Shown here in pieces: positions 1 to 64,000 of a DNA stretch of 64,000 bases. Made by a program: the position numbers and the translations under genes. Below the pieces are notes generated by a model. It saw only the letters and a list, made by a program, of their open reading frames with translations, was not told the DNA's origin and did no database searches. Source of the DNA: Methanomicrobium sp. W14 (GTDB lineage: Archaea; Halobacteriota; Methanomicrobia; Methanomicrobiales; Methanomicrobiaceae); NCBI RefSeq assembly GCF_017875315.1, contig NZ_JAGGMM010000001.1, positions 682,001-746,000 of the forward strand, given 5' to 3'. Each line of letters opens with the position of its first letter. Positions within the stretch are counted from its first letter, which is position 1.

Positions 1-341
1 TCCACACCGTTTCTCCCGGCAGCTTCAATGAACTTTTCGACAACATCATCAGGGTAGTGTTTGTAACCGACCAGATTCTGACCTCTCAGAAGCATCTGTA
101 CAGGAGTATTCTTAAGAACCGACTTTAAATCACGAAGTCTCTGCCACGGATCATCATTCAGATACCGTATGCAGCTGTCAAAAGTGGCGCCACCCCAGGC
201 CTCTACGGAAAAAAAACCTGCTTTATCAATTTCACGGGCGACAGGGATCATGTCCTCAGTCCTCAGGCGGGTTGCAATCAAGGACTGGTGTGCATCCCTT
301 AGGGTAGTATCTGTTATTTTCAAAGGATTGATCACACTCAT
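1..341 (-). CDS. pycB: Pyruvate carboxylase subunit B (carboxyltransferase), N-terminal part
   Basis: Carboxyltransferase subunit of the two-subunit archaeal pyruvate carboxylase, which moves CO2 from biotin to pyruvate to make oxaloacetate. Only the first 113 or so residues lie in the window. They begin [20 protein letters not shown] and carry the family pattern [20 protein letters not shown], followed by [12 protein letters not shown] and [10 protein letters not shown], which form the metal-site end of the TIM barrel. The ATG at 341 has a strong SD (CGGAGGTAAT) just upstream. The oxaloacetate decarboxylase alpha subunit is the close alternative; the biotin genes next door and the absence of sodium-pump genes favour pyruvate carboxylase. 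Confidence 0.88.
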
Positions 342-417
342 AAATTACCTCCGAAAGGGCGGTCTAAATATTGCGATAATTAAAGTTATTCAGTCTCTAT
401 TTACTTTCTCGCCGGAA

Positions 418-1059
418 CTATAAATATGTCACTAAGTAGAAAACAGATAATAAAAATATCGCAATTGAAAAAATGGATGGTATAAAGTCTTTTTTTGATT
501 TTTTAAAAACAGGATGCATACTCCCGCCTAAAGTATACCCCCTGAGCGCAAGAACCCTGCTCTGATAATTTGAGTCACGCAGAGACCATATCAGAAGATT
601 TCCGATAACTGGGATTAACTCTTTCAGTTTATACCGGCTGTTTTTCATTTTCAGGGCAATTTTTGCCCGTGAATAATCTGCTGAAAAAACCTTCATACGG
701 TTCAGTGCTATGGCCGATACAAGGCCGGCTTCAAAACCTGCCTTCTGACCGAAAAGCCACGTTAAAGTGTTGAGAAGATCGGATGATGAGATTTCGGTAT
801 AAGCCCATCCTGCTATGAGGAGAACAGCAGTCATTCTTATCAGGTATGACAAACCTGAAAGATGCCTGTATTCCATTATAAGAGATACAATTCCAATAAA
901 AACAAAAAATACAGCAAAAACCTTCACCGACGGCATACTGTTACGTCTTTTTGAAAAAAGAACCCACCATAAAAACACGGCTATAGCACCTGCCACACTT
1001 GCGAATGCAGTTACTGACAACAGGAACACAGTCAGAAGCTTCAGCCTTGCGTCCTGCAT
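418..1059 (-). CDS. bioN: ECF transporter transmembrane subunit EcfT (BioN-like)
   Basis: Membrane scaffold of an energy-coupling factor transporter, linking BioY to the ATPase pair. The 213 residues have hydrophobic segments at about 5-32, 44-62, 72-88 and 191-212. The cytoplasmic region contains the A-L-R-G sequence typical of the EcfT coupling helix. The ATG at 1059 follows a good SD (GGAGGCGTT) and overlaps the upstream ATPase by 19 nt, as expected for translational coupling. It is somewhat shorter than many EcfT proteins. Substrate (biotin) is inferred from bioY and birA in the same run of genes. Confidence 0.82.
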   Translation of the reverse strand: MQDARLKLLTVFLLSVTAFASVAGAIAVFLWWVLFSKRRNSMPSVKVFAVFFVFIGIVSLIMEYRHLSGLSYLIRMTAVLLIAGWAYTEISSSDLLNTLTWLFGQKAGFEAGLVSAIALNRMKVFSADYSRAKIALKMKNSRYKLKELIPVIGNLLIWSLRDSNYQSRVLALRGYTLGGSMHPVFKKSKKDFIPSIFSIAIFLLSVFYLVTYL

Positions 1060-1739
1060 AACGCCTCCACGGTATCACTAAACCGTATATTTTTTGGAAT
1101 GACTCCTTTTTTTAGTGCAAATATGATATATTCCGGAGCATCATCCCATTCATGCAGGCATTCAGGTATTTTCCCGACGAACCTGAGTTTTCCCCCGGTA
1201 ATTTTCCAGATGTAATCAGCCTTTGGCATTACGGACCGCTCATGTGTAAATATTACCGTAATACTGCTTCTGGAAAAAGAAAAGGTGCACAATTTTTCTT
1301 TCCATACAGGATCAAGTGCACTGAACGGTTCGTCAAGGATAAGAAGATCTGCCTTTTTTGAAAGAACACATAACAAATGCAGGCGTTTTAACTCTCCACG
1401 GGAAATATTCATAGGATCGCAGTGCATTTTGTTTTGCAGACATGCAGCCTCTAATACTTTTTCAGGAGACAAACCCCATGACTTTATCTCATTCTCTACC
1501 GTCAGCTTCGTCAGGTGATACTCGGGAAACTGCATGGACAAAAGGGTGCTTCCTATCCCAAAAAAACTGATTTTCCCATTTTGAGGCTTTAAAACACCTG
1601 AAAGAGCCATAGAAAGAGTAGACTTCCCCGCTCCCACCGGACCTGTTACAACATGAACTCCGCTCCTGAAGACGCCGTCTGAAAAGGACACAAAGTCCCC
1701 TTTCTTTATTACAAGGTTGTTAAGAACTATCTCCGGCAA
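1041..1739 (-). CDS. ECF transporter ATPase EcfA (second ATPase, BioM-like)
   Basis: One of two ABC ATPases energising the biotin ECF transporter. Walker A is GPVGAGKST at residues 33-41 and Walker B is LLILDEPFSALDP. The signature motif reads SRGE in place of the usual SGGE, a divergence often seen in one member of a heterodimeric EcfA pair. The start appears to be TTG at 1739, because GGAGGAT lies 8 nt upstream and no ATG fits. It overlaps the preceding ATPase gene by 20 nt. The odd signature suggests that its composite ATP site may be the weaker one. Confidence 0.85.
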   Translation of the reverse strand: MPEIVLNNLVIKKGDFVSFSDGVFRSGVHVVTGPVGAGKSTLSMALSGVLKPQNGKISFFGIGSTLLSMQFPEYHLTKLTVENEIKSWGLSPEKVLEAACLQNKMHCDPMNISRGELKRLHLLCVLSKKADLLILDEPFSALDPVWKEKLCTFSFSRSSITVIFTHERSVMPKADYIWKITGGKLRFVGKIPECLHEWDDAPEYIIFALKKGVIPKNIRFSDTVEALCRTQG

Positions 1740-2409
1740 ATTCTTTTATCCTCCACAAACATGGCAAAAACAAAGTATTTTCAAGTTTTTCAAAGACTTC
1801 CCCCGGTAATCCTGAATATTTTACCATTCCCTTTTCCATAAAAATAAGATTGTCCGCTTTTTCTGCATAATCCATGTTCTGTGTACAGTGCATTATATAA
1901 TCTACACGGGAATTTCGCAGAAACCTGTCCAGTACCCTGGAAGAATCAGGGTCCATATGGGAGTCAGGCTCATCAAGTACAAGGATTAAAGGTTCTGCTG
2001 CAATAGCAACGGCAAGGGAGACAAAGACCTTTTCCCCTCCGGAAAGGTTAACGACTTTTTTATGCAGCAGACAGGAAATATTAAGCATTTCAGCAATATT
2101 CATGACTTTTTTTTCTGCAATATCAGGGTCAGTGTAACAAAATCTCAAAGGAGATATTATTTCATCAAACACATCTTCAAAAATAATATTTCTTTCCGGG
2201 TATTCAGGAACAAAACCTACGTTCAACTTTCTGATCTCATTTCCGTCCACAGAAATCTGCCCGGAATTTGGAAGAGAAATGCCTGACAAAAGCCTTAAGA
2301 ATGTACTTTTTCCGCTTCCGTTCTCTCCAATTATGCATGTGCGTCCTTTCGGAATTTCAAGTGAATCTATATTTAGAATACCAAGACGAACATCAGAAAT
2401 TCTTATCAT
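1720..2409 (-). CDS. bioM: ECF transporter ATPase EcfA (first ATPase, BioM-like)
   Basis: ABC ATPase of 229 residues with Walker A GENGSGKST at 28-36, canonical signature LSGGE, and Walker B LILVLDEPDSHMDP. It should pair with the next ATPase and with EcfT. I place the start at ATG 2409 (MIRISDVRLG), which overlaps the end of bioY by 17 nt; a longer reading from 2451 would sit mostly inside bioY and lacks homology-like sequence. It forms a polycistronic unit with bioY, the second EcfA and EcfT, all overlapping. Confidence 0.86.
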   Translation of the reverse strand: MIRISDVRLGILNIDSLEIPKGRTCIIGENGSGKSTFLRLLSGISLPNSGQISVDGNEIRKLNVGFVPEYPERNIIFEDVFDEIISPLRFCYTDPDIAEKKVMNIAEMLNISCLLHKKVVNLSGGEKVFVSLAVAIAAEPLILVLDEPDSHMDPDSSRVLDRFLRNSRVDYIMHCTQNMDYAEKADNLIFMEKGMVKYSGLPGEVFEKLENTLFLPCLWRIKEFAGDSS

Positions 2410-2923
2410 ATCTGCTTTCAATCCTCTGAAAAACCAGGAACACTGCCACAAGTTTCACAAAATCACCTATAACGAATGGTACTGCTCCGGCAATTATTGC
2501 GTCAGACAAAGTAACTCCTGTAGACAAGAAGAGCCACAAAACTCCACATGAGGTTATAGTAGCTGTTCCTGCTATAAGTCCGAAAATTCTGGTATACCTG
2601 CTTTTTTTCTCATACGAGAACCCGACTATTGCTGCCGCAAGTATAAATCCTGCAAGATAACCGCCTGTCGGGCCCAAAATCACTCCAGGCCCTGACATTA
2701 ACTGGTGAAACACAGGCAGACCTAAAAGTCCAAGTAAAACGTATAAAAACGCAGCAATTGCTGCGTACCTCTTCATAACACACCCACAGAGCAAAACAAA
2801 AAAAGTCTGCAGCGTTATGGGAACCGGAAACATTGGTATAACTATATACCCGCCGACAGCTATCAGGGCTATGAACAGACCAGCCTGTGCAACCAGTTCC
2901 GCTCTCTTTTCATCACCATACAA
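2393..2923 (-). CDS. bioY: Biotin transporter substrate-binding subunit BioY
   Basis: S component of the ECF transporter that binds biotin in the membrane. The sequence shows the BioY hallmarks IPMFPVPITLQTFFVLL near the N terminus and GPTGGYLAGF in the middle, with about six hydrophobic segments. No ATG is available. TTG at 2923 has an SD-like AAGGTTGA 7 nt upstream; TTG at 2941 would add six residues (beginning with the TTG Met) but has no SD and lies inside the operator. It heads the transporter operon and is probably repressed by the BirA encoded just upstream. Confidence 0.88.
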   Translation of the reverse strand: MYGDEKRAELVAQAGLFIALIAVGGYIVIPMFPVPITLQTFFVLLCGCVMKRYAAIAAFLYVLLGLLGLPVFHQLMSGPGVILGPTGGYLAGFILAAAIVGFSYEKKSRYTRIFGLIAGTATITSCGVLWLFLSTGVTLSDAIIAGAVPFVIGDFVKLVAVFLVFQRIESRYDKNF

Positions 2924-2927
2924 TGTT

Positions 2928-2959
2928 ATGTCAACCTTCAATAATTTTTAAGTTGACAT
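2928..2959. promoter_or_regulatory. Predicted BirA operator at the bioY start
   Basis: Inverted repeat ATGTCAACC (2928-2936), 14-nt spacer, AGTTGACAT (2951-2959); eight of nine positions pair. This matches the published layout of BirA sites, TTGTAAACC-N14/15-GGTTTACAA, in arm sequence and spacing. It covers the probable start region of bioY and the AT-rich TATA-like stretch (2942-2967), so bound BirA-biotinyl-AMP would block initiation. The neighbouring birA has an HTH domain, which supports the reading. Confidence 0.72.
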
Positions 2960-2967
2960 AAAATAAA

Positions 2968-2990
2968 CCTGACGAATTGAAGGTGTCAGG
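2968..2990 (-). terminator. Hairpin between birA and bioY
   Basis: CCTGAC / GTCAGG arms (6 bp, 11-nt loop) lie about 25 nt after the birA stop. On the minus strand they are followed by a T-rich run (TTTATTTTA), so this may end the birA transcript. The stem is short and archaeal termination mainly needs T runs, so the call is tentative. Confidence 0.35.
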
Positions 2991-3014
2991 AATAAAAAAC
3001 AAAAAAATCATATT

Positions 3015-3995
3015 TCAGACAGGAGTACAGTCACCGGAAAAGACCTTTTCTATCATACCGTTGTCTTTCTTGATAATCAGGGCACCATGGCTGTCAATGT
3101 CCATAGCTTCACCTTCTATTGTCCTGCGTGGAGTCGTAATTTTAACTCTTTTCTCAAGGGTCAGCGAAAGGCTCTTCCATTCTCTTGTAATTGAGTCATA
3201 TTCACCGTTTTCGACGAGTTCATATCTTCTTTCAAATTCCATGAAAAATGCAGCCAGAAATTTTGCACGGTTTATATCCTCACCTGTTTCTATATTAAGG
3301 GAAGTTACGGGAGTCCTCATTCCTCCCTGGAACTCCTCAGGCTTTATATTTGCATCAATACCTATTCCCAGAAGGCAGTAATGTATCTGGTCTGCTTCGG
3401 CGGAAAGCTCCAGAAGAATTCCAGAGATTTTTTTATCTCCGATATAAATGTCATTAGGCCACTTTATCAGTGCACCTATGCCGTACATGTTTCTGATAGA
3501 TCTTGCAACGGCTATCGATCCGGCCATCGTTACAAAGAAAAGCCGCTCAATAGGAACTTTAGGCTTTAGAACCAAGGTAGTCCAGATACCGCCACGAGGA
3601 GAAAACCATGCCCTTCCGAGACGCCCTACACCTCCGGTCTGCTCCTCCGCAATAACTGCCGTTCCGTCAAGGTTTTCGGAATTTTGCTTTTTAATGATAT
3701 CATGTGCAATCCACGATGTCGACGGTGCATTATCGAAATAGCAGATATTCCGTCCAATAAACTTTGTCTTAAGGTATTTTTCTATCTCATGAGGAAGAAG
3801 AAGCGAGGTACTTCCTGCCAGTTCATAACCTTCGGTCCTAGATGAATTTATAGTATAACCGAGATTTTTCAGTTCATTTATCTGTTTCCATACCGCTGAC
3901 CTTGTTATGCCAAGCTGTCTGCTGATATCCTCTCCGGACACCGGACCGCTGCTTTTCTCTAAAATGCTCAATATTTTCTCTGCAGTTTCGTTCAT
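3015..3995 (-). CDS. birA: Bifunctional biotin-protein ligase / biotin operon repressor
   Basis: Activates biotin to biotinyl-AMP, loads it on the pyruvate carboxylase biotin carrier, and should act as a biotin-sensing repressor. Residues 1-60 form a winged HTH (ISRQLGITRSAVWKQINEL). The ligase core has GGVGRLGRAW, where E. coli has GRGRRGR: the first Arg is Val, but the catalytically important second Arg is kept. It also has the KWPNDIYI motif and the C-terminal SH3-like domain (GEAMDIDSHGALII). ATG 3995 has AAAGGT at 8 nt spacing, better than ATG 4001, which overlaps the upstream stop. Length is 326 aa, normal for the long BirA form. Confidence 0.93.
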   Translation of the reverse strand: MNETAEKILSILEKSSGPVSGEDISRQLGITRSAVWKQINELKNLGYTINSSRTEGYELAGSTSLLLPHEIEKYLKTKFIGRNICYFDNAPSTSWIAHDIIKKQNSENLDGTAVIAEEQTGGVGRLGRAWFSPRGGIWTTLVLKPKVPIERLFFVTMAGSIAVARSIRNMYGIGALIKWPNDIYIGDKKISGILLELSAEADQIHYCLLGIGIDANIKPEEFQGGMRTPVTSLNIETGEDINRAKFLAAFFMEFERRYELVENGEYDSITREWKSLSLTLEKRVKITTPRRTIEGEAMDIDSHGALIIKKDNGMIEKVFSGDCTPV

Positions 3996-4000
3996 TGTCA

Positions 4001-4420
4001 TTACCTTTTGGAAGTAGTTAACTCTGTAGGAAGAGGACACGGATCCTTTCCGCAAACCTGTTTCAATATATCGGACTGGTGCTCCATAAGTGTTGCAAGA
4101 TCAAAAACTCCTGCAAAATCAACAATACCAATCGAACCGATTGCATCTTTATTTTCATCGCGTATTGGAGAGACAATTACAGGAACACCCTTATAAGGAC
4201 CATCAGAAGGTGTGGTCTTCAAAAGAGTATTCGATTTTATTGCCTCCTCTAAAACCGGACCTGAATATTCACTGCTGATAAGACGACCGTCTTCTATTCT
4301 TACTCCTTTTCTGGACCTGGAGCGTGCTGTAACCGGAATCCTCACAATCCTGTGAACTGCCATTGCAACAGGCAAAAGATCAGATGCATCCGAATCTGCA
4401 GATATCCTGTATTCACTCAA
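4001..4420 (-). CDS. DUF2111 family protein
   Basis: Methanogen-restricted conserved protein of unknown function, about 139 aa. The sequence is alternating alpha/beta with a glycine-rich centre (GVRIEDGRLISSEYSGPVLE) and the segment IGSIGIVDFAGVFDLATLM, which looks like a small PAS/GAF-like sensory fold (my inference). I prefer TTG 4420, preceded by GGGGTGAT at 4 nt; GTG 4429 overlaps that SD. Its stop abuts birA, so the two are probably co-transcribed. The family name comes from recall of the sequence pattern. Confidence 0.68.
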   Translation of the reverse strand: MSEYRISADSDASDLLPVAMAVHRIVRIPVTARSRSRKGVRIEDGRLISSEYSGPVLEEAIKSNTLLKTTPSDGPYKGVPVIVSPIRDENKDAIGSIGIVDFAGVFDLATLMEHQSDILKQVCGKDPCPLPTELTTSKR

Positions 4421-4463
4421 ATTAATCACCCCTTCTTTTAGGACTTTGTTTTCACTTTAACGT

Positions 4464-5048
4464 TTATAATGTAATATCCGCATTACCGGTACAGAATTTT
4501 TTGATGAAATCCTTTGAAGGAAGTTCATGAATGGACGTTATAAGATAATAACCTTCTCCGCACTTCTTTAAAATAACCACAGGCTTTTTATCGGACGTCT
4601 CTGCAACTACCTCATATTCGGGAGATTCGTCCATAAAATACCCGTCGCATTCTATCTTTGAAAGATCGAAATCGTCCATAATATCATGAAATGCACTATC
4701 ATGGTTTACTGATATCTGGGCACCGAAGTACTCATGGACATAGCTGCATCTGAACGGAAGCCAGTCATAAACTCCGTCATCGCGTGTCATTGCACCAAAA
4801 GACAGCACATGCCCTCCTTTCATAACGAACTTCTTTATCCTGTCCGATGAAGCCCGTAAAGCCGGAAGAAGATTAGAATACATCTTGTTTCCAAAACCGG
4901 TAGGCACAATAAGAGTTACGATATCCCCTTTAAAAAAGGGTGTACTCAGCATATTGGGCGTTACAGGCTCACAGCCTACACCGCACTTTTCGATGTACCT
5001 GTTCATAAAACCTGAACATTCCCATGCAACTCCTGCCCTGCACTTCAT
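4464..5048 (-). CDS. Amidotransferase-like protein coupled to rtcB
   Basis: 194-aa soluble protein that looks like the class I glutamine amidotransferase or biotin-ligase N-terminal (BPL_N) fold: an N-terminal Rossmann-like start (MKCRAGVAWECSGFMNRY), DIVTLIVPTGFG, and VMKGGHVLSFGAMTRDDG in the position of the nucleophile elbow. I do not see the usual G-C-G-G catalytic cysteine there, so it may be non-catalytic. ATG 5048 overlaps the rtcB stop by 4 nt (ATGA) with an SD inside rtcB, so the two proteins are made together. A role in RNA repair is suggested only by this coupling. Confidence 0.5.
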   Translation of the reverse strand: MKCRAGVAWECSGFMNRYIEKCGVGCEPVTPNMLSTPFFKGDIVTLIVPTGFGNKMYSNLLPALRASSDRIKKFVMKGGHVLSFGAMTRDDGVYDWLPFRCSYVHEYFGAQISVNHDSAFHDIMDDFDLSKIECDGYFMDESPEYEVVAETSDKKPVVILKKCGEGYYLITSIHELPSKDFIKKFCTGNADITL

Positions 5049-6478
5049 CCTTTTATCACTCCAAGCGGTTCCAGTCTTGCAACTTCCCTGGAAATCCCTG
5101 AATCATGTACAACTCTTACAACTTCGCTGCTTGATTTGTATGCACCGGGCGCCTCTTCTGCAATTACGTTATTGCTGGTGGCTTTTACGAATATTCCTTT
5201 CATTTCAAGCTCCTCCTTTATTTTGAGACCGTCAATATTTTTTTTCGCACGTGATCTGGAGTATACCCTTCCGGAACCATGACACGTACTTCCGAAAGTC
5301 TTCTCCATAGCAACAGATGTTCCCTTAAGAAGATATGAAGATGTGCCCATGCTTCCCGGAATTATTACTGGCTGTCCTATATCCGATAGATCAGGCGGGA
5401 TATCCGGACAGTCCGGGCCAAAAGCACGTGTTGCACCTTTCCTGTGAACACATACCTTCATTTTTCTTCCGTCCACGAGATGATCTTCATATTTTGCAAC
5501 ATTATGAGAAACATCGTAGATAAGCTTTAAGTCTTCATATTCAGTTTTATATATCCTGGAGAATACTTTCCTGACAAAATGCGTTATCATCTGCCTGTTG
5601 GCCCAGGCATAGTTTGCCGAGGCTGCCATTGCACCGAAATAAGCCTCTCCTTCAGGACTTTTTACAGGAGCGCAGGCCAGCTGTCCGTCAGGGATTTCAA
5701 TGCCGTACTTCTTAGTCGCCGCTTCGACTTCCTTAAGGTGATCAGTACATACCTGATGCCCCAGGCCCCTTGAACCGCAATGAACCATTATACAGACGCT
5801 GTCTTTAGATACGCCGAACCTTGACGCTGCCTCCTCATCCATTATTTCCCTGACTGCCTGAACCTCAAGGAAATGATTCCCGGAACCCAGGGTTCCGCAC
5901 TGTGGCATCCCTCTCTGTCTGGCCTTTGAACTTACAAAATCAATATCAGCACCACTCATGCAGCCATTGTCTTCGCATCTGACGAGGTCCTCTTTTACTC
6001 CAAAGCCTTCACGAACCGCCCATCCGGCACCTTCGAGCATCATTTCATCAATTTCGGCATTGGAATATTTTTTTTCTGCCTTTGTACCTACTCCTGTAGG
6101 AACTGCATGAAACAGCTCGGTAACAACCCTTTTTATTTTTCCTATGTCAGAGACATGCAGGGGTGTCGAGATAAGGCGGACACCGCAGTTTATATCAAAA
6201 CCAACACCTCCAGGTGAGATTACACCTTCATCCATATCAAAAGCTGCAACTCCACCAATTGGAAAACCGTAGCCCCAGTGAATATCCGGCATAGCAAGGG
6301 AATATTTGACAATGCCCGGAAGCATCGCAACGTTTGTAAGCTGTTTTACAGCTCCTTCCTCCAGAGTTCCTGAAAGACTGTCAGAGATAAATAGACGCGC
6401 AGGAACACGCATACCGGGCGCAAAACCCTTCTTTATCTCCCATTCTACCTCACTGATTCTGTCAATACCTTCTCTCAT
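5045..6478 (-). CDS. rtcB: tRNA-splicing ligase RtcB
   Basis: GTP- and Mn-dependent RNA ligase that joins 2',3'-cyclic phosphate (or 3'-phosphate) ends to 5'-OH ends, in archaea mainly tRNA exon halves. The metal ligands fall where expected: D95 and C98 in GVGFDINCGVR (same numbers as the Pyrococcus enzyme), H202 in GSGNHFLEV, H233 in HCGSRGLGHQ, and the guanylylated His in CHGSGR. Length is 477 aa, full size, with no intein at the usual archaeal insertion sites. ATG 6478 has AGGTG 6-8 nt upstream. Archease lies 21 nt upstream in the same direction. Confidence 0.97.
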   Translation of the reverse strand: MREGIDRISEVEWEIKKGFAPGMRVPARLFISDSLSGTLEEGAVKQLTNVAMLPGIVKYSLAMPDIHWGYGFPIGGVAAFDMDEGVISPGGVGFDINCGVRLISTPLHVSDIGKIKRVVTELFHAVPTGVGTKAEKKYSNAEIDEMMLEGAGWAVREGFGVKEDLVRCEDNGCMSGADIDFVSSKARQRGMPQCGTLGSGNHFLEVQAVREIMDEEAASRFGVSKDSVCIMVHCGSRGLGHQVCTDHLKEVEAATKKYGIEIPDGQLACAPVKSPEGEAYFGAMAASANYAWANRQMITHFVRKVFSRIYKTEYEDLKLIYDVSHNVAKYEDHLVDGRKMKVCVHRKGATRAFGPDCPDIPPDLSDIGQPVIIPGSMGTSSYLLKGTSVAMEKTFGSTCHGSGRVYSRSRAKKNIDGLKIKEELEMKGIFVKATSNNVIAEEAPGAYKSSSEVVRVVHDSGISREVARLEPLGVIKG

Positions 6479-6499
6479 AAAACACACCTGACCTTGTTT

Positions 6500-6910
6500 T
6501 CAGACATCAAAAATAATATCCGTCTGGTACATATTATCTGACTTTACAAGTTTAAGGCCTGACCTGGATATCCCCTTTATTTCCGTGCCTCCGGAATGAC
6601 GGGAGATGTTAAACTCTTCACCGTAAACTACGGCAGAAAGGGAGTTATCCCTGATATCCACATCAGCCCTTGAAAAAGCAATATCATCTATTTCAAACAC
6701 AAAAAGAAGCTCTGAAAGAAAATCAACCAGAAGGTTCTCCGGGGAGTCAGACGACAATGTAATTTCCTTTTTAATTAAGCAGCTTTTAACATCAGAACCA
6801 AACATCACGGAAAACATAGCCGACGCTGCTTCAGAGAATAATTCATTTAATGTTTTTCCCCTGCACCGGAAAAGGAAATCTGCCGTATGATCAAGTTCTT
6901 CAAAGGACAT
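6500..6910 (-). CDS. Archease, RtcB activator
   Basis: 136-aa archease. The family promotes multiple-turnover ligation by RtcB and lets it use other NTPs. The N-terminal D-H-T-A-D at residues 7-11 and the acidic C-terminal end (TDIIFDV) supply the metal-binding residues known in the Pyrococcus protein. No SD is seen before ATG 6910; a leaderless or short-leader transcript is likely. Location directly before rtcB is the common archaeal arrangement. Confidence 0.92.
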   Translation of the reverse strand: MSFEELDHTADFLFRCRGKTLNELFSEAASAMFSVMFGSDVKSCLIKKEITLSSDSPENLLVDFLSELLFVFEIDDIAFSRADVDIRDNSLSAVVYGEEFNISRHSGGTEIKGISRSGLKLVKSDNMYQTDIIFDV

Positions 6911-6961
6911 ACAAAGATATTACATCAAAACACTTATCTCTTGCACGCATAACTTTTTTCG

Positions 6962-7231
6962 TTATACGTAATCGCCGAATTTTGGAAACATATTCATATC
7001 AATCCTGTCAATAAAGCGCGCCTGGTACATTGATACATACAATATGTAATCTCCAATATATATCTCAAGGTCCGAAGGTTTAGGTGGTTTTGCATGGGTT
7101 GATAAGATAATTGGTCCGCCACATGATGTACACACCCTGAAATTGCACTTTTTTCCCAGAATATAACGCCGGACTTCTTCTGAAACTGATATATCAGCGG
7201 ATTTTGGATCTTCAAAAATATCTGTATTCAT
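6962..7231 (-). CDS. Small conserved hypothetical protein with a CxxC pair
   Basis: 89 aa, not recognised. A cysteine region CNFRVCTSCGG (residues about 29-39) followed by a beta-rich tail suggests a half zinc-ribbon or redox site; no second cysteine pair exists, so zinc would need dimerisation. The C-terminal half (EIYIGDYILYVSMYQARFIDRI) is hydrophobic/aromatic. It stands between archease and a winged-helix gene on the same strand. SD is weak. Confidence 0.55.
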   Translation of the reverse strand: MNTDIFEDPKSADISVSEEVRRYILGKKCNFRVCTSCGGPIILSTHAKPPKPSDLEIYIGDYILYVSMYQARFIDRIDMNMFPKFGDYV

Positions 7232-7281
7232 TCTTTAAAGTTTGGAAACCAAAATAAAAATAGATTGTGATAAGGCAATAA

Positions 7282-7605
7282 TCAGGTTGTTTTGACGATA
7301 CGCGCCACCAGATCTGCGTACTGGTCTTTCAGCCTGTAGCAGTTCTGATCATTGTCTTTTGACTTTATAACGTGAAAAATTCCAATTTTTGAAGCTATCG
7401 TCCCCACCATCGAAGCCACGGACTGGTAACTTACGTTAAATTTTTCCTTAAGCTTTGCGTGCGTCTCCGCAATGGTCATTGATTTCGTTTTTACAAAAAT
7501 ATTCAGCAGCGTCCGGCGAATGCCGTTCTTATCTCTGGATAGATAATTACGGAGACGTTTTTCTATCTCTTTTTTTAGATCTGCCGCTGATCTCATAGCT
7601 TTCAT
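7282..7605 (-). CDS. Small winged-helix protein (DUF2551-like)
   Basis: 107-aa basic protein. The central MTIAETHAKLKEKFNVSYQSVASMVGTIASKIGIFHVI reads as an HTH with recognition helix around SYQSVASMVG, and the sequence resembles archaeal DUF2551 proteins. It is probably a DNA-binding regulator; target unknown. ATG 7605 has a CCGGT SD. It is divergent from secF across a 174-bp AT-rich spacer that should hold both promoters. Confidence 0.6.
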   Translation of the reverse strand: MKAMRSAADLKKEIEKRLRNYLSRDKNGIRRTLLNIFVKTKSMTIAETHAKLKEKFNVSYQSVASMVGTIASKIGIFHVIKSKDNDQNCYRLKDQYADLVARIVKTT

Positions 7606-7779
7606 TATTTACCGGCATTTATATATATCTTTTGCCTGTTAAACATGGATAAAAAACAAATGTCAGTCTTCGGTGAAGATATCTCATACAACACATTATC
7701 TATTGCAAAAAAGAAGAATCTGTGTTTCATTTAAATTATTATCATAACAATTAATCATAAAGGATACAAACTTTAATGC

Positions 7780-8646
7780 ATGGGTAAATATACCTATGAC
7801 ATAAACAGGTACAAACCCAGGCAGATGGTTGCTCTGCCTGTCGGTCTTCTTATTGTATCCATAATCTTTCTGGCATTTAATACTGTAACTACCGGAATGC
7901 CGGTGGAGCCAGGAATAGATTTTGCGGGGGGAGTTGCAGTGACTCTTTTTACAAGCGACTCCCCGGAGGATGTCTTGACTTATTTTAGTGATTATCCTCT
8001 GAAAAGTATAGGAGAAAGCATCAACAACGGGTATTACATCGTCTTTGACTATCTTGACGACGACTCATTTAAGGACCTTACTGAGCATGTCCTTGAAAAA
8101 TATCCTGATGCAAAAGTGGATCAAATAGGTGAAACATTTGGAAAAACCCTTCAGACACAGGCATTGTGGGCCATATTTATAGCTTTTATTCTGATGGCTG
8201 TTGTAGTTTTTTTTGCCTTCAGAAACTTCGTTCCGTCGGTTGCTGTTGTCCTTTCGGCATTTTCAGATATTGTGATAACGGCATCTATCATGGATGTCCT
8301 GGGAATCACACTGTCTCTTGGAACAACCGCCGCACTTCTGATGCTTATAGGATATTCAGTAGACAGTGATATCCTGCTTACAACAAGGCTTCTTAAAAGG
8401 CAGGGCAAACTTGACGACAAAATGTCAGGTGCATTCCGCACCGGGGTTATTATGACAACAACAACAATAACCGCTGTTGCGGCGATGTTCATTGTAACAG
8501 CCATAGGTCAGGTTACTATTATACGGGATATGTCTGCTGTTTTACTGATAGGTCTTTTTGTTGATCTTATGAATACATGGATGCTTAATGCAGGGCTTTT
8601 AAAGCATTATATTCTCAAATCAAAGGGTGTTAAACATGTCAGATGA
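7780..8646 (+). CDS. secF: Protein-export membrane protein SecF
   Basis: Accessory subunit of the Sec translocon, acting with SecD on the outer side of the membrane. 288 aa with one N-terminal TM (residues 16-37), an extracellular domain beginning PGIDFAGGVAVTLF, and five C-terminal TMs. The RND-type motif DVLGITLSLGTTAALLMLIG and the following YSVDSDILLTTRLL are typical. The order secF-secD is the archaeal one. The start has no close SD; leaderless initiation is possible. Confidence 0.95.
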   Translation: MGKYTYDINRYKPRQMVALPVGLLIVSIIFLAFNTVTTGMPVEPGIDFAGGVAVTLFTSDSPEDVLTYFSDYPLKSIGESINNGYYIVFDYLDDDSFKDLTEHVLEKYPDAKVDQIGETFGKTLQTQALWAIFIAFILMAVVVFFAFRNFVPSVAVVLSAFSDIVITASIMDVLGITLSLGTTAALLMLIGYSVDSDILLTTRLLKRQGKLDDKMSGAFRTGVIMTTTTITAVAAMFIVTAIGQVTIIRDMSAVLLIGLFVDLMNTWMLNAGLLKHYILKSKGVKHVR

Positions 8647-10117
8647 GGAGAGCACATTCAAAAAAATCTTCAAAGACTGGCGTGTCATGGTAATGATGGC
8701 ACTGATAATATTCTCTTTGCTGAGCATATACGTTATACCTCCGGCATTTGACAAAGGCATAGAGGGCAACCTTCAGCTTGGACTCGACCTCCAGGGAGGG
8801 TCATGGATTCAGATATCATTCCAGTCAGAAGTCGCTAGATTCTCTTCAGATAATATGTCAGCTTCGGAAGTTGCCGAAGCACTCTCAAACGAGATTGGTG
8901 CAGACGTAATTGTTGTCAGCAATGATCAGGTCGAGATAAGGAAATATTATACTGAAGAAGAATTAAGACAGATATTCAATGATATCGGGGTCAAAATGGT
9001 ATCCTACGAACAGGGTGTATCAAAGGATACGGCTGAAGATATCAAGCGCATTCTGGAAGACAAAGTAAACAACCTTGGAACACAGGACGCAAAGATAAAC
9101 ACTCTGAGCGGTATCAATGACGTAACCAGTTATATACGCGTTGAACTCGCGGGAACAGATATAAACACCGCACAGGATCTTGTCAGTTCACAGGGTAAAT
9201 TCGAGATCAGGATCATAACTGAAGGAAACAAAACTGAACATGTCCTTTACGGAGACTCAGTAACAAGCGTATCCACACCAAGCCAGAGTCCTGCGGGAAG
9301 CCAGAACTGGGGAGTAGGATTCACACTTGACGAGGTTGGAGCTGAAGCGTTCAGGGAAGCTGCAATAAAATACGGTGCTGTAGACGATCCCAAAAACCAT
9401 AATCTTGTAATGCTTCTTGACGGAAACGTCGTTTATTCCGCACCTCTTTCGGATACTCTTGCAAACAAACTGATGTCAGGGACTGTCCGTGACCTCAGCG
9501 CATCAACAGGTACAGGTGAAGACGCACTCGAAGAAGCCCAACTCCTGGAAATTCACCTGCGCGCAGGGGCTCTTCCTGTGGACGTATCGATTGCAGGTTC
9601 TGGCTCTGTTCCTGCCGAACTTGGAGAGTACTTTAAGATTGTATGTATCGTTGCCGCGATACTGGCACTGATAGCTGTCGGAATTACGATTTATTTCCGT
9701 TACAGGGAACCTTCAATTGTACTTCCGATGATGCTGACAAATGTATCAGAAATAATAATCCTTCTTGGAATTGCAAGATATATTCAGCAGCTTGATCTTG
9801 CAAGTATAGCAGGTCTTATTGCAGTTATAGGAACAGGAATCGATCAGCTGGTAGTAATAACGGATGAAGTTCTTCATGAAGGAAAGGTACCATCACCTAA
9901 CGTCTATCTGAAAAGATTCAAACGTGCACTGGGTATCATAACGGTTTCAGCGTGTACCACGATATTTGCTATGCTGCCTCTTGCAATGATGGACCTCTCG
10001 ACACTGAAAGGATTTGCAATAATTACAATCCTTGGTGTTCTCGTGGGGGTTATTATAACAAGACCGGCATATGGAAAGATCATAATGGCTATACTGTCCA
10101 AAAAACCGTCAAAATGA
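8636..10117 (+). CDS. secD: Protein-export membrane protein SecD
   Basis: Large subunit of SecDF, 493 aa. After TM1 (about residues 17-37) comes GLDLQGGSWIQI, the conserved D1 motif, then the large extracellular P1-like domain, and five TMs from about residue 330 with GTGIDQLVVITDEVLHEG. ATG 8636 follows AAAGGG at 8 nt and overlaps secF by 11 nt; a GTG at 8627 is inside the SD and less likely. Archaeal SecDF lacks a known partner ATPase; it helps late translocation. Confidence 0.95.
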   Translation: MSDEESTFKKIFKDWRVMVMMALIIFSLLSIYVIPPAFDKGIEGNLQLGLDLQGGSWIQISFQSEVARFSSDNMSASEVAEALSNEIGADVIVVSNDQVEIRKYYTEEELRQIFNDIGVKMVSYEQGVSKDTAEDIKRILEDKVNNLGTQDAKINTLSGINDVTSYIRVELAGTDINTAQDLVSSQGKFEIRIITEGNKTEHVLYGDSVTSVSTPSQSPAGSQNWGVGFTLDEVGAEAFREAAIKYGAVDDPKNHNLVMLLDGNVVYSAPLSDTLANKLMSGTVRDLSASTGTGEDALEEAQLLEIHLRAGALPVDVSIAGSGSVPAELGEYFKIVCIVAAILALIAVGITIYFRYREPSIVLPMMLTNVSEIIILLGIARYIQQLDLASIAGLIAVIGTGIDQLVVITDEVLHEGKVPSPNVYLKRFKRALGIITVSACTTIFAMLPLAMMDLSTLKGFAIITILGVLVGVIITRPAYGKIIMAILSKKPSK

Positions 10118-10193
10118 TCTGAATTCTTTATCCCAAAAACAAAATTATATATCTTTTTCTGACCTTTTCTCTGTAAAGAGGTACAACAAGATT

Positions 10194-10463
10194 ATGTCAA
10201 AACCAGTATTAATGGACTTTTTCGCAGAATGGTGCGGGCCATGCAAAATGCAGACACCGATTATTGAACAGCTGAAAGATATGATGGGAGACTCGGTCGA
10301 GATCAAAAAAATAGATGTCGACTCAAATATGCAGCTTGCAATGAAATACGGGATTCAGGTTGTTCCGACTATAATAATTGAAAAGGACGGAAAAATCGAA
10401 CACAGGCTTGAAGGTGTAACTCCTGCCGATACATTGCAGGCACTGCTTAATCCTCTCTTATAG
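10194..10463 (+). CDS. trxA: Thioredoxin-family protein
   Basis: 89-aa soluble thioredoxin with the active site WCGPC (Cys14 and Cys17) and the cis-proline loop VVPTI. It lacks the first beta strand and helix of long thioredoxins, like other small archaeal Trx/glutaredoxin-type proteins. An SD (GAGGT) lies 11 nt upstream of the ATG. A T run at about 10513-10520 may end transcription. It stands alone after secD, so no specific partner is indicated. Confidence 0.93.
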   Translation: MSKPVLMDFFAEWCGPCKMQTPIIEQLKDMMGDSVEIKKIDVDSNMQLAMKYGIQVVPTIIIEKDGKIEHRLEGVTPADTLQALLNPLL

Positions 10464-10684
10464 ACCGGATATTAATAGTAATTTAATGTCCTGACTTAAA
10501 ATACAAAATTTCGTTTTTTTAAACTTCTCAATCTTTTTATAAAACTGCATCAGGCTTTCCTGTCGATTTCTAAATTAAACCAATTGCAAATGAAAACCAA
10601 AGACAAAAAACAATTAAAAAACAGCATAAATATATTTTATCTGAAACATTAATTTTACAAAAAAAGTTGAAAAAAGGTATTTTA

Positions 10685-11230
10685 ATGCAGAATAATGAAT
10701 TTGAAAAAATCGGGAAAAGACTCCTGCAGGAACGCCTTCTGGGCGGAAATTTTGGGAATATGAGTATCAGATCAGAAACCGGATTTTATATCACGAAATC
10801 AGGCTCATTTATGGACGAACCCGGAGATCTTAAATACGTATCAATGGACAAGATTCCCGAAGAAGGAGCCTCCAGCGAGTGGCGCGTTCATTTTGATATC
10901 TACAACAAAACCAACAAAAAGGCTATAATTCATGCACACCCTGTTTTTTCTGTGGCGGCGTCTTTTTGCTATCATGAAATAATCCCTGAAGACAGTGAAG
11001 GAAAAATGCTATGCCCTGTAATACCTGTAGTCACTGGAGAACCGGGAACTGATGATCTTGCATGGAATATATCAGAAGCGCTAAAAAAATCATCTGTTGC
11101 AATTGCAAAAGGCCATGGAACATTTGCAGCCGGAAAAGATCTCACCGAAGCGTACCTTCTGACATCCATTGCGGAGTACTGCTGCAAAATTATTTATTTA
11201 AGGGGAGGTTTGGGAGGTTTAAGTCCCTGA
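10685..11230 (+). CDS. Class II aldolase / adducin-domain protein
   Basis: 181-aa zinc aldolase of the fuculose-phosphate aldolase family. Zinc ligands are visible as HAHP near residue 85 and the His of KGHGTFAAG near residue 148; the substrate-phosphate region GNFGNMSIR is near the N terminus. The catalytic Glu seen in bacterial enzymes before HAHP is not obvious. It may be a fuculose-1-phosphate-type aldolase or a methylthioribulose-phosphate dehydratase relative. ATG 10685 has AAAGGT 6 nt upstream. Its 3' end overlaps the convergent glycosyltransferase gene by 37 bp. Confidence 0.8.
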   Translation: MQNNEFEKIGKRLLQERLLGGNFGNMSIRSETGFYITKSGSFMDEPGDLKYVSMDKIPEEGASSEWRVHFDIYNKTNKKAIIHAHPVFSVAASFCYHEIIPEDSEGKMLCPVIPVVTGEPGTDDLAWNISEALKKSSVAIAKGHGTFAAGKDLTEAYLLTSIAEYCCKIIYLRGGLGGLSP

Positions 11231-12120
11231 ATTTCAAGCCTTAACTCCCTGTTAAAGGAAACAATCATGTCGCCAATAACGCCAAACATAAAAATCTGAA
11301 ATCCCAAAATTACCAAAAGGACAGTGACAATGGCAAGCTCAGTGTGTGTGATGTCTTTAAACCAGTCATAAGTTACATAAATTCCAAGACATATCCCTGC
11401 AAGGGATACAAAAATTCCTATGACTCCAAAATAAAAAATTGGATTGCTGACCCTTGCAAGTCTCCACAATGCAGATATTATTTTTGCCCCGTCTCTTACC
11501 GGGTGAAGCTTTGTAGGAGTACCCGGTCTGGGTTTATAGCTTACAGGAACAACCGTTATCTTCTGGCGGTTCCTTACAGCTTCAACAGATATCTCCGTTT
11601 CAATCTCAAAGCCTTTCTCACGAAGATTCATACCTTTAAGGGATTCAAGATTAAATGCCCTGTAGCCTGAGAGGATATCACTGAGGTACTGACCGTGGGC
11701 CACTTTAAAAAGATAATTAATTACTTCATTGCCAAAATGATTGAACCTGCTTAAGGATCCCGGATCATAAGAGTCAAGGCGGTTACCTATAACATGTTCA
11801 TACCCGTCAAAAAGCGGACTGAGCATTTTTTCCGCTTCTTCAGGCAGATAAGTCCCGTCACCGTCAAGCATGAGAACATACGGCCTGTCAATATAAGAAA
11901 GAGCTTCAATTATTGCCAGACCCTTTCCTTTCCCCTTCTGAATTATTACATTTGCACCTTCGGACCGGGCTATTTTAACTGTATCGTCGGTACTGTTGCC
12001 ATCCACTACGAGTATATGTTCATACCCCATGTCCCTGAAAGAACTTATGAGATTTCCTATTGTCGGGGCTTCATTAAGTGTCGGGATGAAGATGCATACT
12101 TCATCCTTTATAACATCCAT
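11194..12120 (-). CDS. Family 2 glycosyltransferase (AglJ/dolichol-phosphate type)
   Basis: Membrane-bound GT-A transferase, 308 aa. Sugar-nucleotide motifs are IPTLNEAPTIGNLI, VVDGNSTDDTV and the D-x-D in MLDGDGTYLPEE; GYRAFNLESLK and KPRPGTPTKLHPVRDG are typical of archaeal AglJ-type enzymes that put the first sugar on dolichyl phosphate for N-glycosylation. Two TMs lie at about 225-250 and 262-290. The C terminus (LKPPKPPLK) is encoded in the 37 bp shared with the convergent aldolase gene. AglD-like dolichol-phosphate hexose synthase is the alternative. Confidence 0.85.
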   Translation of the reverse strand: MDVIKDEVCIFIPTLNEAPTIGNLISSFRDMGYEHILVVDGNSTDDTVKIARSEGANVIIQKGKGKGLAIIEALSYIDRPYVLMLDGDGTYLPEEAEKMLSPLFDGYEHVIGNRLDSYDPGSLSRFNHFGNEVINYLFKVAHGQYLSDILSGYRAFNLESLKGMNLREKGFEIETEISVEAVRNRQKITVVPVSYKPRPGTPTKLHPVRDGAKIISALWRLARVSNPIFYFGVIGIFVSLAGICLGIYVTYDWFKDITHTELAIVTVLLVILGFQIFMFGVIGDMIVSFNRELRLEIQGLKPPKPPLK

Positions 12121-12159
12121 TGCTACATTATATTAAAATCTACATTCATAAGTGCTTTC
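12121..12159. promoter_or_regulatory. Very short divergent promoter region
   Basis: Only 39 bp separate the starts of the glycosyltransferase (minus) and DUF99 (plus) genes. TTATATTAAAA (about 12128-12138) sits 22-30 nt before ATG 12160, the expected TATA distance for a leaderless transcript. Neither gene has an SD, so both are probably leaderless. Confidence 0.5.
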
Positions 12160-12741
12160 ATGCAGACTGCAAAATCCGGAATAAGAGTATTAGGTATAGC
12201 AGAAAGCTTTGTAAGGGGCGCAAAAAAATCCGTTTTTGCCGGAGTGGTTATGAGAAAGGACCTCATAACTGACGGTGTATCCTTATCCACTGCAACCATA
12301 GGAGGATACGATGCTACCCAGGCAGTCACCAAAATATACAGAACCCTCAAAAGGAAAGATATCCACTGTATTTTTCTCTCAGGATGCATTGTATCATGGT
12401 TTAATGTAATCAACATCGAGGAGGTAAGAAAGGCTACAGATATACCTGTTATATGCGTTACATATGAAGATTCTGAAGGTATCGAAGATAAAATAAAGCA
12501 TTATTTTCCAGAAGATGACAGAAGGATTCAGGAATACAAAAGAGTTGGAGGAAGATTTTCAGCCAGGCTAAAAACAGGTTATGATGTCTTTCTGCGCACT
12601 TCAGGAATATCTGTTGAGGAAGCTGAATGGCTGTGCAACGAATTTGTAAAAGACGGAAGAGTGCCTGAACCTCTGAAAGTTGCAAGACTTACCGCAAGAG
12701 CTGCTTTAAAATTCATAACAGGCGAAGGTTACTCTATTTAA
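12160..12741 (+). CDS. DUF99 family protein (endonuclease dU-like)
   Basis: 193-aa archaeal protein of the DUF99/UPF0215 family, structurally related to endonuclease V. Seen: RVLGIAESF at the N terminus, VFAGVVMRKD, the central IHCIFLSGCIVSWFNVIN, and the Pro/Arg-rich end VPEPLKVARLTARAA. The family keeps the RNase H-like fold, and some members cleave deoxyuridine DNA. The reading frame continues far upstream, but that part is antisense to the glycosyltransferase; ATG 12160 is the sensible start and fits a leaderless transcript. Confidence 0.82.
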   Translation: MQTAKSGIRVLGIAESFVRGAKKSVFAGVVMRKDLITDGVSLSTATIGGYDATQAVTKIYRTLKRKDIHCIFLSGCIVSWFNVINIEEVRKATDIPVICVTYEDSEGIEDKIKHYFPEDDRRIQEYKRVGGRFSARLKTGYDVFLRTSGISVEEAEWLCNEFVKDGRVPEPLKVARLTARAALKFITGEGYSI

Positions 12742-12780
12742 TTAATTGAATATTAAAGATTTGCTGAACTGTCTGTCTAA

Positions 12781-13296
12781 TCAGTTGAAATCATAAGTAT
12801 CCGTTGATATAACCTTATCGTCCGGCTTGGTAAGGATCTCAACTTTTATTCTGTCACCTGGTTTTATCAGCCCGTCGGTCAGGTCCAGCCCTGTTTTCTC
12901 TCCCGGATTCCAGTAAAAATCGCTGCACCCTAGGCCCCACATGGTTTTGACGAAAAAATGTCTTGTCGGTATAAAATCATGCCCGTGCATTGTATTAATT
13001 ACGCACCCTAAAAGATTACCATTAGAGTAAATCTCTGCTTCAAGAAGTGAGTTGTCGTATGGTTTCATCCCGCTGTTGATAAGAATTATTTTACTCTCGT
13101 ACTTGGGTGGATCGCTTGAGATTTTTCTTATCTCAAATATCGTGGGAACCTCATCAGAAGGCGTATATCCAGGTATATGAATATTCATACAAAAGAGATA
13201 TACCAGAACAGCAAGAATTACTGTTATAGCCACAATAAGAATAACTGCAACAACCGGTGAAATTCCGGATTCTCTTTCGTAATTAAAGGACAACAA
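12781..13296 (-). CDS. Type IV pilin-like protein with class III signal
   Basis: 171 aa, archaeal pilin N-terminal family. The N terminus ERESGISPVVAVILIVAITV is a textbook class III signal: cleavage is expected after the Gly, leaving the hydrophobic helix ISPVVAVIL as the fibre core. The remaining 130 residues are beta-rich with four cysteines that could form disulfides. The start is TTG (13296 or 13293), with no ATG; TATAAAA at about 13333-13339 is a good promoter. It is a likely substrate of the prepilin peptidase encoded at 40.3 kb. Confidence 0.82.
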   Translation of the reverse strand: MLSFNYERESGISPVVAVILIVAITVILAVLVYLFCMNIHIPGYTPSDEVPTIFEIRKISSDPPKYESKIILINSGMKPYDNSLLEAEIYSNGNLLGCVINTMHGHDFIPTRHFFVKTMWGLGCSDFYWNPGEKTGLDLTDGLIKPGDRIKVEILTKPDDKVISTDTYDFN

Positions 13297-13411
13297 TTAT
13301 ATTCTATATGTAATGAAAAAAGAATTTGTCGTTTTATACCTGTTTGTGCACTGTAAATAGAAAAACCGTGCACAACACGTTATTAATAATTTTAAATTAA
13401 AAAAATAAAAT

Positions 13412-13765
13412 TTAATCAGGATTCTTTTCTGAAAATTCATCAATTGCAAGCTGATACATCCAGTCCATAAGGTGCGGACATTCTTCAACACTGCATTCCT
13501 CCTCGCATCCTATGCATGGAAGAAGTTCTCCGCCCGCAAGGAGAAGTTCAGGTTCAATTGCCCTTCTCTTCGCTTTTAGAAGATATGTCTTCACACCGTC
13601 CGACTTGTATTCAATTCTCTCAACCTGATCGGAATCAATCAGCTTCTTTACAATTCTCGAACATTTCCTGCTGTCTATATTCAGAAGTTTCCATAGTTCA
13701 CTCTGAAGTACTCCTTCCGGTTTAGACTGGATAAGCCTGAATGCTTCCTCTTCAATTTCTGACAT
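13412..13765 (-). CDS. Winged-helix regulator with a four-cysteine tail
   Basis: 117-aa MarR/TFIIIC B-block-like HTH (residues 1-66: LQSELWKLLNIDSRKCSRIVKKL is the HTH, with a wing after it). The C-terminal tail has C-x2-C-x3-C-x4-C (CIGCEEECSVEEC), which could hold an Fe-S cluster or zinc. The combination suggests a redox- or metal-responsive transcription factor; this is inference. ATG 13765 has a GGGT SD. LSm lies upstream on the same strand with an 17-bp gap. Confidence 0.78.
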   Translation of the reverse strand: MSEIEEEAFRLIQSKPEGVLQSELWKLLNIDSRKCSRIVKKLIDSDQVERIEYKSDGVKTYLLKAKRRAIEPELLLAGGELLPCIGCEEECSVEECPHLMDWMYQLAIDEFSEKNPD

Positions 13766-13782
13766 AAATACCCGGGTAATTT

Positions 13783-14025
13783 TCAGATTAAAGGAGCGAT
13801 GGTCAGAATATTGCTCCCGCGGATAACTACGGTTCCAAGATTTCTGCCCCTTTCACCGTTAAAATATTCTGTAGCCTGATCCATCTGAATGTTTAAATGC
13901 TCGTCAACTGCAACAAGCTTTCCCTGAAGTTTTTTGCTCTCATCCTTTATTTCTACAACAATTTTGGAATCAACAAGAGCTGACACTTTTTTAATTGGAA
14001 GAACAATGCTGTTAACCATCGTCAT
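13783..14025 (-). CDS. Archaeal LSm (Sm-like) RNA-binding protein
   Basis: 80 aa. The Sm1 motif (LQGKLVAVDEHLNIQMDQA, residues about 33-51) and Sm2 motif (GTVVIRGSNILTI) are both complete, including the RG of the uridine pocket. Archaeal LSm proteins form heptameric rings that bind U-rich RNA and the 3' ends of small RNAs. The protein is slightly divergent at the N terminus. Two in-frame ATGs (14025, 14019) are possible; no strong SD is seen. Confidence 0.92.
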   Translation of the reverse strand: MTMVNSIVLPIKKVSALVDSKIVVEIKDESKKLQGKLVAVDEHLNIQMDQATEYFNGERGRNLGTVVIRGSNILTIAPLI

Positions 14026-14089
14026 TTATATGGTCTGCAATGTAATTAATCATTTTCCCTGATATAAAAATCTGTTAAAAAGAGTATAA

Positions 14090-14980
14090 TTATTTCATTA
14101 TTCTTTCAAGATCTTTTATTATCCCCCTGCTTCCCACATAAATTGGTGTTTTGTGATCAGGTTTTTGCGGAACTATATCCAGAAGGTCGTTTTTCCCGTC
14201 AGAAATTAAGCCCCCGGCCTGTTCTGCTATAAAACCTATGGGGTTGGCTTCATAGACAAGTCTTAACTTACCCTCAGGCTTATCTTTTGTTGCAGGGTAA
14301 CAATAGACTCCGCCATATTTAAGAATCTGGTGAAAGTCAGCCACAAATGAACCGGAATACCTTAATTTGCCGCCGTCTTTTTCAATCGCAGAGATAAACT
14401 CACTGTGTTTTTCAGTCCAGTCCTTCTTTAATGCCCCGCTTCCGTAAAGATTTCCTTCCGGCATTTTAACAGGGCCGTCAAGAAGCGTATATACTCCTGA
14501 TTTCAGCGCGAAAATATAAACTCCTTTTCCGACTGATACTGTAAGAACAGTCATAGGCCCGTAAAGCATGTACATGGCCGCTTTCAGGTCTCTGCCCATG
14601 CTCAGAGCATTGCTGTTATCATAAATTCCTACAATCGTTCCTACACAGAGATTCACCTGAATCAGCGACGACCCGTCAAGAGGATCCATAACGACTGCAA
14701 AACCTGTTCCGGCTTTTGGATTTCTGACGATATCAGGCTTTTCCTCCGATGCAATCTCACTGACAAGACCTGATCTCATTAAAGCATCTGTTATATGCTC
14801 GTCCGACCATACGTCAAGTGCAGCCTGCCTGTCACCGGATGTATTCTCAGTACCTGAATATGACTGGTTATTTATGAAAGCTTCCCGGATTGGTACGGCC
14901 TGCATCGAAATAAGACCTATCAGTTCCTTTAACTCACTGCTGCAACCGGCAGAATCAAGGTATTCATTTAAAGTTGTCAT
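14090..14980 (-). CDS. fbp: Fructose-1,6-bisphosphatase, class I
   Basis: Gluconeogenic phosphatase converting fructose 1,6-bisphosphate to fructose 6-phosphate. The metal/phosphate motif MDPLDGSSLIQVN is present, with YSGSFVADFHQIL and the sugar-binding GKLRLVYEANPIGFIAEQAGG further on. 296 aa from ATG 14980; TTG 14995 is a weaker choice. Many archaea rely on the bifunctional class V enzyme, so a class I enzyme is a lineage feature of some methanogens and haloarchaea. Confidence 0.92.
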   Translation of the reverse strand: MTTLNEYLDSAGCSSELKELIGLISMQAVPIREAFINNQSYSGTENTSGDRQAALDVWSDEHITDALMRSGLVSEIASEEKPDIVRNPKAGTGFAVVMDPLDGSSLIQVNLCVGTIVGIYDNSNALSMGRDLKAAMYMLYGPMTVLTVSVGKGVYIFALKSGVYTLLDGPVKMPEGNLYGSGALKKDWTEKHSEFISAIEKDGGKLRYSGSFVADFHQILKYGGVYCYPATKDKPEGKLRLVYEANPIGFIAEQAGGLISDGKNDLLDIVPQKPDHKTPIYVGSRGIIKDLERIMK

Positions 14981-15120
14981 AACGGATTCAACCAAACCTT
15001 ATCTCTTTTCAGGATATTTGGATGTTGTCCGGTAAATTTGTTTTGTAAATATATTGCCGCTCCAGAAATATCCGGCTTTATATCCCCTGAAAAGACTACA
15101 AAAAAGAATAGAGAGATAAA

Positions 15121-15660
15121 TTACTGGGATGCAGGAGGAGTTGTTGCAGTAAGAGGCGTATAAACTCTTGTTGCAAGTTCCTTGTCCAGCATATATAAAA
15201 GACCTGAGCCCCCGCCATCCTTTTCAATCATTTTGAGCTGTTCTACAATCTGGCCCGCATCACTCTCTTCTTCTATCTGTTCATCAACAAACCACTGCAA
15301 CATATTGTTTGTCGCGTGGTCCTTTTCCTTTATTGCCAGATTGACAAGCTCATTTATCAGTGAGGTTACTTTCTGTTCATGCTCCAGAGCCATTTCAAAC
15401 GCTTCAAGCGGAGATTTCCACTCAAAGGGCGGTGCCTCGACAGGTTGCAGTTTCACCCTTCCTCCTCTTGAAATGACATACTGGTAGATCTTTATTGCAT
15501 GGTCCCTTTCTTCCTGGGCCTGAACATACTCCCAGTTGGCAAATCCGCGAAGACTCCGGGACTCATACCACGAAGACATTGAGAGATACAGATACGAGGA
15601 ATAAAACTCCCAGCGAATCTGATCATTCAAAGCTTTTTCAATACTTGGTTTAAGAGCCAT
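15121..15660 (-). CDS. ftnA: Ferritin
   Basis: 179-aa non-haem ferritin. Four-helix-bundle ferroxidase residues are visible: WEFYSSYLYLSM (Glu), the E-x-x-H of QEERDHAIKIY, and DEQIEEESDAGQI. The tail (TPLTATTPPASQ) is low complexity. ATG 15660 has AGGTG at 6 nt; the frame extends upstream without homology. It stores iron and detoxifies ferrous iron and peroxide in the cytoplasm. A 109-nt spacer separates it from the next gene. Confidence 0.95.
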   Translation of the reverse strand: MALKPSIEKALNDQIRWEFYSSYLYLSMSSWYESRSLRGFANWEYVQAQEERDHAIKIYQYVISRGGRVKLQPVEAPPFEWKSPLEAFEMALEHEQKVTSLINELVNLAIKEKDHATNNMLQWFVDEQIEEESDAGQIVEQLKMIEKDGGGSGLLYMLDKELATRVYTPLTATTPPASQ

Positions 15661-15767
15661 AATAACACCTAAATTTTCTATTCTCAGTTTCAAACTGATC
15701 AATTTTATGCTATTTTTACTTTTTGGTAATGTCAAGGTTATAAAGTCTTTAAAAAAAGTAGAAATGA

Positions 15768-16508
15768 TCAGTCATTTATTACAGGCGAGGCTTCTGGACT
15801 GAAAGGGTTCATTCTCATCTCCAGCGAAAAAAGGTATGGATAGTTTCTCTTCAGGTACCTCATATAATCCAGCCACTCAACGACAATTGATTCATATACA
15901 CGCCTGAGGTCTCCTGATAGATGATCATAGTCCGCAACAGGAAGACAGTCGAATTCTCCCCTGCACTTTAGTTCTTCCGCCATATGAAACACAGCTCTTA
16001 AAAGCTCGGTGAATGATTCATGCTCAAGTAAAACCGGGTTTTCAAGCATACGAAGCAGAAAGTCCCTTTTTACCGATAAAAAATCGTTCAGCTTTGGTAT
16101 ATCTATTCGTGAGATATCTGCTGAGCTGTTATAAGAGAGAAGAAAATTCCTTACACGTGCAAAATCACCGTCATTCCACTCATTTTTCACCAGAAGTAAA
16201 CTGTTGAATTTTTCAGAGCCGGAATCACTCTCTGATAAAACCTTTATCAGATGATTTCCGACTTCAGTAAAAAATGTGCCTATCACCATGTTCAGCTTAT
16301 CGAGTTTCTCCCGCTTTGCACGCATTGTAAGCAGATCATTTATTACAATCGTAACAAGCAGGACGTTCAAAGGTAAAAATCCAAGAGAATTGAATATATA
16401 ATTCAGAGTGTCCCCCATGTTGTGGAATACAAGATATTTCAGGGAATAAATCACAATAGTTACTCCGACAAGGAGTAAAGACAGTTTCATTACCCATCTG
16501 CGATCCAT
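15768..16508 (-). CDS. Conserved membrane protein, unknown function
   Basis: 246 aa, not recognised. Two hydrophobic helices at the N terminus (about 7-29 and 36-58) anchor a soluble, helical C-terminal domain of about 185 residues with many charged and aromatic residues (KLDKLNMVIGTFFTEVGNHL). The architecture suggests a membrane-tethered cytoplasmic helical domain. ATG 16508 has AGGT 8 nt upstream. It is divergent from a lipoprotein gene. Confidence 0.7.
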   Translation of the reverse strand: MDRRWVMKLSLLLVGVTIVIYSLKYLVFHNMGDTLNYIFNSLGFLPLNVLLVTIVINDLLTMRAKREKLDKLNMVIGTFFTEVGNHLIKVLSESDSGSEKFNSLLLVKNEWNDGDFARVRNFLLSYNSSADISRIDIPKLNDFLSVKRDFLLRMLENPVLLEHESFTELLRAVFHMAEELKCRGEFDCLPVADYDHLSGDLRRVYESIVVEWLDYMRYLKRNYPYLFSLEMRMNPFSPEASPVIND

Positions 16509-16692
16509 AAATAAACCTACATAGACAGCATATAATAAAAGGTCTCTGTTTTTTTAATTTTGAACGGTTTCTGTTTCTTTGAGACTTTAAAGCAATAATA
16601 GTTATAACGGATGCTGACCTGCACCGGCATTTAACGTTATGGATATAACAAACCAAAAAAATCATATATATTTTCAGAGCAATTCATCACTT

Positions 16693-17160
16693 ATGAAAAA
16701 AATTTTCTTCACGGCTGTTCTGGTGGTTCTGGTTATGTTCGTATTCTTATCGGGATGTACCGGAGACAGTAGTTCAGGCTCGAAGCCTGCGGCGACGCAG
16801 ACCCCGGAACAGACCACACCTTCAGCCACATCTACGGAATCAGATTTCTCATTGACTCCTACAGCTACTGATAAAATGCCATCAGGCCTGGGAGTAGTCG
16901 TAAACGCGGAAAAAGATCCGATTGACGGCAAAGTTACGGTAATCTCAAGAGGAGGACCAGGACTTTATATGGCAAACAACATCAACGTAAAATTATATCT
17001 ATCTACAGGTGAGACAGTAGAGAAAAATATATCGCCTGACGTCAATTCAGAGGCTGTATTTACAGAAGGAACGAAGGGCGACGACAGGGTGGTTGCAGTA
17101 GTCTCTATGGACAACGGGGAATCGTATAAGATTCTTGATGAAGTCTTAAAGTACAGATAA
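16693..17160 (+). CDS. Secreted lipoprotein, unknown function
   Basis: 155 aa. Signal helix KKIFFTAVLVVLVMFVF followed by the lipobox LSGC, so it is probably lipid-anchored outside the cell. A Ser/Thr/Pro-rich linker (about 20-60) leads to a beta-rich domain of about 90 aa. No SD precedes ATG 16693, but CATATATATTTT lies about 25 nt upstream, fitting a leaderless transcript. Function unknown. Confidence 0.78.
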   Translation: MKKIFFTAVLVVLVMFVFLSGCTGDSSSGSKPAATQTPEQTTPSATSTESDFSLTPTATDKMPSGLGVVVNAEKDPIDGKVTVISRGGPGLYMANNINVKLYLSTGETVEKNISPDVNSEAVFTEGTKGDDRVVAVVSMDNGESYKILDEVLKYR

Positions 17161-17182
17161 AGATCAAATAACAAATAAAATA

Positions 17183-17869
17183 TTAAATCTCTTTTGAGAT
17201 TACTTTCCATCTCAGCAGGACACCGTCGTCAATTTTGTCCATGTCTATGAGAGAGAGCTTTGGAAACTCTTCTTCCTTTAAATATCCGTCCCCGTCAACC
17301 GGAGTGGGAGACTTTTCGCCTCCGATTATTACATTTCCTATACATGTGTAGATCTCATCAACAAGACCTTCCCTAAAAAGTGACCATATGAGAGTGCCGC
17401 CACCTTCGACCATAACTGACCTGACACCGTTTTCATACAGAGCCTCCATAAGACATGCAATGTCAACTCTATTTTCTCCTCCGACAAATATATCCGCAAA
17501 TTCATTTAATGACTTAAGATTCTCTCCCAAGGCATTTTCAGATACTGCTATGACCCTTGGTCCTTCCCCCTTGTGAAGGATTTCAGCATCAACCGGAGTC
17601 CTCGCGTTGCTGTCAATAACAATTCTCAGCGGGTTCTCATCACGCCCTCTGGCGATTCTCCTGTCTTTATGGGACTGCGATTTCACAGTAAGAGAAGGAT
17701 TGTCCGCAAGAATTGTCCCGACCCCGACCATAATGGCGTCTGCATCCGATTTAATGACATCAACACGGGAAAAGTCATCATTTCCTGATATTTTTACCTG
17801 CCTTCTTTCTACAGTAGAGAGTTTCCCGTCTGCACTCATTGCTAAATTCACAAAAACAAAAGGGCGCAT
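17183..17869 (-). CDS. 2,5-diamino-6-ribosylamino-pyrimidinone phosphate reductase
   Basis: RibD C-terminal-type, NADPH-dependent reductase of the archaeal riboflavin/F420 precursor pathway; it reduces the ribosylamino pyrimidinone phosphate made by GTP cyclohydrolase III. 228 aa with MRPFVFVNLAMSADGKLS at the start, DAIMVGVGTILADNPSLTV, and MVEGGGTLIWSLFREGLVDE. There is no deaminase domain, as in archaeal and fungal enzymes. ATG 17869 follows CAGGTT at 6 nt. Its end is close to the convergent lipoprotein gene. Confidence 0.92.
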   Translation of the reverse strand: MRPFVFVNLAMSADGKLSTVERRQVKISGNDDFSRVDVIKSDADAIMVGVGTILADNPSLTVKSQSHKDRRIARGRDENPLRIVIDSNARTPVDAEILHKGEGPRVIAVSENALGENLKSLNEFADIFVGGENRVDIACLMEALYENGVRSVMVEGGGTLIWSLFREGLVDEIYTCIGNVIIGGEKSPTPVDGDGYLKEEEFPKLSLIDMDKIDDGVLLRWKVISKEI

Positions 17870-18055
17870 AATAACCTGTTTAATTAATAGGGCATTATCT
17901 TTATCAATCTTTGTTACCCGGACTAAAAAATAATCTAGGGGAATATCAAAAAAATCCACAATAAAAAAGAAGGTAATTATAACATTTTTTGAAATTAGAT
18001 TTAATGTAAAAATTATTTTCTGAATTCAGGGTTATGTAAATAAATTACAATAGGC

Positions 18056-18188
18056 CTTCGCAGGGATAGACTGGCATCCCTGCAGAAGACTGAGATAGAT
18101 ATTATATAATGGATAATGGAGATTCTTGAGAAGATTACAAACAGAAGCTATCTATAATAATCTCTTAAAAACACATGAGATTATTTTT
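18056..18188 (+). ncRNA. Candidate structured RNA between hairpins
   Basis: A 263-bp spacer (17960-18222) has no gene. It has a strong hairpin at 18056-18088 (arms CTTC-GCAGGGAT / ATCCCTGC-A-GAAG, one bulge, 8-nt loop) and a second at 18157-18184 (ATAATCTC / GAGATTAT) followed on the plus strand by TTTTTAG. TATGTAAATAAATT lies about 25 nt before the first hairpin and could be a TATA box. A plus-strand RNA of about 130 nt is one reading; separate terminators are another. Confidence 0.3.
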
Positions 18189-18222
18189 AGAGAACACTAA
18201 ATAAGAATTATCCAGAATAAAT

Positions 18223-18561
18223 TTATTTATTTAAGGATGTATCATTTTCTTGTAATCTTTTTAAATTGTTTATTTTTAGATTATTCAATATCTGTTCTGC
18301 CAAAATTTTGGCATTTTCACTATTCATCATGATTCTATTTACAGAAACTATTCTTTCTCCGTTTACTACTATACCGGGCAATGTTAAAAAGTCAATAAAA
18401 AAATCATTGCCTGTATTCAAAGTTGAACTCCCGTTACTATAAATAATATTTTCGTATTTTGGAGTGAAATCCTCTGAATCTGTAAGGTATAATTTTTCAG
18501 TAGATATTTTGAATAGACCTGTTCTTAGTTCCTTTAGATTTTTCTCATTTTCCTTTGCCAT
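18223..18561 (-). CDS. DUF3467-like accessory protein
   Basis: 112 aa. The pattern YENIIYSNG, DFFIDFLTLPG and the closing SVNRIMMNSENAKILAEQIL recalls DUF3467 proteins, which have an N-terminal strand pair, an F-x-L-D-F element and a helix after R-I-x-M-S-P-x-x-A. Function of that family is unknown. SD GGGTGATTAT precedes ATG 18561. It lies 16 nt after the winged-helix gene and is surely co-transcribed with it. Lys/Asn/Ile-rich composition sets it apart from the flanking housekeeping genes. Confidence 0.6.
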   Translation of the reverse strand: MAKENEKNLKELRTGLFKISTEKLYLTDSEDFTPKYENIIYSNGSSTLNTGNDFFIDFLTLPGIVVNGERIVSVNRIMMNSENAKILAEQILNNLKINNLKRLQENDTSLNK

Positions 18562-18577
18562 ATATAATCACCCGTTC

Positions 18578-19042
18578 TTAAGGACTGCATCCTGCAATAT
18601 TCGGATCATATTGCATAGTTTTATCCAGTTCCTGTTTAGTGAATCTATACTCACTACCCAGTACAGGATTAAATTGAATCGAAATCTCCTTTTTAGTCCT
18701 CTCAATGTTTGGTTTTACTAATAGTTCCTCCAATATTCCTCGAATTAATTTTTTTCCAATATTTGTTGATTGATAATATGACTTTTCTGAAATGCCAATG
18801 TCATCCATATTTTTTGATATTCTTCTAACTAATCCTGCTCTTGAAAGTTCCTTGAGATAACGATCTATTTCACCCGATGATGAAGTACCAAAGCATTTTT
18901 TAATCTCATTAAATTTCAACTCCTCATTTTTCAGAATTGCAATGTATATTGCAAATGCTTTATCCTTCGCTAATGGCTTTAATGAATTTCTAATCTCTAA
19001 CGGAATCTCCGATAGGTACTCCTCAATTGCCTCATCTTTCAT
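18578..19042 (-). CDS. Winged-helix transcriptional regulator
   Basis: 154 aa. The middle (LKNEELKFNEIKKCFGTSSSGEIDRYLKELSRAGLVRRI) is an ArsR/MarR-like winged helix; the C-terminal third is charged and may dimerise. ATG 19042 follows an excellent SD (AGAGGTGATTATT). It is first in a two-gene unit with the DUF3467-like gene and divergent from the TIR-like gene. The 133-bp promoter between them carries two perfect palindromes that this protein may bind. AT-rich codon use, island-like. Confidence 0.75.
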   Translation of the reverse strand: MKDEAIEEYLSEIPLEIRNSLKPLAKDKAFAIYIAILKNEELKFNEIKKCFGTSSSGEIDRYLKELSRAGLVRRISKNMDDIGISEKSYYQSTNIGKKLIRGILEELLVKPNIERTKKEISIQFNPVLGSEYRFTKQELDKTMQYDPNIAGCSP

Positions 19043-19093
19043 AATAATCACCTCTTTACTATGAAATGTTCTTCCCACAGAAATCTATAGATT

Positions 19094-19130
19094 GAAGTCT
19101 CAAAATTGAGACTTCTTACATATATGTAAG
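19094..19130. promoter_or_regulatory. Double palindrome in the divergent promoter (predicted operators)
   Basis: Palindrome 1: arms GAAGTCTCAA (19094-19103) and TTGAGACTTC (19106-19115), 2-bp centre, no mismatch. Palindrome 2: CTTACATATATGTAAG (19115-19130), perfect, with a TATATA core that may be a TATA box. They share one base. A third weak symmetric element, GATAA-N5-TTATC, is at 19140-19154. Placement between a winged-helix regulator and its divergent neighbour suggests operator sites for autoregulation. Confidence 0.65.
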
Positions 19131-19175
19131 TTAACAAGAGATAAAAATATTATCACATGGTATTAATGGTATATC

Positions 19176-19712
19176 ATGCCAGATAGAAAAGAGGATTTCT
19201 TTTCTCCATATAAATCTGATAAAATTTTCTTAGCAAGGGATAAATCAAAAGTAAAAATAGGTATATTTGGCTCATTTGATGACGATAAAAAATATGTTCT
19301 AGTATCAGTTAGAGATTTCCTAAAAAAAGAAGGATATAAAAATACAAAAATGTCATTGGATTGTCCACAACCCAAATCAAAAATAACAGACGAAGAAAAT
19401 CTAGAGATTAGCGAAAAATTAATAGAGTATTCTAACATTCACATAATATTCTTTTTTCATGATGATAAAAATCCCCAATGCAATGAATCCGCAAAAATAG
19501 AATTATCAAAGATCGATGAGAGGCATAAAAAAAACGTTTTAATTTTCGCAGAGAATGGAACAACAAACGGTTCATTATGCAGAGGGATAATTGCACGGGG
19601 AAAACAAAATTCATGGGACAATGAAGACTTCAAAAAAGGAGATCTTGATTTTGTATTTGATACTGCAATTTCTTATTGTTATAATTGCCTATTAGAAGAT
19701 TGCAGTGGATAA
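19176..19712 (+). CDS. Uncharacterised TIR/deoxyribosyltransferase-like protein
   Basis: 178 aa, not assigned to a family with certainty. It starts with a Rossmann-like strand and loop (VKIGIFGSFDDDKKYVLVSV), then DFLKKEGY, a helix with SEKLIEYSN, the strand IHIIFFFHD, a second acidic helix, and the strand KNVLIFAENG. This layout is that of nucleoside 2-deoxyribosyltransferase-like and TIR-like nucleotide-processing domains. The C-terminal end has three Cys (YCYNCLLEDC). AT-rich, divergent from a regulator. No clear SD. Confidence 0.6.
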   Translation: MPDRKEDFFSPYKSDKIFLARDKSKVKIGIFGSFDDDKKYVLVSVRDFLKKEGYKNTKMSLDCPQPKSKITDEENLEISEKLIEYSNIHIIFFFHDDKNPQCNESAKIELSKIDERHKKNVLIFAENGTTNGSLCRGIIARGKQNSWDNEDFKKGDLDFVFDTAISYCYNCLLEDCSG

Positions 19713-19829
19713 AAATTTAAAATTTGTATTTACTATTTAGTTAAAAGACCGAATTATGATTTATTTAAATCACGACTTTCGCCTTATTATAACGATTTTT
19801 ACCGACTTTGAGCCTTATTTTTTTCAATC

Positions 19830-20139
19830 AGATTTTTCTGAACAAGCGTTAACGCCTAGGCTACAGAATCAGGGTCCGTTGCCATCTTTTTGTTCATAAT
19901 GTAGATTTTGGCACCATATTTATCGAAGACGATATCACACCAGATCAGGGCGGCAGACTATGAAATCCTTGTCACGGACCATGCAATGCCGAAATAATCA
20001 CACGGTCACGCGCAGGAACAGCCTTTTTGATAAGGTCCTTAACCTCACCGTAGGATTTCATCAGGTCCAGTTGTGTCCCTGTTGACGTCAGGCACTCTAG
20101 TATCCCTTCAGGATCTATATTCCCGGAAATCCGGGTCAT
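19830..20139 (-). pseudogene. Decayed gene fragment
   Basis: Minus-strand coding remnant in at least two frames. ATG 20139 opens a 53-codon frame (MTRISGNIDPEGILEC, later ARDRVIISALHGP) ending at a TGA; a shifted frame then gives DKDFIVCRPDLV and, after another shift, WCDIVFDKYGAKIYIMNKK. GC is higher than in the flanking island. I do not recognise the family. The rest of 19713-20372 holds nothing else except a T run near 20323-20330 that may end the tRNA-Phe transcript. Confidence 0.5.
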
Positions 20140-20372
20140 GGAAGGTCTTTCCTGTCAGGATATAATCATGCTACATATTCTCTGCATACAGTTTACCAAT
20201 GTTAAATGATTTTTTGCGGACTGCATTATCCCTATTTATAGATTTCAAAGGTATTCTGAAATCAGAACAAAAAATATTTAGAAGAAATCCTTTAACGGTT
20301 ATTCTTCTAACAAACAGACATAAAAAAATTGCGAAGTTAAAACCGATAAGGCTTTAGACCTCAGAATCCTGA

Positions 20373-20446
20373 TGCCTCAACCCGGATTTGAACCGGGGAC
20401 AACCAGATCTTCAGTCTGGCGCTCTCCCAGGCTGAGCTATTGAGGC
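20373..20446 (-). tRNA. tRNA-Phe (GAA)
   Basis: Full cloverleaf on the minus strand: acceptor GCCTCAA/TTGAGGC with discriminator A, D arm GCTC/GAGC, anticodon stem CCAGA/TCTGG with loop CTGAAGA (anticodon GAA), and T arm CCGGTTCAAATCCGG. No intron and no encoded CCA. Its 3' end faces the AT-rich island at 18-20.3 kb. Confidence 0.96.
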
Positions 20447-20447
20447 A

Positions 20448-20464
20448 CTCAAATACCATTTGAG
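20448..20464. repeat. Perfect palindrome abutting the tRNA-Phe 5' end
   Basis: CTCAAAT-ACC-ATTTGAG, 7-bp arms, begins one base outside the mature tRNA 5' end, within the probable leader. It may form a hairpin next to the RNase P site. The AT-rich TATA-like element AATATTATTTG lies just beyond it. Confidence 0.4.
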
Positions 20465-20627
20465 CAAATAATATTGGATATTCTGACTAATAAATGATTT
20501 GATTTGATGAAGATATAATAGTCAGGGAATTAATCTGTGTAAAAGATCTGACATTTTACCTGATTGAACAGACATAAATTTACATTATCTATAAATTATA
20601 CTGAGATTGAAATATACAGGAATACCG

Positions 20628-21599
20628 ATGTGCAGCAACAGAAGTAACAAAAAGGACAAAAACAATTTTTTTAAAGCGATAAACGAGAGAAAATCAAAGA
20701 TTGTCCATCTGACACATAATGACCTCGATGCAGCCGGGTGCGATGCCATACACAGGATAAAATACGGTAAAACATTTACGATATGGTCCTCTGTCGGAAA
20801 ATTTCTGACAAATCTGTCAGCCGTAAGCAAGGTCTCAGGAAAAGGAGATACCCTCAGTATATCCGATCTCGGGTACCAGAAAGGAGCGGCTGAAATAATA
20901 AAAAGCGCAAAGAAAAACGGTTGGGTTATAGAGTGGCGCGACCACCACAGGTGGAGTGACGAAGAAATATCTGAAATAAGTAAAATTTCAGATTACCTGT
21001 GCGTTGACACCGGGACATGTGCAACAGGGGTTGTTGCGCGTGATCTTATGCCGGAGGACAAATGGTCAAAAGATATCGCCCATGTAGTCTGCGACTACGA
21101 CCTGTGGAGACACAACGACCCCAACTCGAAAATACTCGGGGAGGTCTGCACAAAAAGGAAATACCTCGACATGGTAAGGGACTGCCTTGAAAAAGGTAGT
21201 GTCACAAACGAAAAGATCCTGGAAATATATGAAAGTATATCGAAAGAAAAGAACGATTCAATAAGAAAAAGCCTTAAGCATACCAGAATTCTTGAGGGCA
21301 GATATAAAATCGCTTTTGCACCACTTTACGGATACCCCAGTGAAACAGCTCATGCAATAAGGGAAAAGCTTCACACCGATATAGAAGTAATAGTCTCCGA
21401 AAACGGTAAGTTTTCAATAAGGTCCGTTCCCCCGGTAAGCCACCTTATAGCAAAAAGCTTCAACGGCGGCGGACACCCCCCGGCAGCAGGTGGCAGTTTT
21501 AAGTTCACGCTTGCTGACAAAGTATCATTTCTGGTGCTGAAAAAGAACAGATATTACCAGATGCTTTTTAATGTGGCAGAAAAGACAAGCGAAGAATAA
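20628..21599 (+). CDS. DHH-family phosphoesterase
   Basis: 323-aa protein of the DHH/DHHA1 superfamily (RecJ, oligoribonuclease and c-di-AMP phosphodiesterase relatives). Metal motifs: THNDLDAAGCDA near the N terminus, DHH in EWRDHHRW, a later D in CDYDLWRHND, and the DHHA1 signature FNGGGHPPAAGGSF near the C terminus. The specific substrate cannot be read from sequence; nanoRNA or cyclic dinucleotide are the usual choices. ATG 20628 has AGGA at 6 nt; TTG 20607 lacks an SD. Confidence 0.85.
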   Translation: MCSNRSNKKDKNNFFKAINERKSKIVHLTHNDLDAAGCDAIHRIKYGKTFTIWSSVGKFLTNLSAVSKVSGKGDTLSISDLGYQKGAAEIIKSAKKNGWVIEWRDHHRWSDEEISEISKISDYLCVDTGTCATGVVARDLMPEDKWSKDIAHVVCDYDLWRHNDPNSKILGEVCTKRKYLDMVRDCLEKGSVTNEKILEIYESISKEKNDSIRKSLKHTRILEGRYKIAFAPLYGYPSETAHAIREKLHTDIEVIVSENGKFSIRSVPPVSHLIAKSFNGGGHPPAAGGSFKFTLADKVSFLVLKKNRYYQMLFNVAEKTSEE

Positions 21600-21611
21600 A
21601 AACCCAATCTG

Positions 21612-22403
21612 TTATCTTAAAACATAAGCCCTCTCCTTTAATTTTTTCCAGTAATCTTCTCCATACCCACTTACAAAACCGCCCATGCAAATGTTTTCAG
21701 GATCAAAACGGCTCAGGCACAGGTCAAGATCATCCCTCTCCCCGTCAATTACAGCCACATTTTTGATGTCATACTCGTTCATCAGCTCAAAAATTACACG
21801 CAGCCGGTTTTTACTTACGGCTATACTGTCCTGGTATTCAAGAACTGCTGCATATGTGCGGGAGTTCCCGTCGGGCGAAAAAAACAAAACATTGTCCTTC
21901 GAAAGCTCCTCCAGTTCGACTGCATCAAAATGATTTGAGATTACAATATGGCCTTTTATACCGAGATCTCGCTGTTCACGCATGACTTTTTGGTATTCAT
22001 CGCAGAGAAACCCTATAAATTCATACCTGTCCCTGTAAAAAGCATCCTCTAAAGGCAGGGAAGAAGGTGAAGGGAAGGCAAAGTAGGAACCCTTTGACTG
22101 CCTGAAAACCCTTTCAGCGTCAAGTTTAAAATATGCAGTGTCCACGTAAGGCTCGGATGTCAGAAAACCCGACTTAACTCCAAAGAGAGATTCCATAATT
22201 CTGGAACTGTAAAACATACCCCCTGCACATGGGATATCGGCATATTTTTTCTGATCCTTTATCAGTGACTCAATTTTGTATGATATAAGATCACAGCAGG
22301 TATTCTTCTCTTCCCTGACCCATTTTAAAAGTGCGCTCAGCTCCGGGTCACGCAGACTGCCGGCCCCAAATGATTTTAAAAGAACATTCTGCCTTTTTTT
22401 CAT
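21612..22403 (-). CDS. Conserved hypothetical protein
   Basis: 263 aa, not recognised. Soluble, mixed alpha/beta. Notable segments are GAGSLRDPELSALLKWVREE near the start, GKNVAVIDGERDDLDLC-like sequence (KNVAVIDGERDDLDLC) and CMGGFVSGYGEDYWKKL near the end. It starts 44 bp from metG in a divergent arrangement and converges with the DHH gene 12 bp away, so both neighbours are unrelated by operon. TATAAATA upstream supports ATG 22403. Confidence 0.62.
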   Translation of the reverse strand: MKKRQNVLLKSFGAGSLRDPELSALLKWVREEKNTCCDLISYKIESLIKDQKKYADIPCAGGMFYSSRIMESLFGVKSGFLTSEPYVDTAYFKLDAERVFRQSKGSYFAFPSPSSLPLEDAFYRDRYEFIGFLCDEYQKVMREQRDLGIKGHIVISNHFDAVELEELSKDNVLFFSPDGNSRTYAAVLEYQDSIAVSKNRLRVIFELMNEYDIKNVAVIDGERDDLDLCLSRFDPENICMGGFVSGYGEDYWKKLKERAYVLR

Positions 22404-22447
22404 TGAATATTATGTATTTATACCCTCTAAAAGCTAAAAAGATAGGC

Positions 22448-24448
22448 ATGAGTAATAAGCCTTTACTTGTGACATGCGGACTTCCATATACAAACGGCCC
22501 GTGTCACATCGGCCACCTGCGCACATATGTACCTGCTGATTTTTTTGTAAGATACATGAGGCACTGCGGAGAAGATGTGGTTTTTGTCTGCGGTTCCGAC
22601 AATCACGGAACACCTATCGTGATAAGCGCAGAGGCCGAAGGGATTACCCCGCGTGAGATGTCCGAACGTTATAACGAACATTTTGATACAACATTCAAGA
22701 GGATGAATATCTGTTTCGACCGTTTCGGAATGACCGACGACCCCATAAATCACGATATGACAAAGGAAATAATACAAAATCTCATTGATAACGGATACAT
22801 CTACAAAAAAACAATAAACCAAAGCTACTGTCCCCATTGCAAAATGTTTCTTCCCGACAGATATGTTGAAGGAATATGCCCGTACTGCGGGGAGAAAGCA
22901 AGAGGTGACGAATGCGACCAGGGATGCGGCAAACACCTTGAACCCGGAGAAATTATAGACCCGGTATGCAAAATCTGCGGAGAGAAAGCTGAACTTCGCG
23001 AACAGGAACACTATTTCTTTAAACTTTCAGACTTTGCTGAATTCCTGAATGAATATCTTCCCGGGCTTAAAGGAACATTAAACGCCAGAAATTATGCCTC
23101 AGGATGGATAAAAGAAGGCCTTCACGACTGGTGCATAACAAGAACTCTCAACTGGGGTGTAAAATTTCCAGGAAGAGACGACCTCGTTGTATATGTCTGG
23201 GTCGATGCTCCTATCGGGTACATTTCTTTCACAAGAGAATGGGCCAAAAAAACAGGTGGAAACTGGGAGCAGTTCTGGAAAGGAGACGCTCCGGTAATCC
23301 ATTTCATAGGTCAGGACATAATATACCACCACTGCATATTCTGGCCGTCCCTGCTAAAAGGATCAGGATTCAGGCCGCCTGATGCAGTCATTGCAAGCGG
23401 AATGGTGAAAATAGACGACAGGAAATTTTCAAAAAGCCGTGGCTATGTCGTATGGACCAATGAGGACTATCTGGACCTTGGTCTTCCGGCGGATTACCTC
23501 AGATATTATCTTCTCTCATACACCAGTCACACAAAAGAGCTTAACTTTTCATGGAAAGAGTACCAGGCAAGAATAAACAATGAAATTGTGGACACCATAG
23601 GCAATTTCTTTTACAGGACACTGCATTTTACATCCAGAAAAATAGGCTCCATACCAAAAACCGAACCTGATAACGAAATAACAGAACAGATAAAGAAAAC
23701 AATTGAGGAAGTTGACAAGTCTGCCAGGAATTATGAGTTTAAATCCGCCGTAGAATCCGTAATGTCTCTTGGAAACTTCGGCAACACTTATATCCAGTCA
23801 AACGCCCCGTGGAAACTTATCAAAACAGATAAAACCGCAACAGAACAGGTTATAAGAAACTGCCTCCAGGTCGTAAAGGCACTTACAATACTTCTGGACA
23901 GCGTTATTCCGCAAAAAGCCCAGGAATCATGGGAACTGCTTGGGTTTAAGGACAAAGTAAAAGACCACAGCATAAATGACGCTCTGACCGGGTTTGAGTC
24001 CGAAGTTCTTCCGGAACCAAGAATAATATTTAATAAAATAGAAGATGAAAGGATTGAGGAGTTTGAAAAAACCCTCAGAAAAAGGGTTAATGAAGCGAAT
24101 CTAAAAGAAAATTCTAATATCAGGGATGAAAACATGATTACAATTGACGAATTTGCCAAAGTAGAGTTAAAGACAGCAACAGTTCTTGAAGCAGAACCGA
24201 TAGAGGGGTCAAAGAAGCTTCTCAGGATTCAGGTGGACCTTGGTGATGAAAAAAGACAGATTGTGTCAGGTATCGCAAAATTTTACAAACCTGAAGATCT
24301 CAAAGGTCAGCAGGTAATTGTCGTTACAAACCTGAAGCCTGCCAGACTATGCGGTGTCGAATCAAACGGGATGATACTTGCCGCAGGAGACGAGGCATCT
24401 CTTCTTACAACAAAAAGAGACGTCTCACCGGGAACAAAAGTTCTTTAA
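22448..24448 (+). CDS. metG: Methionyl-tRNA synthetase
   Basis: 666 aa class I synthetase. HIGH motif at C19-H20-I-G-H23, KFSKS (the KMSKS equivalent) at 326-330. The connective insert has two zinc knuckles built from four C-x2/3-C pairs between about 135 and 180. Residues 563-666 form the EMAP/OB-fold tRNA-binding domain (DEFAKVELKTATVLEAEPI), fused here although separate in many archaea. ATG 22448; upstream in-frame sequence is antisense to the divergent gene. Confidence 0.97.
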   Translation: MSNKPLLVTCGLPYTNGPCHIGHLRTYVPADFFVRYMRHCGEDVVFVCGSDNHGTPIVISAEAEGITPREMSERYNEHFDTTFKRMNICFDRFGMTDDPINHDMTKEIIQNLIDNGYIYKKTINQSYCPHCKMFLPDRYVEGICPYCGEKARGDECDQGCGKHLEPGEIIDPVCKICGEKAELREQEHYFFKLSDFAEFLNEYLPGLKGTLNARNYASGWIKEGLHDWCITRTLNWGVKFPGRDDLVVYVWVDAPIGYISFTREWAKKTGGNWEQFWKGDAPVIHFIGQDIIYHHCIFWPSLLKGSGFRPPDAVIASGMVKIDDRKFSKSRGYVVWTNEDYLDLGLPADYLRYYLLSYTSHTKELNFSWKEYQARINNEIVDTIGNFFYRTLHFTSRKIGSIPKTEPDNEITEQIKKTIEEVDKSARNYEFKSAVESVMSLGNFGNTYIQSNAPWKLIKTDKTATEQVIRNCLQVVKALTILLDSVIPQKAQESWELLGFKDKVKDHSINDALTGFESEVLPEPRIIFNKIEDERIEEFEKTLRKRVNEANLKENSNIRDENMITIDEFAKVELKTATVLEAEPIEGSKKLLRIQVDLGDEKRQIVSGIAKFYKPEDLKGQQVIVVTNLKPARLCGVESNGMILAAGDEASLLTTKRDVSPGTKVL

Positions 24449-24529
24449 ATTAAATAAAATATTTTTAGCTTCAGATTTTTTTTAGTGCACTCCTCTTTAA
24501 GACATTATGAATCGCAAATGATGATATTG

Positions 24530-24549
24530 TTTTGAGAATTCTCTCAAAA
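24530..24549. terminator. Hairpin terminator between metG and tRNA-Arg
   Basis: Perfect TTTTGAGA-ATTC-TCTCAAAA stem-loop, followed by TTTGTCTTTTT. It lies downstream of both the plus-strand metG and the minus-strand tRNA, so it may end both transcripts. T runs at 24476-24483 give a first stop for metG. Confidence 0.55.
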
Positions 24550-24603
24550 TTTGTCTTTTTAAAAGCAATTAAAACAGATTTTTTAATATCAAATAATAAA
24601 AAG

Positions 24604-24678
24604 CGGACCTGGAGGGATTCGAACCCCCGACATCCGGGTTAGAAGCCCGGCGCTATGTCCTGGCTAAGCCACAGATCC
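24604..24678 (-). tRNA. tRNA-Arg (TCT)
   Basis: Cloverleaf on the minus strand: acceptor GGATCTG/CAGGTCC (one G-T pair), discriminator G, anticodon stem CCGGG/CCCGG with loop CTTCTAA (anticodon TCT), T arm GGGGGTTCGAATCCCTC. No intron, no CCA. A TATA-like TGTATAATG lies about 30 nt upstream at 24705-24713. Confidence 0.95.
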
Positions 24679-24769
24679 AAAAACACCAATATCTTTGCTC
24701 TATAACATTATACATTCAAGATATTAACTCTTTGCAAATGATTCCAAAAAATTGAATTAAATAAGATTA

Positions 24770-25171
24770 TTACCCAGCACTATATACACATGACCTGACA
24801 ATATCTACAACAGTAGGCTTAGACCAGTCTTTTCCTTCAACACATTTTGCAAAGGTTTTGTCCACGTACTTCACCTTAAGGCGCACCGACATTCTCTCAC
24901 GCTCTTCACAGTAGTAAGGGTGAACGTACTCGATTGTCCTTTTCATATTGATTCCAATACTCAAAACCTCAACTATTATACCGGGATCACCGACAGACAA
25001 GTCATCCGGGTCAATGTCTGTCATGAAAACATGATCTCCCGGAAGAACGTCTGTAAGGGTGATTATGTTGTGCGCACTCTGCAGCTCAATAGTCCTCGGT
25101 TTGGATTTTTTCAGCTCTGAGATTACAGCAGGTGAAATTCCGGTTAATGCATTTATTTTCACTTGTATCAC
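24770..25171 (-). CDS. DUF473 family protein
   Basis: 133-aa methanogen protein, beta-rich in the centre (NIITLTDVLPGDHVFMTDID, then VGDPGIIVEVLSI). It matches my recollection of DUF473 (function unknown, methanogens and Archaeoglobus). GTG 25171 overlaps the PAC2 stop by 4 nt (GTGA); GTG 25162 with GGTGAT at 4 nt is the alternative start. The coupling to PAC2 suggests shared expression. Confidence 0.7.
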   Translation of the reverse strand: MIQVKINALTGISPAVISELKKSKPRTIELQSAHNIITLTDVLPGDHVFMTDIDPDDLSVGDPGIIVEVLSIGINMKRTIEYVHPYYCEERERMSVRLKVKYVDKTFAKCVEGKDWSKPTVVDIVRSCVYSAG

Positions 25172-25890
25172 CCGTACATCGGAAGATGTTCCCTTTTTGG
25201 CACATCTGAATCACTTTCATTTTTCTGGACCTGTTCTGCCATTTTCTGCATAGATGCTTCAATCTCTTCAGCCTGTTCTATAAGAGGCTCAATGTCAACA
25301 TTGAAGTTATATACCTCATTTAATACTTTCAGAACTGATACCGAAGACCTTGGATCAGGAGTAGGGACTGTTTCCCCGAGAAAACCTACGGCAGGAATTC
25401 CTAGCGACTTGCATTCAGTAAACAGACTTCCCGGCATCCCGGATATACTTCCCATAGGAAGGACCTCGGTTTTGTCTTTCAGCTCTTCAAGATACGAAGG
25501 TTCGGATGCAACTCCAAAAACCCTCTTCTCAGGGGTATTTGTTACGATACCAGCAAGAATAACAATCTTTTTAACATTATAGTTCTTCAGCCATGACAAT
25601 ATTCCCTGTGTAACCTCATAACATATCGAAGCATGAATCGGGATGTCTGACACGAATGCAACATATGAATCCTTGCTGTAAATCCTGATAGGAGCATTGA
25701 TTACTCCATCAACCATCATAGCAACGGGGGGAAAATATTTACTGGTTATGCTCCCGATATACTCAAAACCTGCATTATCCACGAGGTACTGCATCGAAAT
25801 GCTCCCCACAAGGCCGCTACCGGGAAAACCCATGAGGGCAATCACCTCATCGCCTTTGGGAGACTCTGACACAACTCTTACATCATCCAT
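25168..25890 (-). CDS. PAC2-family proteasome assembly chaperone-like protein
   Basis: 240 aa from ATG 25890 (SD AGGTG). Family features: ALMGFPGSGLVGSISMQYLV, VFVSDIPIHASICYE-like strand (FVSDIPIHASICYEVTQGI), VILAGIVTNTPE, and GSISGMPGSLF, then a C-terminal acidic coiled tail (EPLIEQAEEIEASMQKMAEQ). Archaeal homologues (PbaB type) help assemble proteasomes or other ATP-dependent complexes. No proteasome gene is in the window. Confidence 0.85.
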   Translation of the reverse strand: MDDVRVVSESPKGDEVIALMGFPGSGLVGSISMQYLVDNAGFEYIGSITSKYFPPVAMMVDGVINAPIRIYSKDSYVAFVSDIPIHASICYEVTQGILSWLKNYNVKKIVILAGIVTNTPEKRVFGVASEPSYLEELKDKTEVLPMGSISGMPGSLFTECKSLGIPAVGFLGETVPTPDPRSSVSVLKVLNEVYNFNVDIEPLIEQAEEIEASMQKMAEQVQKNESDSDVPKREHLPMYG

Positions 25891-26138
25891 AATACACACC
25901 TGAATTCCGATTTCTAATTATTAAAATAACAATTTGATACTGAATATCAATATAAACAGCTCTGCATATAGCATTATCGGAAAATCAGGCAAAAACAATT
26001 TCAAGGTTTTGGTATTGCTATTATATTGTACAGTTGATTAATATTTCATACATTATAATACCCGTTTTACGCTGGAATAAAGTACTTCAACATTCCGGAT
26101 CATCTCATTTTTGTTTTTTTGCCCATTGTTCATAACTT

Positions 26139-26199
26139 GGCTCTGTAGAAAACCTATTCATCTTTTTCAAGAACCATATTGTGAAGAATTATCCTGGTT
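26139..26199 (-). mobile_element. Relic of an IS right end, inverted
   Basis: This stretch reads GGCTCTGTAGAAAACC and then a segment (TTTTTCAAGAA-CATATTGTGAA) that is about 80% identical to the reverse complement of the right end of the IS just downstream (27010-27069). It is therefore a solo, inverted end of another copy. Upstream, 25891-26138 is AT-rich with no gene; it should contain the PAC2 promoter. Confidence 0.6.
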
Positions 26200-26202
26200 T
26201 TG

Positions 26203-27069
26203 GGCTTCTGTAGAAATCCTCTTGTAAAATAGCGACCGAAAGATCGATCGTACAGGAGTTCCAATATTATTTATCCAAAAAATAAAAGAGGAACTCCCAA
26301 ACAAATGTCGCAGAACAGGTACATCAATCTTGTGAAAATTTCTCAGGAGATTATAAAAAAGTCAAGAGTACCTCTTCGTTCATCAATTTATTCCAAAAAG
26401 AAATTTAACCAGCATCAGCTTCTTTCACTGATAATTTTAAAGGAAGAAATTGGAGTTGATTATCGCGATTTCTGTGACATTTTAGAGATTTTAACTCCAA
26501 TACAAGATCTATTGGATTTAAAAGAAATCCCACATTTTAAAACTCTTCATAAGTTTTTCACCCGTTTTTCCGGACTTTTATTCAACAGAATTCTTGCGAA
26601 AACAATCAGAAAATTGTTGCAGAAGGGACACAAAATCCCGGTTACGTCAATTGATGCAACCGGGTTTACCAGCGCTTATGCAAGCCATTATTATTCAAAT
26701 AGGATCGAAAAAAAGCGCAGAAGTTTTGTGGAAACGTCAATAGCGGTTGATTCTAAGAGTTTGCTGGTCTCCAGATGGAAGTTTTCAAAATCTCCAGTAA
26801 ATGACAGAAAACATGCAAAATAATTGATTCTTCAGACTCAAAAAGCAACAAAGAGCCGTTGTTTTGCAATGGATAAAGGCTATGACGCAGATTCACAAAT
26901 TCCTGTGAGAAAATGGGACTGAAAGATCCGCTCAGGAAAATTCCGGTTTGAAATTATGGCGACACACTACGTTTGAGAAAATATTACAACCAACTCAAAG
27001 AAATTAAGACAAGAATTATCATTCACAATATGCTTCTTGAAAAAAGCGATTAAGGGTTTCTACAGGGCC
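26203..27069 (+). mobile_element. Defective insertion sequence, copy 1
   Basis: Left terminal repeat GGCTTCTGTAGAAATCC and right end whose reverse complement is GGCCCTGTAGAAACCC, giving imperfect inverted repeats of about 16 bp. It encodes a broken IS4/IS5-superfamily DDE transposase. Compared with copy 2, an internal stretch of about 80 bp is missing. No clear target duplication flanks it (one side meets an older IS end), so the insertion is old or rearranged. Confidence 0.8.
26305..27054 (+). pseudogene. Transposase pseudogene (DDE, IS5-like)
   Basis: The first 172 codons are open (MSQNRYINLVKISQEIIKK to NDRKHAK) and include the first Asp in [22 protein letters not shown] at 26821-26823 then interrupts; the second Asp follows in the same frame (FAMDKGYDADS), but the frame ends at RKWD-stop. 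The region that carries the catalytic Glu in copy 2 (NLVECVFSMIKRK) is deleted; YGDTLRLRKYYNQLKEIKTR and the end LLEKSD remain. It cannot make an active enzyme. Confidence 0.82.
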
Positions 27070-28026
27070 AAAATTTACAATTATTCTTTTATTATAAGTC
27101 CTTTACATAAATGTTGCAATTAATTCTTAAAATAAGAATTTTAATTTTTTTCCCGGTGCGCTTTGCTATGGTATATTCTGATCTTTGTTTTTTATGCATG
27201 TGCATCCTTTATATTGAATAATATTTTTGTGTACAGATATTCCTATTTTAATCTGTTTCTTTTATGATTTAACAAATTTATATTGTCGAATAAATTTTGG
27301 AGCATACAGTATTTTTATGATCCTGAAATATCCTTTATCAGTACATTATGTCAGAATAGTTGAATATCTTCTTTAATCAGAAAAAACGTGTAGAGAGTTG
27401 TGCAAAAAAAGGTTTAAATGAATACTCAAAATGGTATATCTGGAGACAAAAGAAGAGAAAAATAATGGCCGCAGACCTGATATTTTTGTCCTGCTGCCTG
27501 AAGAAAAGAACGAAATTTCATAAAAAGCCAAAGTAGTCAGATTGCAATTTCATCCTTTCCTTCTGTCTTCAATGGAGATACCATTTCCATCGAAAGACAC
27601 CATAAAAGGGGGGGCTTAAAAGAACTGCGAATCTTTAAGACTTTTGAAGAGAGTCTGAAATGAAAGTTTATGCAGTCTGCGTGAAATCATCCAGATTTAA
27701 CCGCCCCTTTTAAAACTGCATGTTCACCAGTTGCAGAATGTGAATATGCAGAAATTCAAACGGTTTTCTACACAGCAAAACACAAAATCTGAAATGACTA
27801 GAGAATGTAAAAATTTTCATCTGAAATTCACGGATTAAATTAGTGAAAATCTGATGGATAAATGCAGAAGAAAATTGACTGTTGATTAGAAAACCGGAAT
27901 CTTATGGAAAAAAAAGTTAAGCTAAAAATCCGGGTTAAAGGCCGGATTGAAATTGAAATCTAAAAAAAATGAAAAATTCAACAAAAAATTAAAAAGACCA
28001 AAAAATTGAGAAAAGGAGAAGAAAAA
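27070..28026. other. Long AT-rich spacer without a gene
   Basis: 957 bp with no convincing reading frame. It contains seven G residues in A-rich context (AAAAGGGGGGG, 27604-27614) that can pair with CCGCCCCTTTT (27701-27711) across an 86-nt gap, and one copy of an 18-nt repeat (27385-27402). ATG-rich fragments near 27465-27520 may be remains of a decayed gene. The promoter of the secreted-protein gene is expected near 27950-28000. Confidence 0.5.
27385..27402 (+). repeat. 18-nt direct repeat, copy A (copy B at 32697-32714)
   Basis: AACGTGTAGAGAGTTGTG here and AACGTGTAGAGGATTGTG at 32697-32714, 16 of 18 identical. Both lie in AT-rich spacers upstream of the secreted/lipoprotein genes of the ABC cassette, on the same strand. 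They could be shared regulatory sites or traces of a duplication. Confidence 0.45.
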
Positions 28027-28437
28027 ATGAAAAAATTCAATTCAAAAAAGCTTGGCATTTTCCTTGTAGTAATGCTTCTTGAGGGTGCCGCGATTGTTGG
28101 GCCTGCCAGTGCAGCTACAACGGTGAGCTCAGTAAACTCTAATTACTGGGTAACTGCTGATGGCCATTATTATAACCAAAATTATGCAACATATTCCGGT
28201 TCGGCAGAAATGAAGAATGGTGAAGATGCAGAAAGAATTATTCTTGCTGTTACTTTGTATAACGATGACGGGTATTACATGGACGGTGGCAGTGATACTG
28301 AAATTAGTGCCAGTTCAGCTTCCGTGAGTGGTCATTATTCCAACAAAATGAAATTGGATAATCCATACACAGAAAGCAGCCTTGATTCAGTTAACCCAAG
28401 TGACCACAAATACCGGGTACAATATCATCTTCTTTGA
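28027..28437 (+). CDS. Small secreted protein
   Basis: 136-aa precursor. Residues 1-30 form a Sec signal (KKLGIFLVVMLLEGAAIVG) with probable cleavage after PASA. The mature part, about 107 aa, is Ser/Tyr/Asn/Asp-rich, acidic, without cysteine, and probably all-beta (NYWVTADGHYYNQNYATYSG). Not recognised. ATG 28027 has AGGAG at 8 nt. It lies at the head of the lipoprotein/ABC exporter cassette. A structural surface protein or a secreted effector exported or sensed by the cassette is possible, but unproven. Confidence 0.65.
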   Translation: MKKFNSKKLGIFLVVMLLEGAAIVGPASAATTVSSVNSNYWVTADGHYYNQNYATYSGSAEMKNGEDAERIILAVTLYNDDGYYMDGGSDTEISASSASVSGHYSNKMKLDNPYTESSLDSVNPSDHKYRVQYHLL

Positions 28438-28484
28438 TGATTCTAATCTACCCCTTTTTTAGTTACATTAGAGAAGTGATGTTT

Positions 28485-29681
28485 ATGCGGTGCAAATATA
28501 ATTTTGTAAGTCTGGCAATTGTATTCCTAGTTTTTTTTGTTTTGATATCCGGATGTTCGGAAAGCGGCCAAAATGTCTTGAATGTAAATAATATTTCAAA
28601 GGAAGATGTTTCGATGGCACCAACCGCTGAAGAAACGGAAATAGTACTTGGTGAAGATTCATCAGACATTTCCGGTGGGACTTCTTTTAACATTTCCTGG
28701 CCTGATGTGAATCCTCCTTATGATGATAAAACAAAAAATGAGCTTATCGAACTTGCAAAAAAGGAAATCCTTGGTATTTTTCCGTATGTAAAAGAAGAGT
28801 CTTTGAACGGTTCGTTTGATGAAAATTACTTGTGGACTGACATGTTTTCGTCACATTATGGTCATCCTCGTATTTCATTTGAAAGTGCGGATGCAACTAC
28901 CGATAATTTCCTTTCGGCGATGTCTGCACGTGGTGACTGGGAGGATGAAGATTCAGTTGAAATATTAGTAGACGGAAAAACGGGTGAAATTGTTTTTTAT
29001 GGTTCAGTTGTCTGGGACGCACCTTCAAATAAAGAAGTCCAGAGAGTTACATTTGAAGAAGCTGAAAACAAATCCATTGAATATGTCAAAAAGCTGAAAG
29101 GCGAAGATTATGTAAATAAAGCGGGGCCTGATTTTTTCACCGGAAAGAAAAATCTTGATGCAGAAAACGGCTGTGGATATTCGACATTTAAAAGAGTTCA
29201 GATGTACGGTAATGGAGTCAGTGATTTGGATGACGAGATATTTATCAGATACGACATGTATATTGACAGACTTCTCTACTATAAGGACAATTCCAAAAGT
29301 GAGGCTGAGCATGAAAATATAAGTTCTTTGATTGAATCACCGTCAGTCACTTTTGACGAGGCAAAGAATATTTTTGAGTCAAAATTAAAGGAGGAATACC
29401 CTGATGAAGACCTTGGGATCTATTACCTCAAGTATAACTCCAAAAATAATCTGGCGGTTTTTGATGACTACGGGACTTCAACAGTAGGCTGGTACATTTA
29501 TTTCAACGACAAGTCTATGCGTGAAGTAAATGGAAAGAGTATAAATCAGGTCGTGATTGATGCAAACACGGGTGGAATTCTTTCTCTGAGATACAGGGAT
29601 ATTGTAATACCCCCGTATACAAAAGAGGAAAAGGAAATTATGGGTCAGATTCAGGCAGATATGGCTAATAATGGATCATAA
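28485..29681 (+). CDS. PepSY-like lipoprotein, paralogue 1
   Basis: 398 aa. Signal LAIVFLVFFVLISGC gives a lipobox with Cys near residue 25. The body has two repeats of a PepSY-like pattern: VEILVDGKTGEIVFYGSVVW and VVIDANTGGILSLRYRDIVI, each preceded by a helix of the type FEEAENKSIEYVKKL / FDEAKNIFESKLKEE. It is related to the lipoprotein at 32.8 kb. PepSY domains often inhibit proteases or bind partners outside the membrane. ATG 28485 with GAAGTGAT upstream is preferred over ATG 28479. Confidence 0.72.
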   Translation: MRCKYNFVSLAIVFLVFFVLISGCSESGQNVLNVNNISKEDVSMAPTAEETEIVLGEDSSDISGGTSFNISWPDVNPPYDDKTKNELIELAKKEILGIFPYVKEESLNGSFDENYLWTDMFSSHYGHPRISFESADATTDNFLSAMSARGDWEDEDSVEILVDGKTGEIVFYGSVVWDAPSNKEVQRVTFEEAENKSIEYVKKLKGEDYVNKAGPDFFTGKKNLDAENGCGYSTFKRVQMYGNGVSDLDDEIFIRYDMYIDRLLYYKDNSKSEAEHENISSLIESPSVTFDEAKNIFESKLKEEYPDEDLGIYYLKYNSKNNLAVFDDYGTSTVGWYIYFNDKSMREVNGKSINQVVIDANTGGILSLRYRDIVIPPYTKEEKEIMGQIQADMANNGS

Positions 29682-29720
29682 CCATTTTTGGCTTTTTTGA
29701 TGGGAGTACGGGGTGAAATA

Positions 29721-30644
29721 ATGATAAAAACAGAAAATTTGACCAAAGAATATAACGGAAAAAAAGCTGTCGACAATTTAAACCTTGAGGTTGGCGACGG
29801 AGAGGTTTTCGGTTTTCTGGGCCCGAACGGTGCCGGAAAGAGCACAACAATCCTGATGCTTGCCGGAATGATTGAGCCTACCTCCGGGAGCTGCACGGTT
29901 GACGGTATCAATGTCGCCTTAGACCCGCTTAAGGGAAAGGAGATTTTAGGTTATCTTCCGGAAGACGTCGGTTTCTACAGAAATCTGACGGGGTATGAAA
30001 ATCTCGATTACCTGGGAAAGTTCTACCCTATTACGAAAAGTGAAAGGGAGGAGAGAATCGAGACCCTTTTAAAGAGTGTGAGGCTAAACGACGTCCCGCA
30101 GAAGGTAGGCGAATACTCCCGCGGAATGAACCAGAGGCTTGGACTTGCACTTGCCCTTTTAAACGACCCGAAAGTAATAATTCTTGACGAACCGACTGCA
30201 AACCTTGACCCCGAGGGTGTGTTAAGATACCGTGAAATCATAAAAGAGCTTGAAAAAGAAAAAAAAACGATTCTTATCTGCTCGCATGTCTTATCGGAAG
30301 TCCGTGCGGTATGCAACACTCTCGGCATAATTTCGCAGGGAAAACTTGTTGCGAGAGGGTCTGTTGAGGATGTCGAGGACGAACTGATTGTACAGAGCAA
30401 CACCCCTCAGAAAATTGTAATAAAATCAATCAATCCTGACGTCTACGGTTTCGTCGAATCAATCTCAAATCCTGAAATCCTCGGTGTTGACAGGACTGAA
30501 AACGGCGTTGAAATCAGGGTTAAAAAGGATATCAGAGAGGAGATAGCAAAAGAGCTTGACGGTAACTGCTGCGGTATAACCGAGATGTACCTTGACAGAC
30601 CGGGCCTTGAGGATTTGTTCCTGAAAGTATACAGGAGGGAATAA
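29721..30644 (+). CDS. ABC exporter ATPase
   Basis: 307 aa, CcmA/NatA-type. Walker A FLGPNGAGKSTT near residue 36-47, Q-loop, signature YSRGMNQRLGLALAL, Walker B KVIILDEPTANLDPEG, and switch His in ICSHVLSEV. The C-terminal 90 residues are a DUF4162-like extension. ATG 29721 has GGGTGA at 5 nt. With the two permeases downstream it makes an ABC-2 exporter; substrates of such systems range from peptides to drugs. Confidence 0.93.
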   Translation: MIKTENLTKEYNGKKAVDNLNLEVGDGEVFGFLGPNGAGKSTTILMLAGMIEPTSGSCTVDGINVALDPLKGKEILGYLPEDVGFYRNLTGYENLDYLGKFYPITKSEREERIETLLKSVRLNDVPQKVGEYSRGMNQRLGLALALLNDPKVIILDEPTANLDPEGVLRYREIIKELEKEKKTILICSHVLSEVRAVCNTLGIISQGKLVARGSVEDVEDELIVQSNTPQKIVIKSINPDVYGFVESISNPEILGVDRTENGVEIRVKKDIREEIAKELDGNCCGITEMYLDRPGLEDLFLKVYRRE

Positions 30645-30647
30645 ATA

Positions 30648-31664
30648 GTGGATTTAAATCGCCTTAAGGTAATATCCCAAAAGGAATTTTCTGATCAGAT
30701 TACAAGTAAAAAGTTTATAATACTCTTTTGTATCACCTGCATAGTGCTTGGTGTTGCAGGTTCGAACGGTGTGACCAATTATAAAAATTCCCTTGAAAGC
30801 TACAATAACGGTGATGAGGGAGTTCTGTTTTTTCCTTCGGTCCTTGAAGTATTCAACAGTATTACAAACGTAGTAGGAATAGACGGGCTTGGAATCATCA
30901 TAGGAATTGCTATAGGTTTCGATCTGGTATCAGGTGAAAGAGAGGGGAGGTCCCTGAAGACCATACTTTCAAGGCCGGTCTACCGTGATGAACTCATAAA
31001 CGGCAAGGCAATAGGTGGAATTGCCGCGATTGCGGTAGTGACTCTTGCAGGATTTATAGCCGTATGCGGTGTTCTGCTTGTTTTCGGGGTTGTACCTTCA
31101 GTTGACGAAGTCCTCCTTATAGGGTTTATCTGGCTTCTTACAATGCTTTTTATGACATACAGTTTTTCTTTGTCTCTGATGTCGTCCGTTTTTGCCAGAA
31201 CAAGCGGTGGAGCACTTGTATTGTCTTTTCTTGTAGTTCTCTGCCTGGTGTATGTCATCCCTTCCGGTGGTGGAGATGTTGGGACATACCTTATCCTTGG
31301 TCAGGAGCCTTCAAAAGACAACTACGACATGGGATCTTACATGCAGTCTGAGGCGTTTGATGAGGCAAAATATCAATACGAAAAAAACGAACTTGAGGTC
31401 CATGATTTTTTCAATATGTTCTCTGTAGGAAGTGTCTATAACGACATAGCAAGTGCGATAACACTTCCGTCAAGCTACGTTATTTCAGAAAAGATTGGGT
31501 TTCTGAGCTATTCCCTTAATCCTGACCTTGGTGCAGATATTGAAAAACCGACGTTCTGGGAGACTCTTGGTGACAAATGGGTAAAACTGATTGTTTTTAT
31601 CGCATGGCCGGTTCTTTTCTTTGGAATAGCCTATGTTAAGTTCATGAGGATTGACCTTCGGTGA
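30648..31664 (+). CDS. ABC-2 type permease, paralogue 1
   Basis: 338 aa, start GTG 30648 (SD GGAGGG). About six TMs, with a large extracellular loop around residues 200-285 (EPSKDNYDMGSYMQSEAFDE). Cytoplasmic FDLVSGEREGRSLKTILSRP and VYRDELINGKAIGGIA are the ABC-2 coupling region. The C terminus FFGIAYVKFMRIDLR is nearly identical to that of the next permease, showing that they are tandem paralogues that probably heterodimerise. Confidence 0.88.
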   Translation: MDLNRLKVISQKEFSDQITSKKFIILFCITCIVLGVAGSNGVTNYKNSLESYNNGDEGVLFFPSVLEVFNSITNVVGIDGLGIIIGIAIGFDLVSGEREGRSLKTILSRPVYRDELINGKAIGGIAAIAVVTLAGFIAVCGVLLVFGVVPSVDEVLLIGFIWLLTMLFMTYSFSLSLMSSVFARTSGGALVLSFLVVLCLVYVIPSGGGDVGTYLILGQEPSKDNYDMGSYMQSEAFDEAKYQYEKNELEVHDFFNMFSVGSVYNDIASAITLPSSYVISEKIGFLSYSLNPDLGADIEKPTFWETLGDKWVKLIVFIAWPVLFFGIAYVKFMRIDLR

Positions 31665-31676
31665 GGTGGCGTTTTT

Positions 31677-32666
31677 ATGGATTTTAAGAGAATTACCTTA
31701 ATCGGGATAAAAGAATTCCGCGACAACATTACAAGTTTTCGTTTTCTTGCACTTCTTGTCGTAATGCTGGTACTTGCTGAAATTGATGTTTTTGGGGATA
31801 TCGGCTCTTATCTAAAGACCCTTGAAAGTCTGAGCAGTCCGGGCGGTTATTCTTTGTTCGGTCTGCCGCTTGCCCAGAATATTTTTGGAGGGATTTCTTC
31901 AGGTATAGCCGGAAGTTCAATATTCGGATCTGTCATAGCGATAGTTCTGGGATTCGATCTGATTACAAAGGAAAGAGAGACAGGTTCGATGAAAGCGATA
32001 TTATCTGTTCCTGTATATCGTGACGAGGTAATAAACGGAAAGGCACTTGGGGGCATAGCCTCGATTGTTTTTGCAGTAACTGTTGTTTTCGTCCTTACTT
32101 TTGGCATTCTTTTTGTTTACAGCATAGTTCCTGACTTCAGCCAGATGGAATTTATATTTGTATTCTGGCTTGTAACTGTTCTTTATCTGTCAGGAGTATT
32201 TGTAATGTCCTTAATGGTCTCTTCTTTTTCCAAAACAAGCGGGATGTCTTTTATTTATTCACTGCTCCTCTTTCTTCTGTTAACAAATGTCGTATATTCA
32301 GCAGGAATTTATACTGTCGATTCTGTACTTGGCCCTAAACCCTCGGTCAACACGAATGCCCTTGATTCTTCGGAGCTGAATGATTACAATTCGCAGGTGA
32401 AAGCGTATTACCAGAATGAGATGGAGCTTACAAATCTTGTCTATTATATCTCATACGATACGAATTACAGGAAAATTTCTTCGGCTCTTACCGATCCTGT
32501 AAGGTATGTATGGACCCAGTCGTTTGAAAAAAGCGATTCGGATTATCAGCCTGATTTTTCCGACATAATCGAAAAGGTCTGGGGTAATATCCTCTTTCTT
32601 ATTGCATATCCTGTTGTCTTCTTTGGGATAGCCTATGTGAAGTTTATGAGGCTTGATCTGAGGTGA
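31677..32666 (+). CDS. ABC-2 type permease, paralogue 2
   Basis: 329 aa. Same architecture as the preceding permease: FDLITKERETGSMKAILSVP, VYRDEVINGKALGGIA, extracellular loop around 210-280, and the C terminus FFGIAYVKFMRLDLR. SD GAGGTGG at 8 nt before ATG 31677. After it, 32667-32835 is an AT-rich spacer with copy B of the 18-nt repeat. Confidence 0.88.
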   Translation: MDFKRITLIGIKEFRDNITSFRFLALLVVMLVLAEIDVFGDIGSYLKTLESLSSPGGYSLFGLPLAQNIFGGISSGIAGSSIFGSVIAIVLGFDLITKERETGSMKAILSVPVYRDEVINGKALGGIASIVFAVTVVFVLTFGILFVYSIVPDFSQMEFIFVFWLVTVLYLSGVFVMSLMVSSFSKTSGMSFIYSLLLFLLLTNVVYSAGIYTVDSVLGPKPSVNTNALDSSELNDYNSQVKAYYQNEMELTNLVYYISYDTNYRKISSALTDPVRYVWTQSFEKSDSDYQPDFSDIIEKVWGNILFLIAYPVVFFGIAYVKFMRLDLR

Positions 32667-32835
32667 TTTTTTAAAATAAATTTTTCAGGAGAAATAACGT
32701 GTAGAGGATTGTGGCGTAAGAAGTTTTGTCTTTTAATTTAAATCATAATCTCTGGTTAAAGTGAAAAAAGACTTTCAAAAGCCTTTATTAAATATGATCT
32801 GTGAAAACTAAAATAAACTATAATTTGAGGTTAAA

Positions 32836-33951
32836 ATGATTAAATCCAAACGTGTTTCAGGTAAATTTAAATTAATAGTACCTATTGCAATATTAACCTT
32901 ATTCTGTATCTCTTCAGGTTGTACTTCCCAGACAGAGAATACAGATACAAACGTAGTTACCACAACAACAACCGCTACACCTGTTGAATCAGTTGTTGGT
33001 TCTGAAAATACTCTTACAGAAACTCTAAATCCTGAAAAAAGCACAGGAGAGCCAAAAAGCTTAAGTGAAATTTTTGACGGGTATAGTGATTACATTCTTG
33101 AGTTGTTCCCTGATTTTATACCTGAAACAGTAAAAGGAAAAATACCCTGGGAAGAAAATGATCCACAGAACCCTGCAATTGATGTTTATACATTTAAGGA
33201 TATAGAAGAAGCATCCGATGGGAGTGTTTATGAGGCGAGAATTGATGCTAAAACAGGCAAAATACGTTCTGTCTATGAATCCTCAGGTTATATCGAACCT
33301 TCCGGCAGTGCTAAATTAACTCTTGGAGAAGGAGAAGAGATTGCAAAATCATTTGTAATGAAGGCCTTTGGTAAAGGCCCTGATGATGTGGGTGATCCTG
33401 AGAATAAATTTTCAATAGTAAATACCTCAAATTACGTAGGTCTTGAGAAATTAAAAGAAAAGGGCAGAGCTGCAGAAATTTTTGTAAGGTACTACAATAT
33501 GTATGAAGGACTAAACGGCGGTCCTATTTTAATGATGACTATTAATTCAATTTCAGGTAACGTAACATCATGTCATTTTACTGTTCCGGATCTGTGTAAT
33601 CATACTTTTTCCTCTTCAGTACCTTCTGTATCATTTAATGAAGCTAAGAAAATTGTTGAGGATGAAATAAACACTAATTACCCCGGGGAAATAAAAAAAT
33701 ACGATTTTTTAGGTAATGAATCTGAAGCTTTATCCTGGGATACGGGAATTTCAGTGTATTATGACAATACTACGCCTATACGCCTGATTTGGACACTGGA
33801 TTTTAATGTAGAAAAAGATTCCGATAAGATGTCTGATACTCATACTTATCAGGCTATAATTGATGCACATACCGGGGAGGTTCTTGCCCTTCACTATAAG
33901 GACATTGACATTGATTATCTGGATAAATACTACAACTCCCTTTATATGTGA
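32836..33951 (+). CDS. PepSY-like lipoprotein, paralogue 2
   Basis: 371 aa. Signal helix ending in the lipobox SSGC, then a Thr/Pro-rich linker (about 30-60). LSEIFDGYSDYILELFPDFI is the helix shared with the broken paralogue downstream. PepSY-like pieces: VYEARIDAKTGKIRSVYES, MMTINSISGNVTSCHF and QAIIDAHTGEVLALHYKDI. SD GAGGTT before ATG 32836. It is probably anchored outside the cell near the ABC exporter; ligand unknown. Confidence 0.75.
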   Translation: MIKSKRVSGKFKLIVPIAILTLFCISSGCTSQTENTDTNVVTTTTTATPVESVVGSENTLTETLNPEKSTGEPKSLSEIFDGYSDYILELFPDFIPETVKGKIPWEENDPQNPAIDVYTFKDIEEASDGSVYEARIDAKTGKIRSVYESSGYIEPSGSAKLTLGEGEEIAKSFVMKAFGKGPDDVGDPENKFSIVNTSNYVGLEKLKEKGRAAEIFVRYYNMYEGLNGGPILMMTINSISGNVTSCHFTVPDLCNHTFSSSVPSVSFNEAKKIVEDEINTNYPGEIKKYDFLGNESEALSWDTGISVYYDNTTPIRLIWTLDFNVEKDSDKMSDTHTYQAIIDAHTGEVLALHYKDIDIDYLDKYYNSLYM

Positions 33952-33959
33952 CAGTGAAT

Positions 33960-34262
33960 ATGTTTGAATTAAATAAGATTATATGGAAACTAAAATTTTC
34001 CGTAATAATTTTTGTAATTATATTCTCCTGCTTTTTTTCAGGTTGCATGAACTCTTCAAATGATGAAAATACCTTGGTGGCATCGGATTCTTTGGATGAA
34101 AACAGAGTTCAGGGATTGCAGGGGTCAGACTGGTGAATTAAACGAAAGTTTTAGGAAAGATGATACTGGACCAAGAGCAGGTCCTGATTTAACCGAAAAG
34201 ACAAAAAAATTAATTTCTGCATTATTTTCTCAGATAATTCCTGAAACTATTAAGGACCCCAA
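33960..34262 (+). pseudogene. Third PepSY-like lipoprotein, frameshifted and truncated
   Basis: Starts MFELNKIIWKLKF with a lipobox (FFSGC). The frame stops after LQGSDW near 34136, but a shifted frame carries on with [20 protein letters not shown], matching the helix of paralogue 2. It is then cut at about 34262 by IS copy 2. So a third paralogue was lost by a frameshift plus IS-linked deletion. Confidence 0.75.
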
Positions 34263-34668
34263 TTACGTCAATTGATGCAACCGGGTTTACCAGTGATTAT
34301 GCAAGCGACTATTATTCAAAGCGCATAAGAAAAACACATAAAAGTTTTGTAAAAACGTCAATTGCAGTTTGATTCAAAGAGTCTGCTGGTCCTGGATAAA
34401 GGCTATGACGCAGATTCACAAATTCCTGTGAGAAAATGGGACTGAAAGCTCCGCCCAGAAAAAATTCCGGTTTGGAATGATGAAAATATTGATCGAGAAA
34501 CGTATGGACAAGGAAATCTTGTTGAATGCGTTTTTTCAATGATTAAACGTAAATATGGCGACACACTACGTTCGAGAAAATATTACAACCAACTCAAAGA
34601 AATTAAGACAAGAATTATCATTCACAATATGCTTCTTGAAAAAAGCGATTAAGGATTTCTACAGAGCC
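34263..34668 (+). mobile_element. Defective insertion sequence, copy 2 (5' truncated)
   Basis: Begins abruptly at the first-Asp motif (ACGTCAATTGATGCAACC) and runs to a right end whose reverse complement is GGCTCTGTAGAAATCC. It keeps the Glu region lost in copy 1 (YGQGNLVECVFSMIKRKYG) but has an extra T near 34367 and an internal deletion between the two Asp motifs. It shares with copy 1 the frame break around GAGAAAATGGGACTGA. 34669-34802 holds no gene apart from the promoter for the next one. Confidence 0.82.
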
Positions 34669-34802
34669 ACATTCTCACCAAATATTAATTCCGGATGTCT
34701 CTTAGGTTACAAAAAAAGATAATAATGTATGCATCATCTAAGGCGCTGATTATGATATCCCATCCAAAAAAAATTAATGCAGGCTGTGTTAAATAATAAA
34801 CC

Positions 34803-35147
34803 ATGCAGGAATACTCTATAAAAAGAGGATTTAAAGAGGGCCTGAACGAAAGGGCCAGAGACGGACTCATAAAATATTTTGACAAAGAGCCTGATGAAAA
34901 ATCAGGTCATTTCAGTATAAATTATGGATCTTTCAAATATCTTGAGGCGTGGATAAACGATAAAGGAAGCATGCTTTGCATAGACACTGAGTCCGACAGT
35001 GAACTGTATGACAGTCACCCGGAGGATGAAGCAGACAAAATTGTACTTGACACAAATTCCAGATTCAGGAATTATCTGGAATACGTAACAGGGTACAACA
35101 CAAAGGAAAGGAAAAAGAAAACTACCACAGCAGTAAAAAAGAAATAA
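34803..35147 (+). CDS. DUF5611 family protein
   Basis: 114 aa, similar in pattern to the methanogen family DUF5611: MQEYSIKRGF at the start, INYGSFKYLEAWI, a DTESD strand, and the end RFRNYLEYVTGYNTKERKKK with a basic tail. The fold looks alpha/beta and the tail could bind nucleic acid. Function unknown. No SD; converges with leuS 18 bp away. Confidence 0.68.
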   Translation: MQEYSIKRGFKEGLNERARDGLIKYFDKEPDEKSGHFSINYGSFKYLEAWINDKGSMLCIDTESDSELYDSHPEDEADKIVLDTNSRFRNYLEYVTGYNTKERKKKTTTAVKKK

Positions 35148-35164
35148 TTTTTTTAAATATTTTT

Positions 35165-37960
35165 TTATTCAATTAATATCGCCGGTTTGAACGGAAGTGC
35201 CATACGCGCTTTCTGGTGACTGCTCTCATCAGGGCATACAATGTTTAATTCGACTCCGTATTCATGCTCAATAAACTCCTTGGCCGAATCAAAAACGGAT
35301 TTTTCATCAATACCATACTCGCACAGCCTGCTGACAAGTTCCGGCGGGAACCTGTGAATCAGGTTTGTTATCTGCTTAATTGCATCGGCAGCCTCCTTTC
35401 CGCGTTTTTTAATGGACTCATCTTTCATAAGAACAGAGAATATTTTCTTTTTATCATCTGTCATGGCAATTCTTCTGAATATCTCAAATTTCCAGGCGGG
35501 TGATATATAAAGAGTCACCGAAGGGGTTTTTGAGTCAACCTTTATAAGCTTCAGAATCGATTCGATATCTTCTACCGTCCTTTCCAGAAGTTCCTCTGCA
35601 AGTTCTGTCTGGATATCTACCTTTGATTCATCACTGACGGGCCACTGTGCAAACGAGATGTTTCCGGAATTACCTGTGGCTTCCCACAGATTCTGGCATG
35701 TAAACGGTATGAAAGGTGCCAGAAGCCTTATCCAGATACTGTTGACTTCCTTAAGAACTGCCGATCCCTGCACATCTGCAGGCAGACGGCGGCGGTACCA
35801 TTTAAGGTCTGATTCAACTCCAAAGTATGCCTCCTGAAGGGCCTGGCGGGTCTGGAAGGATGAAAGGGCTTCAGTGGCATGAGCAATTCTGTCCTGCATT
35901 CTTGACAGAAGCCACCTGTCTATAGGATACTCACCCGAAGGTGCCTCATCGTTATCATGGACTGTATTCCAAAACCTTTCTATTTGCTTCTTAGTTGATG
36001 AGACAAGCTCTTTTCTCCAGTCAAAGTCCTGCCACGGCTCTGCACTTCCGACCAGGAACATACGAACCGTATCCGCACCTACTTCATTTATGGCGTCCTC
36101 CAGAAGGACCACATTCCCTTTCGAAGAAGACATCTTCGCCCCTTCCAGAAGTCCCATTCCAAAGACCACCATTCCCTTCGGCTGAAGATCGTCAGAGAAC
36201 AATGCCTTATGGTGGAACAGCTGGAAAGTCAGGTGGTTGGATATTAAGTCCTTTGCCGAGAACCTGTAGTCGTAAGGATACCAATACAAAAATTCATTTC
36301 TTAGATCCTCTGCTGTCTCTTTTGGAACAGGAAGCGAATCAGGTGAACCCTCACCCCTGTAAATATAGTCAAAAACTTCAGGAGTCAGTTTTTCCGGCTC
36401 TATTTTCAGCAGTTTGTGGGCAATTGTATAAAATGCCATGTAGATTGTCGAATCCGAAAGGGGCTCAACAAGCCAGCTCTTATCCCACGGGAGATAAGTT
36501 CCAAGACCAACCTTTCTTGTACATGCCCAGTCATTCAGCCAGTCAATAGTCCTTTCAAACTCCGCACGTACTTCAGGAGGGACAAGACTTATTTTATTCA
36601 GTTGTTCATGAATCTGCTTTTTCCATTCGGGATCGCTGTACTGCAAAAACCACTGGTCCTTAAGAATTCTTACGTAAACTCTGCTCCCGCAGCGGCACAT
36701 TACATTCCTGTTGTCAAAATCATACATTATGAGTGAACCGTACTGTTCAAGCATGACAGAAGAAAACTCTTCTCTGGCAACTTTCACAGGTTTTCCACCA
36801 TACTGGGGAAGCATCCTCCCTTTGGAGAATTCGGCACTGTACACTTCCTGCGTAAGGGTCTCGACTCCGGGGTCGTTCTGGTCTTTTATTCCTGACTTTT
36901 CCACGGCGTCCTTTGCCGGAAACTCGCTGTAACCGGGAACGGAGATAAGAGACACAGGAGTAATATCTGTATACTTTCCACTGTTTTGGAGATCACGCAG
37001 TGCAATGTAGTCAAACGGTGCATGGGCCGGAACACTCATGACAATTCCCGTTGCCATATCGGGGTCCACAAACTCAGCAGGCAGGACTTTTATGTCCCCG
37101 CATAAAGGATGCGAAACTGTCTGGTCTACAATGTCTCTTCCTGCTATTTCACCCTCTTCGACAACATCATGCTCCTGGTATGATATCTTTAATGCAGCCT
37201 GCGGTGACAAAATCCATTTGGACCCGTCAACTTTCACTTTTTTGTAGATTACATCAGGGTTTATCCAGAGATTTGTAACACCGTATGTGGTCTCAGGACG
37301 AAGTGTAGCACAAGGCAGACTGTACTCCCCCCACTTAAACATTATAAGGACATACTTTACTATTTCTGCCTTTTCTCCTTCCAGAAGGTCATGATCCCCG
37401 ACAGGGTTGTCGCACTGCGGGCAGTATTTTACAGGATGTGCACCTCTTACAATCCGGTTCTGCTCCATCAGGTGAAGGTACTGCCACTCTATGAATTTGC
37501 TGTACTGCGGATAGACTGTAGTAAACCTGCGCCTCCAGTCGATGGAAAGACCGCAACAGCGCATAATTCTTTCATATTCGTCGCTGAAATACCTGACAAT
37601 CTCCGTCGGCTCGGTAAATTTTGATATTATATCCTGAGGTACACGGTAAAGGTCCCTGTAAAGTCTGATTGTCTTCTCGTCTCCGTTTGCAATTCTTTTG
37701 GAAATTCCTATTACAGGTGACCCGGTAACATGGAATGCCATCGGAAAAAGGACATGCTTACCCTGCATTCTCTTGAAACGTGCAATAACATCAGGTACGA
37801 TATACGTCCTTCCGTGACCTACGTGCATCGCGCCACTCGGATACGGGTAAGCAACGTTGAGATAAAACTTTTCAGCACCTTTTATAGGATCAGACTCAAA
37901 ATCATGAGCCCATTCCTCACGGTATTCTTTTTCGCAATCTCTCATATCATATTTACTCAA
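35165..37960 (-). CDS. leuS: Leucyl-tRNA synthetase (archaeal type)
   Basis: 931 aa class I synthetase. HIGH motif as H46-V-G-H49 in [21 protein letters not shown] at about residue 608, CP1 editing domain with [17 protein letters not shown], and a Zn-binding [17 protein letters not shown]. Archaeal features include the C-terminal extension. The start is TTG 37960: GGAGTGAT lies 6 nt upstream, while ATG 37945 has no SD. Confidence 0.97.
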
Positions 37961-37998
37961 ATTGAATCACTCCATAATTTAAAAAAGAAAAAAAGTTA

Positions 37999-39927
37999 TC
38001 AGACCGGTCTGAGCCGAATATCCTCTCCGTCATTGTAGCGGCGGATCATCTCCATAGCTATGCTGTTGTTTTTGGACATGTGAATCTCACCCTGATCATT
38101 TACAGTTGCCGTGAAGAGATATTCTTTCCCGCCAAAAACATCCACAATTTTTCCTTTATGCTCTTTGGCACAGATAGAAAGGAATTTTTTATCGACCTTT
38201 ATTTCAATTCCGTGATCTCCCGATGCAGGTGCAGGGGGTACAGGTTCAAAGGAAGAAGAAATCTCGGGAACAGTCTCCTTAAGATTGTTTTTGGGAAACT
38301 CAGAACGAGGACGGATATCTATGCCTATACTAAGTTTGTTTACTATTGAAGCGACATTTTTTCCGCCTTTTCCTATTGCAGCCGGCACGTCCTTGTCATC
38401 AATGTAAACTACAGCTTTGTTTTCACTCTGCATTTTCACTTCAACAGGGCCGTCAGTAAATCTTCCTATTTCCCTCTGGATTTCTCTTTCAACAAGTTTT
38501 GTGGATATGTCCTCGTCAGGCATACCTGATGACTTTTCAGCTGCGGAATTCTCATTTTCACGGGCTGAGGAAAACTTCAAAACAATAGGTTCGCTGTCAT
38601 ACCTGAATATTTCTGATTCCAAATCTCCGCTACCGCTGTTTATTACAGATATAACAGGCCTTGAAGACAGTTCCTCCTCTTCATCGGGAATACTCTCAGG
38701 AACCTTGAATTCAAAGGCTATGTCGTATATTTTTGAGATGTCCCCGTCTTTTACAAATATCACAGTATCAATAATCTGTGGAAGGAACCCGAACTCTGTT
38801 TTCCCAAAAAACCTCTGCAGAGCATCATGGGCATCATTTGCATGTACAACACCCACCATACCGATTCCTGCAAGACGCATATCCGCAAAAACACTGAAAT
38901 CAGTTTTTTTTCTTAATTCATCAAAAATAACATAGTCAGGGCGCATAAGAAGCATTACTTCAGCGGTATTCTCCATGCTACCCTCAAGAGCAGTGTACTG
39001 GGTAATATTATCCGGAACCTGAATATCCCTTAGGGCTTCCATGGTCTTCACTGAAAAGTTATTATCTGACAAAAACAGTGCAATACTCTGGGCAAGGGTC
39101 GTTTTCCCCATACCTGGTGTCCCTGTAATTATTATGCCTCTCCTACCATCAAGAAGCCTTTTTTTGACTACACAAGCCATGCTGTAATCATCAATGGACA
39201 TGTCGGCAATAGGCCGCACCGCAATAATTTCCATACCGTCCGAGAAAGGCCTCCTCGCTATCGAGATTCTCATGGAACCAATCTGAACTATCGTTATTCC
39301 GCGCTTTTCCATCTCAATAAAGCCGTCGGGATCACGTTTGGCACGTTCAAGGATCTCCTGTGCGATATGCCGCAGCTCATACTCTGAGATGGGATTGTCT
39401 GAAAGGACTATCTTTTTGCTCTCTTTAAGCGTCCCCTTCTTCGCAACAGGTTTTGCGCGCTCTTTTAGAAACACTGCCAGTGTGTTTTCATCAAAAAAGT
39501 TGTCAATTGTAAGCGGTGAAAATTCACCTGTCTGCGGCTTTAAATAAAGTACATCCAGTCCTTTTGCCTTTGCAACTTCTGACTGGACAATATCGCTTGT
39601 TATAAATTTTGCATCTTCATAATCCAAAGCCACTTTTCGTATCAGTGCATCAATCTCTCCTCCGCTCGCAAGTTTCACCTGATCAAGACTCGGTCTTTCT
39701 CCGACATATTGCAGTTCTATAACTCCTTCTTCTGCAAGCTTTGAGAGCTCCTGAAGCTCTGTAAGACCACTAAAACCTATTTCACGTCCCTGGTTGGCCT
39801 GTGCTTCAAGTTCTGCTATTACGGCCTCCGGAACAATTATTGTGGCCCCTTTATATTCACCAGACTCCTGTATCATCGAGGTGATGCGTCCGTCAATGAC
39901 GACGCTTGTATCAGGTATAAGTTTCAT
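37999..39927 (-). CDS. PIN-domain, type IV-pilus-type ATPase and KH fusion
   Basis: 642 aa, archaeal PINc/VapC-family ATPase. N-terminal PIN nuclease domain (IPDTSVVIDGRIT, EAVIAELEAQ, FITSDIVQSEVAKAKG), then a secretion-ATPase/RecA-like domain with Walker A GTPGMGKTT at 269-276 and RPDYVIFDELRK, and a KH domain with the GxxG loop IGKGGKN near 545. The C-terminal 70 aa may be an OB/TRAM-like element. The family is widespread and probably acts on RNA, despite its similarity to pilus ATPases. ATG 39927 has a GGGAGGT SD. Confidence 0.88.
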   Translation of the reverse strand: MKLIPDTSVVIDGRITSMIQESGEYKGATIIVPEAVIAELEAQANQGREIGFSGLTELQELSKLAEEGVIELQYVGERPSLDQVKLASGGEIDALIRKVALDYEDAKFITSDIVQSEVAKAKGLDVLYLKPQTGEFSPLTIDNFFDENTLAVFLKERAKPVAKKGTLKESKKIVLSDNPISEYELRHIAQEILERAKRDPDGFIEMEKRGITIVQIGSMRISIARRPFSDGMEIIAVRPIADMSIDDYSMACVVKKRLLDGRRGIIITGTPGMGKTTLAQSIALFLSDNNFSVKTMEALRDIQVPDNITQYTALEGSMENTAEVMLLMRPDYVIFDELRKKTDFSVFADMRLAGIGMVGVVHANDAHDALQRFFGKTEFGFLPQIIDTVIFVKDGDISKIYDIAFEFKVPESIPDEEEELSSRPVISVINSGSGDLESEIFRYDSEPIVLKFSSARENENSAAEKSSGMPDEDISTKLVEREIQREIGRFTDGPVEVKMQSENKAVVYIDDKDVPAAIGKGGKNVASIVNKLSIGIDIRPRSEFPKNNLKETVPEISSSFEPVPPAPASGDHGIEIKVDKKFLSICAKEHKGKIVDVFGGKEYLFTATVNDQGEIHMSKNNSIAMEMIRRYNDGEDIRLRPV

Positions 39928-39960
39928 TAAAAACCTCCCTTTAAATAATGTATTCAATAC

Positions 39961-40320
39961 CTAATTAGCATATACCTTATCAGGATCAAAAATTTTGTTT
40001 CCTATAATTTTTCCATCCAGTGTCCTGTAAAAACAGCTGTCATAGCCGGTGTGACAGGCACCTCCGGTCTGAAAAACCCTGTATAAAAGCGTATCACAGT
40101 CACAGTCTATTAATATCTCATCTATTTTCTGGACGTGCCCGCTTTCCTCACCTTTTTTCCAGATTTTATTTCTGCTTCTTGAAAAGTAATGTGCATATCC
40201 GGTCCTGACCGTCATATCCACCGCATCCTTATCGGCCCATGCTACCATCAGAACCTTTCCGGTCCTGCAATCCTGAACGACTACTGGAACAAGGCCGTTT
40301 TTATCAAAACTGATCTTCAT
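39961..40320 (-). CDS. hisI: Phosphoribosyl-AMP cyclohydrolase
   Basis: Third step of histidine synthesis; opens the purine ring of PR-AMP. 119 aa, stand-alone HisI without HisE. Motifs: [43 protein letters not shown] with the Mg/Zn Asp-Cys set, and the zinc Cys in GGACHTG. ATG 40320 directly follows the TGA of the prepilin peptidase, so the two are co-translated. Confidence 0.96.
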
Positions 40321-41112
40321 TCAGATAACTCCTGAAATTAATATAAAAACCTCGTATAAGATATCACCTGCAACAAGAGCTGTTACGAAACCAAACAGAA
40401 TAGGTACTATAAAAGGAACGCCAAAGGATATCCATACACTTTTGCAGCGTTTATACAACCTGATCTCTTTTTCATATTCCTCCGGATGATTTTTTAAGTC
40501 TCCCGTGTACATCCTTCTTTTACCTGAGATCATTCTCTTAAGCGATTCGGAGAAGGAAATATATCTTCTTTTCAAGCCCTCATCGGTCTCTTCTATGTCC
40601 TCCATAATAAAACCAAAAGAATCTGTTATGTTTTTTCCTTCAACCGGAAAGCCTACAAGCATATAAAAAAGCGGTGCTTTGTTGCCTTTATATAAATTGT
40701 ATAACAGTATTCCCAGAGGTGTCACAATGTTAAGTACAACCGCATTTATCAGAACTGTCAGCGGGAAAAAAGCTATAGCCGGATAACCCCATAACGGTTC
40801 AACCGGATACAGGGGTATCATCATAGTTATAAAAATGAATGCCCAGGCATCCGCTCCCCCGAACAGATGCAGATACGCCGATGAAAAATAGAACATAAAA
40901 CAGAGTAATGCCGTCAGAAAAATATACCCAAAAATGCTCCCGGAACCGGTCATAAACAAAACAGTATATGTCCAGATAACCATCGGTATTCCTACCGCAA
41001 CCATGGGATACCAGGTTTTAAATGGCACGCGTCTTTCCCTTAAATCCCTCACAGATGCATATAACAGTGTGATTATAACAGCCACAGACGAAATCAGAAG
41101 TGGTTCTATCAT
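40321..41112 (-). CDS. Prepilin peptidase, A24 family (FlaK/PibD type)
   Basis: 263 aa membrane aspartic protease that cleaves class III signals of archaellins and pilins. Catalytic Asp candidates are D23 (SVRDLRERRVP) and D88 in LFGGADAWAF, the GxGD position. About six TMs. The cytoplasmic loop between TM4 and the C-terminal pair is long and charged (about residues 160-225), unlike the short FlaK. ATG 41112. It is divergent from the pilus motor operon, supporting a role in pilin processing. Confidence 0.87.
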   Translation of the reverse strand: MIEPLLISSVAVIITLLYASVRDLRERRVPFKTWYPMVAVGIPMVIWTYTVLFMTGSGSIFGYIFLTALLCFMFYFSSAYLHLFGGADAWAFIFITMMIPLYPVEPLWGYPAIAFFPLTVLINAVVLNIVTPLGILLYNLYKGNKAPLFYMLVGFPVEGKNITDSFGFIMEDIEETDEGLKRRYISFSESLKRMISGKRRMYTGDLKNHPEEYEKEIRLYKRCKSVWISFGVPFIVPILFGFVTALVAGDILYEVFILISGVI

Positions 41113-41331
41113 TAACAATAAAGATTGTATGGCACACTTTTTATGTCTGGCGATGATTATTGAACGAACCGGATAAAATAGATATATTCAAATGCAATGC
41201 ATCCAATAGAATCTTAATATCATAAATAATGTCATAAAAATACAGATATAATAATATAGTCATCCACATTACAGAGCGACGGCAGTCACTTCAGCTTTTA
41301 AAAGAATTTGAAAACGGGGATTTCAGGATTT

Positions 41332-41946
41332 ATGGATATATCAGAACTCTTTAAAAAAGCGATATCAGGGTCACAATATTCAGGAAGGTTTGAGTATAAC
41401 AAACTTCTAAGTTACGAAAATGAAAAAAAATACAATGCCATTGCAACAGGAAGCGATGAAGAAAAAAGTATTATCCTTCTTTTTATAAACGGGGAAATAG
41501 AGGGTGCTGCCCAGATTGATGAATACGGAATGCTTTACGGCGACAGCGTAATTTATAATCTTGACAAAACAGGATTTTTTGAGCTTTTTGTAACCGATAA
41601 AAGAATTGCTGATTCTCTCGTATCAAGGATGCGTGTTTTCAACAAAAAGTACCTTAAACCCGAATCTGTCTCCCCTGAACTTCAGGAGATCAGGAATTTC
41701 AGTACAAAACCCTCGAAAGTGTCTGTCATAGTAAAAAAGAATGACGTTCCAGTCCAGGGACTTAAAATTATAATGAAAAAGGACAACAACCTGCCTTTGC
41801 ACGATTACACATCTTCCGACGGAAGTGCAGGTTTTTTTCTTCAGGGTGGAGATTACCTTTGCAGTATAACAGAAAAAGACAAAACTGAACATGAAATTCA
41901 TTTAAAGCTGGACGGAAAAGAGACAATATTTACAATAAACATTTGA
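41332..41946 (+). CDS. Conserved protein of the pilus operon
   Basis: 204 aa, not recognised. Residues 1-95 are alpha/beta (YNAIATGSDEEKSIILLFIN, EGAAQIDEYGMLYGD). Residues about 120-204 resemble a beta-sandwich of the carboxypeptidase-regulatory type (VSVIVKKNDVPVQGLKI, TSSDGSAGFFLQGGDYLCSI). No signal peptide. It is first in an operon with the pilus ATPase 17 bp downstream. The 219-bp divergent spacer before it should hold promoters for both pilus operons. Confidence 0.68.
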   Translation: MDISELFKKAISGSQYSGRFEYNKLLSYENEKKYNAIATGSDEEKSIILLFINGEIEGAAQIDEYGMLYGDSVIYNLDKTGFFELFVTDKRIADSLVSRMRVFNKKYLKPESVSPELQEIRNFSTKPSKVSVIVKKNDVPVQGLKIIMKKDNNLPLHDYTSSDGSAGFFLQGGDYLCSITEKDKTEHEIHLKLDGKETIFTINI

Positions 41947-41963
41947 ATTCAGGGTGAAAAGAA

Positions 41964-44900
41964 ATGACCGGAAAAGATAAACAAAAAAGGAAAGGTCTGT
42001 CAGAATTTTTAAGAAAAGAAAAAAAAGAAACAGAAAAAGGCCATTCTTCAAACGAAATTTTCCCAGACAGCAACCTGAATATCAAAGACAGTGAAGACAT
42101 AAAACAGATATTTTCCATGGACAGGGGCAGGTACAAAGCAGAGGAAGACCTGTCTGAACTTTTGAAAAAGATCAAATCAGAAAGAGAAGGATTTGATTTT
42201 TTAGAGAATAAGAAAATAAATTCACAGAAAAATGCCATAGATACCGGATTTTTGGATAATGAAACTGGAAATATTGGGAATACAGAGAAAAAGCCGGCTG
42301 AAAAAGAACCAGATATTCCCGATATAAATATTCCAGAATCTGAGATCCCTGAAAATAAAACCAATGAAGACAAAACCCGTGAAGAAAATCCTTTTGAACC
42401 CAATTTGTTCAAAGGTGAAGTAAATAATAACAATCTACCTGACAATAACATCCAGAATAATAATATAAGCGCAGCCAAAACCGAATCTTTCACTCAGCCG
42501 GAGATTAACGACTTTTTTGAAGAGGTTCAGGATGAAAAAGGAAAAAAAGTGTCTTTTGAAGAATTATCTGAAAAAAAGGATAATAAAAGTGACGACGACA
42601 GTAAGAACAGTCCCGGTGGCATCAAAAACAGTGAGTACATAAATAAAATAGTAAAAAGGCTTCAAAATGCCGAAAATATTGCAAAGTCTGATATGACTGA
42701 CATTGCCGAAACTTCAGGAGAGAAAAAGGAACCAAAACCTGAAGGTTCTGCCCAGATTACGGCAGGTATTGATGTCAGAAAACTGCATTCAGAAGAACAG
42801 GTGCCAGCGGTCGGTACTGGAAATAGGACCGTTGAGACAGGCCCTGAAAACAAAGACACTGTTTTTCAGAAAAATATACCAAATGATTCTGCAAATGACT
42901 CAGATGGAATCATAGCAGAAGAAAAACCGGATATTTCAGCAAAAACAAACGAAAAGAAAGAAAATTCTGGTGAAAATAGAAGTCTGAATGAAGATAACAA
43001 AAAAGAGATATCAGAACCGGATATTAAACAGGGAACACATGATACTGAACCTGATCAGACTCCTGCAGGAAAACCCCGGGGTATAAAAAAAGCGAGTGAA
43101 GAATGCACGGAAAAACCCGTAAAAAAATATACTCCAAATAAAACTATCTGGTCACAGCCAGAACCGGCTGAAGACAAAACAACAACAGAGGAAGAAAAAG
43201 ACAATCAGGAGAAAAAAACAGCATACTCTGCCAAAAAAACCATATGGTCTGAAAACGATTCAGAAAATGATGAGAAAAAAGCCGGGCTGAAATCAGTTAA
43301 CGAAATAAATGAGAGTTTTTCAGGTCTGATTCTGCCTGAAGGCGCCACTTTTAAAATAGAGGATTTTAAGGTAAAATCCATTAAAAAAGAAATTGAACCT
43401 GATGAGCACAACAAAACAATATCAAAAATTGATAAAATATATTCTGAATATTTTCCCCCCATAGACCTTGAAAAATTAAATGGAATTGATCTTTCGGAGA
43501 CAAAAAATAAAGAGAACACAGGATTTTTCAGCAGGAAAAAAACTGAAAAAAATAGCAAATTTGAATACAACCCATCAATACACGGACCTTTGGTTGACCT
43601 TTCATTTGATGGTTCAGGCGGGCTAAAAGAGGTTGAATTATACCCTGTCAACGAACCGTACGCATACGTAAGAATCGTTTTTGACAAAAATACAAACGAA
43701 TACCTGTACAATGTAATAGAACCCAAATTAAATGACGCCGAGTCAAAACTTCTACACGAAATAGAACAGCGCCTCTTTGAAACTCTTGACGTGAACACGA
43801 AAGATTTAACAAAGGAAAGGGCGTCAGAAATACTAAAAGATTCCATAAATGAAATCATCAGTGATTACGGATTAAAACTAAATCCAGAGGAAAGAGCCCG
43901 TATAATATACCAGCTGAACAAGGAGTTTCTCGGGGACGGACTTATCGACCCTGTAATGCATGACAAATACATAGAGGATATTTCATGCGACGGCCTGAAT
44001 ACGCCGATTTTTGTATTCCACTCAAATTATGAATCTCTTCAGACAAACCTGATATACAAGAAAGAAGCTGTTCTGGACTCATTCGTTACAAAACTTGCAC
44101 AAAAAGCCGGGAAATACATCTCAATCGCAGAGCCCATGCTTGACGCCACTATGTCCGACGGTTCACGTATACAGATGACCCTTGGAAAAGAAGTCACGGC
44201 TCACGGTTCAACGTTTACTATACGAAAGTTTAAGGATGAACCGATTACACCAACTGATCTTACGGAGTGGGGGACATTCTCCCCCCTTTCAATTGCTTAT
44301 ATCTGGCTTGCAGTAGAGGCAGGGAAGTCCTGTATATTTGCAGGGGGCACAGCCTCTGGAAAGACAACATCCCTTAATGCAATATCACTTTTTATTCCGC
44401 CGCTTGCAAAGATAGTCACGCTTGAGGATACACGTGAACTTAAGCTTCCCCATCAGAACTGGATACCCAGCGTCACGAGAGAGTCCTTTGACAAAGAAGG
44501 AAAAGGCTCTATAGATATGTACGAACTTTTAAAGGCGGCACTTCGGCAGAGACCTGAATATATTCTCGTAGGTGAGGTAAGGGGTGCCGAGGCGCAGACT
44601 TTGTTTCAGGCGATGAGCACAGGCCATGTCACGTACGCAACAATGCATGCGGACTCAGTTGCAAGTGCAGTCCACCGTATAGAAAACCCGCCATTAAATG
44701 TTCCGAGAAATATGCTCAGTTCACTTGATCTTATGAGCGTGCAGGTCCAGGCGAGAATAGGCGGACAGAGAATAAGAAGAAACAAGCAGCTTATTGAAAT
44801 TCTTGACATAGACCCGAGGACACGGGAGCTTATCACAAATGAGGTTTTCAGGTGGCACCAGTCAATTGATGAAATCAGGTACTCCGGAAAATCATACATT

Positions 44901-45095
44901 TTAGAGGATATCATGGAGACAAGGGGATGGGACGAAGCACGTATGGTCGAGGAGCTGAAAAGACGCCAGGAGATACTTGAGTGGATGCGACTGAAAAAAC
45001 TGAGAAACTACAAAGACGTAGGAAAAGTCCTCATGTCATATTACCGTGACCCGGAGGCCGTGGTAAAACTGGTAAGGGAAGAGCTTTATGAATAG
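41964..45095 (+). CDS. Type IV pilus assembly ATPase with long charged N-terminal region
   Basis: 1043 aa, about twice the usual size. Residues about 530-1043 form the PilB/TadA/FlaI-type motor: SFTIRKFKDEP-like hinge (TFTIRKFKDEPITPTDL), Walker A GGTASGKT at 794-801, Asp box TLEDTRELKLP, Walker B YILVGEVRGAEAQTLF, His box STGHVTYATMHAD. Residues 1-480 are low-complexity Lys/Glu/Asn/Ser, probably disordered, with a repeated KTIWS element (near 395 and 425). SD GGGTGA before ATG 41964. Confidence 0.93.
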   Translation: MTGKDKQKRKGLSEFLRKEKKETEKGHSSNEIFPDSNLNIKDSEDIKQIFSMDRGRYKAEEDLSELLKKIKSEREGFDFLENKKINSQKNAIDTGFLDNETGNIGNTEKKPAEKEPDIPDINIPESEIPENKTNEDKTREENPFEPNLFKGEVNNNNLPDNNIQNNNISAAKTESFTQPEINDFFEEVQDEKGKKVSFEELSEKKDNKSDDDSKNSPGGIKNSEYINKIVKRLQNAENIAKSDMTDIAETSGEKKEPKPEGSAQITAGIDVRKLHSEEQVPAVGTGNRTVETGPENKDTVFQKNIPNDSANDSDGIIAEEKPDISAKTNEKKENSGENRSLNEDNKKEISEPDIKQGTHDTEPDQTPAGKPRGIKKASEECTEKPVKKYTPNKTIWSQPEPAEDKTTTEEEKDNQEKKTAYSAKKTIWSENDSENDEKKAGLKSVNEINESFSGLILPEGATFKIEDFKVKSIKKEIEPDEHNKTISKIDKIYSEYFPPIDLEKLNGIDLSETKNKENTGFFSRKKTEKNSKFEYNPSIHGPLVDLSFDGSGGLKEVELYPVNEPYAYVRIVFDKNTNEYLYNVIEPKLNDAESKLLHEIEQRLFETLDVNTKDLTKERASEILKDSINEIISDYGLKLNPEERARIIYQLNKEFLGDGLIDPVMHDKYIEDISCDGLNTPIFVFHSNYESLQTNLIYKKEAVLDSFVTKLAQKAGKYISIAEPMLDATMSDGSRIQMTLGKEVTAHGSTFTIRKFKDEPITPTDLTEWGTFSPLSIAYIWLAVEAGKSCIFAGGTASGKTTSLNAISLFIPPLAKIVTLEDTRELKLPHQNWIPSVTRESFDKEGKGSIDMYELLKAALRQRPEYILVGEVRGAEAQTLFQAMSTGHVTYATMHADSVASAVHRIENPPLNVPRNMLSSLDLMSVQVQARIGGQRIRRNKQLIEILDIDPRTRELITNEVFRWHQSIDEIRYSGKSYILEDIMETRGWDEARMVEELKRRQEILEWMRLKKLRNYKDVGKVLMSYYRDPEAVVKLVREELYE

Positions 45096-46011
45096 TTACG
45101 AGCGTTTTTGCTTCAACGTATTCGGCGAGAGGATGAAGAAAAAAAGAGACGAATATGCCTCTTTAAGAAATGACATGCTGAGAGCAAGAATGAGGACTTC
45201 GTTTGAGGCATACCTTTCAACAGCATATGTAAGTTCATTTCTTGCCGGAATTACTGCATCGGTATTTGCAGGAATTATCACATATCTACTGAGAATCCCG
45301 GAAAGAATAGTTTACAGGGGTAACCTTCCTGACATATTCTTTGAACTAAACAGGTACAGCCTGATAATTGGGACCGTTGCAGTGGTTATTTTATCTCTTA
45401 TCATTATAGGAGGAATGACATTCGCGATATTTCTAATCTACCCGGGCATACTTTCCGGAGACAGAAAAAGGAACATTGATGCAACGCTTCCATATGCAAT
45501 AAATTATATCACAGCCATGTCTACGGCAGGAATTACACCCGCCGAAGTATTTAGACTTCTGGGTGAAAGTGAAATTTACGGTGAAAGCGCCGTTGAAGCA
45601 AGGTACATCACAAGAGATGTAGACATTTTTGGAAAAGATCTCCTTGAAGCGCTCAGAACTGCCGGACAATACACTCCCAGTAGCAGAATGAGAGATTTTT
45701 TACAGGGCGCTGTTGCAAGCATTTCAAGCGGCGGCAACCTGACGGAGTATTTCAGAAACAAATCCGAACAGTACACAAGAGAAAACAGACTGGAGCAGAA
45801 GACATTTCTTGAGACACTCGGTCTTATTTCCGAGTCATACGTGACAGCACTTGTAGCAGGCACACTGTTTTTGATAATACTTCAGTCGATTATGTCATCA
45901 ATAAGCGGATCGTCAAGCCCGGTCTTTTTGTATGTGGTAATATACGGAATTATTCCTCTCGGAAGCATTATGTTCGTGATACTTATAGATGCAATGACCC
46001 CGGAGGTCTGA
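45088..46011 (+). CDS. Type IV pilus platform protein 1 (TadC/FlaJ family)
   Basis: 307-aa polytopic protein of the secretion system F family. TMs at about 47-68, 91-120, and two near the C terminus (TALVAGTLFLIILQSIM, VFLYVVIYGIIPLGSIMFVI). The cytoplasmic part has YAINYITAMSTAGITPAEVF and FLQGAVASISSGGNLTEYF. The start overlaps the ATPase stop by 8 nt. It forms the platform turned by the ATPase, together with the next gene. Confidence 0.9.
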   Translation: MNSYERFCFNVFGERMKKKRDEYASLRNDMLRARMRTSFEAYLSTAYVSSFLAGITASVFAGIITYLLRIPERIVYRGNLPDIFFELNRYSLIIGTVAVVILSLIIIGGMTFAIFLIYPGILSGDRKRNIDATLPYAINYITAMSTAGITPAEVFRLLGESEIYGESAVEARYITRDVDIFGKDLLEALRTAGQYTPSSRMRDFLQGAVASISSGGNLTEYFRNKSEQYTRENRLEQKTFLETLGLISESYVTALVAGTLFLIILQSIMSSISGSSSPVFLYVVIYGIIPLGSIMFVILIDAMTPEV

Positions 46012-46014
46012 AAA

Positions 46015-47028
46015 ATGGATTTTATGAAGAAAAAAAAGACCACGGAAAAAGAGACCTCTGAAAATGACAAAGAGCAGGAGATTATTCTTGAAAAGATAGA
46101 AGAAAGAAAAAAATCCAGTGAAGGATTTAACAGGATATTCAGTCATCCTCTTCAGGTTTTAACTGAAAAACCGGAGAACATACTGATAGTTTCGGTCCCT
46201 GTAGCACTTATTGTTTTTTTTGCAGGTTTTATAGACTCAACGGTCCAGTACGGGCTGCGTTCACTTATAACCTCTACTTTCATAGATGACATTATCTTCT
46301 TTTCGATTATAATAGCCCTTTTACCATACGCTATACTTGATACAAAAGAGGCCTCAAGGAGGAGAAATATTGAAACCGCTCTTCCAAACTTTTTCAGGGA
46401 TGTAGCCGGCATGAACGAAAGCGGGATGACACTTCCTAATGCAATAAGTACAGTCTCGAATGGCGATTACGGAAGCCTGACACCTTATGTTAAAAAAATG
46501 AACAATGAAATCTCATGGAACATCCCCTTTATAGATGCAATCTTCCGCTTCGGTGAAAGGCTCGGAACACCCCTTGCAAAAAGAAGTGTTGACCTGATAG
46601 CAAAAGCAAGCCTTGCAGGAGGAAATGTCAGCGAGGTTTTAAAGGCAGCTGCAAATGACTCCTACGAATTTGTGAACCTTGCCGCCGAGAGAAGAAACAA
46701 TATGATGATCTATGTTGTAATAGTAATTGTATCATTCCTCGTTTTTATGTTTGTAATCGCCATTATGGCTGGAACATTTTTGAGCACTATGGCGGATGCA
46801 GGCGCTGCGGTTGCATCATCGGGGACAGAAGTTGCATCGGCAGGAACATTTGGAGGCTCAATTGACATGGACTTATACAAAAGAATCTTCACTCATGCCT
46901 CAATGATACAGGGATTTTTTTCGGGCCTTGTGGCAGGACAGATGGGTGAAGGAAGGGCAGCAGCAGGACTGAAATATTCATTAATCATGCTTGCAACTGC
47001 ATGGGTGGCATTCAGATTCTTTATCTGA
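46015..47028 (+). CDS. Type IV pilus platform protein 2 (TadC/FlaJ family)
   Basis: 337 aa, second secretion-F protein. A charged Lys/Glu-rich N terminus (about 40 aa) precedes two TMs, then the cytoplasmic core LPNFFRDVAGMNESGMTLPN and LAGGNVSEVLKAAANDSYEF, then three C-terminal TMs. It follows paralogue 1 by 3 nt. The two probably form a heteromeric platform, as in Tad-like systems. An Ala/Ser-rich loop (AGAAVASSGTEVASAG) faces outside. Confidence 0.9.
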   Translation: MDFMKKKKTTEKETSENDKEQEIILEKIEERKKSSEGFNRIFSHPLQVLTEKPENILIVSVPVALIVFFAGFIDSTVQYGLRSLITSTFIDDIIFFSIIIALLPYAILDTKEASRRRNIETALPNFFRDVAGMNESGMTLPNAISTVSNGDYGSLTPYVKKMNNEISWNIPFIDAIFRFGERLGTPLAKRSVDLIAKASLAGGNVSEVLKAAANDSYEFVNLAAERRNNMMIYVVIVIVSFLVFMFVIAIMAGTFLSTMADAGAAVASSGTEVASAGTFGGSIDMDLYKRIFTHASMIQGFFSGLVAGQMGEGRAAAGLKYSLIMLATAWVAFRFFI

Positions 47029-47111
47029 ATAAAACTAAAAGAAACCCGTTTAAAAAAAATACAATCTCAAAATATAGGGATATAATATCAGAGATGTTTC
47101 ATCTGAATTAA

Positions 47112-47417
47112 TTAACTGATATTGTCAAGTTTATACCCTTTATCCATCAGAAGCTTTTTTACTCTCTCACGGTGGTTACCCTGCAGTTCTATTGAATTGC
47201 CTTTTATAGTACCGCCGCAGGCCAGTTTTCCTTTCAGGAATTTCTGAAGGTCATCCAAATCTATGTCATATGGATCAAGGCCTTCAATAACCGTAACTTC
47301 TTTGCCGTAACGCCTTCTGTTGATCTTAACGCTAATCTGTTGTTGTTCCTTTGCTACTTCTTCGCAAATACACAATTCTTTTGGCAGTCCGCATTTTGGA
47401 CAAATACCACCAGTCAT
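47112..47417 (-). CDS. Translation initiation factor aIF1 (SUI1)
   Basis: 101 aa, the usual archaeal size. Zinc-ribbon-like [13 protein letters not shown] at the N terminus and the SUI1 core [20 protein letters not shown] with [20 protein letters not shown]. It checks start-codon selection in the 30S P site. ATG 47417 has AAAGGT at 8 nt; ATG 47423 is too close to the SD. Confidence 0.95.
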
Positions 47418-47764
47418 TACCATGTACCTTTCAAGTATGGTTATATATTTGTTAGCATGCAGATTACACGTTCCTGGCAATAATGCTTATATCAGACATT
47501 GCATAACATATTAATAAAAATTTAATTTGTGGTTTTTTTCAGGAACGCGCAATATTGAACCATTATATCTGTATAAAAGCAACAGGATTCCCGCATACAT
47601 GTACTGCCATTATAAATTGTTTTTTATTTTTCACCAAAACACCTTTAAAATATAACTAAAAACCAGAATTTCATCAGATCATTGTCTGCCAGCTATAAAA
47701 ATCCGGTGAATACACTGTATGAATACTCAGTTTATTTAGTCTTAGCTCAAATTTATATTGTAAC
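47418..47764. other. Divergent spacer between aIF1 and cobQ
   Basis: 347 bp, AT-rich. It should contain both promoters. I see no tRNA, cobalamin-riboswitch-like element or strong hairpin in it. The CobQ ATG at 47765 lacks an SD; TTTATATTG at 47750-47758 is too close to be its TATA box. Confidence 0.4.
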
Positions 47765-49213
47765 ATGTCACTTATGATTCTCGGGACATCTTCCCATGCA
47801 GGAAAAAGCACAATTACGGCAGCAGTCTGCCGAAGCATGTCAAAACGCAATATAAGTGTTGCTCCATTCAAATCACAAAATATGAGCCTGAATTCGTATG
47901 TGACAAAAGACGGAGCTGAAATAGGCATTGCCCAGGCCATGCAGGCATTTGCCGCAATGACAGAGCCTCAGGCCGAGATGAACCCGATTCTTCTTAAGCC
48001 AAAGGGGGACAAGACCTCACAGATAGTGCTTCTCGGAAAACCATACAAAGATGTCTGTATCGGCGATTACTACAAGGAAACACCGTGCTTACTTGATATA
48101 GCAGCAGAAGCCTACGAAAAATTAAGGAAAAAATACAAAAACGTGGTTGTCGAGGGGGCAGGAAGTGCCGCCGAGGTAAATTTATACGACAGGGACATTG
48201 CAAATATTCTCCTTGCAGAAAGAATCAATATTCCAATAATAATTGTCGGTGACATCGAAAGAGGAGGAATATTCGCCCAAATCATAGGGACTTATGACCT
48301 TCTTCCGAAAGACGTAAGAAAAAATGTAGTCGGATTTATAATCAACAAATTCAGGGGAGACAAGGACCTTTTCAAAGATGGTATCAGAATTATAGAAGAA
48401 AAAACAGGACTTTCTGTATTAGGGGTTCTTCCATACATTGACATTCCAATCCCAAGCGAAGACTCCCTTTCAATAAATGATAAGACAGCATCAGACTCCC
48501 CTGTAAAAATTGCCATTGTAAGGCTTCCAAGAATATCCAATTTCAGTGATTTTGAAATTCTCGAGAAATTCGCATCAGTTGAGTATACAGAACCCCACAA
48601 AAGTCTCGAAAAATATGACTGCATAATAATTCCCGGAACAAAGAACACAGTTGAAGACTTTGAAGAGCTGCAAAAATCCGGTTTCGGGGAAGAACTGAAA
48701 AAAGCACGTATGAGAAAAGTCCCGGTAATAGGTGTATGTGGAGGCTACCAGATGCTTGGAAAAAAAATCAGGGACGAAGGTTTTGAATCGGGAGAAAAAA
48801 AAGTTCTTGACGGTTTTGGTCTCCTGAACATAGAAACGGTATTTGACAGCTACAGCAAAACAACTGTTCAGGTAAAAAGAAAAGCAAATGCTGTCGGGCC
48901 AATACTATCATCAGTCGGCGAAACTGAAGGCTACGAAATTCATATGGGAAGAACAATTCTGAACGGCACAGAAGAAGCCTTCAGCGGAGACGGTGCTGTA
49001 TCGGAAGACGGTCTTGTCATAGGAACATACATGCACGGGCTGTTTAAAAACGTAAACTTTTCGGATGCCCTCCTAAAATATCTTTATTCCAAAAAAAATC
49101 TTCCCTTTAACGGAATTAATGACGAAAATCCGGACGAATCATATGACATGCTTTCGGAATATTTTGAAAAACATGTTAATTTTGACAAAATACTTCAGTA
49201 TTTTGAGAATTAA
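47765..49213 (+). CDS. cobQ: Cobyric acid synthase
   Basis: Amidates four side chains of adenosylcobyrinic acid a,c-diamide (archaeal name cbiP). 482 aa: N-terminal dethiobiotin-synthetase-like domain with LGTSSHAGKSTITAAVCRS, PFKSQNMSLNS and VEGAGSAAEVNL; C-terminal class I amidotransferase domain with nucleophile Cys in VIGVCGGYQMLG and catalytic His in TYMHGLF. Methanogens need the corrinoid for methyl transfer. Confidence 0.96.
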   Translation: MSLMILGTSSHAGKSTITAAVCRSMSKRNISVAPFKSQNMSLNSYVTKDGAEIGIAQAMQAFAAMTEPQAEMNPILLKPKGDKTSQIVLLGKPYKDVCIGDYYKETPCLLDIAAEAYEKLRKKYKNVVVEGAGSAAEVNLYDRDIANILLAERINIPIIIVGDIERGGIFAQIIGTYDLLPKDVRKNVVGFIINKFRGDKDLFKDGIRIIEEKTGLSVLGVLPYIDIPIPSEDSLSINDKTASDSPVKIAIVRLPRISNFSDFEILEKFASVEYTEPHKSLEKYDCIIIPGTKNTVEDFEELQKSGFGEELKKARMRKVPVIGVCGGYQMLGKKIRDEGFESGEKKVLDGFGLLNIETVFDSYSKTTVQVKRKANAVGPILSSVGETEGYEIHMGRTILNGTEEAFSGDGAVSEDGLVIGTYMHGLFKNVNFSDALLKYLYSKKNLPFNGINDENPDESYDMLSEYFEKHVNFDKILQYFEN

Positions 49214-49232
49214 CAATAAATGAATCTATTTT

Positions 49233-49499
49233 TCAGCTGATTATATTCATAATGCTCCTAAAACCCTCTTTTCTGTCATCATCACAGACAACCTCTTCAA
49301 CTTTTTTGAGATTGACACTCTCCGTAGACCGGCTCATAGTGCAGTACGCACGCGCCGGAGACTTTATCTCTTTACCGTTTTCAATAAAATAAACAGAATG
49401 CACGCAGAAACGGCACTTTTCAATATCTTCACTTTTGGAGGGCAGGCACTGGACACTCTGTTTTTCTACCGGCAAAGTCCTGAGTTTTTTTTCAGTCAT
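49233..49499 (-). CDS. Small Cys-containing hypothetical protein
   Basis: 88 aa, not recognised. Cysteines in QCLPS, KCRFCVHS, YCTMS and VVCDD; CRFC plus the later C could bind metal. ATG 49499 overlaps the end of the Cys-cluster protein gene by 8 nt, so the two are coupled and may act together. Confidence 0.6.
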   Translation of the reverse strand: MTEKKLRTLPVEKQSVQCLPSKSEDIEKCRFCVHSVYFIENGKEIKSPARAYCTMSRSTESVNLKKVEEVVCDDDRKEGFRSIMNIIS

Positions 49500-49980
49500 A
49501 AAATTCCACCCTATAACCGTTTTTATTCAGTATCAGTTCAAGGTTTTTGCGCCATTCTGACGTATTGTCGGGATTTATACCTGTGACTTCATTCTCCCAT
49601 ATTTTTTTAAGATGTTCATCAGAAGACTCAAGTGATGTCTTCCCTTTAACTGATCCTGCAAAATCACCAGATAAATTATTGTATATTCTGCATATGCAAC
49701 ACTTGAAGTCTTTGCAGAACTTTGGTGCCGTATCATAAACAGCACAAAGATAATGACCCGACTCCGGGTCATGGAAAAGGAATGGGCACCATCCATCTTT
49801 TTCGCGATTCGGCACGTGAAATTCATCCCTGTAACGCTTATCGATAACCGGATAGAACACTTCACCTGAAATCTGGTGTACAGCAGCATACCTGCCCTGC
49901 CCAATCTGCCCCGTCACCTTTACGTATCTTCCCATTCCCATACAGCACCTTCCACAGAGAGTACAAACAAATTTGGCCAT
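49492..49980 (-). CDS. YkgJ-family cysteine cluster protein
   Basis: 162 aa with the zinc/iron-chelating cysteine cluster pattern: CTLCGRCCMGMG at residues 6-17, WCPFL in the middle, and the C-terminal set FCKDFKCCICRIYN. The family is thought to bind Fe-S or Zn; function unknown. Coupled to the small protein downstream. No SD; probably leaderless, with a short divergent spacer (90 bp) to the sugar nucleotidyltransferase. Confidence 0.82.
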   Translation of the reverse strand: MAKFVCTLCGRCCMGMGRYVKVTGQIGQGRYAAVHQISGEVFYPVIDKRYRDEFHVPNREKDGWCPFLFHDPESGHYLCAVYDTAPKFCKDFKCCICRIYNNLSGDFAGSVKGKTSLESSDEHLKKIWENEVTGINPDNTSEWRKNLELILNKNGYRVEFYD

Positions 49981-50070
49981 ATTAAATACTTTTTAACTTA
50001 AGATATTAATCAATGTTCAGCAACAGGCGATCGACTGCCTTATTAGAGAATACAGACTAAAACTGATTAA

Positions 50071-51249
50071 ATGAAGGTTTGTATTATGTGCGGCGGCGAA
50101 GGGACAAGACTTCGCCCGCTTACATTTGAACGTCCAAAACCATGCATACCAATTGTAAACACTCCATCCATACAGCACCTGGTATCCCATCTGTCAAATC
50201 TCGGATTCAGCGATATCATAGTGACAATAGGATACAAGGGAGACGAGATACAAAAGGCGCTTGGAGACGGCTCTTTATTCGGTGTAAATATAACATATGT
50301 CAGGGAAGACAAAAAATTAGGTACAGCCGGAAGCGTAAAAAATGCCGAAAAATACCTGAAAGGGTCACCTTTTCTTGTTGTCGGAGGGGATCACGTAACA
50401 GACGTTGATCTTCTCTCATTCTACAGAGAGCACATAAAAGGAGAAAGCATTGTTTCAATCGGTTTAATAAGCATAGACGAGCCCTGCGACTATGGTATCG
50501 CTGAAATTGACGTAAACTATCATCTTAAAAGATTTCGCGAAAAGCCATCTCCCGGAGAGATCTTCTCAAATCTTGCAAGTACAGGAATATATGTCTGTGA
50601 CCCTGAAATTTTTAATTATATCCCTGAAGCAAAGAAATTCGATTTTGCAAAGGATTTATTTCCCCTTATGATGCAGAAAGGGATAATCATAAAGGGCTGG
50701 CTTGCCAGGGGAAACTGGACGGATGTGGGAAGCCCGCAGTCATTAAGACAAGCCGAACACTGGAAACTTCAGGATATGCATTATACAAATATCAAAGGAA
50801 ACGTGACAATTAAAGGCGCCCATGTCCTTGGTCCTGTGCAACTCGGAGATTCAGTCATAATCGGTGAGAACTCAAGAATCATAGGCCCGGTATCGATAGG
50901 GTCAGGGACTTGCATCGGTGAAAACGTTCTTATCGGTCCTTATACAAGCATAGGCGAGCACTGCAGGATTGCCCATGATTCCAAAATATTCTCGTCGTCA
51001 ATATACAACCACGTGGATATAGGCTCCCAGACAACTATCTCAGGCAGTATAATAGACGATGATGCAAAGACCGGTGTTTTATGCAGTATCGAAAATGACA
51101 CGGTTATCGGCCCGAGAACTGAACTGAAAAACAGGGTGATAGTGCATTCTGGCACAAGAATCTGGCCTGAAGTCGTTATAGAAGAAGGACAGGTCGTAAA
51201 AGAGTATTTATTGAATGAAAAATTTGATACATCATACTCGGGTTCCTGA
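50071..51249 (+). CDS. NDP-sugar synthase (nucleotidyltransferase with beta-helix)
   Basis: 392 aa. The N-terminal 235 residues are a nucleotidyltransferase: GGEGTRLRPLT at 8-18, ERPKPCIPIVN, LVVGGDHVTDVD and GIAEIDVN. The C-terminal 150 residues are a left-handed beta helix of hexapeptide repeats (VIIGENSRIIGPVSIGSG). This fits glucose-1-phosphate thymidylyl/uridylyltransferase or mannose-1-phosphate guanylyltransferase; the sequence does not settle which. It feeds cell-surface glycan synthesis. Confidence 0.88.
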   Translation: MKVCIMCGGEGTRLRPLTFERPKPCIPIVNTPSIQHLVSHLSNLGFSDIIVTIGYKGDEIQKALGDGSLFGVNITYVREDKKLGTAGSVKNAEKYLKGSPFLVVGGDHVTDVDLLSFYREHIKGESIVSIGLISIDEPCDYGIAEIDVNYHLKRFREKPSPGEIFSNLASTGIYVCDPEIFNYIPEAKKFDFAKDLFPLMMQKGIIIKGWLARGNWTDVGSPQSLRQAEHWKLQDMHYTNIKGNVTIKGAHVLGPVQLGDSVIIGENSRIIGPVSIGSGTCIGENVLIGPYTSIGEHCRIAHDSKIFSSSIYNHVDIGSQTTISGSIIDDDAKTGVLCSIENDTVIGPRTELKNRVIVHSGTRIWPEVVIEEGQVVKEYLLNEKFDTSYSGS

Positions 51250-51264
51250 ACTTTTCATTATTTT

Positions 51265-52050
51265 TTAGTCGTGCCGTACAAGCCGGTGCGTTATCGCCAT
51301 AAGGGGATGTCTTGCATAATCTAGAACACGAATATCGTCAAGCGTTTTTAAGTTCATTTCATGTGCAGTCTTTTCAAGGCCAATTTCAATATCTTCATCA
51401 ATTTCTATAACATAAGCGTCAAGATCCTTTATTCCGAGCCTTTTTGCTGCAACAGCCCTGTGATGTCCGTCCACAAGTATTAACTTTCCTGGTTTTCTCA
51501 CAACAATAATAGGTTCTGCCAGACCTTTTTTTATCTCGTAAATCCTTCCTTCAAGTTCATCTTCATATATTTTGGACTGCGTGGGCAGGAGTTTGTCTAC
51601 TGGTACAACCTCCCTGCTCATCCTTGGATTGATGTCATGAAGCATTTTCAGTGTTTCAATGAACTTGAAAACTTTTTCAGGTGAGACATGCTCAATCTGT
51701 GATCTTATTACATCTGCATTGGATATTATACCGATAAGATTTCCCTCTTCGTCGACTACAGGAAGCTTTTGTATCCCCGATCTGAAGATTACCCTGGCTG
51801 CATCATTTACATCCATATCAGCATCGGCTACGATAAGGTGCCTTGACATAGCCCTTTCTATTGGCGTTGATGGATAAACAAAAAGAAGATCCCTGGCTGC
51901 AATATATCCCACCACTTTCCTGCCGTCAACAACAGGAAAACCATCATGTCTGGTTTTTCTTATTGCCTCAATAACATCCCTGGCAGTACCGTGGACATCA
52001 ATTGTAACCACATCGGATGTCATATAGTTTTTGACCTTTTTTTTATCCAT
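51265..52050 (-). CDS. CBS-pair protein with ParB-like domain
   Basis: 261 aa. Two CBS repeats (residues 8-60, VKNYMTSDVVTIDVHGTARD; and about 68-122, AMSRHLIVADADMDVNDAAR) form a nucleotide-binding Bateman module. The rest is a ParB/sulfiredoxin-like domain (VPVDKLLPTQSKIYEDEL, GKLILVDGHHRAVAAKRLGI). That G-H-x-R box is the ATP/CTP-binding motif of ParB-like enzymes. It may be a ligand-controlled kinase or CTPase. Known in several methanogens; function unknown. No SD. Confidence 0.82.
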   Translation of the reverse strand: MDKKKVKNYMTSDVVTIDVHGTARDVIEAIRKTRHDGFPVVDGRKVVGYIAARDLLFVYPSTPIERAMSRHLIVADADMDVNDAARVIFRSGIQKLPVVDEEGNLIGIISNADVIRSQIEHVSPEKVFKFIETLKMLHDINPRMSREVVPVDKLLPTQSKIYEDELEGRIYEIKKGLAEPIIVVRKPGKLILVDGHHRAVAAKRLGIKDLDAYVIEIDEDIEIGLEKTAHEMNLKTLDDIRVLDYARHPLMAITHRLVRHD

Positions 52051-52167
52051 TGCTTATGAATAATTGATCTTTAACAATATGAATGACTCGGTAATTTTTC
52101 AGTTTATAGAGTAGAGAATAAAAGAAGGCCTATTCTTTTATTAAAAAAGGTTTAGTTGTGTGAAATT

Positions 52168-52638
52168 TCATTCTATTGATATTTCACTTATAGCTGCAGG
52201 CTCCGTCTTTTTCAGGTGTATCTCCAGAACTCCGTTCTTAAAGCTTGCACTGGAACCTGCTTCCGATACGTCTGACGGAAGAGAGACTATTCTTTTCATC
52301 GTTCCATAGGACCTTTCACGCATATAATATCCGGTATCTTTGTCCTCTTCCTCGGTTTCCTTGTTTCTGTCACATGATATTTCAAGTGTTTTCGGGTCCA
52401 TAAGTTTTAGTTTTATATTCTCCTTTTCAACACCCGGAAGGTCTGCTACAACCACTTCCTCGCCTTTATTGTCGATAACGTCAACACGGCACTCCCCGGT
52501 TATTGCAGGAAGTATACGCTGTGAAAACTTATTGTTATATCCTCCGAGTGTCTGTGCAAATCTGTCCTCCATCTCTGCCATAAGTTCATCCACCTCATTC
52601 CACAGTGAATGAATCGGGTATATACTTCTTCTAATCAT
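52168..52638 (-). CDS. Hsp20 small heat-shock protein
   Basis: 156 aa, alpha-crystallin domain from about residue 48 to 142: VDVIDNKGEEVVVADLPGVE, YYMRERSYGTMKRIVSLP, ASFKNGVLEIHLKK (the A-x-x-x-n-G-v-L motif). The usual I-x-I C-terminal anchor is present as ISEISIE. It is an ATP-independent holdase. SD-like GATGAG lies upstream of ATG 52638. Confidence 0.95.
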   Translation of the reverse strand: MIRRSIYPIHSLWNEVDELMAEMEDRFAQTLGGYNNKFSQRILPAITGECRVDVIDNKGEEVVVADLPGVEKENIKLKLMDPKTLEISCDRNKETEEEDKDTGYYMRERSYGTMKRIVSLPSDVSEAGSSASFKNGVLEIHLKKTEPAAISEISIE

Positions 52639-52789
52639 AGCGCTTACTCATCTCTTTCTATCAGGCCACTTTAATGTGCCTAACTATAAGTAAACATTCA
52701 TAGTATATAATATGTTATTTGATGACAACAAAACCCCTCAAAAATAAATAAGACATTTATTTATCTGATCCAAAGAGAAATATGTATAG

Positions 52790-53470
52790 ATGAAAAAACA
52801 GGGGAAAAAGAAGAACAACGACTGGCAAAAGACGTTTTCTAAAATATTCATAGTGGCTATTCTGTTACTGTGTGTTTTAGGCTTTTCACTGACATATTCT
52901 TTTTTTTCGATATTCAACAAAATCGACGAAGGAGAATATGCGATTGTTGATTATACGTTAAGCTATGAAAAAGGTGCACCAATTATCTCATCATCACAGT
53001 CAGTGGTCCAGAATGCATACAAGAGTGGCTATTCAGTTGCATTAAGCAATCCTCTTAAGCTTAAAGCAGGAGCTGTTCAGACTGAAAATTATACAGGGGT
53101 TGATGCATATGTTTACCCTGACGGGAAGGAAAAATTTGAACTTCTGGACCTTGAACTCAATGCGATAAGCCAAAATATTGTAGGAATGCATGACGGAGAT
53201 GTAAAACAGATTAATTTGGATTTCGCTAACAACCTGACATTTAAAATGTCCTCCATTGTATACAATGCATTGCACAATGACTCTGATGCATTTGACAACG
53301 CGGAGGTTGGAATGCTTGTTCCACTTGAATTTTATCCAAAAGGCAACTCGACAACAAACACATCAGAGGCTATTCAGAGACCTGCTGTAATCGTCAACAA
53401 AACCAATAACAGTCTTGTATTCAGATATGGTTACGCTGTAGCAGATATTGAAATCTCTGAAATCCAATAA
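52790..53470 (+). CDS. Membrane-anchored FKBP-like protein
   Basis: 226 aa. One TM at about residues 20-42 (IFIVAILLLCVLGFSLTYSF), then an extracellular domain beginning EGEYAIVDYTLSYEKGAPII, which resembles the first strands of slyD-like FKBP prolyl isomerases, and VGMHDGDVKQINLDF, like the FKBP IF-loop start. The catalytic aromatic residues are hard to place, so enzyme activity is unsure. Archaea have similar surface FKBP proteins. No SD. Confidence 0.6.
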   Translation: MKKQGKKKNNDWQKTFSKIFIVAILLLCVLGFSLTYSFFSIFNKIDEGEYAIVDYTLSYEKGAPIISSSQSVVQNAYKSGYSVALSNPLKLKAGAVQTENYTGVDAYVYPDGKEKFELLDLELNAISQNIVGMHDGDVKQINLDFANNLTFKMSSIVYNALHNDSDAFDNAEVGMLVPLEFYPKGNSTTNTSEAIQRPAVIVNKTNNSLVFRYGYAVADIEISEIQ

Positions 53471-53499
53471 AAAACATTAAAATAAATTAAGGCAGATTA

Positions 53500-53516
53500 T
53501 CAGGAATAATTCCTGA
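53500..53516. terminator. Perfect palindrome after the FKBP-like gene
   Basis: TCAGGAAT-A-ATTCCTGA, 30 nt after the stop at 53470. It may be a terminator hairpin (6-bp stem, 5-nt loop) or a protein site. The rest of 53471-53668 is AT-rich with T runs and no gene. Confidence 0.4.
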
Positions 53517-53668
53517 AAACACACCTTAAACCGTATTTTAAGAGATATTAAAGATTTTTTAATTTGTTATCTAAATTTTTTCCGTTCGGTAACGTCATTT
53601 ACCAGGATTATCTTCAGAATGCATAAAACTAAAAAACATAAAAAAGAGACTATTTTGTTAAATTATTT

Positions 53669-54253
53669 TTATGACCAGTTTGACTTTATTCCATAAACAC
53701 GCTTGATTTTGCGCGCATAGGCTTTCCATCCCTCTTTTCTCATCATTGCACCGTTTCTCAGCTTCATATGGGTCACTTTGAACCTGAATTTCCCGATCTC
53801 ATAAACTTCGCCTATTACTATATCGTCCTCACCGTTGCATTTAAGGTACAAAGGAATGGTTTTCCTGCCGTCATGATACGAAACCTTAACGATAACATTA
53901 TCGATACTTCTTGTCCACAGCGTATCAATATCGCAGGCTGTGGCGCTTCTGACCCTCTTGTCGTCAATTTCAACAGATGTCACTTCAACGCCAAAAGTAT
54001 TATCGTCCGCCTCTGCAACAAGCAAATCACCAACAGATACCATTTCATCATCATCAAGTTCAACAAAACCTGGATTCGACTCTTTTTCACTGCTGATAAT
54101 AGCCTTAACCTTAATCTCCTCAGGCTCTTTCACCTTTTCCATATGATAAACGCTGCCGCAATTTTTGCACTGCACAAGAAGGTCATCAGATTCCTTCAAT
54201 ATGACATGCTCATACTCTCCATTGCAAACAGGACAAAAAAATTCAGTATCCAT
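53669..54253 (-). CDS. HVO_0476-type zinc-finger protein
   Basis: 194 aa. N-terminal zinc ribbon CPVCNGEYEHVI ... CKNCGSVYH (two C-x2-C pairs, residues 6-9 and about 28-31), followed by a beta-rich domain with DDEMVSVGDLLVAE and the end KLRNGAMMRKEGWKAYARK. The family is common in haloarchaea and methanogens, function unknown; zinc ribbon plus OB-like sheet hints at RNA or transcription. ATG 54253 has AAGGT at 6 nt. Confidence 0.78.
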   Translation of the reverse strand: MDTEFFCPVCNGEYEHVILKESDDLLVQCKNCGSVYHMEKVKEPEEIKVKAIISSEKESNPGFVELDDDEMVSVGDLLVAEADDNTFGVEVTSVEIDDKRVRSATACDIDTLWTRSIDNVIVKVSYHDGRKTIPLYLKCNGEDDIVIGEVYEIGKFRFKVTHMKLRNGAMMRKEGWKAYARKIKRVYGIKSNWS

Positions 54254-54321
54254 TAGGTACCTTATGGGTAATATAATGAGATATATTCTTTCAAAGTATA
54301 ACATTTCTATACGAACGGATA

Positions 54322-54834
54322 ATGAATATGTCAACAGAAAACAGACCGCCCCTAAAAGAAACAGAAATTATCAGATGCAAAGGGCATGTTAATGTAAGGG
54401 CGGAACATAAATCTACTTTCGAAATAACCAAAGATGACAATCTTAGCGTTAACGGTACATGCATAATAGGAATCTGCGCCGACAAAGGTGCAGCTGACCT
54501 TAGTGAAAATTTCAAAAGTATTCTTTCAGATGACAGGTCTGTACTTAAAACTACACTTATTGCAGGAGACCTGAAATATTCATTCACATCATATGGTTCA
54601 TCAAAAATGACACTCAGCCACCCGACAGACCTCGTGTGGCGACGCAGCAGCTATGTATGCAACAGGACTATAGGGATTTACTCAGATAGCGCTGCAGTGC
54701 AGATCCCAAGGGAAATAATTGATTTACTGAAAAATGAAGAAGATATGACTGTTATTATGGAACTTACCCTTAACCCTGAAGCTCAGTCACCTTCAATTCC
54801 GCCTCTTCGAGAATTTTTTGACAGCTTTGAATAA
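54322..54834 (+). CDS. DUF371 family protein
   Basis: 170 aa. The DUF371 pattern RCKGHVNVRAEHKSTFEITK is present, then LSVNGTCIIGICADKGAADL, and SHPTDLVWRRSSYVCNRTIG. The family is archaeal, all-beta/alpha, function unknown. The last 21 residues (SIPPLREFFDSFE and upstream) are encoded in 65 bp shared with the convergent xseB. ATG 54322 or 54328. Confidence 0.82.
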   Translation: MNMSTENRPPLKETEIIRCKGHVNVRAEHKSTFEITKDDNLSVNGTCIIGICADKGAADLSENFKSILSDDRSVLKTTLIAGDLKYSFTSYGSSKMTLSHPTDLVWRRSSYVCNRTIGIYSDSAAVQIPREIIDLLKNEEDMTVIMELTLNPEAQSPSIPPLREFFDSFE

Positions 54835-54949
54835 TAGCGATTCCGCGTTCATATAGTGCCAGACTCTCATCAAGTCCGGCGTCCCCGTTTTCTATTCTGG
54901 ATATAATCTCCTTCAACTCATCAATCTGATCCTCATAGCTCTTTTTCAT
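54770..54949 (-). CDS. xseB: Exodeoxyribonuclease VII small subunit
   Basis: 59 aa helical protein: YEDQIDELKEIISRIENGDA, then LDESLALYERGIAIIQSCQKIL, the hallmark XseB segment. Binds along the XseA coiled coil. ATG 54949 overlaps xseA by 17 nt. The 3' end overlaps the convergent DUF371 gene by 65 bp. Confidence 0.93.
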   Translation of the reverse strand: MKKSYEDQIDELKEIISRIENGDAGLDESLALYERGIAIIQSCQKILEEAELKVTELQG

Positions 54950-56174
54950 TGCATACCTCCAGTATCTCTGCCTTTGCAGAACCATCCTTCATTACCATTG
55001 ACACATGCTGTCCTTCTTTCAGTTCGGATGCTGATTTTATTAAAGTTTCACCTGACCTCAACATGCAGAACCCTTTATCAAGTGGAGAAAAAGGGTTTAA
55101 CAGTTCAAGATTTTTTCTTAAAACCTTTAATTCATAATCTTCTTTTCCAACGCGATGATCAATGCATTTTAAAATGCGGCTGTGCAGATCATCCAGCCTT
55201 TCGTACTCAGTATTGATGAGCTTTGAAAGCCTGCGGGGATGGAGATGAAGCCGGCAATTTTCAAGATTCTGGTTTTCCTTTTCAATTTTTTCTTCAAGTC
55301 CCTTTAAAAGAGAATGCCTGTATTGGGTAAGCTCCCTGAGCAACTCACTCATATCAGGAACGACAATTTCAGCAGCAGCAGAAGGTGTCGGGGCACGAAC
55401 GTCGGCTGCAAAATCACACAGTGTAAAATCTATTTCATGACCGACTGCACTTACAACAGGTGTCCTGCATTCATAGACGGCCACCACAACATCAGGGTGA
55501 TTAAATTCAAAAAGATCTTCAAAGCTTCCCCCGCCTCTCCCGACTATAATGACGTCAACCATTCCGTCTATTCTTCTGATGGCTTCTGCGATCTCTGTAT
55601 GGGCATTATCACCCTGAACTGCAGCGGGGGATAAAACTATTTCAACAGGGTACCGTCTTGAGATTACGTTTTCAATATCCCTTCTTGCCGCACCCCCCAA
55701 AGCCGTGACAACACCTATCTTTTCCGGATACTTTGGAAGAGGCTTTTTTCTGGACTCATCAAAAATTCCAAGTGTCAAAAACTCTTCTTTCCATTTCTGA
55801 AGAAGAATATGTTTGTCTCCTTCCCCGCATACAACCATATCGCGGGCTATAAACTGATACTTCCCGTGAGGTTCATAAACCTCAACAGACCCGTATATTT
55901 TTACCCTGTCTCCGTTTCTCGGGATATACGAAATCTCCCTTGCAGAACTTCTCCACATTGCACAATTCAAAACGTAAGTCTTTGAATTTCTTTCCTCTGC
56001 AACGGAAAAATAAAAGTGACCAGAAACATGCCGGTGAAAATTGGTTATCTCCCCTTCAACCCATATTCCCTTGAGGGATTCATCGTCAAGAAGCCTGCTT
56101 ATCCGGGAAGACACTTCGTAAACCGATTTTACAGGGTCTTTGCCATTATCCTCACCAGTTCCGAACCAGTCCAT
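54933..56174 (-). CDS. xseA: Exodeoxyribonuclease VII large subunit
   Basis: Degrades single-stranded DNA from both ends, giving acid-soluble oligonucleotides. 413 aa: N-terminal OB fold (GIWVEGEITNFHRHVSGHFY), catalytic domain with GVVTALGGAARRDIENVISR, VGRGGGSFEDLFEFN and VSAVGHEIDFTLCDFAADVR, then the coiled coil (about 270-350) and a short C-terminal domain. Rather bacterial enzyme, present in some methanogens, probably by old transfer. Confidence 0.95.
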   Translation of the reverse strand: MDWFGTGEDNGKDPVKSVYEVSSRISRLLDDESLKGIWVEGEITNFHRHVSGHFYFSVAEERNSKTYVLNCAMWRSSAREISYIPRNGDRVKIYGSVEVYEPHGKYQFIARDMVVCGEGDKHILLQKWKEEFLTLGIFDESRKKPLPKYPEKIGVVTALGGAARRDIENVISRRYPVEIVLSPAAVQGDNAHTEIAEAIRRIDGMVDVIIVGRGGGSFEDLFEFNHPDVVVAVYECRTPVVSAVGHEIDFTLCDFAADVRAPTPSAAAEIVVPDMSELLRELTQYRHSLLKGLEEKIEKENQNLENCRLHLHPRRLSKLINTEYERLDDLHSRILKCIDHRVGKEDYELKVLRKNLELLNPFSPLDKGFCMLRSGETLIKSASELKEGQHVSMVMKDGSAKAEILEVCNEKEL

Positions 56175-56209
56175 GCTAAAATTATTTATGTACCGCTGAA
56201 ACTAAAAAC

Positions 56210-57220
56210 ATGATGAGTCGGAAATATATACAAATATATACCTCCGGCAAAAAACGACGATACATAAAATCTGATCTCCTGCCTGAAACAGATCTGTCAG
56301 GCGAACTGAATAAAAAGAACTATAGTCGATTCAAAAATTCCCCCAATACGGCTTTTAAAAAACATTTTAATAAATTCAGGATGCACGTTTCAGATATGCC
56401 AAAGTACTCCGTTTCAAGTATGTTTTTTCACGAGTACACGATAGAGAAAATATTTGACTTTGTTTCAGAGGCAGGTTGCTCATCGATAGAATTCTGGTTT
56501 GAAACACCTGATTTCTGGATTAACGGACTTCCTGTCGAAAAACTAAATGAAATCCAGGAAAAACATCCGTCACTTCTGCCGATAACCGTTCACTCTCCCG
56601 TTCTGGATCTTAATCCCTGCTCAATAAATCCAGGGATCTCTGAAATTTCAGTAAAAACCACACTAAACGCAATAAAAATTGCGGAAGAGGTAAACGCGCA
56701 TGTGATTACAGTTCATCCCGGAAGAAGAACAGCGAAAAGGACTCCGGGAGAGATGGATATAGAAAGACTCTACAGGTACCTTGGAAGAATTGAAAAGTCA
56801 TTTTCCGGCTGCCGCACAAAGATTGCAATAGAGAACATGGAACCAAAAATCAATTCGATTTTATCTACACCTGATTTTGCATATGAACTCCTTAAAAAAG
56901 AACCGTGGCTGTATTTTACGCTTGATACAGCTCATGCAGTCCGTGCATCAGAAAAGGATGCACTACAGTACATAGACTTACTTCACGACAGAATACAGAA
57001 TGTCCACGTAAGCGGCGCTGATGAATCAATGACACACATACTCCCGCACAAAGACAAAAGAATTGAAAAAATACTAAAGTATCTCAAAGACTTTGGGTAT
57101 GACGGACACCTCACTCTGGAGATAGAAGACCTGAATTTCAAAGGGAATCTGGGCAGTTATGAGAAGATAAAAATAATATCAAAAGAAATAAAATTTTTGA
57201 AATATATATTCGGAGAATAA
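56210..57220 (+). CDS. Sugar-phosphate isomerase/epimerase-type TIM barrel protein
   Basis: 336 aa, xylose-isomerase/AP-endonuclease 2 fold. After about 57 unusual basic residues comes KYSVSSMFFHEYTIEKIFDF, then EFWFETPDFW, PITVHSPVLDLNPCS, VITVHPGRR, IAIENMEP, FTLDTAHA, NVHVSGADE and LTLEIEDL, covering the metal-binding strand ends (E, H, D, E). Substrate unknown. ATG 56210 has no SD; TTATTTATG 25-30 nt upstream fits a leaderless start. The N-terminal extension may mean the true start is ATG 56381 (MHVSDMPKYS). Confidence 0.8.
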   Translation: MMSRKYIQIYTSGKKRRYIKSDLLPETDLSGELNKKNYSRFKNSPNTAFKKHFNKFRMHVSDMPKYSVSSMFFHEYTIEKIFDFVSEAGCSSIEFWFETPDFWINGLPVEKLNEIQEKHPSLLPITVHSPVLDLNPCSINPGISEISVKTTLNAIKIAEEVNAHVITVHPGRRTAKRTPGEMDIERLYRYLGRIEKSFSGCRTKIAIENMEPKINSILSTPDFAYELLKKEPWLYFTLDTAHAVRASEKDALQYIDLLHDRIQNVHVSGADESMTHILPHKDKRIEKILKYLKDFGYDGHLTLEIEDLNFKGNLGSYEKIKIISKEIKFLKYIFGE

Positions 57221-57369
57221 AAACCAGTAAATAACAGAAAAATTAGCAGAAAAAAATGAAATTCAGTAAAAAGACGATCCAATTTATATTATTCCAAAAT
57301 CATATATTTATCTGATATTGCATTTATGAATAAAGGATTGAGTTCAGCCGTATATCCGGCGTGGAAACA

Positions 57370-58626
57370 ATGATAGAATACAGCTTAGGTCTTTTTCTAT
57401 TCATCCTGTGCCTGATGCTGTCAGCCTTTTTTTCCGGATCAGAAATCGCACTGGTGTCGATTAATCAGGCAAAAGTAAGAACTTTGCTTGAAATAAACAA
57501 AAAAGGGGCAAAAGCTCTCTCAATTTTAAAGGGAAACGTAGATCACCTGCTCATCACAATTCTGATAGGCAATAACATCGTCAATATTGCCGCAGCCTCC
57601 ATTGCAACAGCAATAGCCATCGATGCATACGGTGATATAGGCATAGGTATTGCAACCGGTGTAGTGACAGTACTTATGCTGATTTTCGGTGAAATCGGTC
57701 CAAAAACCTACTCTGCAAGATACCCTGAAAAAGTGGCGCTTTTTGTTTCAAAATATATTCTGATATTCTCGTACATCCTCACACCGGTTCTCTGGGTATA
57801 CGACGGAGTAAAAAGGGTTTTCAAAATCGAGGCCGACTTTGCGCACCCTGTTGTAACAGAAGAGGAAATTAAACAGTGGATTGACGTAGGAGAGGAAAGC
57901 GGAACTATTGAAGAGGAAGAACATGAAATGCTCTATCGTGTATTCAGATTTACCGATACCATTGCAAGGGAGGCCATGACACCCCGCGGCGACGTAAAAA
58001 TGGTAAACGACCAGAGCTCTCTTGAAGAGGCAATCGACATATTCAACGAAACGGGATTTACGAGAATTCCCGTATACCACGAACAGGTAGACAACATTAC
58101 AGGAGTCCTGAATGTCAAGGACGTATTTTCTGCAATATTCAACAAAAAGAAGGATGCAACAATACCTCTCCTTAAATACGAGCCCGTATTTGTACCTGAA
58201 AGCAAGAAAATTGATGAGCTTTTAAACGAGCTTCAGATAAAAAAAACACACCTTGCAATAGTAGTTGATGAATACGGAACATACGCAGGGGTCATAACAA
58301 TGGAGGACATTCTGGAGGAGCTTGTCGGTGAAATTCTTGATGAATTTGACGAAGAAGAACCGCAAATCCAGAAAATAGATGCAGGAATATACCTGATAGA
58401 CGCCGGTGCCTGGGTTACAAGGATTAACGAAGAGCTTGAAATAGACCTCCCGCCTCATGAATCATATGAGACTCTCGGGGGACTTCTGATAGACAGGCTT
58501 GGACATATCCCGAAACGCGGAGAGGTAATAACCCTTGAAAACGGAATTAAACTACAGGTAATGAAAATGAGGGGAAGAAGAATCGTCGATATCAGATTAA
58601 CTCTTCCTGATGAGGATGAAAATTAA
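57370..58626 (+). CDS. CNNM/CorC-HlyC family transporter
   Basis: 418 aa. DUF21 membrane domain with four helices (SAFFSGSEIALVSINQAKVR, LLITILIGNNIVNIAAASI, MLIFGEIGPKTYS), a CBS pair from about residue 200 (EAMTPRGDVKMV, HLAIVVDEYGTYAGVITMED), and the C-terminal CorC_HlyC domain (ETLGGLLIDRLGHIPKRGEVI). These proteins export Mg or Co and bind ATP at the CBS pair. The GTG at 57361 is an alternative start. Confidence 0.93.
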   Translation: MIEYSLGLFLFILCLMLSAFFSGSEIALVSINQAKVRTLLEINKKGAKALSILKGNVDHLLITILIGNNIVNIAAASIATAIAIDAYGDIGIGIATGVVTVLMLIFGEIGPKTYSARYPEKVALFVSKYILIFSYILTPVLWVYDGVKRVFKIEADFAHPVVTEEEIKQWIDVGEESGTIEEEEHEMLYRVFRFTDTIAREAMTPRGDVKMVNDQSSLEEAIDIFNETGFTRIPVYHEQVDNITGVLNVKDVFSAIFNKKKDATIPLLKYEPVFVPESKKIDELLNELQIKKTHLAIVVDEYGTYAGVITMEDILEELVGEILDEFDEEEPQIQKIDAGIYLIDAGAWVTRINEELEIDLPPHESYETLGGLLIDRLGHIPKRGEVITLENGIKLQVMKMRGRRIVDIRLTLPDEDEN

Positions 58627-58662
58627 AGAATAATTTTCATATCAAAATTTCAAAAAAATATT

Positions 58663-59265
58663 ATGAAAAGCATTGCAGTTTTAGCGTCAGGCAGGGGGTC
58701 CAACTTTCAGGCCGTTATTGATAAAATCACTGAAGGATCAATCAATGCAGAAATAATATGCCTGATAACCGACAACCCTGATGCATATTCAATAAAAAGA
58801 GCAGTTAATGCAGGAATTCCGGCAAAAGTTATAGACTACAGGTCTTTTAAATCACGGGATGAATACAACATAAGCCTCTGTCAGGCTATGAAGGAGATAA
58901 ATCCTGATCTCTTTGTTCTCGCCGGCTATATGCGCCTTCTTGACAAAAAAACAGCTGGAGAGTTTAAAGACCGGATGATAAACATACACCCTGCACTTCT
59001 TCCTTCTTTCACTGGTCTTCATGCCCAGAGACAGGCCATCGACTATGGGGTCAAAATTGCTGGGTGCACAGTCCACTTTGTTGACGAAGGCATGGACTCA
59101 GGACCGATAATTCTGCAGCGTGTCGTCCCGGTCTACTTTGACGATGATGAAGACACCCTTGCAGAAAGGATACTCAAAGAAGAGCATATTGCACTTCCCG
59201 AAGCGGTAAGGCTTTTTTGCAGTGATAAAATAAAAATAAATGGCAAGAAAGTAAAAATACTTTGA
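58663..59265 (+). CDS. purN: Phosphoribosylglycinamide formyltransferase
   Basis: Transfers formyl to GAR in purine synthesis. 200 aa: SGRGSNFQAVIDKI near the N terminus, catalytic N-x-H in MINIHPALLPSF, and catalytic D in FVDEGMDSGPIILQR. Uses formyl-THF in most organisms; many methanogens use PurT instead, so the folate or methanopterin donor is a question here. No SD; AT-rich upstream. Confidence 0.95.
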   Translation: MKSIAVLASGRGSNFQAVIDKITEGSINAEIICLITDNPDAYSIKRAVNAGIPAKVIDYRSFKSRDEYNISLCQAMKEINPDLFVLAGYMRLLDKKTAGEFKDRMINIHPALLPSFTGLHAQRQAIDYGVKIAGCTVHFVDEGMDSGPIILQRVVPVYFDDDEDTLAERILKEEHIALPEAVRLFCSDKIKINGKKVKIL

Positions 59266-59366
59266 ATAAAAGTAATTTTTTATCCTTCTCCATCTGTATT
59301 ATAAATCTGAATATCCTAATAAAATGAGAATTGTTTAGGTTATCTGGTTTTAACGGAGTTTTATAT

Positions 59367-59687
59367 TTGGCCAAAAAAAATGACAAATCCGGACAAAGGA
59401 TACTGGCTAGAGAAAGGATTGTCTGCCTTTTTGAAAGCGCTTTCGAATTCTATGAAGATAACCCTTTGTTAAGTAAAAAATGCATCCTGCACGCCAGAAA
59501 AATATCAATGAGATACCGTGTAAAAATACCGAAACCTTACAACAGGCGTTACTGCAGGAAATGCTTCAGCTGTTTTATTCCTGGAGTAAATATGACAACA
59601 CGAATTAACAGGGGAAAAGTTGTAGTTACATGCAAATCATGTGGCAACATCCGCAGATATCCGGTAAAGGAGAAAAAGTGCAGATGA
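59367..59687 (+). CDS. rnp4: Ribonuclease P protein component 4
   Basis: 106 aa archaeal Rpr2/Rpp21 homologue. N-terminal helices (ILARERIVCLFESAFEFYED) and a zinc ribbon with CRKC and CKSC, plus the basic end RRYPVKEKKCR. It works with Rnp1-3 and the catalytic RNA in 5' tRNA maturation. TTG 59367 has GGAG at 8 nt; an upstream TTG at 59331 has no SD. Confidence 0.9.
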   Translation: MAKKNDKSGQRILARERIVCLFESAFEFYEDNPLLSKKCILHARKISMRYRVKIPKPYNRRYCRKCFSCFIPGVNMTTRINRGKVVVTCKSCGNIRRYPVKEKKCR

Positions 59688-59929
59688 AAAACACAGAATC
59701 CAAAAACAAAGATATGAACTGCCTTAAGGCAACTCTCTGGATAGGGAAAAAAGGCTGTACTGAAAGCACCATAGAAGAAATACGCCGCCAAGTCGAGGGC
59801 AGGAAAACAATAAAAGTGAAATGGCTCAGAAATACTGACATAAAACCTGAGGATATAGCAGAAAAAAGTGGCACAAAACTTATTCAGACCCGTGGAAGGA
59901 CCATGTTACTTGGAAGAAAACAAAACTGA
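59684..59929 (+). CDS. YhbY/CRM-domain RNA-binding protein
   Basis: 81 aa. CRM domain: LKATLWIGKKGCTESTIEEI, KTIKVKWLRNT and the end TKLIQTRGRTMLLGRK with the basic GxxG-type loop. Bacterial YhbY binds pre-50S particles, and archaeal versions likely bind rRNA. ATG 59684 overlaps rnp4 by 4 nt (ATGA). Confidence 0.9.
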   Translation: MKNTESKNKDMNCLKATLWIGKKGCTESTIEEIRRQVEGRKTIKVKWLRNTDIKPEDIAEKSGTKLIQTRGRTMLLGRKQN

Positions 59930-59978
59930 ATTTTTCTGGTTATTCCACTTATGCTATCACAAATTTCTGTTTTTGAAC

Positions 59979-60124
59979 GGGCAGAATCTCAAAAGATATA
60001 AAAGCATATCTGCCCAATATATAGAGACTGCTAATTATCATGGACATCACACAGTGATTAACATGTATAAACGTCGCAGACATCTTGTTTACGACGCTTA
60101 GCATAAATTTGAGAGTGGTTAAAA
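59979..60124 (+). promoter_or_regulatory. Promoter and leader of the S19e operon
   Basis: CAATATATAGAG at 60015-60026 is a probable TATA box. A 7-bp inverted repeat GGGCAGA/TCTGCCC (59979-59985, 60009-60015) lies before it. In the leader, ACGTCG...CGACGC arms (about 60070-60100) can form a hairpin 25-30 nt before the ATG, a possible autoregulatory structure. Confidence 0.4.
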
Positions 60125-60574
60125 ATGACAACAGTATATGATATCCCGCCGGATGCCTTGATTTCCAAAGTGGCTGGCGAGCTCAAGCAGCTCGATACGA
60201 TTAAGGCTCCGGAATGGGCAGAGTTTGCTAAAACAGGCGTTCACAAGCAGATGCCACCTAAAGAAGAAGACTGGTGGTATACACGCGCTGCATCAGTTAT
60301 GCGCAGGGTATACATAGATGGTCCTGTAGGAGTCCAGAGACTCAGGACATTTTACGGCGGCAAGAAAAACCGCGGCTCAAAGCCAAACCAGTTCAGAAGG
60401 GGTTCAGGCTCGGTCACACGAAAAGTTCTCCAGCAGCTTGAAGCAGCAGGATACATCAAAAATACCCCTGAAGGGCGCATAGTCTCTCCAGAAGGAAGAA
60501 AATTTATTGACGGTGTTGCCAACGAACTTAAAGGCAGCATTGCAGAAAAGATTCCCGGAATAGGCAAATATTAA
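60125..60574 (+). CDS. rps19e: Ribosomal protein S19e
   Basis: 149 aa. Typical: VYDIPPDALISKVAGELKQL at the start, PEWAEFAKTGVHKQMPPKEE, WWYTRAASVMRRVYIDGPVG and the end QQLEAAGYIKNTPEGRIVSP. Needed for 40S/30S maturation in archaea and eukaryotes. First gene of a unit that continues with PDCD5-like, PP-loop and ribosomal genes. SD GTGGTT. Confidence 0.97.
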   Translation: MTTVYDIPPDALISKVAGELKQLDTIKAPEWAEFAKTGVHKQMPPKEEDWWYTRAASVMRRVYIDGPVGVQRLRTFYGGKKNRGSKPNQFRRGSGSVTRKVLQQLEAAGYIKNTPEGRIVSPEGRKFIDGVANELKGSIAEKIPGIGKY

Positions 60575-60588
60575 TCAGGTTGATTTTA

Positions 60589-60927
60589 ATGGTTGACGAC
60601 GAACTTGCAGAAATTCGCAGAAGGCGTATGGCAGAGCTCCAGCGCCAGCAGATGGAACGCGGGGCTATGGAAGAAGAGCTTCAAAAGCAAAAACAGGCTG
60701 AGGCACAGATTCACCTTGCTCTGATGCAGATTCTCGAACCTGAAGCACGGGAACGTTTAAACACCATTAAGCTAACCAAACCTGAATTTGCAAAAGCTGT
60801 CGAACAGCAGCTTGTAATGCTCTCGCAAAGCGGACGAATTAACGGGCGCATCAGCGATGAGCAGCTCAAAGCTATACTAAGACAGCTCATACCGGAAAAA
60901 AGAGAATACAACATCACACGCAGATAA
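60589..60927 (+). CDS. PDCD5-like DNA-binding protein
   Basis: 112 aa, TFAR19/PDCD5 family. N-terminal charged helix (LAEIRRRRMAELQRQQMERG), then the three-helix core LMQILEPEARERLNTIKLTK. Archaeal members bind DNA or nascent-chain complexes; role not settled. Follows rps19e as is usual in euryarchaea. ATG 60589 has CAGGTTGAT. Confidence 0.93.
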   Translation: MVDDELAEIRRRRMAELQRQQMERGAMEEELQKQKQAEAQIHLALMQILEPEARERLNTIKLTKPEFAKAVEQQLVMLSQSGRINGRISDEQLKAILRQLIPEKREYNITRR

Positions 60928-61520
60928 TGAAAGCCGGAATGCTCTTCAGCGGAGGAAAAGACAGTTCCCTTGCGGCACTGATGCTTTCAAGGGATTATGA
61001 AATCGAGCTGAACACATTTGTGTTCGACAAAGAAAAAGGAATTCCTGGTGTAGAAAATGCCGCGAAAACTCTCGGTTTCCCTCTTAAAAAAAGAGTATTC
61101 AAAGAAGGACTGCTTAATATTGTGATGGAGATGATGGTTGAAAACGGATACCCGAATGACGCCATCAACCTTGTGCATAGAAGCGCCATCAGATGCCTCT
61201 GTGAGGAGTATGATGTTATAGGAGACGGGACACGACTGAATGATCGCGTGCCCATGCTGGATTATGCTGAAATTCAGAGACTTGAAGGGAAGTATAACAG
61301 CGCTCTCGTGCGGCCTCTGCTCGGATTTGGAAGAAGAGAAGTCAACAGGCTTGTCGAAAAGTACTTCACCGTTGAATACGGCGAAACCGGTGGTCACATA
61401 AAAAACGGTGACTATGAAAGTGAAATCCGTGCGGCATTCAGTGCAAAGGGTATCGATCCATACAAAATATTTCCCAGCCACCATGAGCAGTCACTTATAA
61501 CAGGCAGAAAACTGCAATGA
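60927..61520 (+). CDS. PP-loop ATP pyrophosphatase-like protein (DUF7411-like)
   Basis: 197 aa, N-type ATP pyrophosphatase fold. PP-loop SGGKDSSLAALML at residues 8-20, Asp in VFDKEKGIPGVENA, and a second ATP region VIGDGTRLNDRVPMLDY. It may thiolate or amidate a substrate, perhaps an RNA base, but lacks tRNA-binding or Cys pairs. Start overlaps the PDCD5 stop by 1 nt (TAATG). Usual in this archaeal operon. Confidence 0.82.
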   Translation: MKAGMLFSGGKDSSLAALMLSRDYEIELNTFVFDKEKGIPGVENAAKTLGFPLKKRVFKEGLLNIVMEMMVENGYPNDAINLVHRSAIRCLCEEYDVIGDGTRLNDRVPMLDYAEIQRLEGKYNSALVRPLLGFGRREVNRLVEKYFTVEYGETGGHIKNGDYESEIRAAFSAKGIDPYKIFPSHHEQSLITGRKLQ

Positions 61521-61541
61521 ACAAAAACGTGGTGAAAAGAA

Positions 61542-61694
61542 ATGAGTAAAGTTACAAAAGCTAGAAAAATAAGACTGGCAAAGGCATGCGAGCAGAACCG
61601 CCGTGTGCCGGCATGGGTTATGATAAAAACAAAACGCACCGTTGTGACTCATCCGTGTAGACGCAACTGGAGACGCAGCAAACTGAAGGTGTGA
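61542..61694 (+). CDS. rpl39e: Ribosomal protein L39e
   Basis: 50 aa, easily missed for its size: [20 protein letters not shown], then [12 protein letters not shown] and [11 protein letters not shown], all typical L39e. Lines the peptide exit tunnel. SD GGTGAA 7 nt before ATG 61542. rpl31e follows 4 nt later. Confidence 0.97.
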
Positions 61695-61698
61695 TTAA

Positions 61699-61962
61699 AT
61701 GGCAGAAATTTTAAAAGAACAAATATATATCATACCTCTTCGTGATGTAAAAAAGGCACCACGCTGGAAGCGCAGCCCGAAGGCAATGAAAGAAATAAGA
61801 GCGTTTCTGTCGAAACACATGAAAAGCGACGATATAAAAATTGATTCAAGCATCAATGAAAAAGTCTGGGAACGCGGAAGCGAGAAGCCTCCAAGGAAAA
61901 TCCGTGTTCGTGCAATGAAATTTGAGGACGGTCAGGTTCAGGCTGAACTTGCCGAAGAGTGA
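61699..61962 (+). CDS. rpl31e: Ribosomal protein L31e
   Basis: 87 aa. [20 protein letters not shown] and [20 protein letters not shown] are family features, with the conserved [17 protein letters not shown] end. Sits at the tunnel exit near SRP and chaperone sites. SD GGTGTGAT. aIF6 starts 1 nt after its stop. Confidence 0.97.
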
Positions 61963-61963
61963 A

Positions 61964-62623
61964 ATGAAAGAGACAATCGACTTCGCTGGCGACGAAAATA
62001 TAGGCGTTTATACACGCGTATTCGAGGATTTTGCATTCGTTCCGCTTAATGCTCCCGAAGAATACGTCAAAAGCATTGAAGAGAGATTTGGTATTGAAGT
62101 AGTCCAGACTACAATACAGGGAAGCTCGATTATAGGCTCACTTCTTGTCGGGAACAGCAACGGAATAATTGCAAGCGGTCTTGCAACAACCGAAGAATCG
62201 GAACTGCTGAAGAAATATGGAAATGTCATGTTTCTTGGCAGAACCATGAACGCTGCAGGAAACATCATTCTTGCAAATGACAGCATAGCAGTTGTCCATC
62301 CACGTCTCCCCGACAAGTACGCAGAGAAAATCTCAAAATTTCTTGATGTTCCTGTTGTTATGATGACAATCGGAGGTATCCCCACAGTTGGAATGGCAGC
62401 GGTTGCCACCAACAGGGGAATACTCGTAAGTCCCGGTGTAACGGCCCAGGAAATAAGGGAAATTGAAAACATAACAGACCTGCCAGTTGGTACAGGAACT
62501 ATAAATATGGGAAGCAGCCTCGTCGGGACAGGGCTTATTGCGAACAGCAGGTCCTATATGGCAGGGATTTCTACAAGCGGATATGAGCTTGGAAGAATAG
62601 AAGAAGTATTTGGCTTTGATTAA
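61964..62623 (+). CDS. eif6: Translation initiation factor aIF6
   Basis: 219 aa, five-fold pentein repeat protein that binds L14/L24e on the 50S subunit and prevents premature joining. Repeated strands: DENIGVYTRVFEDFAFVPL, GNSNGIIASGLATTEE, NDSIAVVHPRLPDKYAE, ATNRGILVSPGVTAQE and ANSRSYMAGISTSGYELGRI. ATG 61964; longer in-frame extension overlaps rpl31e and is not needed. Confidence 0.97.
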   Translation: MKETIDFAGDENIGVYTRVFEDFAFVPLNAPEEYVKSIEERFGIEVVQTTIQGSSIIGSLLVGNSNGIIASGLATTEESELLKKYGNVMFLGRTMNAAGNIILANDSIAVVHPRLPDKYAEKISKFLDVPVVMMTIGGIPTVGMAAVATNRGILVSPGVTAQEIREIENITDLPVGTGTINMGSSLVGTGLIANSRSYMAGISTSGYELGRIEEVFGFD

Positions 62624-62636
62624 AGGAGTTATTAAA

Positions 62637-62828
62637 ATGGCAGACCAGAAATTTGAAGTGCAGGGAAACTTTAAAAATGGCTATGACTATCAGCCATTCA
62701 AAAAAGTTATCACTGCACCAAACGAAAAACAGGCTTCAGAGAAGATCTACATGATCCTGGGAAGCAAACACCGTTTAAAGAGAAACTACATAAATATTGA
62801 CGGAATCAAACTTATCGATGGTGAGTAA
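62637..62828 (+). CDS. rpl18a: Ribosomal protein L18a (LX)
   Basis: 63 aa: ADQKFEVQGNFKNGYDYQPF, KVITAPNEKQASEKIYMILG and the end KRNYINIDGIKLI. Archaeal LX (L20e/L18a). Strong SD AAAGGAGTT before ATG 62637. Overlaps the prefoldin gene start. Confidence 0.96.
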   Translation: MADQKFEVQGNFKNGYDYQPFKKVITAPNEKQASEKIYMILGSKHRLKRNYINIDGIKLIDGE

Positions 62829-63252
62829 CTTGGAAAAGGTTGACCCTCGTGAAGTACAGATGCTCCAGCAGTACCTAAACGAGTTTGGACAGGAGATAGA
62901 GGCATACTCCGCTCAGCTTCAGATGATTGAGCAGCGCAGACTTGAATCCCTGACTGCGGTTGACACAATTAACACAATTAAGGAAAATCCCGAAAACCCT
63001 GTCCTGCTTCAGTTGGGAGGAGGGGCATCGATTAAGGTAAAGCCGGTCGAAAATGATAAAGTCCTTCTCAATATAGGATCTGACATAGTAGTCAAGCATA
63101 CATGCGACTACTCTGCATCCTACCTCAATGACCGCGCTAAGGAAATGGAAGCTCTTGAGAAGAAAATAACAGAATCAATCTCACAGATGCAAAAAAAAGC
63201 AAACGATATCGCAAAAAAGCTTGATGCTGCATACAAGCAGATGAAGGCTTAA
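62818..63252 (+). CDS. pfdA: Prefoldin alpha subunit
   Basis: 144 aa. Two long coiled coils (VQMLQQYLNEFGQEIEAYSA and the C-terminal KKITESISQMQKKANDIAKK) flank the beta hairpin region (VLLQLGGGASIKVKPVEN, VLLNIGSDIVVKHTCD). Hands unfolded proteins to the thermosome. ATG 62818 overlaps rpl18a by 11 nt; TTG 62830 with GGTGAG upstream is an equally good start (140 aa). Confidence 0.95.
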   Translation: MVSNLEKVDPREVQMLQQYLNEFGQEIEAYSAQLQMIEQRRLESLTAVDTINTIKENPENPVLLQLGGGASIKVKPVENDKVLLNIGSDIVVKHTCDYSASYLNDRAKEMEALEKKITESISQMQKKANDIAKKLDAAYKQMKA

Positions 63253-63284
63253 AAATTGCAGCAGAATATGAGCTCTGATCTGTT

Positions 63285-64000
63285 ATGTTCAAATCTCTTA
63301 AAGATAAACTCAAGGGTGTTTCCAAAAAGTTCGGCTCAAAGATAGACGAAAAAATTGAGAACAGCGATTCTTCGGGGAGTCCTGAAATCAGGTCAACCCC
63401 AAAGAATACAAAAGAGCCCTCAAGTCAGACAAAACCCTCTTCTGAAGTGTTTATACCGGATGAAAAAACCGAATCGCCTGAAACTTTAAATAAACCTAAA
63501 AAGGCATCTTTTGCAGAAAAAGTCCGGGTACTTGTTACTGAAAGAGAAATACTCCTGTCCGAAAAAGACATAAAGGAGCCTCTGGAAGAGCTTGAAATGA
63601 TTCTTCTTGAAAATGATGTCGCTTTTGATGCAGTTGATGAAATCATTTCCCACATGAAAGACGAACTTGTAGGACAGAAGAAAAAAATAAGAACTTCTTC
63701 TGAGGACTTCGTTACAGATGCATTAAAAAATGCCCTTCTGGATGTCCTCGGTGAAGGTTTCTCGCTGACCGGCTATATCCATTCACATGAAAAGCCTGTA
63801 AAAGTCCTTTTTACCGGAGTTAACGGCGCCGGGAAAACCACGACTGTTGCAAAGATTGCCCATTTCCTTAAGAAAAACGGGTACTCGGTGGTAATAGGCT
63901 CAGGTGACACTTTCAGGGCAGGCGCCAACGAGCAGATGAAAACCCATGCCGAAAGGATAGGCGTGAAGGTTATCAGCCACCAGGAGGGAGCCGACCCTTC
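63285..64000 (+). CDS. ftsY: Signal recognition particle receptor FtsY (partial)
   Basis: SRP GTPase receptor, first 238 residues only. Charged N terminus (FKSLKDKLKGVSKKFGSKID), a short acidic/Pro linker, the NG domain N helices (LEELEMILLENDVAFDAVDE), and the G1 motif GVNGAGKTTTVAKIAHFL with GSGDTFRAGANEQ (G2). Continues off the window. Position after pfdA is the usual archaeal order. Confidence 0.96.
   Translation, partial: MFKSLKDKLKGVSKKFGSKIDEKIENSDSSGSPEIRSTPKNTKEPSSQTKPSSEVFIPDEKTESPETLNKPKKASFAEKVRVLVTEREILLSEKDIKEPLEELEMILLENDVAFDAVDEIISHMKDELVGQKKKIRTSSEDFVTDALKNALLDVLGEGFSLTGYIHSHEKPVKVLFTGVNGAGKTTTVAKIAHFLKKNGYSVVIGSGDTFRAGANEQMKTHAERIGVKVISHQEGADP

Follow-up and report, generated by a model that had tools for sequence, protein, structure and literature searches.

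Background

Three small genes of the archaeon Methanomicrobium sp. W14, located at positions 18223-19712 of the 64,000-nucleotide stretch of DNA analysed here (the window), raise the question of what a protein of no recognised family does next to a divergently encoded transcription regulator and a small DUF3467-like protein. A first-pass annotation, made from the sequence alone, had described the block as an AT-rich, palindrome-controlled island beside a tRNA gene end, and had guessed a TIR/deoxyribosyltransferase-like fold for the 178-aa protein, further called the effector. A description or test of a module consisting of a TIR-like protein and a winged-helix regulator was not found, and among the 5.4 million open-licence papers searched, DUF3467 is mentioned in one and the haloarchaeal family DUF7509, to which we return below, in none.

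Gene layout and candidate operator

All three open reading frames proposed earlier are present, and the regulator and DUF3467-like pair is indeed divergent from the 178-aa gene (Table 1). For the regulator, a start at GTG 19078 is less likely than ATG 19042, which is preceded by the Shine-Dalgarno sequence GAGGTGATT.

Table 1. Features of the module and its surroundings, in window coordinates
Feature	Position	Strand	Remark
DUF3467-like small protein gene, 112 aa	18223-18561	minus	Third gene, not present in all modules; 3' of the regulator gene
Winged-helix transcriptional regulator gene, 154 aa	18578-19042	minus	ATG at 19042
Regulator Shine-Dalgarno sequence, GAGGTGATT (minus-strand reading)	19046-19054	minus	Read from the sequence
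Third small palindrome, AATCTATAGATT	19082-19093		Abuts the main candidate operator
Main candidate operator palindrome, GAAGTCTCAAAATTGAGACTTC	19094-19115		10-bp arms, 2-nt centre
18-nt core of the main candidate operator, AGTCTCAAAATTGAGACT	19096-19113
Second palindrome, CTTACATATATGTAAG	19115-19130		8-bp arms; TATA-box-like core
TATA-box-like element of the effector, ATAAAAATAT	19141-19150	plus	26-35 nt before the effector ATG; read from the sequence
Effector-like gene, 178 aa, predicted TIR/deoxyribosyltransferase-like fold	19176-19712	plus	ORF, AlphaFold2 and Foldseek
Effector codon S105	19488-19490		Helix C, invariant
Effector codon E109	19500-19502		Helix C, invariant
Decayed or non-coding stretch between module and tRNA-Phe	19740-20370		Six-frame translation gives broken fragments only
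tRNA-Phe (GAA)	20371-20447	minus	Its 3' end delimits the lineage-variable segment on the right

The two abutting perfect palindromes described before (10-bp and 8-bp arms) are real and have one base in common; a third one of 12 nt comes on top of these, so that three abutting palindromes span 19082 to 19130. When the mononucleotides of the 133-bp gap were shuffled 5000 times, which preserves base composition only, an arm of at least 10 bp arose in 22 shuffles, accompanied by a second arm of at least 8 bp in 2. The 18-nt pattern AGT-N12-ACT is present in 31 of 41 divergent promoters, related promoters included, compared to 1.23 expected from shuffles, and 10 of the 41 hold a perfect 7/7 outer-arm palindrome at 18 nt (0.35 expected); palindromes of even length are enriched in these promoters and those of odd length are not. 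The copies at other loci include AGTTACTAATTAGTAACT, AGTTAGGAAATCCTAACT and AGTCATAGATCTATGACT, next to AGTCTCAAAATTGAGACT in the window. This conservation supports the earlier idea of a palindromic operator, and the pattern of the candidate site, with conserved ends and covarying inner bases, is the one expected for a dimeric winged-helix protein. Judged by its position, the TATA-like core of the second palindrome would belong to the regulator gene, and the distance between TATA-like element and ATG points to a near-leaderless effector mRNA. Given the positions of both elements, a protein sitting on the palindromes would overlie the promoter of the regulator and adjoin that of the effector.

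Occurrence and co-evolution of the three genes

In the Methanomicrobiales, the effector was detected in 48 of 232 genomes by protein search and in 51 of 232 (about a fifth) by profile search, and the regulator profile matched 48 of 231 genomes. Effector and regulator occur together in 44 genomes, the effector alone in 7 and the regulator alone in 4 (Fisher p ~4e-35, with related genomes counted individually). Twenty random 13-kb segments gave no regulator match. Of about 47 loci, only L032 has the two genes on the same strand; in the others they are head-to-head. The distance matrices of effector and regulator correlate with a Mantel r of 0.93, a value reached in 0 of 2000 permutations. Named carriers include Methanoculleus, Methanoregula, Methanocalculus, Methanofollis and Methanocorpusculaceae, and some genomes hold several copies. 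Outside the order, full-length effectors are present in two genomes (G281 and G481) from another family of the phylum, and two more genomes contain one an effector remnant and the other a diverged copy.

The regulator scores just below the Pfam cut-offs of TrmB (E=1.9e-5, 24.8 bits versus 25.6) and HxlR (E=0.0012, 19 bits versus 20.8), and in PADLOC only a weak Csa3 match was obtained. For the 112-aa protein, the earlier DUF3467 assignment is supported by a sub-threshold match to PF11950 (E=1.4e-4, 22.3 bits versus a cut-off of 25) and by a score of 31.7, above this cut-off, for the equivalent gene in locus L128; none of the PADLOC models matched it. The DUF3467-like partners form two sequence classes, both with PF11950 matches, and one class-b member exceeds the cut-off. 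Such a gene, encoding about 80-120 aa and usually overlapping the regulator gene or within about 16 nt of it, lies directly 3' of the regulator on the same strand in 26 of the 45 loci with sequence available, and in convergent orientation in two further loci. The three genes hence do occur together elsewhere, as the first-pass annotation had needed them to: the three-gene unit is real, with an optional third gene. Gene order, co-occurrence and operator conservation all support a conserved module, which looks, at sequence level, like a small, mobile-looking gene set in which the effector is paired with a dedicated divergent regulator.

Sequence relationships of the effector

The statement that the 178-aa protein is of no known family holds, since Pfam, NCBIfam, PADLOC, PHROGs and PDB contain no significant match to it; the number of PADLOC defence models matching it is zero. 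Neither the window protein nor any of 30 family members matches the Pfam models of DUF4062 (PF13271, at E up to 10) or DUF7509 (PF24349), none of the 30 matches TIR_2 (PF13676) and a single one matches PF05014, at E=0.11 only. Effector relatives were absent from the viral contigs, the plasmid collection and the phage collection. A scan of genome contigs with a single effector sequence gave no match, but an alignment of the closer subgroup did.

Profile-profile comparison, with E-values that are single-pair values for which unrelated controls give 0.2-0.6, yielded DUF7509 at E=8e-6, DUF4062 at E=2.5e-4, TIR_2 at E=0.03 and the nucleoside 2-deoxyribosyltransferases (NDT) at E=0.44, the last being not significant, so that a direct profile match to the archaeal NDT was rejected. 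The hhalign alignment with DUF4062 runs in register over 128 columns and pairs the Glu region of that family with E109 of the effector. On these profiles DUF4062 is the closest characterised family found. Its members have been reported as TIR-like NADases acting in phage defence (Swarozyc; 2026 preprint, PMC13174449). The effector resembles them in TIR-like topology and in its helix-C Glu, and differs from them in having no auxiliary sensing domain and no PF13271 match and in its separate divergent putative repressor. The window's own genome encodes a DUF4062 protein as well (G000:C2:346240-346494, in a 212-aa frame).

Two other groups of proteins came up in these searches. P-loop-type proteins of one archaeal family (L132-L136), with weak matches to the profile, were rejected, as their nucleotide-binding loop (GTHSTGKT or GAHSTGKT) mimics the GSF of the effector. 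A 375-aa archaeal protein (L131:5723-6847, genome G408), the C-terminal part of which (EKSVIVLGKYSDSELNELLQVRDYLRAKGYDAYLIRDLPEH...) weakly matches the effector profile, is possibly a fused distant relative.

Predicted fold and invariant residues

AlphaFold2 modelled the window protein with moderate confidence (pLDDT 72) and a Methanoregula homolog (L110) with pLDDT 88 and pTM 0.85. Both models display a five-stranded beta-alpha sandwich of the order bA-aA-bB-aB-bC-aC-bD-aD-bE-aE. In Foldseek, the top PDB matches included TIR-STING (best E-value), deoxyribosyltransferases, a CMP N-glycosidase and DNPH1, intermixed with flavodoxin-like proteins that have only the general fold in common with the effector; the top viral matches were deoxyribosyltransferases. 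Query TM-scores, mostly between 0.4 and 0.6, are modest, so that the fold class can be assigned with reasonable clarity but not the subfamily. The predicted topology and these structural neighbours favour the fold guessed in the first-pass annotation.

Invariant across the 30 members are the GxF of IGIFGSF, a Ser, a Glu and one Gly, the Ser and Glu being S109 and E113 in the first sequence of the alignment and S105 and E109 in the window protein. E109 lies within helix 100-116 of the window model and E113 within helix 106-122 of the L110 model, and the Ser-x3-Glu is kept even in the diverged copy in L129. By position, the helix-C E109 is predicted to occupy the catalytic-Glu site of the TIR/NDT-like fold. 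With TIR domains (TIR_2, Thoeris ThsB, TIR-STING) the effector has the strand-helix order and the Glu position in common, whereas the sequence relation reaches E 0.03 only and the effector stands alone, without a fused signalling domain. The PF05014 superfamily (nucleoside 2-deoxyribosyltransferase, DNPH1, MilB, BcmB) gives repeated structural matches with TM-scores to the target of 0.5-0.73, MilB, BcmB and DNPH1 being among the best covered, but no significant sequence or profile match; in its known enzymes a Ser precedes the Glu by 6 residues, compared to 4 in the effector family.

Haloarchaeal DUF7509 genes have a similar arrangement

DUF7509, a haloarchaeal family of unknown function, is the nearest family by profile, and in 7 of 7 haloarchaeal loci examined its gene is likewise head-to-head with a winged-helix gene. 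These winged-helix partners match the regulator profile at 3e-6 to 3e-10 and are the one match to it in each 11-12-kb locus. The likeness between the regulators of Haloarchaea and Methanomicrobiales could partly be a general similarity of such domains; the adjacency in all seven loci is independent of that question. DUF7509 differs from the effector family in its N-terminal YLMGPY versus IGIFGSF and its GVGxE versus SxxxE, has no Pfam-level match to it, and was not accompanied by a DUF3467 partner at its loci. At two loci (L234 and L235), what looks like a nucleoside phosphorylase gene comes next after the winged-helix member of the pair.

Composition, genomic site and decay

With 29.9% GC, compared to 40.1% for the window as a whole, the block ranks 5th of 626 stretches of its size, so the earlier remark on AT-richness is borne out. 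As the window has further AT-rich blocks, for example at 26-28 kb, where a transposase-like ORF was recognised by eye at 26305-26823, this composition by itself is unremarkable. Across loci, the module is AT-richer than its flanks in 29 of 33.

The proposed tRNA adjacency stands in part: the 3' end of tRNA-Phe at 20371 is real, but it is 659 bp past the effector, with decayed sequence in between. This stretch, 19740-20370, holds broken coding remnants without Pfam match, such as MTRISGNIDPEGILECLTSTGTQLDLMKSYGEVKDLIKK on the minus strand. Positions 17915-20371 constitute a lineage-variable segment whose right limit coincides with the tRNA-Phe 3' end; nucleotide homology between the window and a genome of the same genus (G116) ends at 17914 and restarts at 20372. 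Since relatives carry other cargo there and have their modules elsewhere (G116 and G119 both have effector modules at other sites), the module sits in a lineage-variable, tRNA-linked spot. Within this family the interval between tRNA-Phe and a ribD-like gene is a site of variable cargo: G116, G119 and G120 (L222, L223 and L224) all have there a gene for a 613-614-aa protein that looks by eye like a PAS-type sensor kinase, accompanied in G119 and G120 by a radical-SAM-like gene. Derivation of the decayed stretch from this kinase-like gene was rejected, as the sequences do not match. No duplicated tRNA-Phe end that could be an attachment-site copy is present within the window, and no integrase was seen adjoining the module. 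Across relatives the module has no fixed genomic location, and some other copies are also near tRNAs.

In 6 of 47 pairs the effector gene is disrupted, against an intact regulator in 47 of 47 (p=0.026, with frameshifts in draft genomes that may include assembly errors); the reverse was never seen. Such one-sided decay is as expected of a costly product. Type I restriction genes lie beside 3 of 24 loci versus 0 of 20 random segments, a small control; with 3 loci only, and with scattered other PADLOC matches in the random segments too, enrichment in defence islands is weak. The Methanomicrobiales loci have no conserved metabolic neighbour. A large, possibly primase-like protein (1135 aa in L041) is encoded near the module in L041, L054, L057 and L059 and may mark integrated elements.

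Proposed function and alternative explanations

The reading that we prefer, although we put it somewhat short of an even chance, is that of a compact, mobile-looking inducible effector module, in which a repressed NAD or nucleotide glycohydrolase would serve an antiviral or stress role. We infer its catalysis, repression, trigger and antiviral role as follows. The 178-aa protein would hydrolyse NAD or a (deoxy)nucleotide by means of the helix-C E109, together with S105, while a winged-helix dimer on the 18-bp AGT-N12-ACT palindrome would repress both promoters. For the DUF3467 protein, whose gene immediately follows that of the regulator in more than half of the loci, sensing of the trigger or modulation of regulator or effector is the probable role. 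Infection or stress would lift repression, and the accumulating enzyme would deplete a nucleotide pool, causing dormancy or death and thereby limiting virus spread. We favour hydrolysis of NAD or nucleotides because of traits that fit host-parasite conflict and because the closest characterised family, DUF4062, is reported to comprise phage-defence NADases; patchiness, AT-richness, the lack of a fixed site, multi-copy genomes and asymmetric decay all fit a costly effector of such conflict. A similar logic is known from CapW/BrxR-type defence loci, where a DNA-binding regulator adjoins a possible immune effector and controls its promoter, although those regulators are WYL proteins and the one described here is a divergent winged-helix protein of the TrmB/HxlR type. 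Against an effector stand the weak enrichment in defence islands, the moderate pLDDT of the window model, the lack of a profile match to canonical NDT and the absence of a sensor or auxiliary domain fused to the 178-aa protein, many TIR-type defence effectors carrying such a domain. The more specific proposal of an undescribed archaeal immune module, composed of a stand-alone TIR/NDT-like hydrolase, a winged-helix repressor acting on AGT-N12-ACT and a DUF3467 sensor or antitoxin, is a tentative one that we hold to be more doubtful than not. Equally tentatively, it might extend beyond the Methanomicrobiales to one or more other families of the phylum, with a diverged form in Haloarchaea.

A divergent regulator-enzyme pair is also the classic arrangement for substrate-induced catabolic genes, and the layout would suit nucleotide salvage or sanitation, with a DNPH1/MilB-like N-glycosidase or deoxyribosyltransferase that clears abnormal nucleotides and is induced via the winged-helix protein when its substrate builds up. 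The coverage of MilB, BcmB and DNPH1 in the structural matches agrees with this, and we keep a metabolic role open because of the phosphorylase-like gene adjoining two DUF7509 pairs, which likewise speaks against the effector reading. The explanation is nevertheless unlikely, considering the presence of the module in only about a fifth of the genomes, its AT-richness, changing sites and effector decay, the want of a metabolic neighbour and the canonical PF05014 gene already present in 27 of 28 genomes of the window organism's family. Small genes, a regulator and DUF3467 gene that mostly overlap or are tightly spaced, a palindromic operator, several copies in some genomes and six broken effectors beside intact regulators would also be compatible with toxin-antitoxin-like maintenance, in which the winged-helix and/or DUF3467 protein directly neutralises as well as represses a TIR/NDT-like toxin. 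The toxin and its presumed antitoxin are, however, transcribed separately, in divergent directions, about 40% of loci have no DUF3467 gene, and the searched plasmid and phage collections contain no copies, which makes this distinctly unlikely.

The strict pairing and co-divergence of the effector with a transcription factor could alternatively reflect a ligand sensor, the TIR/NDT-like pocket binding a nucleotide signal and acting on the winged-helix or DUF3467 protein to control genes elsewhere; the four genomes with a regulator and no effector would allow for other targets. The invariant Ser-x3-Glu, which falls in the region where TIR-like NADases have their catalytic Glu, suggests chemistry instead, and we regard a sensor as quite improbable. 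Very improbable in our opinion is that the genes are integrative-element cargo without fixed host function, kept by their location at a tRNA-linked hotspot: the variable segment does end exactly at the tRNA-Phe 3' end and some copies elsewhere are near tRNAs, but neither a duplicated tRNA end nor an adjoining integrase accompanies the module in the window, and the conservation of its architecture over several archaeal groups points to selection on the module itself.

Conclusions

The 178-aa protein most likely represents a new family with a predicted TIR/nucleoside-deoxyribosyltransferase-like fold. A single testable hypothesis on function covers three uncharacterised families, namely this one, DUF7509 and DUF3467, and it can be tested quickly since Haloarchaea have DUF7509-regulator pairs and the tractable Haloferax volcanii, our control genome, contains a DUF7509 gene. 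If the immune-module reading is true, it would provide the first function for DUF3467 and DUF7509 and an example of transcription-triggered TIR-like defence, and such transcriptionally regulated TIR-like immunity would broaden the known archaeal defence.
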